Virus record (IMG/VR): IMGVR_UViG_3300034101_002741
Span: 1 to 33,088 of that record
Strand: one strand, 5' to 3'
From: a virus
Length of the DNA: 33,088 nt
Shown here: piece by piece, positions 1 to 33,088 of the stretch
How positions within the stretch are numbered: position 1 is the stretch's first letter
Layout of the letters: every line of letters begins with the position of its first letter
Notes under the pieces: model-generated
Database searches by the model: none
Seen by the model: the letters and a program-made list of their open reading frames with translations, nothing else
Told to the model about the DNA's origin: nothing
Position numbers and translations under genes: made by a program

Positions 1-150
1 TAATGCCGACCACGCGGAGCCGTTGCCAATTTTAAACTTGCCCGTATTGGTCTCGAAGCCGATCTCGCCGGTGGCCAGCGTGGTATTGGCACTGGTGAAT
101 GCGGCGGCGGTGTCGCGTCTGACTTGAATCGTGACATTTGACGTTGCCAT
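1..150 (-). CDS. Tail fibre-like protein, N-terminal fragment (same gene as 32360-33010)
   Basis: The first 50 codons of the fibre-like gene that is complete at 32360-33010, cut by the window edge. ATG at 150 overlaps the stop of the upstream gene (TAATG). The fragment carries the VRRDTAAAF to NGSAWSAL segment typical of N-terminal attachment domains of phage fibres. It is not a second gene: the flanking sequence shows it is the same locus seen across the circular junction. Confidence 0.9.
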   Translation of the reverse strand, partial: MATSNVTIQVRRDTAAAFTSANTTLATGEIGFETNTGKFKIGNGSAWSAL

Positions 151-228
151 TATGCGCCGCCCCCATCGTAAACATTCGGCCCGCTGGCTGTTGCCGATCC
201 GCCATCGATGGTCAGGACAGTGACGTCT
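1..228. repeat. Left copy of the 228-bp end overlap (circular genome)
   Basis: Bases 1-228 match 32861-33088 at 226 of 228 positions. The differences are at 127 (a, versus t at 32987) and 145 (t, versus a at 33005). Both are third-codon-position changes in the fibre gene that starts at 150 or 33010 (Ile att/ata, Ala gca/gct), so the protein is unchanged. The overlap lies inside coding sequence, which fits an assembled circular or circularly permuted molecule better than true virion ends. The two mismatches suggest strain variation within a population. Confidence 0.93.
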
Positions 229-668
229 AGTACGCCGTTGGCAATCTCAAGCGTGGTGCCAACCTTGACCATGCCCAGCGTGGTATTCGTGGCAATCGGG
301 GGCGTGCCGGTCAGGTTTGTATATGTCAGACAAGATGGCGTTGCGTATCGTCCATCTCCCCGGCCTTGCGTCAGGATCGAATCACTGCCCCAGACTGTGA
401 CATTTGAGAGCGTGGCGTTATTGGCAATGATTGCCAGGCTTCCCTTATCCAGCACGCATTCAGAGTAGAGCGTGCCGTTGTCGTTACTGCTGTAAAGCCC
501 GACCTTCTGCCCGATTTCATAGGCTTCCAGTGCGCCGTTTGCACCGGTGGGAAAGCACGCAACGAAGTATTCAAGGCCGCCATAACAGTGGATGCCGTTG
601 CCGGTGAAATTGGCGTCACTGGTCGCGTCAAAGATCAGACCTTTGTGTTTTAATGCGGAAAATGGCAT
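150..668 (-). CDS. Putative tail fibre / receptor-binding module protein
   Basis: A 172-aa protein rich in Gly, Thr and Asn with no catalytic motif. Residues about 125-150 contain PIATNTTLGMVKVG followed by an IANGVLDVT-type strand. This is the TLGxxKVG repeat found in many phage fibre shafts, and the next gene upstream (668-1486) has a related PVATNSTLGG segment. Six of its 12 Asn residues sit in N-X-T sequons. ATG at 668 overlaps the preceding stop (TAATG) and has a GAGG Shine-Dalgarno sequence. It belongs to the fibre block between portal and the small membrane genes. The structural role is inferred; the exact position in the virion is unknown. Confidence 0.7.
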   Translation of the reverse strand: MPFSALKHKGLIFDATSDANFTGNGIHCYGGLEYFVACFPTGANGALEAYEIGQKVGLYSSNDNGTLYSECVLDKGSLAIIANNATLSNVTVWGSDSILTQGRGDGRYATPSCLTYTNLTGTPPIATNTTLGMVKVGTTLEIANGVLDVTVLTIDGGSATASGPNVYDGGGA

Positions 669-1486
669 TAATTACGCCTCGTTATCGGCTCATAGCGATT
701 GTCGCAGGTTGATCGTGTCATTAGTTCATTTGGCCCTGGTGGCGAATTGTTTACCCCAAATGTCACGCCAAAGAAAAGGATGCCGGTAACACCAACCTCC
801 ATGAATGAGAAAGTTGTCTGATCTTCGTAGTACAAAGTTGAACCGCTGGCCGCCGCTCCAAATATTGCTTGACTTACCAGCGTTCCGTTTGCATGTTTGT
901 TTGTAGAAATAAGCTGCGCAGAAACAGGGCTAAGGTCGATCTCAGATTGACTTAGCCCTCTACTAACTGTGGTATCGAACGCACGAGATAAAAAGACGCT
1001 GCCAGCGGCTGGAAAGCCGTAAGTCATGCCGATTGCGAATTCATATTCAGTGGTAGCAAGATTGTTTGTTTTACTGATGCCATAGATTGTGCGTTTATTA
1101 AGTGTTCCATTGCCACTTGCAAGCTGATAAACCTGCCCTGCTATCGTCGCGTTGCCGCTGACGATGTTGGCATTCAGCGGAAAATACAGCGAATTGCCGA
1201 CCGCCGAAACATCATTCGCCGTTAGCGTGACATTCCCCGTTCGATTATTGAACGTACTGACACCGCCCGCTTGAGCCGATAGCAGCCCATTTGCGTTGAT
1301 CGTCAGATTATCGCCAACGATGATGCCGCCAAGCGTGCTATTAGTCGCGACGGGCAGAACGTAGCTGTTGCCGGTCGTCTGCACGACCACCGTATTATTC
1401 GGCTGTTGCCGCACAAGCACCTGATTGCTTGATGCCTGAATCGTCAGGCTGGTGGCATTGGCTTGTCTGACAATAATATCAGCCAT
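668..1486 (-). CDS. Putative tail fibre protein
   Basis: A 272-aa Thr/Asn/Gly-rich protein. The first 100 residues are short beta-strand repeats (IVGDNLTINANGLLSA, TFNNRTGNVTLTANDV). The segment STFNNRTGNVTLTANDV is characteristic of phage fibre shafts (FNGRTGAVTLTAADV in many homologues, from memory). The C-terminal half is probably a folded tip domain with a reference-type ending (TRSTCDNRYEPITRRN). It has ten N-X-S/T sequons. The stop overlaps the next ATG (TAATG). The family-level call of fibre is fairly sure; receptor binding is inferred. Confidence 0.75.
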   Translation of the reverse strand: MADIIVRQANATSLTIQASSNQVLVRQQPNNTVVVQTTGNSYVLPVATNSTLGGIIVGDNLTINANGLLSAQAGGVSTFNNRTGNVTLTANDVSAVGNSLYFPLNANIVSGNATIAGQVYQLASGNGTLNKRTIYGISKTNNLATTEYEFAIGMTYGFPAAGSVFLSRAFDTTVSRGLSQSEIDLSPVSAQLISTNKHANGTLVSQAIFGAAASGSTLYYEDQTTFSFMEVGVTGILFFGVTFGVNNSPPGPNELMTRSTCDNRYEPITRRN

Positions 1487-1836
1487 TAGCGGGTGACTTC
1501 CGGCGTGACAGTAAGCGTGCCGTAAAGCAGCCGATCAACTGTAGTATCGGGCTTGACCAGTTCAAGATCATAGACATAACTGCCCGCAGTCAGGTTAGCC
1601 GTTTGGGCGGCTGTCTGCTGCAAGGTGAAAGTGCCGTTGGCGGCTGATGTGATCGTAATATTACCGTTGGTTGTTGACAGGTCAAGTGTCGTATTGGCGG
1701 TATAAGCTGGCCGTGCCTGCATGCGGATGGTGTAGCCGGATAGGCTGATATTCGTCCCGTTAGCAGTCTGATACTGGATGGACTGCGACCAGGTGGCCCC
1801 TTGTTCTATTGTCAGGTTGCAATTACCGGCAGGCAT
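1486..1836 (-). CDS. Small beta-sandwich structural protein (tail or baseplate accessory)
   Basis: A 116-aa all-beta protein with the layout NLTIEQGATW - LSGYTIRMQARP - GNITI - GTFTLQ - AGSYVYDLELVKPD - LLYGTLTVTPEVTR. This pattern is common in small Ig-like phage proteins next to fibre genes (BppU N-terminal-like). Seven of its nine Asn residues lie in N-X-S/T sequons, the densest in the window. Start and stop each overlap a neighbour (TAATG), and a GAGG sequence precedes the start. It lies directly downstream of portal, so an accessory head or tail attachment role is possible. The precise role is unknown. Confidence 0.65.
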   Translation of the reverse strand: MPAGNCNLTIEQGATWSQSIQYQTANGTNISLSGYTIRMQARPAYTANTTLDLSTTNGNITITSAANGTFTLQQTAAQTANLTAGSYVYDLELVKPDTTVDRLLYGTLTVTPEVTR

Positions 1837-3143
1837 TATTCAGCCTCGCCTTCTGCTTGATCTTCTGCCGCTTCGGCTGGCGTGTCTCCGCCTTCGGCGG
1901 ACTCGATTTCGGCATAGCCCATGATCTGGCGAGCTTCATTCAGCGACAGTAAACCGGATTGGTACAAGGCCACCGCCCTGTCTGACAAGGCTTTCGTGTC
2001 TGCTGCCAGTTCTTCGATCTGGCTGGTATCAAACCTGACTGTGAGCATGTTATCAGGCTGGGCAATCGCGCCGTCATAGCCAGTGGGAAGCGTTCGCACC
2101 AGTCGCGTAAGCTGCATTGCCAGCAGTTCCAAGAAAGGAATGATCGCATCGCGCCAGCTTGCCCGATTGGCTTCAATCAAGTTGCTGTAGGTCTTGCCGG
2201 TGTCCGGTTGTTTTAATGACATTGGCGACCAGCCCAAGACACCACAGACACGGGCCACCGCGATTTCGGTCATCTCTTGGACTGAAAGATCTTTAGGCGA
2301 AAAGCCCGGCGTTTTGATGTCAAGCTCGCCACCCTTGAAAATCAATGGCCTGCCGACGCCCTTACCAGACACCGCCCGCTTGATGTCGGATTGAAGCACA
2401 GCAATATTGTCAGATGTCATCATCTGCGCCCCCGTGCCGGTCAGACTGACCAGCCATGAGGGCACACCGGATCGGCTCAGGATGGTTGTTTCGTAAATCG
2501 CTGTGAGCTTGATTAGTGCCAACTCTGCCCGCACTGCTTCCAGCGGTGAACGCCCCCTTGCGGCTGTCGTCGATGACTTGCCAACCCGAAAATGCAGCAT
2601 TCGCTCGCGAGGTGTCGTGAACTGGAAGCCCCGCCCACCATCGAAGCCGACAAAGGGATATTCGATGATTTCGCCGATGGCCTGTCCGTACGTCGGCACT
2701 TGAAGCCAACTATACGGGATGGGCTGGAGTTCGCGAATCGTGCCGCCCGTCTGCGTGTCCCGGTCAGAGATGGCGGGAACATAGGCGTTGCCATCCTCTA
2801 AAAGCTGTTGATAAATGAACTCAACCAGCGTTGATTCCGTTTCGCCTGGTGCGGGTTCTTTCCAGATTTGCAGCAGCGGATGATCTACCGGCTCAAATCC
2901 GCCTTCTTCATCAAAGTAGCCGACCTGCAATATGGCCTTGCAGACGTTCCGCCGCATGGCCTCAATCGCGGCCCTGATGACAGGGTTATCGCAATAAGGC
3001 CGGGCAAGATTGGCGTAATCATCACTTAGAGCGTTAATGACATCAACTGACCATGCCGACACGTCGATCTCGGTGGTGTCAGCAGTAACGCCCGTGCGAA
3101 GTGCTTTCGAGCGGAACCAGTTGAGTGGGTTGTAGTCAGGCAT
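1836..3143 (-). CDS. Portal protein, HK97 family
   Basis: At 435 aa it has a typical length for the Phage_portal family. It forms the dodecameric ring at the packaging vertex through which DNA enters and leaves the head. Visible family features are an N-terminal NPLNWFRSKALR segment, YCDNPVIRAAIEAMRRNVCKA, the LLEDGNAYVPAISDR wing segment near residues 112-126, the HFRVGKSSTTAARGRSPLEAVR loop, and VCGVLGWSPMSL with TYSNLIEANRASWRDAIIPFLE in the clip and stem region. The C-terminus is acidic. It starts 5 bp after the large terminase stop. It contains no N-X-S/T sequon, unlike the fibre genes that follow. Confidence 0.95.
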   Translation of the reverse strand: MPDYNPLNWFRSKALRTGVTADTTEIDVSAWSVDVINALSDDYANLARPYCDNPVIRAAIEAMRRNVCKAILQVGYFDEEGGFEPVDHPLLQIWKEPAPGETESTLVEFIYQQLLEDGNAYVPAISDRDTQTGGTIRELQPIPYSWLQVPTYGQAIGEIIEYPFVGFDGGRGFQFTTPRERMLHFRVGKSSTTAARGRSPLEAVRAELALIKLTAIYETTILSRSGVPSWLVSLTGTGAQMMTSDNIAVLQSDIKRAVSGKGVGRPLIFKGGELDIKTPGFSPKDLSVQEMTEIAVARVCGVLGWSPMSLKQPDTGKTYSNLIEANRASWRDAIIPFLELLAMQLTRLVRTLPTGYDGAIAQPDNMLTVRFDTSQIEELAADTKALSDRAVALYQSGLLSLNEARQIMGYAEIESAEGGDTPAEAAEDQAEGEAE

Positions 3144-3148
3144 TTAGA

Positions 3149-4495
3149 TTAGGAGAACCACTGAAAAGAGCCGTTTCTGCTGAGGTAGTTGAATGCGTCG
3201 GCTGCTGCATCCACCTGGTCATCATGTTGACCAGTGGGGAAGCTGCACAATTCGTCGATGAAAGCCCTGTTCCAATCGCCTCGCTCAAGCTCTACAAGGC
3301 CAGCTTCACAGGCTGCCGCAAACGGCATGGCCCGCACCTCTTTTGAGCCTGTTGGGCGGGCGGATACAGTCGCGAACCCTGCCAAGTTGATTTTGTCCTG
3401 CTCCACTTGATCAACTCCCGCGGCACCGGGATCTTGAGCAAGGTGGACGATTGTCTGAAGCCCGTCTATCTCGGCTGTCTGTCGCTGGATGGTTCGCCGT
3501 TGGGCTGGTGACCACTGACCTCTAACCACGTGGGTGATTCGGTATTTATCACCGATTCGCTGCATTCTGACGCCTGCGGTGTAGTCACCCGCCCCCGGCG
3601 TCGCTGCTGTATCGTAAGCGCGGCAAGCCAGCCCTGAGCTATTGCCCCCGTCACTAATAGGCAGCCAATCGTGACGGAAGAAGCCACCAGATCGAGGGCT
3701 AGGACGTTGTTGATAGAGGGCTGAGAATGCATAACTACCAATAGCCTTCTTAATTCTGTCAAAGTCTGCGACGTTGTAACGGTCTGGCCAGAGTGCCGCC
3801 CCCGGCTCTCTGCCAAGTGCATCACCTTCTTCGGCAATGGCTGGCAAGCTCACCACGTCCCACCGTTCGCCGCCGTTATTTGCTTCTTCCAGTAGTTGGC
3901 CCGCTAAATCGAGCGAATGCCAGCGGGTCATGATCAGCACGATAGCCGCGCCGGGGTGTAACCGCGTGTAGAGATCGTTTTGATACCAGTCCAGCACTCT
4001 CGCCCGGTAAGTTGGTGATTCAGCCTCTTGGCGGCTTTTGACCGGGTCGTCAATCACTACCAGATCAGCACCGTAGCCCGTGACACCTGAGCCGACGCCG
4101 ACCGCATACAGCCCGCCACCGTGAACTGACGACCACTGATTCTGCTTGTTTGAATCGTTCGCGAACTGGAATCCGAATCGACTAACGAGCCGCCTTGTCT
4201 GTCGGCTGAATGTGCATGCGAGGCTGTGATTATAGGCTCCGACAATGACCCGCATGGTTTGGTTGCGGAGTAGTCGATAGGCCGGATAGTGAATCGTTGA
4301 TTGTTCGCTTTTGCCGTGCCGTGGTGGCAGGAAAAGCATTAGCCGTGTGATTTCGCCGTTTGTTACCCGGTCAAGCCGGTTTCGGCAGAGTTTAAGATGA
4401 TTCGGATGCCACTGATGATTCGGACTGACACGCTCTAAAAACTGCCATAAACCAGCCTTAATCAAGCTGTTCCGGGGCTGGCTCAGGGTCATCAT
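3149..4495 (-). CDS. terL: Terminase large subunit
   Basis: A 448-aa packaging motor and nuclease. The N-terminal ATPase has a Walker A-like PPRHGKSE (57-64), Walker B LVVIDD (145-150) and coupling motif IMTRW (188-192). The C-terminal RNase H-like nuclease has acidic residues in AYDTAATP (Asp 295), LAQDPGA (Asp 355) and the DDQVDAAADAF motif (425-435), as in Terminase_6 proteins. Its start overlaps the DUF5681 gene by 38 bp, the usual small-then-large terminase layout. The packaging mode cannot be assigned without phylogeny. Confidence 0.95.
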   Translation of the reverse strand: MMTLSQPRNSLIKAGLWQFLERVSPNHQWHPNHLKLCRNRLDRVTNGEITRLMLFLPPRHGKSEQSTIHYPAYRLLRNQTMRVIVGAYNHSLACTFSRQTRRLVSRFGFQFANDSNKQNQWSSVHGGGLYAVGVGSGVTGYGADLVVIDDPVKSRQEAESPTYRARVLDWYQNDLYTRLHPGAAIVLIMTRWHSLDLAGQLLEEANNGGERWDVVSLPAIAEEGDALGREPGAALWPDRYNVADFDRIKKAIGSYAFSALYQQRPSPRSGGFFRHDWLPISDGGNSSGLACRAYDTAATPGAGDYTAGVRMQRIGDKYRITHVVRGQWSPAQRRTIQRQTAEIDGLQTIVHLAQDPGAAGVDQVEQDKINLAGFATVSARPTGSKEVRAMPFAAACEAGLVELERGDWNRAFIDELCSFPTGQHDDQVDAAADAFNYLSRNGSFQWFS

Positions 4496-4766
4496 CGTAA
4501 TTGTTTAACGTGTCGCCTGATTGATCGCTTGCGGCAACCTTGCCGTTCAGTCTGTCGTAGATGGCCTGCCAGTAACGAAAGTCACCACCCAAGGCTTGTT
4601 TCAATCCAACTTCAACCAGCTTGTCGAGTAAATCTGGCGAATTAACCAGAACCCTATCAAGGGCCTCATTCATATCCGGTCGTTTGGGCCTGCCTTTTGG
4701 GTTGCCGCTTTCGCCTGGCTTCCAAGGTGGTCGAAGTCCTGACCTGTCAGGATTAAGGTTTGCCAT
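4458..4766 (-). CDS. DUF5681 protein, probable small terminase or packaging accessory protein
   Basis: A 102-aa protein whose N-terminus has the DUF5681 signature PWKPGESGNPKGRPKRPD (about residues 15-32). In many phages DUF5681 genes lie just before terL and are thought to bind DNA during packaging. The C-terminus is acidic (DDDPEPAPEQLD). I chose ATG 4766; an in-frame TTG at 4793 would add nine residues, and neither start has a convincing Shine-Dalgarno sequence. Overlap with terL suggests translational coupling. The family call is sure, the small-terminase role is inferred. Confidence 0.8.
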   Translation of the reverse strand: MANLNPDRSGLRPPWKPGESGNPKGRPKRPDMNEALDRVLVNSPDLLDKLVEVGLKQALGGDFRYWQAIYDRLNGKVAASDQSGDTLNNYDDDPEPAPEQLD

Positions 4767-4817
4767 TTCAGTACGGTGCTTTTTTCGGTGCAATCATCGG
4801 TGAAACTACCGATATTG

Positions 4818-5243
4818 TCACCAGTCCACCCGCCCCCGCAGATTGACCATCGATTCAATTGCACCACGGCCCGGCTGGGCACCCTTGTTTCGTCGCTTGT
4901 TGCCGGTCAGCCGCTGCATCTCGGCATTACGCTTGATGCGTGCCTCACTGATGACCTTTTGCAGTGCGTACTGGCGTTGCTCCCACCTGGCAGCAGCTTG
5001 CAGCACTGCATCGAACTTCTTGTCGGCTCGCAGGCATTTCAGGCAGATGGCGGGCTTGATCTTCTCCAGGCTCCTGCCACTGTCGCAGACTCCGCACGGT
5101 GATTTCTGGCTTGACTCTCGCCAACCGTCAGGTGGCACTAAGCCGACCAGTTCAACCGTCTGCCCGCCCAGGTACACTCTGACCTGCGCTTCAGCCCGGC
5201 GGTTGATTTGATCTTCTGTTAATTCTTCAGATAACGATTCCAT
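4818..5243 (-). CDS. Hypothetical protein with a four-cysteine zinc ribbon
   Basis: A 141-aa protein. CGVC and CLKC lie about 15 residues apart (roughly residues 50-72), a zinc ribbon candidate. A basic, probably helical C-terminus follows (ISEARIKRNAEMQRLTGNKRRNKG). It sits just upstream of the DUF5681-terL pair, where DNA-binding packaging or late-regulator proteins are common. No family is recognised. Its 5' flank (5244-5299) is AT-rich with runs of seven or more A/T, and no Shine-Dalgarno sequence is evident. Confidence 0.6.
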   Translation of the reverse strand: MESLSEELTEDQINRRAEAQVRVYLGGQTVELVGLVPPDGWRESSQKSPCGVCDSGRSLEKIKPAICLKCLRADKKFDAVLQAAARWEQRQYALQKVISEARIKRNAEMQRLTGNKRRNKGAQPGRGAIESMVNLRGRVDW

Positions 5244-5299
5244 TAAATATTGACACTAAACGCTAAAAAAAATTACCGCAATCGCAAATAAAAAAAGTT

Positions 5300-5497
5300 T
5301 TATTTGTTTGGGAAATCAACGATAGTTGGCTCGTTAATTTCACCCCATTTATGGAACCGCTTCAGCGGTGTTATTTCTTCTTCGTAAATCTCAGAGATCC
5401 TGAAATTGCCATCGTCCTTACAAATAGCCGACACCACCCGCTTAACGAGTCGGTCTGGGTGTCGGTATTGAAAGTTGATGAACTTCTTGGTCGGCAT
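5300..5497 (-). CDS. Hypothetical 65-aa protein
   Basis: An unrecognised, mixed-charge small protein (FQYRHPDRLVKRVVSA, then ISEIYEEEITPLKRFHKW). The frame stays open upstream to an ATG at 5635, but that extension overlaps a RusA-like remnant in another frame and looks non-coding, so I chose ATG 5497. No Shine-Dalgarno sequence precedes it. A perfect TATAAT (minus strand, 5504-5509) lies six bases before the ATG, so a leaderless message is conceivable. Confidence 0.45.
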   Translation of the reverse strand: MPTKKFINFQYRHPDRLVKRVVSAICKDDGNFRISEIYEEEITPLKRFHKWGEINEPTIVDFPNK

Positions 5498-5504
5498 AGT
5501 GCTA

Positions 5505-5573
5505 TTATAGCACAGCTTCGAGAGTGATTTCGATTGTATCTTTTCTTTCAAACACCAGACATTCCTTTCCATG
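5505..5573 (-). pseudogene. Remnant of a second RusA-like C-terminus
   Basis: A short frame ending in TIEITLEAVL-stop mirrors the end of the intact RusA at 5693 (GVEITLEVVL-stop). Upstream, CLVFER resembles CQVTER of RusA, with about 13 residues missing between the two matches. The nucleotide differences are mostly at third codon positions, so the copy is diverged rather than a recent duplication. An in-frame stop at 5574-5576 closes it. It looks like the scar of a replaced or deleted resolvase gene. Confidence 0.5.
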
Positions 5574-5692
5574 TCATACAGCAAAATTCGACGCCTTTTT
5601 ACACCATTCTCCCTCCTATAAGATGACGGAAGCATATTCCTTGCAGTGGCTTGCGAATGGTGTAATTATGGCGACTTCTAAAATCCTACACC

Positions 5693-6145
5693 TTATAGCA
5701 CAACTTCCAGCGTAATTTCGACGCCTGGTGCCTCGTTTACATTGCACCAATGTTTCTGGCAGAATCGTTCCGTCACCTGACAATCGTCCTTGTAAACAAT
5801 ACCGGTCAGTGCATCTTCCGTGCATCGAATCAGCTTTGTCAGGTCGGGCTTTTGAGTGTGGTGTTTCGGGGCAGTCTCTTTAATCCTGGCCGCATTCTTG
5901 CCGCTCCCAAAATGGCACTTAGGCCGGGGAAAGTAGAAATCAATCGACATTGCCACCGCTTCATTTGTCAGCTTGGCCCCGGCGTCAGTCATTGCCTGTT
6001 GGGCGTGCAGCGACACGATAGACTGCCAAGAGGTTTTCCGCTTGGCCGTGTCCATCACAATAATTCTGCCGGTTTTTGGATGCATGAATGCTTTTTTTGA
6101 GCCGGATGGTGAAGCGATGCCTGGGACGAAGAATGTAAGTTTCAA
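5693..6145 (-). CDS. rusA: RusA-family Holliday junction resolvase
   Basis: A 150-aa protein of usual RusA length. It should cut four-way DNA junctions during phage recombination or resolve branched DNA before packaging. The signature block is KPDLTKLIRCTEDALTG (99-115) followed by YKDDCQV, giving Asp 101, 111, 120 and 121. The second Asp of the common KPDxDNL motif is Thr here, as in some phage relatives. The start is TTG at 6145 overlapping the preceding TGA, with AGAGG five bases upstream. The family call is firm. Confidence 0.9.
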   Translation of the reverse strand: MKLTFFVPGIASPSGSKKAFMHPKTGRIIVMDTAKRKTSWQSIVSLHAQQAMTDAGAKLTNEAVAMSIDFYFPRPKCHFGSGKNAARIKETAPKHHTQKPDLTKLIRCTEDALTGIVYKDDCQVTERFCQKHWCNVNEAPGVEITLEVVL

Positions 6146-6402
6146 GATTTCCTCTCCGTGATCATCTTGGCCATTAATCCCAGTAACATTCCTAATGACA
6201 CGACAACAGGAAATGTCATGTATTTTCCTGTCATGTCTTCGACTGATGCGCCTAAAAGAATCAGGCTCATCGGGCCATAAATGAAATACAGATGCTCACT
6301 CGCAGACAACTCGTATTGTCTTTTACAAGCCACACTAAGCCACGGAATATAGCCAATAAGTCCTGTTATAAATGTGATCATGTTAAAAACCGTGATATTC
6401 AT
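6142..6402 (-). CDS. Small integral membrane protein
   Basis: An 86-aa hydrophobic protein with three likely membrane spans: about residues 5-24 (FNMITFITGLIGYIPWLSVA), 38-53 (LYFIYGPMSLILLGAS) and 63-80 (TFPVVVSLGMLLGLMAKM). The end is basic (ERKS). The start at 6402 has GGGGGAG six bases upstream; ATG at 6408 overlapping the TGA of the tiny upstream gene is the alternative. The cytoplasmic membrane is the likely site. It could be a holin, an exclusion protein or something else. Function not recognised. Confidence 0.6.
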   Translation of the reverse strand: MNITVFNMITFITGLIGYIPWLSVACKRQYELSASEHLYFIYGPMSLILLGASVEDMTGKYMTFPVVVSLGMLLGLMAKMITERKS

Positions 6403-6404
6403 TT

Positions 6405-6512
6405 TCATCTCCCCCTTTTCATCTCTTGCAGATACATCACCACCAATGCCGCCATCATGCCCGACAAGGTAAAACACGCCACAGCGGCGAAGATTGATAG
6501 GGTTATAGTCAT
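6405..6512 (-). CDS. 35-aa single-span membrane peptide
   Basis: A very short gene between DUF3310 and the 86-aa membrane gene, joined to both by ATGA overlaps. The product begins MTITLSIFAAVACFTLSG, continues as a hydrophobic helix to about residue 27, and ends in a basic EMKRGR tail. The codons fill the gap exactly, and the end of the gene supplies the Shine-Dalgarno sequence of its neighbour, so I consider it real. Function unknown; paired small membrane genes can be lysis or exclusion factors. Confidence 0.55.
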   Translation of the reverse strand: MTITLSIFAAVACFTLSGMMAALVVMYLQEMKRGR

Positions 6513-6727
6513 TTGTCGTATTCTCGCATTTTTTCAATCCGCTGAATCTCGCGATCAACGTACCACCGCGCCTTCCGCAGATCCTCAATGGCATCGCCCT
6601 TTTCACCCGCCCGCCAAAGGTATTTGATAGCGTTGCCACGGCAGAAATTGAAGTGTTCAGTGATCTGGATGCACTCTACTTTTGACGGATGGTTCTTGTA
6701 GTGATCAGGGTTGATTGGGTCGCTCAA
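6509..6727 (-). CDS. DUF3310 family protein
   Basis: A 72-aa protein with the full DUF3310 pattern: DPINPDHYKNHPSKVECIQI, FCRGNAIKYLWRAGEKG, then EDLRKARWYVDREI. The family is widespread in phages and is sometimes annotated as a nucleotide kinase-like protein, but its biochemical role is not settled. It overlaps both neighbours by four bases and belongs to the small-gene operon running from csrA to rusA. Confidence 0.9.
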   Translation of the reverse strand: MSDPINPDHYKNHPSKVECIQITEHFNFCRGNAIKYLWRAGEKGDAIEDLRKARWYVDREIQRIEKMREYDK

Positions 6728-7014
6728 TTTGTCTTCCCTTTCCAGTGTTCAACCTTCAGTGCCACTGGCTCGTAAAGTGAGTCTCGATACGCAACCGCAT
6801 TTTTATGGCTGCTAAAACAGCCAGACACTATCGCAGCATCCTTTTTGATCACCCACACCGGCGGGCTGACGATACCGGCCTCAATCAGTGCGTTGGCAAT
6901 CTTTTCGATCGGGATTGCCGCGTAATCATTCAGGAACCGCCCGAAATCGGCATCCATTAATTCGGCGAAGCGTTCCGCCTGTTCTTTGGTGATGGATTCA
7001 GGCTTGATCGGCAT
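6724..7014 (-). CDS. Hypothetical protein, 96 aa
   Basis: Not recognised. The N-terminal half is helical (ITKEQAERFAELMDADFGRFLNDY, then PIEKIANALIEAGIV). The C-terminal half reads VWVIKKDAAIVSGCFSSHKNAVAYRDSL, a short alpha/beta unit. The start overlaps the upstream gene by 17 bp and the stop overlaps DUF3310 by 4 bp, so it is translated in the same operon. Confidence 0.65.
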   Translation of the reverse strand: MPIKPESITKEQAERFAELMDADFGRFLNDYAAIPIEKIANALIEAGIVSPPVWVIKKDAAIVSGCFSSHKNAVAYRDSLYEPVALKVEHWKGKTN

Positions 7015-7318
7015 TGCTTGCGTCCGTGGATTCCAGTTCCTTTACCTTTCCTTCAAGATAGCGGACGTACTTAGCAACTTCGATTTCGCATTCAAAATGT
7101 ATGGCCCTCTTTGTGTTGTCATGGGATTCCCAGTAGCCAACAAATTCCCTTGCATTTTTCCATGTGTCAGGGGCCTTTCTTTCTAGGTCAGCAAGTTTTT
7201 CTCGCATATCCCTTAGGTACGCATTCATGCTGCTCGCATAGCCATTTGTGAGGATTGCGAGATGTGCCTTTTTCAGCGTCTCTATGTCAGCCCTCAACTG
7301 TTCAATTTGCTTTTTCAT
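6998..7318 (-). CDS. Hypothetical coiled-coil protein, 106 aa
   Basis: Starts with a strongly helical, charged stretch (KKQIEQLRADIETLKKAHLA) and a second helix (MREKLADLERKAPDTW), then a C-terminal YVRYLEGKVKELES helix. A coiled-coil dimer is likely. I chose ATG 7318 because GGGGAG lies seven bases upstream; ATG 7324 overlaps the upstream TGA. Long upstream extensions of this frame look non-coding. Function unknown. Confidence 0.6.
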   Translation of the reverse strand: MKKQIEQLRADIETLKKAHLAILTNGYASSMNAYLRDMREKLADLERKAPDTWKNAREFVGYWESHDNTKRAIHFECEIEVAKYVRYLEGKVKELESTDASNADQA

Positions 7319-7320
7319 TT

Positions 7321-7731
7321 TCATTCTCCCCACACTGGAACGACCTTTGATTTTCGTAGTTGTGCTGCATACTCTTCGGCGTGGCTTTGCGCAAGAAACA
7401 ACTGATAGCTCACCTGCTTTCGTGGGCCAAGTTGCTTTTGCCAAACGTCATCTTCGGCATCGGCAGGAATCACAGCCCAAAGAGAGCGAGCCATAACAAC
7501 CATTGGCTGAGGAATCTCCTCGGACTTGTCTGGCTGCTTTGCATCGTTGTCGAGCTCTTGCTTCAATTCCCTAACGATCTCATGGGCCAGAGTGTGCATT
7601 TTGAGGTTAATTTTGTTGATCATCACCTCAACAGCTTCGTCGGCAACAAAGCCTGGCAGGTCTTGGTTAATATGCCGTAAGCCGATAGCCAGGCCCTGAA
7701 TGCGATTGTACTGTTCTAGTAAATCTTTCAT
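7321..7731 (-). CDS. Hypothetical protein, 136 aa
   Basis: Not recognised. The N-terminal half is helical (KDLLEQYNRIQGLAIGLRHI, then VEVMINKINLKMHTLAHEIV). The C-terminal part contains a strand pattern and SYQLFLAQSHAEEYAAQLRKSKVVPVWGE. ATG 7731 overlaps the upstream stop as ATGA and has GAGGGG just before it. It is a member of the csrA-rusA operon. Confidence 0.6.
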   Translation of the reverse strand: MKDLLEQYNRIQGLAIGLRHINQDLPGFVADEAVEVMINKINLKMHTLAHEIVRELKQELDNDAKQPDKSEEIPQPMVVMARSLWAVIPADAEDDVWQKQLGPRKQVSYQLFLAQSHAEEYAAQLRKSKVVPVWGE

Positions 7732-8132
7732 TTTCCCCTCTTTTTCTGCTCTAGTTCTCTTCGCCTGTTCCGCCGTTTCATGGCACACGACAAACATCGG
7801 GTGCTGCCTTTTGCAACAATACACTTGCAGTCAAGGCACTTGCCTTTCTCGGCTCGCTCCCGGCAGATCTGACAAGTGCCTGTTTTGTTGTAATTTGAGA
7901 TCGGCAAGCCGCAGACGCTGCACCCGTAGAGACATTGAGTGCTTCTCGTGATGACGACCAGCTTTTCTTCAACCGTTTCATAGCGGCCCGCCAGAGCATC
8001 CTCAAAATATTTTCTTGCTGAATCTTCCGAAACGTTTAACTCACTGATTACCTCGGCAAATGCCCGGCGAATCGTATTTCGTCTGACTGCAGAAATATCC
8101 CTCTCATAAGGTTGCCAAGCCGCATCAGCCAT
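7728..8132 (-). CDS. Hypothetical protein with a double CxxC zinc-binding domain
   Basis: A 134-aa protein. The N-terminal helices (RRNTIRRAFAEVISEL, then SEDSARKYFEDAL) may form a helix-turn-helix. From about residue 68 there is a cysteine-rich region, CSVC-x12-CQIC-x8-CLDC-x10-CLSC, spaced like two zinc ribbons, followed by a very basic tail (MKRRNRRRELEQKKRGK). Nucleic-acid binding is likely. ATG 8132 has GAGG six bases upstream and overlaps the preceding stop by 8 bp. No named family. Confidence 0.65.
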   Translation of the reverse strand: MADAAWQPYERDISAVRRNTIRRAFAEVISELNVSEDSARKYFEDALAGRYETVEEKLVVITRSTQCLYGCSVCGLPISNYNKTGTCQICRERAEKGKCLDCKCIVAKGSTRCLSCAMKRRNRRRELEQKKRGK

Positions 8133-8328
8133 GCTTAACCTCAATCGTGATTCCGGCCCGCTTGGCGTCTGCCTTAGCCATCTGGGCAAGTTCAATCGAC
8201 TTGGCCACAGCAAACGATTGTTCGTATGTCAGACGATTCCCAGGCTTATCTGACAAGTCATTAATGATCCTGACCAGCCGATCATTGGCGTGGATAAGCT
8301 CAATGTGCAAAGATTCATTGATCAACAT
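8125..8328 (-). CDS. Hypothetical protein, 67 aa
   Basis: A short, mostly helical protein (SLHIELIHANDRLVRIINDL, then YEQSFAVAKSIELAQMAKAD) with a basic end (RAGITIEVKHG). Not recognised. It starts in a TGATG overlap with the wHTH gene upstream and is translated in the same operon. Confidence 0.6.
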   Translation of the reverse strand: MLINESLHIELIHANDRLVRIINDLSDKPGNRLTYEQSFAVAKSIELAQMAKADAKRAGITIEVKHG

Positions 8329-8585
8329 CAGATCGCTCTCCCGCTTTCCAGAATTAAAGCCACCGGAAATACCCAGCCGCGGGTCGTGATTGACTTATCT
8401 CGGTTGATCAGAAAATTATTAGACTTTCCGATTTTCTGGCACTCAATCAGCCGGGCCGCCTTCAGTTCCTCAATCACACGTCTAACTGTTGTCGATGTCT
8501 TATCGATCCTGACCGCCAATTCTTCGATGGTCGCGGTTGAATCGCGATTAATCTCACAGAGCACTTGAACATACAAACTAATCAC
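8328..8585 (-). CDS. Winged helix-turn-helix DNA-binding protein
   Basis: An 85-aa protein. Residues about 5-60 follow a winged-helix pattern: helix 1 (SLYVQVLCEINRD), helix 2 (ATIEELAVRIDK), recognition helix (TSTTVRRVIEELKAARLIE) and a wing (CQKIGKSNNFLINRD). A small phage regulator or replication accessory protein is likely. The GTG start at 8585 overlaps the upstream TGA (GTGA). The C-terminus (GWVFPVALILESGRAI) is not characteristic. Confidence 0.65.
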   Translation of the reverse strand: MISLYVQVLCEINRDSTATIEELAVRIDKTSTTVRRVIEELKAARLIECQKIGKSNNFLINRDKSITTRGWVFPVALILESGRAI

Positions 8586-8821
8586 GATTCAACCTCAATT
8601 TCCTTTGGGTGAATGCTCTTGGCTTCCTTGATCAGATAGATCCGGTCGAAGTCCTGCGGTTTGATCGTGAAATAGGCGTTGTTGCGGAAAAGAACGTCGA
8701 TGGCTGCGATGTCAAACGCTTTGCCTTTGGCGTCGCGTCTGTATTCAATCTTTACGACTGTGCCGACCATGATTGATTCTTTCGCTCGGATAGTGTCGCC
8801 GACTTGAAACCTGTTGATCAT
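8582..8821 (-). CDS. Hypothetical small beta-barrel protein, 79 aa
   Basis: The layout FQVGDTIRAKESIMVGTVVKIEY - AIDVLFRNNAYFTIKPQDFDRIYLI looks like an SH3-like barrel. Such proteins are common in phage early operons, often without known function. It is coupled to csrA by an ATGA overlap, so the two are probably made together. Confidence 0.6.
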   Translation of the reverse strand: MINRFQVGDTIRAKESIMVGTVVKIEYRRDAKGKAFDIAAIDVLFRNNAYFTIKPQDFDRIYLIKEAKSIHPKEIEVES

Positions 8822-9018
8822 GACACGCCATCCTTTTCTGCGTTTTTCAGCTTCTTTTCCCTGATTTCTGGCCGATTGATCTGTACGTTTTTCGATGCAC
8901 TGAAGGCCAGCTTGACCTTATCGCCACGAATCTCGGCGACGATGACTTCGATTGTTTCGTCACCAGCATCGATGACAACTGTTTGAAGTTTACCCCTTGT
9001 CAGTACCAGGACACCCAT
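8818..9018 (-). CDS. csrA: CsrA-family RNA-binding translational regulator
   Basis: A 66-aa protein, close to the usual 60-70 aa. It carries the N-terminal VLVLTR strand (Arg 8), the EIRGDKVKLAFSASKNVQI core and NRPEIREK, with Arg 49 at the position of the RNA-contacting Arg 44 of E. coli CsrA. CsrA dimers bind GGA motifs in mRNA leaders and block or alter translation. I chose ATG 9018, not the in-frame ATG 9033, because GGAGG lies eight bases before it. That GGAGG is itself a possible CsrA target, so autoregulation is conceivable. It is the first gene of the 9018-5300 run, just below a hairpin-rich leader. Confidence 0.88.
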   Translation of the reverse strand: MGVLVLTRGKLQTVVIDAGDETIEVIVAEIRGDKVKLAFSASKNVQINRPEIREKKLKNAEKDGVS

Positions 9019-9040
9019 CGTTGCAACCTCCATGATGATT

Positions 9041-9059
9041 GACGGTCAGGCTGACCGTC
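9041..9059 (-). promoter_or_regulatory. Inverted repeat in the csrA leader
   Basis: GACGGTCAG and CTGACCGTC flank a single G. As RNA on the minus strand this can fold as a 7-bp stem with a 5-nt loop, about 13 bases before the GGAGG of csrA. It could be an operator or an RNA element governing csrA translation. A second hairpin (GCCTGA / TCAGGC) lies further upstream, around 9094-9112. Confidence 0.45.
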
Positions 9060-9154
9060 CGTGAGTTCCATGCCTGCCGCCTTTGAAAGTTCAGCCTGAT
9101 AACATCTCAGGCAGCCTTCCACCGCCCCGGCGTCGGACTGTGACGACCGAGGAA

Positions 9155-9197
9155 ACCACCTGCCGGGAGTCGAACCCGGCTCATGCCGATAGGTGGT
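9155..9197 (-). other. tRNA-like minihelix (acceptor plus T-arm)
   Basis: On the minus strand, ACCACCT (9197-9191) pairs perfectly with AGGTGGT (9161-9155). Nested inside is a perfect 6-bp T-arm, GCCGGG-TTCGACT-CCCGGC (9180-9162), with the canonical TTCGA loop. Only ten bases (9181-9190) replace the D and anticodon arms, and no CCA follows (TTCC instead). It is therefore not a working tRNA, but it copies the top half of one. It lies between the DGQHR gene and csrA, where nothing else is encoded. Confidence 0.55.
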
Positions 9198-9204
9198 GTT
9201 ACGA

Positions 9205-10035
9205 TCAATCTTCTATTCTTTTTTCAAATCTGTTTCTTAAGCCTTTGTTTATTTCAATCAAAACTCCAGTTGCCCATATTTTAGAGCCGCGTTTCTGGTA
9301 AAGCTCTGATGCTTTATAAGTTGCTTTTAACAATGCTGATTCTCCTATTAATCGTAATCGGCTCTTGAATCTTTCATCATCGATTGAAACATTTAAAGTT
9401 TCATCAAGATAAAACAATGATGACGAAACCCGTTCATGAATTGTCTGACCTGGACAAGTTTCGGTCATAACTCTTATGACTTTTGCGAACCTATCCTTGT
9501 TTTTTTCTGCTGCCAGCATGCACCATCCCAAGCATTTGATATAGCTTCCTTTTCTCTGATCTTTTCTCCACTCAATACCATGTTGAGTAAGTGTTTTATC
9601 TACAAAAATAGCCGTTTGATTCCCCGATGAAATCAATGCTCTAAACCTTGCAATCATTTCTAGCGGCCTTCTGTTTGTATTTAAATCCAAGAAACTTACA
9701 GCTTCTTGAACTACATCCGATGTCTCAAAAACTAAGCATGGAAGATCTGAGATGTCGCTCCGTTTTTGTGAAGCTAACACTCTATGCTGGCCATCAATTA
9801 CATAATATTTACCGGATCTTTTCCCTACTATTATGGCACCCGCAGCAATCCATGACCAATTCGAAGCAAGATCAGTTATTTTTTTTGAATTAGCATCTCT
9901 TTGATATTCTAAATCAATATTTAGTGAATATTTGTTGAGAAAGATTAATTGGCCTGGCTTGTCTTTTACAGTCCAGCCGTAGCGATCAATCTTTGATCTT
10001 CCATTTACGTTATCGCTGATGTGGATTTTAGGCAT
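9205..10035 (-). CDS. DGQHR / ParB-like domain protein
   Basis: A 276-aa protein. Residues about 30-110 resemble a ParB/Srx-type fold: LEYQRDANSKKITDLA, AGAIIVGKRSGKYYVIDGQHR (motif at 81-85), then LPCLVFETSDVVQEAVSFLDLNTNRRPL. DGQHR proteins include the DNA phosphorothioation regulator DndB and several phage ParB-like proteins. The rest is helical. ATG 10035 has GGGAG seven bases upstream. The gene is more AT-rich than its neighbours and is flanked by structured non-coding stretches, hinting at separate acquisition. The domain call is fair, the function unknown. Confidence 0.7.
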   Translation of the reverse strand: MPKIHISDNVNGRSKIDRYGWTVKDKPGQLIFLNKYSLNIDLEYQRDANSKKITDLASNWSWIAAGAIIVGKRSGKYYVIDGQHRVLASQKRSDISDLPCLVFETSDVVQEAVSFLDLNTNRRPLEMIARFRALISSGNQTAIFVDKTLTQHGIEWRKDQRKGSYIKCLGWCMLAAEKNKDRFAKVIRVMTETCPGQTIHERVSSSLFYLDETLNVSIDDERFKSRLRLIGESALLKATYKASELYQKRGSKIWATGVLIEINKGLRNRFEKRIED

Positions 10036-10066
10036 CTGAGTCTCCCTGAGGAATTGCTGAAATCAT

Positions 10067-10098
10067 AGTTAAAACCCACCCCGCCAACGCAGCGGGGC
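10067..10098 (-). terminator. Possible rho-independent terminator or attenuator hairpin
   Basis: On the minus strand CCCCGC (10097-10092) pairs with GCGGGG (10084-10079) around a 7-base loop, followed by TGGGTTTT. It lies 45 bases before the DGQHR start. The U-run is short (four), so it could be an attenuator or simply part of the structured 10036-10273 region. Confidence 0.4.
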
Positions 10099-10171
10099 GA
10101 GTCGCAGAAGTTTTCCGCCGTTTTGGACCAGCGGCCAGCCGTGGCGAAAATCGAAGGACTCCACGACTGAA

Positions 10172-10239
10172 ATGGGTGGCAGGGATCGAACCTGCCGACC
10201 GTCGGTCTGGAAATACCCGACAGTCCCGCCCAGCCCCAT
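10172..10239 (-). other. tRNA-like structure without a normal D-arm
   Basis: On the minus strand: ATGGGG (10239-10234) against ACCCAT (10177-10172) gives five pairs; a central arm GTCGG/CCGAC (10221-10217 with 10205-10201) closes an 11-nt loop containing ATTTCCA; and a perfect 6-bp T-arm GGCAGG-TTCGATC-CCTGCC (10196-10178) follows. A normal D-arm is absent (12 nt instead) and no CCA follows. It may be a decayed tRNA or a deliberate mimic. It resembles the minihelix at 9155-9197 only in having a 6-bp T-arm with a TTCGA loop. Confidence 0.4.
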
Positions 10240-10273
10240 AAACCGCCATCCGTGGCGTTTGTTGCATCCCTGC

Positions 10274-10441
10274 TTAGATTGCCCGCTGCATGACCCACAG
10301 GAGCCGCGTGCCCCCGTTTTGCTCGACCGTGGTGGCACTAGGAGACTGCCGCCAGATCATGCTGTTCGCCGCGGCGAATCCCTCAGCAACCTTCACCAGT
10401 CCGCCGAGGCATAACACGGGCAACCGTTTACGATTCAACAT
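10274..10441 (-). CDS. Hypothetical protein, 55 aa
   Basis: An open frame starting MLNRKRLPVLCLGGLVKV and ending VMQRAI. AAGGA lies eight bases before ATG 10441 and overlaps the stop of the 10453 gene, so coupled translation is likely. The N-terminus is basic then hydrophobic, weakly like a signal or membrane segment. Not recognised. Downstream, 10036-10273 holds structured RNA rather than a gene. Confidence 0.5.
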   Translation of the reverse strand: MLNRKRLPVLCLGGLVKVAEGFAAANSMIWRQSPSATTVEQNGGTRLLWVMQRAI

Positions 10442-10452
10442 GTGGTGAGTCC

Positions 10453-11070
10453 TTAGTATGGTGCATCTTCAGCCGTTGGGTCGATCTTATGACCAGCGGG
10501 AGCCGGTGCCCGGTATTCCTTGACCGGTGCCGACTGGCCTGTCAGTTCATGGCATTGGGCAGCCTGTTTGATAATCCATTCAGGAACACCATCGCGGGGT
10601 GGATCATCATACGACCAGGCGAAAATGTCGCACGCTGGGTCAAATGGTGCCATGCCTCTCGGCAAGCGGCCCAAGCTGGCGACGTTGGCATAAGTTTTGT
10701 CGCCTTTAGCCGTGTGTGTGATTGTGACCATGACCCGCAGATTCAGCAGCGTTTCAGGGTCAAGCGTCCCACCTTCCGGCGGCCAGCCACTGCCCAGCAC
10801 TGGTTTGAACAGTTTTGTCAGTCCTGCCTTTTCACCCAGGCTAAAGCCGACTGTGGTGGTGATCGAGAAAAACTTATCGCTCTGCTCGCCAAGTGGCTCA
10901 TCAAGAATGAACCTGATTGCCAGCTTCTGACTTGGCTTGTAACTTGGGTTCAGCGGCGTTTGTGTGCCGAGGAAGAAAAGATTCTGCACGATGCCTTGAT
11001 AGGTGCCTTCTGGCACAGGTGTATAGTCGCCAGAACCGGCAGGATTGCTTTTGAGCATTGGAATAGGCAT
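10453..11070 (-). CDS. Putative ssDNA-binding / replication accessory protein (DUF669-like)
   Basis: A 205-aa protein. The N-terminal half (VPEGTYQGIVQNLFFLG, then KLAIRFILDEP, FSITTTVGFSLGEKAGLTKL) has the OB-fold-like rhythm of phage proteins that accompany recombination and replication (DUF669 and gp2.5-like groups). LRVMVTITHTAKGDKTYANVASLGRLP follows. The C-terminus is Pro/Ala-rich and acidic, as in many SSBs. ATG 11070 is preceded by AAAGG. The assignment rests on pattern memory and is tentative. Confidence 0.5.
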   Translation of the reverse strand: MPIPMLKSNPAGSGDYTPVPEGTYQGIVQNLFFLGTQTPLNPSYKPSQKLAIRFILDEPLGEQSDKFFSITTTVGFSLGEKAGLTKLFKPVLGSGWPPEGGTLDPETLLNLRVMVTITHTAKGDKTYANVASLGRLPRGMAPFDPACDIFAWSYDDPPRDGVPEWIIKQAAQCHELTGQSAPVKEYRAPAPAGHKIDPTAEDAPY

Positions 11071-11107
11071 GTTTATTGACCTTTCTTTGGTCGGATTGCC
11101 TGACAAG

Positions 11108-11139
11108 AAAAAGTGCCACCGAGGAACGCCCCCGGTGGC
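11108..11139 (-). terminator. Rho-independent terminator
   Basis: On the minus strand GCCACCG (11139-11133) pairs with CGGTGGC (11121-11115) around an 11-nt loop, followed by ACTTTTTC (U-run 11112-11108). It lies between the 11156 and 11070 genes and should reduce read-through from the promoter at 11780-11808. Confidence 0.6.
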
Positions 11140-11155
11140 GTCACCAAGGAGCAAC

Positions 11156-11380
11156 TTACGAAGTTGCAAGGGCTGCCCTGTCCAGATCAACGGACGGGAC
11201 AAATAATAGTTGTCTGCGTTCTGCCATCAATCGAGCATGTTCTGCCCTGCTGCCGTTGAGCAGCTTTTCACAGGCATAAATCATGATCCCGGCATTGATG
11301 CAATCTTGAGCAAATTTTTGCTTAACACGAATTGAATCAAGCTCTTCGCTAATCTGGTCCCATCGTTCGGCGGCACTCAT
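11156..11380 (-). CDS. Hypothetical helical protein, 74 aa
   Basis: A charged, largely helical small protein (AERWDQISEELDSIRVKQKF, then KLLNGSRAEHARLMAERRQLL). Not recognised. Its ATG overlaps the upstream stop (ATGA), with AGGTG in front. It is the last gene before the terminator at 11108-11139. Confidence 0.6.
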   Translation of the reverse strand: MSAAERWDQISEELDSIRVKQKFAQDCINAGIMIYACEKLLNGSRAEHARLMAERRQLLFVPSVDLDRAALATS

Positions 11381-11718
11381 CGTGTCACCTCTTCCATCAC
11401 TGACACTGCCTCAAGCATCCGCACGATTGCTTTGCAGATTTCGCCATATTGATGATCTCGCTGGTCGATGTTGCGGGTCATCACTTGCAAGGCGTTGATT
11501 GACGTTTGCAGGCCCTTAATCGTGCCTGCGATCACTTCAGCTTGTTGCTTCATATCTGCCTCATGCCGACCGTCAAGGGCCGTTTCTGTTTCCTGCTGTG
11601 CCTCCTGAATCGCGAAGCGGTAGCCCGCTTCCCATTCAGCGGCTAATGCGTCTGTGAGCTGGTTAGGCTGCCAGCCAAGCTGTTGAAGCGATTGAACTGA
11701 TGACGGGGCTGCTGACAT
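11377..11718 (-). CDS. Hypothetical helical protein, 113 aa
   Basis: Long amphipathic helices (ALAAEWEAGYRFAIQEAQQE, then IAGTIKGLQTSINALQVM) suggest a coiled-coil oligomer. AGGAG lies eight bases before ATG 11718. It is the first gene behind the promoter and operator at 11780-11808, so it is probably under the phage regulator. Function not recognised. Confidence 0.6.
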   Translation of the reverse strand: MSAAPSSVQSLQQLGWQPNQLTDALAAEWEAGYRFAIQEAQQETETALDGRHEADMKQQAEVIAGTIKGLQTSINALQVMTRNIDQRDHQYGEICKAIVRMLEAVSVMEEVTR

Positions 11719-11779
11719 GCTGATTGCTCCTGAGTAGTGGTGGTGAATGATGAACTGGTTAATCAGTTCTTACATAATC

Positions 11780-11808
11780 AAGATAACTAGATATCTAGCT
11801 AACGTCAA
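11780..11808 (-). promoter_or_regulatory. Promoter with embedded palindromic operator
   Basis: On the minus strand TTGACG (11808-11803), 17 bp, TATCTT (11785-11780). The spacer holds the perfect 12-bp palindrome CTAGATATCTAG (11787-11798) and the 10-mer TATCTAGCTA (plus strand, 11792-11801). The -35 box and the HNH stop codon overlap, so this promoter lies in the HNH 3' end. It should drive the 11718 gene. Confidence 0.65.
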
Positions 11809-12667
11809 GATATTTTTTTTCGATGTAACCAGATTTTTCAAAAAATAGACCTTGGCTAAATTTGCATGTTTCTTTGACCATATTCTCAATCCATTTTTTA
11901 TGGGCTTGATGAAACTCCTCAAAATATTCGAGAGTTTCCACAACATCATCAATGTTTGCTGATTCGTATTGAGTTAAATGAAAAAGAACAGAAACTACGA
12001 TGTTTTTCATTTTGTCATAATCATCAACGTGACTTTGAAGTCCTCCTGATTCATGTTTAACCACTTCATGGCATTGCCTACAAATTGAAACAAGATCAAA
12101 TAGAGGCTCATTAAATAAGTTTGTGTATGTCTTATGATGTACCTCTGTTGCTTTGTTCTTATGGCATGCCTGGCATTTATAATTGTCTCTCTTAAATACA
12201 GCTTCCCGTTTTTCCTTCCATGCTGGCGTTTGAAGGTAGCTGTAGTAAACCTCCTTTTTTATACCCTTAGAAACCTTGGGATTATAAATTTTGATGTCGT
12301 TAATAGTTTCAATATATTTACTTTTCTTTTCATGAATAAAATCACTACATGAATTTCTAAACTCTTGTTTTTGTTTCTCAGTCATTTCTACATAATCAAT
12401 TTTGTTCTCAAAATAGTGATAATAACATTTCTTCATTGGTTTTGTAGAAATGCCTGTAATCTCAGGTTCAGGACTTGCAAAACACTTATTACAATGAATA
12501 GATAGCCAAGAAATTTTTGCGTCTATTACCCTGATAAATTTATATGTTCCATCGCATCTATAAAAAATTTGTTTTGTGTCCCAATACTCCAATTCTTTAT
12601 TGCACTTTGGCGTATTTTCCAAAAACACTCTAAGCTTACTCATCGGACCTTGATCAATTCCGTCCAT
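11795..12667 (-). CDS. HNH endonuclease
   Basis: A 290-aa protein. The HNH/zinc core is in residues about 144-205: LQTPAWKEKREAVFKRDNYK, CQAC (165-168), EVHHKTY (His 177-178), then SICRQCH (Cys 196, Cys 199, His 200). An N-terminal HCNKC may bind a second zinc. Base composition is much more AT-rich than the flanking genes, and it has its own promoter, so it looks like a later insertion (moron or free-standing homing nuclease). AAGGAG lies five bases before ATG 12667. The target is unknown. Confidence 0.88.
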   Translation of the reverse strand: MDGIDQGPMSKLRVFLENTPKCNKELEYWDTKQIFYRCDGTYKFIRVIDAKISWLSIHCNKCFASPEPEITGISTKPMKKCYYHYFENKIDYVEMTEKQKQEFRNSCSDFIHEKKSKYIETINDIKIYNPKVSKGIKKEVYYSYLQTPAWKEKREAVFKRDNYKCQACHKNKATEVHHKTYTNLFNEPLFDLVSICRQCHEVVKHESGGLQSHVDDYDKMKNIVVSVLFHLTQYESANIDDVVETLEYFEEFHQAHKKWIENMVKETCKFSQGLFFEKSGYIEKKYLDVS

Positions 12668-12691
12668 ATTTACTCCTTTTTCTGTCAGACT

Positions 12692-12720
12692 ATTGTATCT
12701 AGCTATCTAAATATCATCAA
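12692..12720 (-). promoter_or_regulatory. HNH promoter with embedded operator
   Basis: On the minus strand TTGATG (12720-12715), 17 bp, TACAAT (12697-12692). The spacer carries TTAGATAGCTAGATA, including the 10-mer TATCTAGCTA (plus strand, 12696-12705) shared with the promoters at 11780 and 15811. The HNH start is 25 bases downstream. Confidence 0.62.
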
Positions 12721-12721
12721 T

Positions 12722-13003
12722 GGATAGGGTCAAAAAATATCATCCTATCCAGCTAATTTTATCCTATCCATCATAAACCATTACAGCATAATACTTTGAT
12801 AGGATGGATAGGATGGATAGGATGTTTTTCGGGTCTTACACACATACACATGCGTGACGCGTGCGTGTGCATACGCGTGGGGTTTTTTATCCTATCCATG
12901 GTATCCATCCTATCCATAAATTTATAAGTTATTTAATAATAACAACTTACAGATGGATAGGATAAAAAAATATCCTATCCAAATGGATAGGATGGATAGG
13001 ATG
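12722..13003. other. Probable replication origin with GGATAGGAT iterons
   Basis: The 371-bp gap 12668-13038 has no gene. It holds about a dozen copies of GGATAGGAT or its complement. Forward copies include GATAGGATG three times in tandem (12798-12824), GGATAGGAT at 12955-12963 and GATAGGATG twice (12986-13003). Reverse copies ATCCTATCC are at 12742, 12761, 12889 and 12972, with CATCCTATC at 12906. A degenerate copy starts at 12722. The array brackets a 43-bp alternating purine-pyrimidine tract and an AT-rich stretch (12917-12950), and lies next to the primase-helicase gene. This is the classical layout of an iteron origin. Confidence 0.75.
12837..12879. repeat. Alternating purine-pyrimidine (Z-DNA-prone) tract in the origin
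   Basis: The tract consists of TACACACATACACATGCGTG followed by ACGCGTGCGTGTGCATACGC and GTG. Two runs of strict purine/pyrimidine alternation, 20 and 23 bases long, meet at one phase change. ACGCGT occurs twice (12857-12862, 12873-12878). Such sequence readily adopts Z-DNA under negative supercoiling and could serve as part of the unwinding element. Confidence 0.65.
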
Positions 13004-13038
13004 ATATATACGGGAATCTAAATTACGATGTTAAATTC

Positions 13039-15588
13039 TTAAAATGGTGGTTCCACTGGCCAGTCTTTGGGGTAGAGTTCTTTAGGCTGATCATCTTCTT
13101 TCTTTGGTGGATCAACCTTTTCCAGCCGCCAAAGGGTCTTGGAGCCGTGCGTGACAGTCCCAACAAGCCGATAAACGCCATCGTCGCCCATCTGGACGGT
13201 ATGTCCATTGCGAGAGCGTAGGGCAACGCCAATGGCTGTAGATAGATTTCTGGAGCCTGCAAACAGGCCGGCCAGCTTGGCTGCGTGCCCAGGCACTGGA
13301 TGAGTAGCCAAAGCTGCTGCCAGATCGATCGATCTAAATTCTTTGCGTGGTTCACCGTCTAAGTATTCTTTCAGTCCTGTAAGCAGATCGTCGGTCATTT
13401 CTGCCTTGCTGTCCATCTTTCTCAGTGTCGCCTGAGTTTTCATCACGTCAATTCCTTCGCTCTTGTCGCTGGCCATCTTGGTTGCCCTGTAAATAGCGTT
13501 TCTAACGATCCTGCTCCATTCGGTAAATCCCTCATCATCTGCCAGCTTTTCATCAGGCTCCGGGCATCCCTGATTAATGTGCCATGCCAGAATGACCATG
13601 CAGGCAGCCGCAACATCAGCCGCCTTTTCTTTCATTATGTCGCCATAGCTCTTTTCATAGTTTTTCGTTTCTCGTGTTTTCAGCTTTATCAATAAGCACC
13701 TGCGAACCATATCATCAGATACGGCTACGTTGTTGCCGTTGGCCAGAATCATGAATCCTGAATCTCTGGACTCGACCACGTTGTTTTTACCGAAGACCCG
13801 GTCTTGAATCCGGCCCGCTGTGATAATCCCGTCCAGAACTGGGTCGCCGAATGTTGTCCCATCTTTCAGGTTGTCGTAATAGATGTAGTTTCTAGCGGTT
13901 CCGGCTGCTGAAAACAGGTCTGTCAGAAGTTGCTGACCTGATCTTAAATAGCTTGGCACCGGCCTTGATTCGCCTGTCCCGCATCTGATTACCTGCTCTG
14001 AAATCTGTGTCTTTCCTGACCCCCGATTCTCAGAGACAATCAACAGCGATGGCCTGATTTTCATCATGCGTCTGGCCTGTAGCGTCATAATGCCAGCCGC
14101 AGCGGTCCAGATTGAATTGAGCTTTTCAGCATCATCAAATGAGAATATTGAGAAACAATCCTCAATGATTCTTACCGCTTCTTTAACCTGATAATCAGTA
14201 ATTTCAGAACTTGGTGAAATGACTTCAATTTCACTGTTTGAAATCTTTAGCACGCCCGAACTATTGTCATATCCTTCTTTGCTGACAAGTTTGCCGTTCG
14301 GTGAAAAATACGGAAATGTCGCAACATCGTTTAACTGCCTGATGCCTTCTTTTTCAGGGTCTTGTATGATCGCTTCCAAGACAACGCGAGCCGGATTGCA
14401 GCCAACTTCAATCCATTCCGGGCTTCTCTTGTCGCCTATGTTTTTGAGTCGATAAAACCAGACAAGCCCGGTCAGGATCGAAGCCAACCGGCTCGTTTCA
14501 ATGTCAACGATTCGCCATGGATAGGTTTCGCCTGGTGTCGCCACCACCTCAATAAGCCGCCCGTTTCGCTTATAGATCGCCGGATGTTTTACGAGTTCAT
14601 CAAGACACTTATTGGCGATGTCCTCAACTTCCCCCTCAACCATCATGATTTTGCATCGTCGATCATCAGTCAGGTTCTTGGGTGGCTCCGGCCCGCCGTT
14701 GTCTCTGATGATTTTCACCAGAGAACCAAACTGAATCATCTTGCCGGTTTTTCGCTTGAACGTCCTTACCTTCTGATAACATTCATTGGTAATGTGTTTC
14801 TCGTGACGATTCGACCATTTCTCCCATAGTTCCGTGCCGGGGTCGCCGAATCTTGCATTTAACGCCATGCCGACTGAAAGCCACTGAGAATAATCGTCAA
14901 GTTGGCTATCCAGAAAGCCATCGTCCATGCACTTTTCTATCCATTCAAAATCGGCATCCGTTTCTTCATTCTCATCTCTGATCGTTTCCTTTGTTTCTTC
15001 TTTGCCGTACAGCTTCAATAATTCATCAAGCCCCCGCTGGCCTTCTGGTATCTCATCTACGGCACCTTTCACCATGTTTCCAGTCGTGGCAAAATATCGA
15101 CCGCTGGCGTAAATTTCGATTCCAACATGATTTTTAGTTTCTTTGACCGCTCTTGGTATCTTGCCTTTAACTAACAAATGAACGCCATTGCCAGAGGGCG
15201 AATATTCAACATGGCATGGCGGGAACATCTGAATGATTTCTTTGGCCCATTGTGCGATTTCGCCATTATTTATACATCCATCCAGATCGATAAAAACCAA
15301 TCCGCCTGCGTCTATCGCATTGCCCAGGCTAAAACCAATCCCATCAACCTTTCCAGCCTGATAAAGCCCGAACGCATCACCCAGCGACATTCGAGCATCA
15401 TCAGATTGATGGTCAATATCCCTGCCGTTTTTGGGATTCGTAGGCTTCTTTGTCCACTTCTTACCATTCCATTCCAGCCGCCATACTACCCACTTCTTAC
15501 TGGCTTTTAACTCTGTGGGCATACCTTCTACGTCCACCTCCAAAAGTTTTGGCTTTTGGGGTGCTATCAAACTTTTATTGTCTGTCAC
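13039..15588 (-). CDS. Primase-helicase fusion (PrimPol-like, PriCT-2, SF3-like ATPase)
   Basis: An 849-aa replication protein. Residues 23-60 (MPTELKASKKWVVWRLEWNG and following) and 95-180 (VFIDLDG, PSGNGVHLLVKG, IEIYASGRYFATTG) match primase-polymerases of the NrS-1 type. Residues about 213-295 (WLSVGMALNARFGDPGTELW, TFKRKTGKMIQFGSL) are PriCT-2. The ATPase domain has Walker A SENRGSGKT (519-527), Walker B-like YIYYDNLKDG (568-577) and sensor FMILANGNNV with MVRRCLLIKL. It should prime and unwind at the adjacent iteron origin. It is translated after the RHH gene, 5 bp downstream. Confidence 0.9.
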   Translation of the reverse strand: MTDNKSLIAPQKPKLLEVDVEGMPTELKASKKWVVWRLEWNGKKWTKKPTNPKNGRDIDHQSDDARMSLGDAFGLYQAGKVDGIGFSLGNAIDAGGLVFIDLDGCINNGEIAQWAKEIIQMFPPCHVEYSPSGNGVHLLVKGKIPRAVKETKNHVGIEIYASGRYFATTGNMVKGAVDEIPEGQRGLDELLKLYGKEETKETIRDENEETDADFEWIEKCMDDGFLDSQLDDYSQWLSVGMALNARFGDPGTELWEKWSNRHEKHITNECYQKVRTFKRKTGKMIQFGSLVKIIRDNGGPEPPKNLTDDRRCKIMMVEGEVEDIANKCLDELVKHPAIYKRNGRLIEVVATPGETYPWRIVDIETSRLASILTGLVWFYRLKNIGDKRSPEWIEVGCNPARVVLEAIIQDPEKEGIRQLNDVATFPYFSPNGKLVSKEGYDNSSGVLKISNSEIEVISPSSEITDYQVKEAVRIIEDCFSIFSFDDAEKLNSIWTAAAGIMTLQARRMMKIRPSLLIVSENRGSGKTQISEQVIRCGTGESRPVPSYLRSGQQLLTDLFSAAGTARNYIYYDNLKDGTTFGDPVLDGIITAGRIQDRVFGKNNVVESRDSGFMILANGNNVAVSDDMVRRCLLIKLKTRETKNYEKSYGDIMKEKAADVAAACMVILAWHINQGCPEPDEKLADDEGFTEWSRIVRNAIYRATKMASDKSEGIDVMKTQATLRKMDSKAEMTDDLLTGLKEYLDGEPRKEFRSIDLAAALATHPVPGHAAKLAGLFAGSRNLSTAIGVALRSRNGHTVQMGDDGVYRLVGTVTHGSKTLWRLEKVDPPKKEDDQPKELYPKDWPVEPPF

Positions 15589-15593
15589 CTGCC

Positions 15594-15776
15594 TTACCCT
15601 TTCTTAATCTGTTGCTTTTCCTGAACCTCACGAATGAAGGTATTTATCTGGCTCGACATACTTGTTTTTTCCCTGTATGCCGTTTCTCTGATCCATTCGT
15701 AAAGGTCACTATTAAGATTCAACATGAATCTATGCACTGGTTTACGACTTGAAACAGATTGCAAATCAGGCTTCAC
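15594..15776 (-). CDS. Ribbon-helix-helix DNA-binding protein (candidate operon repressor)
   Basis: A 60-aa protein. A beta-strand (VHRFMLNLNSDL) is followed by two helices (YEWIRETAYREKT, then SMSSQINTFIREVQEKQQ), the Arc/MetJ/CopG pattern. The GTG start at 15776 has GGAGG six bases upstream. Its promoter contains an AGATATCT palindrome overlapping the -10 box. RHH repressors such as MetJ bind 8-bp palindromes of this type in tandem, so it is the best candidate for the repressor of the three related promoters and of its own operon. Confidence 0.7.
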   Translation of the reverse strand: MKPDLQSVSSRKPVHRFMLNLNSDLYEWIRETAYREKTSMSSQINTFIREVQEKQQIKKG

Positions 15777-15810
15777 GTTTTGCCTCCATGTATTTAGTTA
15801 GTCCAATTAC

Positions 15811-15839
15811 AAGATATCTAGCTAGCAAAATAAAGTCAA
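15811..15839 (-). promoter_or_regulatory. Promoter and operator of the RHH-primase operon
   Basis: On the minus strand TTGACT (15839-15834), 17 bp, TATCTT (15816-15811). AGATATCTAGCTAGC (plus strand, 15812-15826) covers the -10 box and half the spacer, and includes the shared TATCTAGCTA (15815-15824). Repressor binding there would block RNA polymerase. Confidence 0.65.
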
Positions 15840-15883
15840 CTAACGATTGACTTTTCTTATTTATTGCGAAAAATTATAGATGC

Positions 15884-15897
15884 TTAGATATCTAGAA
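15884..15897. promoter_or_regulatory. Second operator in the divergent control region
   Basis: TTAGATATCTAGAA holds the 10-bp palindrome TAGATATCTA (15885-15894), about 20 bases before the plus-strand GTG at 15918. With the site at 15812-15826 it forms a two-site divergent switch. A possible plus-strand -35 (TTGCGA, 15863-15868) and -10 (TAGATA, 15885-15890) are weak. Confidence 0.55.
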
Positions 15898-15917
15898 ACC
15901 CTTTTGGAGTTCAATCA

Positions 15918-16181
15918 GTGAAGCAGCAAAAAACCAAACTTGCGAAACCGGCGTCCGACAGGGCGATTGCGTTTCGCGCTCCAGCCACCATTCATGGTGC
16001 GTTGAAGCAGATCACAGGCAAGCTGGAGATGGACGACTACCAGCTTGATGGTCGTGTGCCATACGAGCGTGACATTCTCGTCTGGCTTGTCGGTGAACTG
16101 TACATGGAAGGCCCGGAGAAATGGGCTGACCGTCTATCAAAAGCGGCAGGCCGATTCAAACAACTGGCCAGCCAAAACTAA
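15918..16181 (+). CDS. Hypothetical protein, possibly an RHH-type regulator
   Basis: An 87-aa protein, one of only two plus-strand genes. The GTG start has GGAG nine bases upstream. AIAFRAPATIHGALKQI looks like a strand-helix start of a ribbon-helix-helix domain, but a charged insert follows before RDILVWLVGELYMEGPEKW. It is divergent from the RHH-primase operon across two operators and precedes attP and the integrase, so an excision or lysogeny role is plausible. Not recognised. Confidence 0.6.
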   Translation: MKQQKTKLAKPASDRAIAFRAPATIHGALKQITGKLEMDDYQLDGRVPYERDILVWLVGELYMEGPEKWADRLSKAAGRFKQLASQN

Positions 16182-16233
16182 CCCTGAAAAACGGTAAACT
16201 TTTGTGCTAAACCCCGGACTCCAGCCTACGAAC

Positions 16234-16279
16234 TTGACTCTTAATCAGCGGGTCGCAGGTTCGAGCCCTGCAGAGGGCA
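16234..16279 (+). other. attP: attP core: 3' half of a tRNA-Lys(CUU) gene
   Basis: TTGACTCTTAATCAG forms an anticodon arm with loop CTCTTAA (anticodon CTT, Lys). It is followed by a perfect T-arm GCAGG-TTCGAGC-CCTGC (16255-16271) and the 3' acceptor strand AGAGGGC plus discriminator A, then a T-run. No matching 5' acceptor or D-arm lies upstream, so this is only the 3' part of a tRNA. That is what a phage carries when it integrates into, and restores, a host tRNA gene. The integrase starts about 115 bp downstream. Confidence 0.85.
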
Positions 16280-16393
16280 TTTTTTTAAGCCTTTATGAAA
16301 TCATGTGTTATGTTTGTTTTGTTGATACCCGCCTCAGTACCTTACCCCGGTTGAATCATGGTACCTTACCAAAAAACAAATTTTGGCCAGTCG

Positions 16394-17551
16394 ATGCCTC
16401 GGCCGCGTAACCTATTCCCAACATATACTTTACATAAGAAATCTGGCCTCGCCAGATGCACATGGCAGGGCGATACGGTCTATTTAGGCAAATTCAATTC
16501 GCCGGAATCTATTTCAGCGTACAATCAAGTCTTGTCTCTATTTAATCTTACAGGAAAAATCCGACAGGAAAATAAATGTGTCAGTGTAGCGGAATTAATT
16601 ACGCAATTCCTTGCGTACTTAAAAGTTACAAACGAAGTGAAGCCGCGTGAAATCAAGAATATGGCGTTTGCCTTGCGTTGGGTCGAAAAGTTGTTTGGTA
16701 ATTTACCCGCAAACGAATTTAAGGCGTCGCAGTTGGTGATGGTGCGTGACAAGATGATTGAAGGTGACTTGAGCCGATCAACCATCGTCAAATATCAACG
16801 ATTCATCGTGAGGTGCTGGCGGTGGGGTGTCCGGTCTGATCTGGTGCCTGGTGCGGTAGTCGATTCGTTGCGGGCGTTGGAGACACTGAAGAAACGACGA
16901 TCAGCAGCACGGGAGCCGGAGAAGGTCAAGCCGGTGACATGGGAAGCGGTCGAAGCGGTCAAGGAACATGTGGCCAGCCGCATCTGGGCAATGATCTTGC
17001 TTCAGTGGTACACCGGCATGAGACCGGGCGAAGTCATTCAGATCAGGCCGGTGGACATCGACCGAACCGGCCCGGTTTGGTTCTATCGACCACCACAGCA
17101 TAAGACAGACTGGCGCGACAAAGAACGGGTGGTCGGCATTGGCCAGCAGGGGCAGGCGGTTTTAATGCCCTGGCTCAATCGATCTGCCGACATGCCCTGT
17201 TTTAGTCCTGCTGAAGATCGTGAGGAGCGCTTTGCGGCTATGCGATCTTCGCGAAAGACAAAAGTTCAGCCCTCGCAGGTCAACCGCAAAAAAAAGACAC
17301 CGGCACGGACGCCGGGTGATATTTACGAAGTGTCCAGCTATCAACGAGCCATCAAACGAGCCTGTGAAAAAATCGGCATAGAGCCGTGGGCACCGAACCA
17401 ACTACGGCACACGTTCGCGACTCGAGCGCGAAAAGAGTTTGGCCTTGATGCCGCCCAGGTGGCACTTGGTCACGAGCATGCAGACGTCACGCAGGTTTAT
17501 GCTGAAAAAGATATTGGCCTGATTCGAGAGGTTGCGGAGCGGTTGGGGTGA
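16394..17551 (+). CDS. int: Tyrosine recombinase / integrase
   Basis: A 385-aa site-specific recombinase, with catalytic residues Arg 210 (TGMRPGEV), Lys 237 (PPQHKTD), Arg 338 (NQLRHTF), His 360 (LGHEH) and nucleophile Tyr 369 (TQVYAE). Position 335, usually the His of HxxR, is Asn. The N-terminal MPRPRN...YTLHKKSGLA and the CFSPAEDREER...VQPSQ insert match, from memory, an integrase group common in Planctomycetota. I chose ATG 16394 because that group starts there; ATG 16358 would add 12 residues. Neither has a strong Shine-Dalgarno sequence. It acts on the adjacent tRNA-Lys attP. Confidence 0.93.
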   Translation: MPRPRNLFPTYTLHKKSGLARCTWQGDTVYLGKFNSPESISAYNQVLSLFNLTGKIRQENKCVSVAELITQFLAYLKVTNEVKPREIKNMAFALRWVEKLFGNLPANEFKASQLVMVRDKMIEGDLSRSTIVKYQRFIVRCWRWGVRSDLVPGAVVDSLRALETLKKRRSAAREPEKVKPVTWEAVEAVKEHVASRIWAMILLQWYTGMRPGEVIQIRPVDIDRTGPVWFYRPPQHKTDWRDKERVVGIGQQGQAVLMPWLNRSADMPCFSPAEDREERFAAMRSSRKTKVQPSQVNRKKKTPARTPGDIYEVSSYQRAIKRACEKIGIEPWAPNQLRHTFATRARKEFGLDAAQVALGHEHADVTQVYAEKDIGLIREVAERLG

Positions 17552-17574
17552 ACTATTCGTAATTTCCAGACAGT

Positions 17575-17829
17575 TCACTCCTCCGCCCGGTCAATTAGCC
17601 GCCTGACCACCTCGCCCCGCGTCACACGCCAATTTTGAGCAATCGTCGCCAGCTTGGCCGACGTGGCCTGCGATAACGCGACGCTGATCTGCGCCCGCTC
17701 GCCCAGGCTGGCAACCCGCTTTTCCCGGGCGCGTGGTTTGGGCTTGCGGCCCGGTCTTTGAGTGCCGGGTTTATTGCGGGTGCCAACTGGTCGGCCTCGC
17801 TTGGGTTTGTCTGATTCTGAGTCTGGCAT
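17575..17829 (-). CDS. Ribbon-helix-helix protein with an AT-hook-like basic N-terminus
   Basis: Residues 1-45 are basic with GRP-type hooks (KPKRGRPVGTRNK, QRPGRKPKPRA). Residues about 48-82 (ISVALSQATSAKLATIAQNW, then RVTRGEVVRRLIDRA) are a ribbon-helix-helix. I start at ATG 17829. The frame continues up to ATG 17886, and a perfect AGGAGG serves ATG 17894 in another frame. A -1 slip or miscount at TTTTTT (17868-17873) would join that start to this frame. Convergent with the integrase, 23 bp apart, and the last gene of the accessory operon. Confidence 0.65.
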   Translation of the reverse strand: MPDSESDKPKRGRPVGTRNKPGTQRPGRKPKPRAREKRVASLGERAQISVALSQATSAKLATIAQNWRVTRGEVVRRLIDRAEE

Positions 17830-17925
17830 TCTGGTTGTCTGGCCAGCGTGAGACTGGCCCCAAAAAAGGAAAGTGTTACACTCCATCCGGTCATTGTCGC
17901 GGCCTCCTGCCGTGGGGTGGTGGGG

Positions 17926-18189
17926 TTAGTCTTGGTCTTCAGCTTCTGCCAGTTCTTCGTCAGGTTGAACTTTGCAAGTAACACACCCGCCGCTGTGACT
18001 GTACTCGCCAACTGGAGTCACCTCCAGCAATTCGCATGCTCGATAAAATGCCGAAACAACGCGATCTTGACCGGCGCACCAATCTTCATCAGCTTCTTGG
18101 CTTTTAACCTTAAGCATGCTTTCACCAGTCTGATCATTGATCAGCGAGCATTCTGCTGTCCAGCCGTGTGCTTTGTGTACGAAGTGCAT
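17926..18189 (-). CDS. Hypothetical protein, 87 aa
   Basis: The MHFVHKAHGWTAECSLINDQ start followed by DRVVSAFYRACELLEVTPVG reads as a small alpha/beta protein. The C-terminus has CVTC and an acidic tail. GGAG lies before ATG 18189 in the block GCAGGAGAAAGACAGATG, which recurs with small changes before the neighbouring genes. Not recognised. Confidence 0.6.
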   Translation of the reverse strand: MHFVHKAHGWTAECSLINDQTGESMLKVKSQEADEDWCAGQDRVVSAFYRACELLEVTPVGEYSHSGGCVTCKVQPDEELAEAEDQD

Positions 18190-18221
18190 CTGTCTTTCTC
18201 CTGCCGTGGTGGTGGTGGGTG

Positions 18222-18464
18222 TTAGTCTAAATTGTCTGACTGCTCGTTAATAACAGTCACATCATATTTGCCGTTATCAAGATCAGTTTGATAATCGCTT
18301 AAATCATGGCCAGACGCGGCCTGATTGTCCCAACTTGTAAGATGATCAACTGATTGTGGCATTTTACCGGCATATGGCCAGCGTGATACCACTTTGTTAT
18401 TGATCAACAATAGTAGATCAGAGCCGCCGTTTGTCTTGCCTATGATTAATTGCATTGTCGCCAT
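18222..18464 (-). CDS. Hypothetical protein, 80 aa
   Basis: A beta-strand-rich N-terminus (MQLIIGKTNGGSDLLLLINN) and an acidic, polar C-terminus (DLSDYQTDLDNGKYDVTVIN). Not recognised. ATG 18464 is preceded by GCAGGAGAGAAATAG, the operon-wide leader pattern. Confidence 0.58.
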   Translation of the reverse strand: MATMQLIIGKTNGGSDLLLLINNKVVSRWPYAGKMPQSVDHLTSWDNQAASGHDLSDYQTDLDNGKYDVTVINEQSDNLD

Positions 18465-18501
18465 CTATTTCTCTCCTGCTTGCTGTCCGCCGCGGCGGAT
18501 T

Positions 18502-18522
18502 GCCCCGGCGATGAACCGGGGC
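18502..18522 (-). repeat. Intercistronic hairpin, copy 1
   Basis: GCCCCGG (18502-18508) and CCGGGGC (18516-18522) flank a 7-base loop. The same stem recurs at 18808-18827 in the next spacer. Just beside it, CCGCCGCGGCGG (18487-18498) is a perfect palindrome. No U-run follows, so mRNA stabilisation or attenuation is more likely than termination. Confidence 0.6.
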
Positions 18523-18541
18523 GGGGTGGTGGTAAGTGTGA

Positions 18542-18778
18542 TCAAAACTCAAGAGCAGCCTGAAGTGTCTTAAATTTGGTATTTTTCCCTTCTCCCACCT
18601 GATTAACTAAAAGGTACCTGGACCATTGCCGACCTTCGCGTTCCACTACTATTGTTGTAGTCGGGCTGTATTCTTTGCAAACTTTCCCTGGACGATAACC
18701 GCACTCTTCTGAGAGCATCCATCCGGCTTCACGCTGTGACTGAGTTAACCTGATTGATTTGTTCATTATTGTTGCCAT
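18542..18778 (-). CDS. Hypothetical protein, 78 aa
   Basis: A basic, mixed alpha/beta protein (IRLTQSQREAGWMLSEECGY, then TTTIVVEREGRQWSRYLLVN). Not recognised. ATG 18778 has GAGGAGAGAGACAG in front, as its neighbours do. Confidence 0.58.
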   Translation of the reverse strand: MATIMNKSIRLTQSQREAGWMLSEECGYRPGKVCKEYSPTTTIVVEREGRQWSRYLLVNQVGEGKNTKFKTLQAALEF

Positions 18779-18807
18779 CTGTCTCTCTCCTCTTGCTGGT
18801 AGTGATT

Positions 18808-18827
18808 GCCCCGGCTGTTACCGGGGC
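18808..18827 (-). repeat. Intercistronic hairpin, copy 2
   Basis: GCCCCGG (18808-18814) and CCGGGGC (18821-18827) flank a 6-base loop in the spacer between the 18843 and 18778 genes. The stem is identical to copy 1 with a different loop, so the stem is what is conserved. Confidence 0.6.
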
Positions 18828-18842
18828 GGGTGGTGGGGTTGG

Positions 18843-19139
18843 TTACAGGGTGCAATCAAGGCCGGTTACGCTGGTGAAGATGTCTTGCAGCTGGTCGCAA
18901 TATACAGAACTGGCCTCTTCAATCTTCTTAAGATTCAGGCCGCGATAGTTGAAGAATTGAACTGTATATGTGTCGCTTGGATCAAGTGTGACCCTGACAA
19001 AGTTAATGTTATTTTTAGCAAATTTGGTTGGCAGTTTGAACTGAAGGCTGTTGTTATCTGCCATCAAGTTCTTTGCACCCGTCATTGCCACAAACTTATT
19101 TCCGCCAAGCTGATTCAAGATTTCTGTTGCGATTGTCAT
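18843..19139 (-). CDS. Hypothetical protein, 98 aa (widespread phage/plasmid small-protein family)
   Basis: TIATEILNQLGGNKFVAMTG, then LQFKLPTKFAKNNINFVRVT, then a C-terminal VYCDQLQDIFTSVTGLDCTL. I have seen this ATEILNQLGGNKFxAMTGAKN pattern in unnamed phage and plasmid proteins. Function not known to me. It is the first gene behind the promoter at 19189-19217, with about 50 bases of leader. Confidence 0.65.
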   Translation of the reverse strand: MTIATEILNQLGGNKFVAMTGAKNLMADNNSLQFKLPTKFAKNNINFVRVTLDPSDTYTVQFFNYRGLNLKKIEEASSVYCDQLQDIFTSVTGLDCTL

Positions 19140-19188
19140 CTCTCTGCCCCTTGTTTGTTGTTTTGTTTCTCTCTGCCTTACACTATTT

Positions 19189-19217
19189 AATATATCGACT
19201 TCTCATCCTGAAGTCAA
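19189..19217 (-). promoter_or_regulatory. Strong sigma70-like promoter of the accessory operon
   Basis: On the minus strand TTGACT (19217-19212), 17 bp, TATATT (19194-19189), with an A/T-rich upstream stretch (19219-19250) resembling an UP element. It drives 19139 to 17575. It lacks the TATCTAGCTA operator, so it may be active in the prophage. Confidence 0.72.
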
Positions 19218-19265
19218 CATATAAAAAGAAAAAAGTAAAAATATTTTTTGCCTATCTGATCAAAC

Positions 19266-19290
19266 AAAAAAACCCGCCGGGATTGGCGGG
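19266..19290 (-). terminator. Rho-independent terminator at the end of the structural operon
   Basis: On the minus strand CCCGCC (19290-19285), loop AATCCC, GGCGGG (19278-19273), then seven T (19272-19266). It lies 32 bases after the stop of the last tail gene and separates the structural genes from the accessory promoter. Confidence 0.85.
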
Positions 19291-19321
19291 CGGGAAGCGG
19301 TGGCGGGTGAGTGGTGAGGGG

Positions 19322-20794
19322 TTAGGTGCGCGTCACATCCGTTTGAAGAGTGAATGTCTGTTGATAGGCTGTGCAGTTGCCAGCATCGTCATAGCCGAAG
19401 TTGACCGTAATCTGATGAATGCTGCCAAGATTGCCGGTCGAATTGGCTGACCATGTTTTGATTAGTGTACAGTTAGCCGATTTGGTCATGTCGGCTGTTC
19501 TGGTTGCGATTGGCACTGTGCCATTTGTCACATTAGACGCGACTTTGACCGTGCCGCCGCCGTTGTGGGGAAATGAATACTTCAGATCAGTGTTTACGCC
19601 AGAGGCATTCACACGGGTTGAATTGGCGAAATAATAAGGGGCGGCTGCGCTGGTCTCCGTGCGGCTTTCAAGCCATACGCGAATTTTGGTTGATCCGCAT
19701 GTATTTGATGTGATGTCAAACTCATGCGTCGCGTTGCCAGTCACCCGGCCATGGGTGATTGTATAACCGCTGCAACTCTTCGTGGGTGTATTGACGCCCA
19801 CAGAAAGGCTTTGCAGTTGCGCCGCGATAGTATCTGACCAGTCGTTATAAGCAGACTGAACGCCAGCAGGCCAGCCGGTATTTGCGGGGGCATAGGTGAC
19901 ATTGAAATTGACTGTCACATCAGAAGGCCATGCAAGGTCATCTGTCGGATAGGTAATCGCGGGCGCGAACGGGATTGCGAGGCTGATATTGCTGCCGCTT
20001 GTGGTCACGCTCGTGTTTGCGTTCGTGTCGGCTGTGACCTGTTGAGAGTAGGCATTAACGCATGAATTGGCGTTGGTGTAGCTGCCGAACACGCTGCCAT
20101 CGTAATAGACACAATCCACGCCAATCTTGCCAGGGAATGTGACGTTGGCACTATACCAGACATCAATCGGGCTGGTGGCTGTGCCGTTGTTTTCAAATGT
20201 TGCAAGGTTTGACCTGGTGCCGTTGTTGTACTCGTAATAAAAGGTGATGTTGTTGTATGTGGAGTTCTGCGATTGAACGGAATCACCTGACGGACAGGTT
20301 CCATTGCCGGTCATTTCAGTTGTACGACCCCACCGTTTCTGAAATGAATAGACGGGCGAAAACAGACTTGCATTGGCGGTGCCTGTGAATCGATAGTTGA
20401 GCGTTCCGGCAGTCTCTCTGCTGCGCCTCAAAAAAAAAAGCCACTCGCCAGACTCTGGCGAGCGTTCCGCACGGTAAACATAATTGTCTGACGTGCTGAG
20501 ATTTGAGTTGTTTAATTCTATCGCATAGTCGCCGGTGGTTGTGCCGTTATTGGTAGTGTTTGACCATGTGCCGTTAGCGTTTCTGTAAACTTCCGTCCAG
20601 GCGTATTTAATCGGGCTGGTGCCGGTCTTGCTTGTCAGACGGATGTAAATGTTGCTGTAGCCATCTACCCGAACAACGTCGCCATCGGCATCGTATGACG
20701 TTGCGGCATCGCCTGCCACTGTAAGCCGACGGCCTGATAAGGCATCGTTCAGCTTTTCAGCGGTGAGGATTTCGCCGCGAACAAATTTTTTCAT
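19322..20794 (-). CDS. Large tail-tip or fibre-like structural protein
   Basis: A 490-aa protein. KKFVRGEILTAEKLNDALSG at the N-terminus matches a common phage tail or spike start. The rest is Thr/Asn/Ser/Gly-rich beta structure with scattered Cys. It carries about 23 N-X-S/T sequons, mostly N-X-T. GAGGTG precedes ATG 20794. It is the last gene of the structural operon, where tail-tip and receptor proteins usually lie. Receptor binding is inferred. Confidence 0.65.
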   Translation of the reverse strand: MKKFVRGEILTAEKLNDALSGRRLTVAGDAATSYDADGDVVRVDGYSNIYIRLTSKTGTSPIKYAWTEVYRNANGTWSNTTNNGTTTGDYAIELNNSNLSTSDNYVYRAERSPESGEWLFFLRRSRETAGTLNYRFTGTANASLFSPVYSFQKRWGRTTEMTGNGTCPSGDSVQSQNSTYNNITFYYEYNNGTRSNLATFENNGTATSPIDVWYSANVTFPGKIGVDCVYYDGSVFGSYTNANSCVNAYSQQVTADTNANTSVTTSGSNISLAIPFAPAITYPTDDLAWPSDVTVNFNVTYAPANTGWPAGVQSAYNDWSDTIAAQLQSLSVGVNTPTKSCSGYTITHGRVTGNATHEFDITSNTCGSTKIRVWLESRTETSAAAPYYFANSTRVNASGVNTDLKYSFPHNGGGTVKVASNVTNGTVPIATRTADMTKSANCTLIKTWSANSTGNLGSIHQITVNFGYDDAGNCTAYQQTFTLQTDVTRT

Positions 20795-20802
20795 GCGTCA
20801 CC

Positions 20803-21255
20803 TCATGAGACAAACATTGTTAATACAAGGATATTGCCGTTCGTGCCGTTGGCAATTACTGTTGTGGCATTGGAGACGGTCAGGCCAGTTGCATTTGCAG
20901 AACCGAACGCCATGAACGTACCCGGCGGGAGCGTCAGGCCATTTAAGCCAAGGGCGGTTGATGTGACCGTGATGTTTCCGTTGGTGTCGGCATTATAGAG
21001 CCGATAGCCTTTTAACTCGGTGAAGTTCCAAGCGGCCCCCTGTGTGGTTGTCAGGTTGCCGAATGTGATCGTGGTGGAATTGGCGGAGATCGTAATATTC
21101 GGATCAACAATTGCCGTGCATTGGTTTGCGCCGGTGCCGTTTGCGAAGTTGATCACATCCAGCTTGTTAATGCGGGTTTCCTGCGATGTCGAGCCGATGA
21201 CCTTAATGTCAACAGCAGCCGTTCCGGCCTTGATTGATCCGCTTTGAATTGCCAT
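20803..21255 (-). CDS. Small beta-rich tail-tip-associated protein
   Basis: A 150-aa protein with repeated strands (ITISANSTTITFGNLTTTQG, then GNITVTSTALGLNG). Nine of its 17 Asn are in N-X-T sequons, with no N-X-S. It has a GAGGC ribosome site. It lies between the 300-aa tail protein and the 490-aa terminal protein. A structural role is inferred from position and composition only. Confidence 0.6.
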   Translation of the reverse strand: MAIQSGSIKAGTAAVDIKVIGSTSQETRINKLDVINFANGTGANQCTAIVDPNITISANSTTITFGNLTTTQGAAWNFTELKGYRLYNADTNGNITVTSTALGLNGLTLPPGTFMAFGSANATGLTVSNATTVIANGTNGNILVLTMFVS

Positions 21256-21264
21256 TGTTTAGCC

Positions 21265-22167
21265 TCAGAATGAAGTTGGCCGCCAGCGTTGGGAAGGCAG
21301 GATGACAGAAGCCGGATTGATGTCGCCTTTGCTATAAACAGTCGATCCGTTTTGTTTAACGTATCGATAGAGGTCGCCATTTGAACCCATCGCAACATTC
21401 CAGCCGATTTTCTGCCATTTGTAATTTAGTGTGACATCCAGAATTACTATGCCGTTTGACAATGATCGTTGCGTTGAAGATACGCCATCAAGTAGCACGC
21501 TTTCCGGCTCACAGTTGCCCCACATGGTCGATTCGTTGACCCTGCCGACCTTATCCGCAAAGTTTCCAGCGTCGATATAAAGACAGTTATGCAGCGTGAT
21601 GTTCAAATTAAATGCAGGCTTGCGGATATATTCCCCGCCGGATAATGAAGGGTCTTTGACGGTTGATGGAACTATTTGCAACGCCCCCGTTGCGGTTGCT
21701 GTTGACCATTTCAAGGCACCGCCCGGAATCCTGATCATCTGCGGGCTGTATTGGATATTAAATGACGACATTTCAACCGGGCTGCTCTGGTCGAATTGCA
21801 GGGCCGGAATCGTGTCTGATCCGCCGACATCCATACCCCCGACCTGCTGACTCTGCGAATTGAACGTCACATCAATGTGAGCTTTTTCAAAGTATTCACC
21901 GGGCGCACTTCCAGTCGTACCATCGCCAGAACCGCCAGATTTGACCCCTATTGGGTTGATGGTGGCTTCGGTGGCTTTCAGGTTAGGCGAGGCAGGAAAA
22001 GCCCACGGCGACCCATCTATGGCCCCGAGAACGTCATTAACAAACGTGAACGCGTTTGCCCAATCGACTTTATATCGCACTTGAGCCGACAGGCCATTGG
22101 CACGGCTGCCGCTGTAGCGTGGCGGGCTGGTGTAACTGACCTTGTAAGCAACAGAAGGGGCACCCAT
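21265..22167 (-). CDS. Probable distal tail / baseplate protein
   Basis: A 300-aa beta-rich protein located right after the tape measure, the usual place of distal-tail proteins. The mix of strands (YKVSYTSPPRYSG, MSSFNIQYSPQMIRIPGG, ILDVTLNYKWQKIGWN) is compatible. No confident family match. Its start overlaps the tape-measure stop (TAATG) and AAGGA precedes it. Confidence 0.55.
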   Translation of the reverse strand: MGAPSVAYKVSYTSPPRYSGSRANGLSAQVRYKVDWANAFTFVNDVLGAIDGSPWAFPASPNLKATEATINPIGVKSGGSGDGTTGSAPGEYFEKAHIDVTFNSQSQQVGGMDVGGSDTIPALQFDQSSPVEMSSFNIQYSPQMIRIPGGALKWSTATATGALQIVPSTVKDPSLSGGEYIRKPAFNLNITLHNCLYIDAGNFADKVGRVNESTMWGNCEPESVLLDGVSSTQRSLSNGIVILDVTLNYKWQKIGWNVAMGSNGDLYRYVKQNGSTVYSKGDINPASVILPSQRWRPTSF

Positions 22168-23477
22168 TAATTCAGTTCCTTAATCTGCTGCATGATTTCT
22201 CGCAGATCTTCCGTCTGCTTTTCGATAGCCTTGACGGTCGGGTCTTCGCTGGTTCCAGCCATGAAATTACGCTGGAATACGTCAGACGCGCCAATGATTT
22301 CGGTTCGCTGGCGTTGCAACATGCTTTCATCAATGTTGTTTTGAATCTTGGATGCTTGTGCCTGTAATCTCTGGCGTTCCAATTCGTCTTTGACCATCTG
22401 ATCTATTTCTTGACCGATGGTTTGATTCTTCTCTCTTGCAAGTTTTATATTTTTATCCGCCGCTTCAACAATGCCCTTGTAAATATCATCAATATCACGC
22501 TCGATCTGCTGCTTTGCCTGTTCGTCAATAGTTTTTAGTTCAGCAGCAGATCCGGTAACACGCTCGAAATCGGCTGCTAGCACTTTGACCTGTTCAGCCT
22601 GCAATCCAAGCAGTTTGATTGCTTCATTTGATCCGGCTATGTCGCCTTCTTTGAAAGCACCGAAAAGACCCATGTCAGGAGAAAGAAAATCAAGCCGTTT
22701 CTGGAGTGCCTGCCCACCGCCAAATTTATCTATAGCCGCTTGAAAAATTTGCTGGTTTAATTGCTGCTGATCTTTCTGGTTTGTTGTCAGATCAAACTCA
22801 GATAAACCACTGGCAACAATTCTTCTTTGTGCCTGCTCTGACATGAAGCCCATGCGTGCGGCATCTTGAGCCAGATTTCCTAACGCTCTTCTCTGCCTTG
22901 CAAGCTCTGCGGCACTTGTGCCAACATCCTGCACGGCACCTGCTGCACCCATACCGGGGCCGCCGCCAGCGAAAACAACCTGGCTGCTGATCGATTGCAT
23001 TTCTTTCAATTTTTCTGCTGCGGCTTCATATGCTGCTTTGGTGGCTTTGGCAGCTTCGGACATCCCTAGAAAAGTGCCGCCAGCCCCCGAATTATTAATA
23101 TCTTTTAATGTTTGAGATAATTCTTTTACAGGATCGGTTTGAGCGGCAAGTTCTGCCAGCTTGGGTACGATTGACGCTATTGCAATACCTGCCAGCGTTG
23201 CAGCACCTGCCAAGCCTGCGGAACCGCCAAAGCCGGTAACGATGCCTTCAATGTTATTAATCACGCCACGGAAACCATATTGCAAGTCGTCAACGGCTCG
23301 CGACAGATTGAGAAGGCCCTGCGGATTACCCCCAGACTTTGCCCCCGCCTGATTAACACTATTGCTAATTTGCTGACCAGCCTTTTGAGCTTGCACCATT
23401 GCCGCCGCAAGGCCAGCGCGGAGCTGATCATCAGAGATGCCAAGCTCGACAGAGAGATTGCCGACAACTGTACTCAT
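22167..23477 (-). CDS. Tail tape measure protein
   Basis: A 436-aa protein. The N-terminal SVELGISDDQLRAGLAAAM, then QAQKAGQQISNSVNQAGAKS and LNLSRAVDDLQYGFRGVINN, is typical of tape measures. A hydrophobic stretch lies around 84-112, and the C-terminal half is long helices. It is short for the family: at about 0.15 nm per residue it predicts a tail near 65 nm. ATG 23477 overlaps the end of the T frame (ATGA). Confidence 0.88.
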   Translation of the reverse strand: MSTVVGNLSVELGISDDQLRAGLAAAMVQAQKAGQQISNSVNQAGAKSGGNPQGLLNLSRAVDDLQYGFRGVINNIEGIVTGFGGSAGLAGAATLAGIAIASIVPKLAELAAQTDPVKELSQTLKDINNSGAGGTFLGMSEAAKATKAAYEAAAEKLKEMQSISSQVVFAGGGPGMGAAGAVQDVGTSAAELARQRRALGNLAQDAARMGFMSEQAQRRIVASGLSEFDLTTNQKDQQQLNQQIFQAAIDKFGGGQALQKRLDFLSPDMGLFGAFKEGDIAGSNEAIKLLGLQAEQVKVLAADFERVTGSAAELKTIDEQAKQQIERDIDDIYKGIVEAADKNIKLAREKNQTIGQEIDQMVKDELERQRLQAQASKIQNNIDESMLQRQRTEIIGASDVFQRNFMAGTSEDPTVKAIEKQTEDLREIMQQIKELN

Positions 23478-23626
23478 GTTCGGTCTGGCATTTCGTTATT
23501 TTTAGCGTGATGTGACATCAAATCAAATGCCGTGATCACAGGCATTGAAACGGCTTGCTGGTAGCCGGTGTGCATTTCAGCCATCAGCCAAGCGACGATT
23601 CGGCCCCAGGTGATCCGGTCGCCACC
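23474..23626 (-). CDS. T-frame extension of the tail assembly chaperone (via -1 frameshift)
   Basis: A 50-aa frame read only if ribosomes slip back one base at GGGGGTG (23629-23623) near the 3' end of the G gene. It reads DRITWGRIVAWLMAEMHTGY, then QQAVSMPVITAFDLMSHHAK, like the C-termini of G-T chaperones. It ends in an ATGA overlap with the tape-measure start. The fused product would be about 201 aa (151 from G plus 50). An internal ATG at 23584 could give a 36-aa stand-alone peptide, but a fusion is the family rule. Confidence 0.75.
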   Translation of the reverse strand, partial: GGDRITWGRIVAWLMAEMHTGYQQAVSMPVITAFDLMSHHAKNNEMPDRT

Positions 23627-24078
23627 CCCGGAATCGGCAGTTGGTCGCCTGCGGCTGGTGCTTTTGGGTCGTTCAGCCCTAATGCAATCCGGTGAACGGT
23701 CATAAAATCGCCGTGATTGGCTTTGGCTGCAATTTCACGGGCTTCAGTGGATGATATGTGGCTGTTGTAAGCGGTAATCATGGCGACCAAAAACGCCATG
23801 CCGAATTTTGCCGATGTCAGAAATTGCGAACTGGCCAGAGCGTTCAAGGCATCAGGCGGCCAAAAGTGAAGCTGTTGCAACTTCTCTTGAATAAGCCGCT
23901 CACGCATTTCGGGGTCGATATGCTGAAGCGTCTTGCTATTTTCCAGTGCCTCAAATGGCGTTGGCAGTGTTTGTAGATAGTCTTCAAGCTCAACTGCCGC
24001 CCCTAAGGTCAATCGACCGAAGCGGAGCGTCTGGCCTGCAATTTCAACCGTTTCAATCGGTGTCGTTAATTTGCTCAT
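23584..24078 (-). CDS. Tail assembly chaperone (G-like)
   Basis: A 164-aa protein between tail tube and tape measure, the position of lambda gpG. It is mostly helical (TLGAAVELEDYLQTLPTPFE, then MRERLIQEKLQQL) with a Pro/Gly/Ala-rich end after the slippery site. GAGGGG precedes ATG 24078. It should coat the tape measure during tail assembly, together with the frameshifted longer form. Confidence 0.8.
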   Translation of the reverse strand: MSKLTTPIETVEIAGQTLRFGRLTLGAAVELEDYLQTLPTPFEALENSKTLQHIDPEMRERLIQEKLQQLHFWPPDALNALASSQFLTSAKFGMAFLVAMITAYNSHISSTEAREIAAKANHGDFMTVHRIALGLNDPKAPAAGDQLPIPGVATGSPGAESSLG

Positions 24079-24101
24079 GAATTGCCCCTCATGAAATGAA
24101 A

Positions 24102-24440
24102 TTAAGAACCGTTGCCACGAAATGTAATCGTGATCGGAATGGCCCCTTTAATGTCGGCATTGCCATATTGAATTGATTCAACGATGGCTGGGAATGTCGG
24201 TGCGCCGCTGCTCGTCCAGGTAAGATTCCCAGTTGCCCCGATGGTGAGCGGTGCGTTGCCTGTGGCATATACCGTTGCGGTGGCCTGACGATCACGCAGG
24301 GCACGGATCCGCTGAACGTATTCAGAGCCAGTGTCCGAGACATCCGCCAGTTCTGCCGAATCAGTCAGTGATACTGACGACACGGCAATATTTGAACCGG
24401 CAAATGAAAGCGTCGTGTTATAGAATGCAATCTTTGGCAT
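24102..24440 (-). CDS. Probable major tail (tube) protein
   Basis: A 112-aa beta-sandwich with the pattern YNTTLSFAGSNIAVSSVSLTD, TGSEYVQRIRALRDRQATAT, LTIGATGNLTW, KGAIPITITFRGN. It has the position and strand order expected for a siphovirus tube protein, but is shorter than most. AAGGGG precedes ATG 24440. It lies between the tail terminator and the chaperone. Confidence 0.65.
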   Translation of the reverse strand: MPKIAFYNTTLSFAGSNIAVSSVSLTDSAELADVSDTGSEYVQRIRALRDRQATATVYATGNAPLTIGATGNLTWTSSGAPTFPAIVESIQYGNADIKGAIPITITFRGNGS

Positions 24441-24459
24441 GGTTAGCCCCTTTCAGTTG

Positions 24460-24834
24460 TTAGATAGTCCATAGAAGCGAAACGGAAATAGAAGCTGACC
24501 AGACGGCCATCTGATCGCCGTAGTTAAACTCAACTTCAGCCGATTGCACGGTTGAACTGTAGAACCCGCTGATATTGCCACGTTCAAACAGATTCACAAT
24601 GGAATCATTCAGCGACAAAATGGCGGTGTCGGTTGTCTCGTAGGCCACGATTGTCGCAGTGGCTTCCCAATCTTTATTGGTTATATCCTGCTCGCCGGGA
24701 GTGACCGGGCCGATACGCAGCACGGCAAACGGGCAGACGGTGTTTTCAGGTGCCAGTTGATAATACAGCGGCACGGTGGGGATAGCTGCCGCCCATGCGG
24801 TTTTAATGGCAGTGATGCGGTTTGACAGTTGCAT
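24460..24834 (-). CDS. Probable tail terminator protein
   Basis: A 124-aa protein. ITAIKTAWAAAIPTVPLYYQ, then VCPFAVLRIGPVTP and ATIVAYETTDTAILSLNDSI with a final SISVSLLWTI, resembles gpU/gp11-like tail terminators (DUF3168 group). These cap the tail tube and join it to the head connector. It overlaps its upstream gene by TAATG. Confidence 0.62.
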   Translation of the reverse strand: MQLSNRITAIKTAWAAAIPTVPLYYQLAPENTVCPFAVLRIGPVTPGEQDITNKDWEATATIVAYETTDTAILSLNDSIVNLFERGNISGFYSSTVQSAEVEFNYGDQMAVWSASISVSLLWTI

Positions 24835-25157
24835 TATTTCTGTGAAAGCTCCACGGCCATTATTCTTAAATGATGATTGCCGCGAGGCGTGTATTGTGGC
24901 ATCACGCCCGTGATTTCAAATTGATTGCCATTAAAATTGAATCTGTCATACGTCGCAGCCGGACAGGTTGAATCGGCATAAACCACCACGCCAGTTGACA
25001 CGCCGCCCGTGTTATTAATGACCTGTAATGACTCTGACCGATGTTGTACATATGCCCGATAGCTTTCACCAGTTGCCGGGTAGCTGTAGCCAAAGCCTGC
25101 AATGTTGCTCGTCACTGCCGACTTGGTCAGAAGCTCGATTGAATGCGGGAACGTCAT
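24834..25157 (-). CDS. Probable head closure / stopper protein
   Basis: A 107-aa beta-rich protein (FPHSIELLTKSA, then SYRAYVQHRSESL and YDRFNFNGNQFEITGVMPQY, ending HHLRIMAVELSQ). This fits the small beta-barrel head-closure proteins that precede HK97 gp10-like genes. It is joined to both neighbours by overlaps. The assignment is by position and pattern. Confidence 0.6.
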   Translation of the reverse strand: MTFPHSIELLTKSAVTSNIAGFGYSYPATGESYRAYVQHRSESLQVINNTGGVSTGVVVYADSTCPAATYDRFNFNGNQFEITGVMPQYTPRGNHHLRIMAVELSQK

Positions 25158-25774
25158 TTTGCGGCCTTCTGAACGGCAAGTGCGAACTGAAATAAAATGG
25201 CCTGCTGGTTCTGCTCAAATGCTGGCCGCATATAGGGGCGGGCGGGGAGTCGAATCATTGCTTTGCCGCCAAGCTCTTGAATCCGGGCATAGATCAGATT
25301 TTGAGCCGGGCCGACCTTGGCTTTTAATCCACCCTCTAAAAATTGTGACGTAACGGACGATTGCAGTCTGCCAGTCTGCTTGTTTGGCGGCGTGCCTGGT
25401 TGCGAGGATTGCACCCAGCGGAATAGCGGACTTGCGTACCAATAAACGCGATCAAGCCTGCCGACCTTGCTTGACATCATTGTTCCGCCAAAAACCAGCG
25501 TCTTATTTCCTTTTTTGTTTGATACTTCTTTAAGGTTGAATATGTCGCGAGTGCCTGCCTTGAATCGATTCATGGCGGCCATTGATCCAGTCCGCGAACC
25601 GATCTGATTAATACCTGATTTTGCGGTCATGCTCTTGCCGCTATTGGCAAGCATCTTTTTTGCAGATCGCTCGACCAGCAGGGCAGATTTGCCCACAGCC
25701 CTGACAAGTTCACGATGCAGTCGAACGGAGTATTCACCGCCCGACCAATTCAGCGTGTAAGAGGCTTTAATCAT
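25154..25774 (-). CDS. HK97 gp10-like tail completion / minor structural protein
   Basis: A 206-aa protein. The C-terminal block LIYARIQELGGKAMIRLPAR, then PYMRPAFEQNQQAIL, is the hallmark of the HK97 gp10-like family. The N-terminal half is longer and more basic than in most members. It is needed for tail completion or head-tail joining in relatives. ATGA overlaps occur on both sides. Confidence 0.82.
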   Translation of the reverse strand: MIKASYTLNWSGGEYSVRLHRELVRAVGKSALLVERSAKKMLANSGKSMTAKSGINQIGSRTGSMAAMNRFKAGTRDIFNLKEVSNKKGNKTLVFGGTMMSSKVGRLDRVYWYASPLFRWVQSSQPGTPPNKQTGRLQSSVTSQFLEGGLKAKVGPAQNLIYARIQELGGKAMIRLPARPYMRPAFEQNQQAILFQFALAVQKAAK

Positions 25775-26106
25775 CCGACTGCCACAATCTTATAAGGTGC
25801 CCACAACATCTGAATGGCAACCGGGATGCTGCCCGCTTCAGGCGTGGCATAACTGACATCGTAATCGCCGATTTTTTCTTTGATAATCGTGCCGCCTGCC
25901 GGGTTTGATGTCGCCATCCATTCGGCACACATCGCAATCCCTGCCTTGACGCTGTCAGTCAATTCGGCACCTGTAAAAGTCCGCCCTGTAAACTGCTCAA
26001 GCATGGTCGATGCGGCAGTTAATAGCACGGTGGCACGCATGGCGGACACACTGCCAAGCGTTTCAGCAAATAAGGCCGCTTCATTCTGTGTGATGTATGC
26101 AGGCAT
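25771..26106 (-). CDS. Head-tail adaptor (connector) protein
   Basis: A 111-aa helical protein. YITQNEAALFAETLGSVSAM, then ATVLLTAASTMLEQFTGRTF, matches gp6-like adaptors, where the QFTGRTF turn is typical. It should bind beneath the portal ring. No good Shine-Dalgarno sequence precedes ATG 26106. It is the first gene after the capsid terminator. Confidence 0.72.
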   Translation of the reverse strand: MPAYITQNEAALFAETLGSVSAMRATVLLTAASTMLEQFTGRTFTGAELTDSVKAGIAMCAEWMATSNPAGGTIIKEKIGDYDVSYATPEAGSIPVAIQMLWAPYKIVAVG

Positions 26107-26147
26107 AGTACATTAGTCTTATTTCAGGTGGATAAGTAAAGTAAGGT

Positions 26148-26192
26148 AAAAACCGCCCCCGGCTGCCGAAGCATCTGACAGACCGGGAACGG
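26148..26192 (-). terminator. Terminator after the major capsid gene
   Basis: On the minus strand CCGTTCCCGG (26192-26183) pairs with CCGGGGGCGG (26162-26153), ten pairs with two G-U, around a 20-nt loop, followed by TTTTT (26152-26148). It should cut transcript levels downstream and so keep capsid protein far above the connector proteins. Confidence 0.75.
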
Positions 26193-26213
26193 CGAGGGGC
26201 ACGCCCTCAAAAA

Positions 26214-27638
26214 TTACACAAGTTCCTGAATAATCTGGAAGGCTCGTGTGTCTCTCACAGCCCCGCCGAAGCGGTATTTCACCGCAATACGGACACGGTT
26301 CGCATAGGCCAACGACACCTCATCAATCGCGACCGTAAAGCCCTGCCGCAGAAGTAGGATGTACTCGTTAAAGTCACCTAAGACAATCGACTTCGGTGTC
26401 GATGCGCCAGAGGCAGGCACGAAGCCATTAAAGTAAACCGGCTGGCCCATGATGGAAGGCGTAATACCTTGCACATAGCCAGAGTCGGCAGAACCCAAGA
26501 AAAGGCTTCTGTTGGTCGTATCATTCAGGGCAACCAGCTTGCCATGAGTCGCACGACGCATCACCCACGAAAGGTTGGTGGCATACTGGTCAGCAAGGGC
26601 ATAGAACCCGTCGATCACCTTGGATGCGACAAGCGTGTTATTGCTGCCGGTCTTGGTGATGCCGACAGAACTGTTGGAAATCACACCTTCCGCTTCGGTC
26701 GATGCGGTCACACCGTTAATGACCTGATTATCAACCACAGCAGCAAAGGCCTTGCTGGCCTCTGTCTGGATGTAGTTACTAATGCCTGCCACGTCAGCGA
26801 AGAAGTCAGCCGATACGTCAGTAAACATCGTGCCGGTGTTTACCGGGATGGTCAACTGAGTGAACGGGCCGGTATCGATCTTTGACAGCGTGGTATTGAC
26901 TGTTTCACCCATGAACGGGCGGAACGTCGTACCATACTGCGGCGACGTGGTGATGTTGTTCGTGTTTGAATCACGTGGGAAACTCACCTGATTGACATTT
27001 GTGTTAATGACGCGGCAAATGCGAGTCATTACAGGGGCAACCGTTCTGCCGACAACCACATCAAAGCGGAAATCAGGCGTGACGGTGTTTGTGCCGTTGG
27101 TGGTGGTGCCAAGTGTCATATCCTTTGAGAAAGGCATATAAAACTCGTTGGAAGGCAGGCCGAAGTCGCCGCCCTTGCCGTACACCTCAAGCATATTCCG
27201 CAGGCTTGAACTCTTGACCAGTTCAATGCGACCGCGTGCTTGAATCAAAGCCTTGAATGCCTGGTGATATTCAGGTGATGCCAATGCCGACTTGTCAGAC
27301 GGATCGGCAAGTCCGCCGTTATCCAGCACGCGGCCATCGTAGGAGACGCGAGCCGGTTGATATTGAACATTAGCCCCGTAAACGGTCGGTTCGGGCCGAT
27401 TCGGTTGACGTGCCATCTTTTCGATCATCTGGTTCGCACGCTCAAGCGATGCGGCCAGTTGATATTCACTGTCGCAGCGTTCAAGCTGGTCCATCAGGCT
27501 CGACAAGTCGGCTGATTTCTCAGCACGCACTTCATCGGGAGCCGATACCAGTTCATCACGCAAGCCCTGAACCTGCGCAGCCAAGCGAAGACGGTCTTCA
27601 GCAATCGCCGAAGCCATGCGAGTCTCTGTCAAAGCCAT
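26214..27638 (-). CDS. Major capsid protein, HK97 fold
   Basis: A 474-aa protein. The N-terminal ~90 residues are a charged coiled coil (delta/scaffold domain: VQGLRDELVSAPDEVRAEKS, then LMDQLERCDSEYQLAASLER). The rest is the capsid domain, with KALIQARGRIELVKSSSLRN, MTRICRVINTNVNQVSFPRD, FFADVAGISNYIQTEASKAF and VAIDEVSLAYANRVRIAVKY. ATG 27638 has AAGGAGG eight bases upstream, the best ribosome site in the operon; an upstream in-frame ATG at 27695 overlaps the protease and is unlikely. Confidence 0.92.
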   Translation of the reverse strand: MALTETRMASAIAEDRLRLAAQVQGLRDELVSAPDEVRAEKSADLSSLMDQLERCDSEYQLAASLERANQMIEKMARQPNRPEPTVYGANVQYQPARVSYDGRVLDNGGLADPSDKSALASPEYHQAFKALIQARGRIELVKSSSLRNMLEVYGKGGDFGLPSNEFYMPFSKDMTLGTTTNGTNTVTPDFRFDVVVGRTVAPVMTRICRVINTNVNQVSFPRDSNTNNITTSPQYGTTFRPFMGETVNTTLSKIDTGPFTQLTIPVNTGTMFTDVSADFFADVAGISNYIQTEASKAFAAVVDNQVINGVTASTEAEGVISNSSVGITKTGSNNTLVASKVIDGFYALADQYATNLSWVMRRATHGKLVALNDTTNRSLFLGSADSGYVQGITPSIMGQPVYFNGFVPASGASTPKSIVLGDFNEYILLLRQGFTVAIDEVSLAYANRVRIAVKYRFGGAVRDTRAFQIIQELV

Positions 27639-27651
27639 TTGAGTGGCCTCC

Positions 27652-28335
27652 TTACTTATGTCGCCGGTTTGGCGATTGAAAATCAGAAATGACACGGTCT
27701 GACAGCTCGCACCGCTTCATTAGGGCGGCAAAATCGAGCAGCTTTCCGGCCACTTGCACGAAGCCAGTGGGTGGTAATGCCGGTGTATCACAGTCGTCGT
27801 GAGACTTGACTGCGATCACTTCCGCGCCAGGATTGGCGGGGATCGGCACGATGGAGACTTCCAAGACCTCTGCCACCTCGCTGATCAGGTTTGCACCTGA
27901 CTTGGCGAGCTGCTTCTGGGCTTCGCTTGGTGTGTAGTTGTATTTCTGCCAGAGTTCACGGATGGCTGAATCTGGGATGCGTGTCGGACGTTTGGCGTAA
28001 AAACTAATCGACATTTTCCGCAATGCCTTTTCTTTCAGTAATTGGCGTACTTCCTGCCCTGATTTGGTGGCAGACAAGGCAACGTCAACCATCAGGCCGC
28101 TTCGATCCTCGTGAGCATCGATCAGTGTGCCGATCACAGCGGATGTCTTGTTTTCATGGTCGGCCAAGACCATCCCGCCATCGTCCATAAATGTCTGAAT
28201 GGCACCGGAGAAGGCACCGGGCAGAATGATGTCGCCCTGCCGGTCGATGTTCAGGAATCTTGCGGCATAGCCCTTAAACGAGCCTGCACCGCCGCCATTG
28301 ACAGTCGTTTCGACTGCCTTTACAAGTTTTTCCAT
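27652..28335 (-). CDS. Prohead maturation protease (HK97 family, peptidase U35)
   Basis: A 227-aa protein. It has GYAARFLNIDRQGDIILPGA, MVLADHENKTSAVIG (His 60) and LRKMSISFYAKRP (catalytic Ser region, about 111), then EVLEVSIVPIPANPGAEV. It removes the delta domain of the capsid protein after assembly. The C-terminus is an extra helix. It lies 13 bp before the capsid start. Confidence 0.92.
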   Translation of the reverse strand: MEKLVKAVETTVNGGGAGSFKGYAARFLNIDRQGDIILPGAFSGAIQTFMDDGGMVLADHENKTSAVIGTLIDAHEDRSGLMVDVALSATKSGQEVRQLLKEKALRKMSISFYAKRPTRIPDSAIRELWQKYNYTPSEAQKQLAKSGANLISEVAEVLEVSIVPIPANPGAEVIAVKSHDDCDTPALPPTGFVQVAGKLLDFAALMKRCELSDRVISDFQSPNRRHK

Positions 28336-28348
28336 TTGTCAGGCCCTG

Positions 28349-29611
28349 TTATTCAGTCAAAATAAATGCGTTGATTGATTTAGCGTTGCCGATGGCCACT
28401 GACTCATAACCGCCTTCAATGGCATTCGCAAAATCGGCATCACTTGGCAGGATGTAGCCGTTATCAGCAGGCTTGACGGGCCTCGGCCATTCCTTCGGCA
28501 CCTCGTCATCGAACACGACAACAGTTGTACAGCGGCAGCCGGGATGAAATGGCGGAAACTTCAGATTTTTATAGGTTTCATTCTTCCCGTTTTGGCCGAA
28601 TGTGCCATCTTTGGGAATCACCGGGCATTGGCGTTTGATCGCATGGCAGAGTGGGCAGGCGTCGGAAGATAGAACCAACTCATACCCGGCGACAAAATCC
28701 AGGCCCCTTGTGGCCTCATATCGGCCTTGGTTGTAGGCTCTGGCTGATTCAGTGACTGCAATGCGACGGGCACGCCAGCGGGCGTTCTCTTTCACCCACC
28801 GATCAACCCGGTCCACCGTATCGCCAAGCGTTTCGCCGGTGCGGATGGATTCGGCAATGTCCTCACGAATCCCGTCAAGTGTCGTGTTCAGATCGAAAAT
28901 GAACTGGTTTGTCGTTTCTTGGCAGAGTTTCAGCGTTGCCGTTCGTGCCGCATCAATGACATGCGGAGCTTTCACCAGCCATTCATCTGCGTCCTGCTGG
29001 TCAAGCTCTACCAGTGCCGCCCGGCCTGATTCATCGATATAACTGGTGATGGTCGGGATAAATCGGTTGCCCATCTCAATCGCACCCGCAAAGGGGTCAA
29101 GCGGGTTGAACTCTTTGGCCTTTGGTGGCTCAATAAACCGCCGCCATATTTCTATCTGCTGTTTGCCAATGGCCAGCAGAATCGACCGGGCCGCACGGTA
29201 AAGCGGTTCACCGTCCGGCATTGCGTCCAGTAATTGTCTGGGTGTCTGGCGTGCCTTGACAGACTCACCACGGGCACGCTTGATGGTCTTGGCTTTGGCG
29301 TCAGCCCATGTTTTGCCAGCATCGCCGCCCCATGCGGCCCATGCCACTCTGCCGGGGCTTGGATAGCCCGCTTCACCAGGTCGAAAGCCGGTGGCTTTTT
29401 TATCGACCTCATGACGTGCGAACCATGCCGACATGGTGATAACCACATCTGGCGACAGTTCGCCTGCTGACAGAATCTGGGAGGCCCGTCGCCGTGCGGT
29501 GTCGGTTCCACCACGGCGACCGTCGGCCTTCCATTTCCGGTAGCGTTCAGCCTCGGCCCGCATCCCGTCAGTGGGTGTCAGGTCGATTGTTTTGCCGTTT
29601 ACAGTTGCCAA
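28349..29611 (-). CDS. Phage head morphogenesis protein (Mu gpF / SPP1 gp7-like)
   Basis: A 420-aa protein. The first ~100 residues carry the RGGTDTARRRASQILSAGEL, WFARHEVDKKATGFRPG and YPSPGRVAWAAWGGDAGKTW block that accompanies some phage head proteins. The C-terminal half has RRIAVTESARAYNQGRYEAT and SSDACPLCHAIKRQCPV followed by FPPFHPGCRCTTVVVF, the conserved Cys/His end of the F family. It starts with TTG just after the upstream stop. It is likely a minor capsid component. Confidence 0.85.
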   Translation of the reverse strand: MATVNGKTIDLTPTDGMRAEAERYRKWKADGRRGGTDTARRRASQILSAGELSPDVVITMSAWFARHEVDKKATGFRPGEAGYPSPGRVAWAAWGGDAGKTWADAKAKTIKRARGESVKARQTPRQLLDAMPDGEPLYRAARSILLAIGKQQIEIWRRFIEPPKAKEFNPLDPFAGAIEMGNRFIPTITSYIDESGRAALVELDQQDADEWLVKAPHVIDAARTATLKLCQETTNQFIFDLNTTLDGIREDIAESIRTGETLGDTVDRVDRWVKENARWRARRIAVTESARAYNQGRYEATRGLDFVAGYELVLSSDACPLCHAIKRQCPVIPKDGTFGQNGKNETYKNLKFPPFHPGCRCTTVVVFDDEVPKEWPRPVKPADNGYILPSDADFANAIEGGYESVAIGNAKSINAFILTE

Positions 29612-30004
29612 CTAATTTTTGATCGATTCAATTTGCCTGACAACATCGTCAATCGTGGTCACTTTTGCCAACCGCTGAATCAAGCCATCGGCCCCCTGAA
29701 AGATCAGACAAGGCGTGCCGACCGCATCGACCATCGGCCTCAGATGCAGCTTTTCAAGGGCCGCATCGTCGGCATTGATAAAGCTGACCTTCTGGCCACG
29801 GCTGGTAGCTGCGGCCATAATCTTTTCGTCACCGATCCAGTCAATGGAGCGTGAGCCATAAACCAGCGTCAGCCAAGCCGGTTTGATTGGCTCTGGTGCC
29901 GTTTGCGTGGTTTCGCCAAGCGTGCCGATCTTCTGACTCCCAAAGTACAAAGACAGGCACGCGGCAAGTGACAAGATGGCCTTAGACAGGCAGTCCGAAG
30001 GCAC
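29612..30004 (-). CDS. Thioredoxin-fold-like protein lacking the CxxC motif
   Basis: A 130-aa protein with an N-terminal hydrophobic segment (CLSKAILSLAACLSLYFG), possibly a signal or anchor. Strands AWLTLVYGSRSI and GQKVSFINADDA, the VDAVGTPCLIFQGADGLIQR turn with its cis-Pro-like TP, and a final helix all follow the thioredoxin layout. The active CxxC is absent, so redox activity is doubtful. The GTG start overlaps the upstream gene by 23 bp. Confidence 0.55.
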   Translation of the reverse strand: MPSDCLSKAILSLAACLSLYFGSQKIGTLGETTQTAPEPIKPAWLTLVYGSRSIDWIGDEKIMAAATSRGQKVSFINADDAALEKLHLRPMVDAVGTPCLIFQGADGLIQRLAKVTTIDDVVRQIESIKN

Positions 30005-30209
30005 TTTTTAAGGTGAGCAAAAGTTCGCTCTGTCCCTCCTTTTTGGCTGCCGCAATCGCGGCATCGGCTTCCGCCTTGACAGTCGCAATGGCGGCGTCGG
30101 CTTCAATCTTAGCAGCGTCGAGGGCCGCTTGGTTTTCAGCAGTGAATTTGCTTTTCACTTCCGCCACCAGCGTATCAAGCTGAGTCTGAATCTCTGGATC
30201 AAGTGGCAT
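29982..30209 (-). CDS. Coiled-coil protein with Ala-rich repeats, 75 aa
   Basis: QTQLDTLVAEVKSKFTAENQ then two near-copies of IEADAAIATVK / AEADAAIAAAK give a continuous amphipathic helix. It might be a small scaffold or spanin-like rod, but there is no signal peptide. GAGGCG precedes ATG 30209 (TAATG overlap). Function unknown. Confidence 0.55.
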   Translation of the reverse strand: MPLDPEIQTQLDTLVAEVKSKFTAENQAALDAAKIEADAAIATVKAEADAAIAAAKKEGQSELLLTLKSAFGLPV

Positions 30210-30424
30210 TATTTCGCCTCGTCTTTCTTGGTTTCGGCTGGAAGAATCAGAACAGGAACGGCATAAACCGGCCCACGTTTGCGCAGGATGCGTTGCAGTG
30301 GGTTCGGTCGATAGATTTCACCTATCACCACCGGCGACGCAACTACGGGCGAAATTTGGACGTTTTTTGGGCAGTCGCCCGTTTGACATTGAAGACTATA
30401 AAGAATCACTACTTCAGCCAGCAC
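30209..30424 (-). CDS. Hypothetical protein, 71 aa
   Basis: GTG start with AGGTG upstream. It begins LAEVVILYSLQCQTGDCPKN, with a hydrophobic start and two cysteines, then PNPLQRILRKRGPVYAVPVL and a charged end. A membrane or secreted peptide is possible. Not recognised. Confidence 0.45.
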   Translation of the reverse strand: MLAEVVILYSLQCQTGDCPKNVQISPVVASPVVIGEIYRPNPLQRILRKRGPVYAVPVLILPAETKKDEAK

Positions 30425-30463
30425 AGATCACCTGACCTTTCCGGGACTGAGGATCGAACCGAG

Positions 30464-30694
30464 TTACTTGGCTTTTTCGGCTTGTTGCATCTTGCGGTAT
30501 GCAATAACGGCTTGAATCACGGCGGCAATGCCGATCAGGATTTGCGGGATGAGTCGGACAAGCAGATGCATGATAGATTCCTCAACTGGATGGTTTACGA
30601 CATAAGCCGCCCCCCAGATAGAACCTACGCCATAAAGGGCCGATTGCAGAAGTGACATCCCCGGTCCGGTGTCGTCTGTTGTTGCATCATGCAT
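30464..30694 (-). CDS. Small membrane protein, candidate holin or phage membrane factor
   Basis: A 76-aa protein with two hydrophobic segments: about 13-33 (SLLQSALYGVGSIWGAAYVV) and 45-66 (LVRLIPQILIGIAAVIQAVI), and a basic C-tail (YRKMQQAEKAK). This is holin-like in size and topology. AAGGT lies nine bases before ATG 30694. It sits with another membrane gene in the middle of the structural operon. Confidence 0.5.
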   Translation of the reverse strand: MHDATTDDTGPGMSLLQSALYGVGSIWGAAYVVNHPVEESIMHLLVRLIPQILIGIAAVIQAVIAYRKMQQAEKAK

Positions 30695-30698
30695 CAGC

Positions 30699-30908
30699 TT
30701 AGACCTTTAATTCTTTGCCAGATTTGAGAAACGAGATCGCTTGGCTAATGACAATCGCCAGCACCACGCCAGCGGGTGTCGAGGCTTCCACAATGGCGGG
30801 TAGGTCGGCTTCCACCACGATCAGAATTGCCAGCAGGCCAGCAAGGGCGGCCCGCTTGACTGTTTTGCTGATCTGCTGCTTATTGATCTGCCCTACGATG
30901 TCTGTCAT
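30699..30908 (-). CDS. Small membrane protein, candidate holin
   Basis: A 69-aa protein with a basic N-terminus (INKQQISKTVKRAALAG) and two hydrophobic stretches separated by an acidic turn (ALAGLLAILIVVEADLPAIV, then PAGVVLAIVISQAISFL), ending KSGKELKV. Class II holin topology is possible. It is coupled to the 41-aa gene by ATGA. No endolysin gene is recognisable nearby. Confidence 0.5.
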   Translation of the reverse strand: MTDIVGQINKQQISKTVKRAALAGLLAILIVVEADLPAIVEASTPAGVVLAIVISQAISFLKSGKELKV

Positions 30909-31030
30909 TTCTGGCCTCCCAGCTTGATGCCACGTCTCTTCAGTTCGGCCACGATCTGTTCGAATGTCAGGCCCTGAGCTTTAAGCTGTTCAACCAGTTC
31001 GCGAGGTGATTGGCTTGGTTGATCGCTCAC
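30905..31030 (-). CDS. 41-aa helical protein
   Basis: The GTG at 31030 overlaps the stop of the upstream gene (GTGA) and its own stop overlaps the next ATG (ATGA), so it exactly fills the gap. The product reads SDQPSQSPRELVEQLKAQGL, then TFEQIVAELKRRGIKLGGQK: two short helices ending basic. Function unknown. Confidence 0.55.
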   Translation of the reverse strand: MSDQPSQSPRELVEQLKAQGLTFEQIVAELKRRGIKLGGQK

Positions 31031-31614
31031 AGAATCATGCCGCCGAATGTGCCGTTAGAAGTGCCGTTACCTGTTGGCGGTGGCTGAATACCGCCCCAAA
31101 GCGGCGGGAATTGTGCCAGAAATTGGGCGACTGTCGGCAGTGTTGCCGTGCCTGCCTGAAGGTCTAAAGCAAGTTTTGTGTGAGCATTCCAGACAAGATC
31201 ATAATAGGCGATGGCTTCCCGGCCTTCCTGCGCCCAGGTCGGGTTAGCGGAACTGGCCACCGCACGAGCCGAAACGTGGTTCTCATAGCGTTTTCGGGCA
31301 AATGTGGCGTTCAGGAATTGAGTGATCGCCGCCCCGATTTCTTCCATGCGTGCCGTTGCGAATGCCAGTTGCTCCGCTGGTGTCATCTGCACGATTGACC
31401 ATGACTGATTGACCATCATGCCGACCAGCGTAAGCGTTTCAATCAGTCGATGCGTTTGCTCGTTGTATGACGGTTTCAAGGCCGGCTTGATCGGATACCA
31501 GCCATATCTGGCCAGTTCTGAAGGTGGCAAGAGATGGAAGTTGCTCACGTTGCCAAACGTGACGGGCAGGCTTTGCGGTGGCTGTGGAACGCCGTTAATG
31601 ACTTGGCAGTACAT
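31027..31614 (-). CDS. Tail fibre assembly-like protein, 195 aa
   Basis: The N-terminus (MYCQVINGVPQPPQSLPVTF, then LPPSELARYGWYPIKP) has the layout of DUF4376-type phage fibre-associated proteins. The middle is helical (MTPAEQLAFATARMEEIGAA, then ITQFLNATFARKRYENH). The C-terminus is Gly/Asn-rich (TGNGTSNGTFGGMIL). It ends the fibre block and may act as chaperone or tip component. Confidence 0.6.
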   Translation of the reverse strand: MYCQVINGVPQPPQSLPVTFGNVSNFHLLPPSELARYGWYPIKPALKPSYNEQTHRLIETLTLVGMMVNQSWSIVQMTPAEQLAFATARMEEIGAAITQFLNATFARKRYENHVSARAVASSANPTWAQEGREAIAYYDLVWNAHTKLALDLQAGTATLPTVAQFLAQFPPLWGGIQPPPTGNGTSNGTFGGMIL

Positions 31615-31617
31615 ATA

Positions 31618-32358
31618 TCAGGAATCCGGGAATGCGGCTGTCGGTGCGGTGAAGTTGGCCGTATAGCGGGCCACGCCTTTTGTTACGCGAAAATCATCGA
31701 TCTTGCCGTTAGTGTAAAGTCCTGTAAACGGTGTGCCTCTGGCCCCTATGGCTATCTGCGTTGATGGCGTGTTCATAGACCCTGGAACGGTTGCCGTGCT
31801 TCCCGCCTGTGTGCCATTCCAAAACGCATAGACCGAACTGCCAGATCTGACAAATGCGAAGTGATACCAGACGCCTGTTGTTGGCGTTGAAGGCAGGTTG
31901 TATTGGTTGTTGTAATCGGTCGAACCAACAGACATCGTTGTTTCAAAACGATATGTGCCCGCATTGTTATAGATGTAAAACTGAAATGCTGATGCCGATG
32001 CTGATGCACCACGGGCAAAGAAAAGGCCCGCATAGCCACCGCTTGACGGTAATGCGGTAAAGTTTACCCATCCTTCAACCGTGAAATCACCTGAGAAAGC
32101 ATAGAGCGATGTTGATCCACCCAAGATCAGATAGTCAGAAGATCCGTTCAGCTTTAGCGCTGCCGTGCCGAATTTTGGGTCGGTGGTCGTCAGGTTTGCC
32201 GTGCTGGCTGCGGTGACTGACTGGGCATTATTGCTTGAATCTGTAAATGTCGTGCTGCCGTTTGTGCCGTCCATGTGCAGCAGGAGCGATACAGACGAAA
32301 AATAGGGATCTGTATCGCCTGAGGCAGGATTCAGCAGTGTGCGAAATGCAGCAGGCAT
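31618..32358 (-). CDS. LamG / concanavalin-like lectin fibre protein
   Basis: A 246-aa protein with a LamG-type jellyroll (Laminin_G_3-like): SVSLLLHMDGTNGSTTFTDS, then KLNGSSDYLILGG, FTVEGWVNFTALP, GVWYHFAFVRSGSSVYAFWN and KIDDFRVTKGVARYTANF. LamG domains bind glycans, so this is a strong candidate for host-surface recognition. I chose ATG 32358, one base after the upstream stop; an in-frame upstream start would overlap the fibre gene. Confidence 0.85.
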   Translation of the reverse strand: MPAAFRTLLNPASGDTDPYFSSVSLLLHMDGTNGSTTFTDSSNNAQSVTAASTANLTTTDPKFGTAALKLNGSSDYLILGGSTSLYAFSGDFTVEGWVNFTALPSSGGYAGLFFARGASASASAFQFYIYNNAGTYRFETTMSVGSTDYNNQYNLPSTPTTGVWYHFAFVRSGSSVYAFWNGTQAGSTATVPGSMNTPSTQIAIGARGTPFTGLYTNGKIDDFRVTKGVARYTANFTAPTAAFPDS

Positions 32359-32359
32359 G

Positions 32360-33010
32360 TTAGAAATTCTGCCCCGCCTTGAACGCAAACCAGTTCGTTC
32401 CGCCGTCAGTTGTCAGGAAGCTGAACACGTCTGTCTTATTGGCGGTGGTTGTGAGTGTCGGCGTGCTGTTGGCCGCCCATTTGACAGCCGCTGGCCATGT
32501 CACAGAGAAGGCCGTTCCATTGCCTCTCAGAAGCAGCGTGAAGCTGCCTGCCGTACCGTTGGCAGGCGTGCCAGAGATGGTCAGATTGGAGATATTGGCC
32601 GTTAGGCTGATCGGCCCGAATACATTCCCATTTGCCAGATTCAAGGTCAGGTTATTACCCGAAATGGCGGGCGTGTTAGCCGTTTCGGTGTATGCCTGAA
32701 GTTTCGGGGCTGTGACCAAGTTGCCATTGCAGGCAATTGTTGAATTGGCGGTTATCCCCCCGGTGGCGGTCAGGGTGCCGGAAACAGTGACCGAGCCGCT
32801 GAAATTGTTCGTGCCGCTAAAAGTGCTGTTGGCGGTGGTCAGATCAGGCACGGCATAAGGTAATGCCGACCACGCGGAGCCGTTGCCAATTTTAAACTTG
32901 CCCGTATTGGTCTCGAAGCCGATCTCGCCGGTGGCCAGCGTGGTATTGGCACTGGTGAATGCGGCGGCGGTGTCGCGTCTGACTTGTATCGTGACATTTG
33001 ACGTAGCCAT
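32360..33010 (-). CDS. Tail fibre protein with Mtd-like N-terminal domain
   Basis: A 216-aa protein. Residues 7-52 (QVRRDTAAAFTSANTTLATG, then EIGFETNTGKFKIGNGSAWS) match the N-terminal attachment domain common in phage fibres. The C-terminal half (SFTLLLRGNGTAFSVTWPAA, then VKWAANSTPTLTTTANKTDV) is a beta domain widespread in tail proteins. Thirteen N-X-S/T sequons. ATG 33010 overlaps the upstream stop (TAATG). The first 50 codons recur at 1-150 through the circular overlap. Confidence 0.8.
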   Translation of the reverse strand: MATSNVTIQVRRDTAAAFTSANTTLATGEIGFETNTGKFKIGNGSAWSALPYAVPDLTTANSTFSGTNNFSGSVTVSGTLTATGGITANSTIACNGNLVTAPKLQAYTETANTPAISGNNLTLNLANGNVFGPISLTANISNLTISGTPANGTAGSFTLLLRGNGTAFSVTWPAAVKWAANSTPTLTTTANKTDVFSFLTTDGGTNWFAFKAGQNF

Positions 33011-33088
33011 TATGCGCCGCCCCCATCGTAAACATTCGGCCCGCTGGCTGTTGCCGATCCGCCATCGATGGTCAGGACAGTGACGTCT
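32861..33088. repeat. Right copy of the 228-bp end overlap
   Basis: Pairs with 1-228 (226 of 228 identical). It contains the start of the fibre gene at 33010 and the end of its upstream gene. Confidence 0.93.
33010..33088 (-). CDS. C-terminal fragment of the fibre protein encoded at 150-668
   Basis: The last 26 codons (LDVTVLTIDGGSATASG, then PNVYDGGGA) of the gene that is complete at 150-668, cut by the window edge. Stop TAA overlaps the next ATG. Confidence 0.9.
   Translation of the reverse strand, partial: DVTVLTIDGGSATASGPNVYDGGGA

Follow-up and report, generated by a model that had tools for sequence, protein, structure and literature searches.

A half tRNA-Lys(CUU) beside a long-insert tyrosine integrase in an undescribed temperate tailed phage

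Gene content of a circular phage genome

We analysed the whole of IMG/VR virus record IMGVR_UViG_3300034101_002741, a stretch of 33,088 bp hereafter called the window. Its two ends repeat the same 228 bp with 2 mismatches, indicating a complete circular genome with ~32,860 bp of unique sequence. The features relevant here are the following:

1–228, no strand: end repeat of the circular genome, copy 1
1836–3143, minus strand: portal protein
3149–4495, minus strand: terminase large subunit (TerL), with 208 relatives in IMG/VR
8818–9033, minus strand: phage-borne CsrA homologue (Pfam, 7.7e-12)
13039–15588, minus strand: primase/helicase-type replication protein (PriCT_2)
15918–16181, plus strand: 87-aa ORF directly left of attP, with no family match
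16236–16279, plus strand: attP core, a 3' half tRNA-Lys(CUU) that runs from the anticodon arm through to the discriminator base
16358–17551, plus strand: tyrosine integrase of 397 aa, long-insert subtype
17575–17886, minus strand: 103-aa protein, weak match to PHROG 876 (transcriptional repressor, 2.9e-4)
26214–27695, minus strand: major capsid protein
27652–28335, minus strand: head maturation protease
32861–33088, no strand: end repeat, copy 2

Other products encoded include a Mu F-like head protein, a neck protein, an HNH nuclease and a ParB-like/DUF6551 protein. The terminase, portal, HK97-type capsid, protease and integrase, together with the weakly matching repressor, are those of a temperate dsDNA tailed phage; with the tRNA-Lys attP, they support the temperate lifestyle that a first-pass annotation of this DNA had proposed. 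The 103-aa protein is a candidate lysogeny regulator, and the position of the 87-aa ORF would fit a directionality factor or a small regulator.

This bacterial virus is undescribed: in a set of 50,697 deposited phage records, the right half of the window had no DNA match and the integrase had none at 1e-5. The best deposited TerL match was Acetobacter phage phiAO1 (LC644971), an alphaproteobacterial phage, at 45% identity; phiAO1 carries a catalase, a peroxiredoxin and other genes not seen in the window, and offered no integrase match. The first-pass suggestion that the lineage may be little known holds for annotated phages but not for IMG/VR, where its many TerL relatives show it to be common.

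An A+T-rich stretch near the primase gene (12756–13007), in which GGATAGGATGGATAGGATG recurs in direct and inverted orientation, is a candidate replication origin. These repeats, the ParB-like/DUF6551 protein and the PriCT_2 primase would suit a phage that persists mainly as a plasmid-prophage and uses its integrase for dimer resolution. We consider this very unlikely, as Xer-type resolution needs no half tRNA beside the recombinase and there was no partition ATPase among the proteins searched.

The half tRNA-Lys and its integrase

The attP core (GACTCTTAATCAGCGGGTCGCAGGTTCGAGCCCTGCAGAGGGCA, plus strand) comprises an anticodon loop CTCTTAA (anticodon CUU), a T arm (GCAGG-TTCGAGC-CCTGC), the 3' acceptor strand and the discriminator A, with no encoded CCA. 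At up to 3 mismatches it occurred once in the window and in none of 100 shuffled sequences, and 35 of 35 nt agreed with an intact tRNA-Lys(CTT) on a separate contig, L004. ARAGORN detected no whole tRNA in the window, as expected since only half of one is present. On the same strand, the integrase gene starts after a further 79 bp, so that the tRNA-Lys(CUU) attachment site beside a tyrosine recombinase was read correctly at first pass. The core length of 46 bp is provisional, its exact value depending on the attB sequence.

Two contigs (G001 and G002) encode integrases 95–96% identical to that of the window and carry the same half-tRNA with a few differences. Their T-stem is GCAAG/CTTGC where the window has GCAGG/CCTGC; this change is compensated, indicating that the half-tRNA is kept as a working tRNA sequence. 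Their acceptor strand reads AGGGGGC versus AGAGGGC in the window. The DNA of the window and G002 is nearly identical to the left of the core, and divergence begins within the core; a fourth contig (L161) has the G002 version. The same tRNA-Lys core also lies in unrelated contigs (L002–L007), whose integrases are unrelated too.

The integrase matched Pfam Phage_integrase (2.9e-16) and PHROG 1 (1.6e-37), with catalytic residues R222, K249, R350, H351, H372 and Y381. The HxxRH box starts with N347, an Asn replacing the usual His. Since this Asn is common in the family (21 of the 50 members examined with a search pattern that allowed only H or N at this position), the enzyme is presumed to be active. 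An insert of ~100 residues separates the catalytic Lys from the HxxRH box. The closest relative of this integrase outside the lineage, encoded by the provirus L164 (IMGVR_UViG_2671180531), is 41% identical over 397 of 397 aa and has the same insert, with the motifs FSPA-REERFA, RKTKV-PSQV and PNQLRH common to both; the particular insert-bearing type of integrase singled out at first pass does exist.

Tyrosine integrases with tRNA genes as their targets, from temperate phages and islands, have been catalogued in Islander (PMC4383910), and the arrangement in the window resembles theirs, with the integrase beside a 3' tRNA half and an integration that would split and restore the tRNA gene. The window integrase differs from them in its lack of any match at the above threshold in the deposited phage records, its long insert and its Asn in place of the HxxR His. 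The type of integration is already known, and this phage adds a new member to it.

An integrase family with exchangeable tRNA targets

A search with an alignment of the lineage integrases yielded 105 relatives, from which 79 loci were kept. In the 59 loci with enough upstream sequence, we surveyed up to 420 bp before the start codon and found a half-tRNA in 52, compared with 1.1% of control windows from the same loci. The targets span at least nine specificities (Lys, Ile, Asn, Ala, Val, Pro, Gly, Arg and CAU, the latter Met or Ile), and an encoded CCA was absent from 50 of the 52 attachment sites. In a tree of the family, the support for the place of the window integrase was weak. One family integrase, in a predicted provirus (L191, contig IMGVR_UViG_2721755258_000001), is directly followed by a gene for a Cas9-like protein (1243–4830, plus strand; HNH_4, RuvC_III and Cas9_a domains).

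In the 15 tRNA-Arg(CCG) sites, the acceptor strand (CGGGTGTA) and the 3' strand of the anticodon stem (GCAAA) were invariant, whereas the T-stem occurred in seven versions, paired in every case. Both strands of the T-stem belong to the phage half, and it can vary as long as it pairs, while the two fixed strands must pair with the 5' half contributed by the host. This pattern suggests that the crossover lies in the anticodon region and that the rebuilt tRNA of the lysogen would be under selection. It also reveals, with no data beyond the sequence, where a half-tRNA has to match its host.

Four sister phages in IMG/VR (G008, G009, G020 and G022) have TerL proteins 86–98% identical to that of the window and belong to the same lineage, also with an integrase beside a half-tRNA. 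Their integrase, in contrast, is a 358-aa protein only ~31% identical to that of the window, with 61–62 residues in place of the long insert, and it lies beside a half tRNA-Arg(UCU); more distant phages use tRNA-Arg(CCG). The window integrase is nearer to that of L164 than to those of its sisters. Terminases that are ~90% identical, combined with different integrases and tRNA targets, demonstrate that the module formed by the integrase and attP is exchanged between phages.

A half tRNA-Lys beside an integrase points to insertion into a host gene with immediate repair. We hold it very likely that the region serves a temperate tailed phage as its integration module, with an integrase that joins the half-tRNA attP to a host tRNA-Lys(CUU) gene, likely in a planctomycete. 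The integrase would recombine the phage half-tRNA with the host gene (attB), most likely within the anticodon loop or stem. The phage would provide a new 3' half and so rebuild the host tRNA on one side of the prophage; the 3' half that it displaces would mark the opposite side. The module would represent one allele of a family that could be re-aimed at other tRNA genes by swapping the integrase together with the adjacent half-tRNA.

That the half-tRNA might instead be a remnant, or a piece of tRNA carried by the phage and inactive as an attachment site, would agree with our finding no attB/attL/attR pair for the window phage. Such a reading is extremely improbable given the short distance to a full-length integrase, the same arrangement in most relatives, the compensated T-stem changes that keep the half-tRNA functional, and the integration of the relative L164 in the same tRNA. 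With integration at tRNA-Lys(CUU) as the favoured interpretation, a circular genome with a named attachment gene offers a lead to the host and a lysogeny route that can be tested.

Probable host and a tRNA-like element near csrA

The provirus L164 is placed exactly at a tRNA-Lys(CUU) gene, which is rebuilt intact there (tRNA-Lys(CTT), 5259–5332); the integrase starts at 5450, 118 bp after the tRNA, and the host pheT gene lies on the other (left) side. The number 2671180531 denotes, by IMG convention, a sequenced isolate genome and not a metagenome. Two host genes beside L164, otherwise dissimilar, end in the same type of tail (..FSPAWRTSTVLALASQMYELRDFSALPILADALQDAG..HCR..GPHARGC.VVDLVLGKE). 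They had no match in NCBIfam, Pfam or plasmid searches, and we take the repeated tail to be of the Gemmata type, which makes a host from the Planctomycetota likely for this provirus. L164, probably of Gemmata, shares with the window the integrase insert, the target tRNA-Lys(CUU) and the absence of an encoded CCA, but its terminase is only 32% identical over 254 aa and the T-stem of its tRNA is different. Its tRNA acceptor strand, AGGGGGCA, is that of G001 and G002.

Other routes did not name the host. Single scans of a prokaryote genome collection retrieved neither an exact copy of the core, the search that the first-pass annotation had suggested, nor a close integrase, and we found no IMG/VR contigs of the lineage long enough to include host flanks. 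Conservation of tRNA-Lys halves between phyla is too high for the core to single one out: Bradyrhizobium plasmids match 36 nt of it at 97%. TerL and capsid matches were too distant, and the plasmid integrases retrieved, from Acidiphilium and Thermus, were only 22–26% identical. A phrase search of the literature for planctomycete phages returned nothing relevant; to our knowledge, few phages of the Planctomycetota have been described.

The planctomycete assignment made at first pass was therefore supported indirectly: the integrase has a relative next to genes that we recognise as Gemmata-like, but no exact core match accompanied it, and the terminase, with its distant best match to an Acetobacter phage, did not decide the phylum. 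Moreover, a planctomycete-type integrase is no proof of a planctomycete host because integrase modules move between phages. The phage might use the same mechanism in a host outside the Planctomycetota that likewise encodes its tRNAs without CCA, having acquired the cassette from planctomycete elements. The module exchange, the alphaproteobacterial origin of the best deposited TerL match and the absence of core and integrase matches in the prokaryote genome collection are compatible with this. We nevertheless judge it unlikely: the integrase must fit the tRNA of its present host, the acceptor strand of G001 and G002 is that of the tRNA-Lys in the L164 host, nearly all attachment sites of the family are devoid of an encoded CCA, and the phage carries csrA, a gene that is, as far as we know, absent from several phyla. 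On balance, the host of the window phage is probably a planctomycete, and the integrase family could serve for site-specific integration in this group.

Two tRNA-like elements lie on the minus strand of the window (10167–10240 and 9151–9197). The element also occurs in L021, L029, L039, L044, L050, L051, L062, L067, L069, L079 and L086. The first of the two folds into an acceptor stem of 7 bp, which stacks on a T-stem of 6 bp closed by a TTCRANY loop. In an alignment of 12 distinct copies, from the window and its relatives, 93.6% of the cells were paired and 9 of the 13 pairs had changes on both sides. Double-changed cells numbered 31, compared with 8.3 in shuffled alignments, none of 500 shuffles reaching the observed value, and sliding the pairing partner abolished the covariation. 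The RNA has no D arm. A variable hairpin occupies its middle part, except in the second element and in L051, where a 10-nt linker takes that place. A model built from the element matched, among the loci examined, only phages that belong to the lineage or resemble it, including L051, L207, L209, L214 and L219, which had not been used in building it. Rfam searches of the window and 8 relatives yielded nothing relevant.

A csrA-like ORF follows the element at ~110–180 nt in the window (second element) and in L050, L051, L067, L069, L079 and L086. Whether the lineage combines its retargetable tRNA-integrase cassette with an undescribed class of tRNA-like RNA (an acceptor stem on a T arm, without D arm, and with a variable hairpin, or nothing, in place of the anticodon arm) that lies upstream of csrA and perhaps controls it seems to us evenly balanced. 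Its role may be, for example, that of an RNase P site, or it may decoy a factor that binds tRNA.

Between the two elements (9198–10166, minus strand) lies cargo that differs in the close relatives L021, L027, L047 and L050, consisting of DUF6551/ParB-like, HNH-like and small DNA-binding-like genes. Two different cargos share the ending CACCACCTATCGGCATGA, as if they had been inserted at that site.
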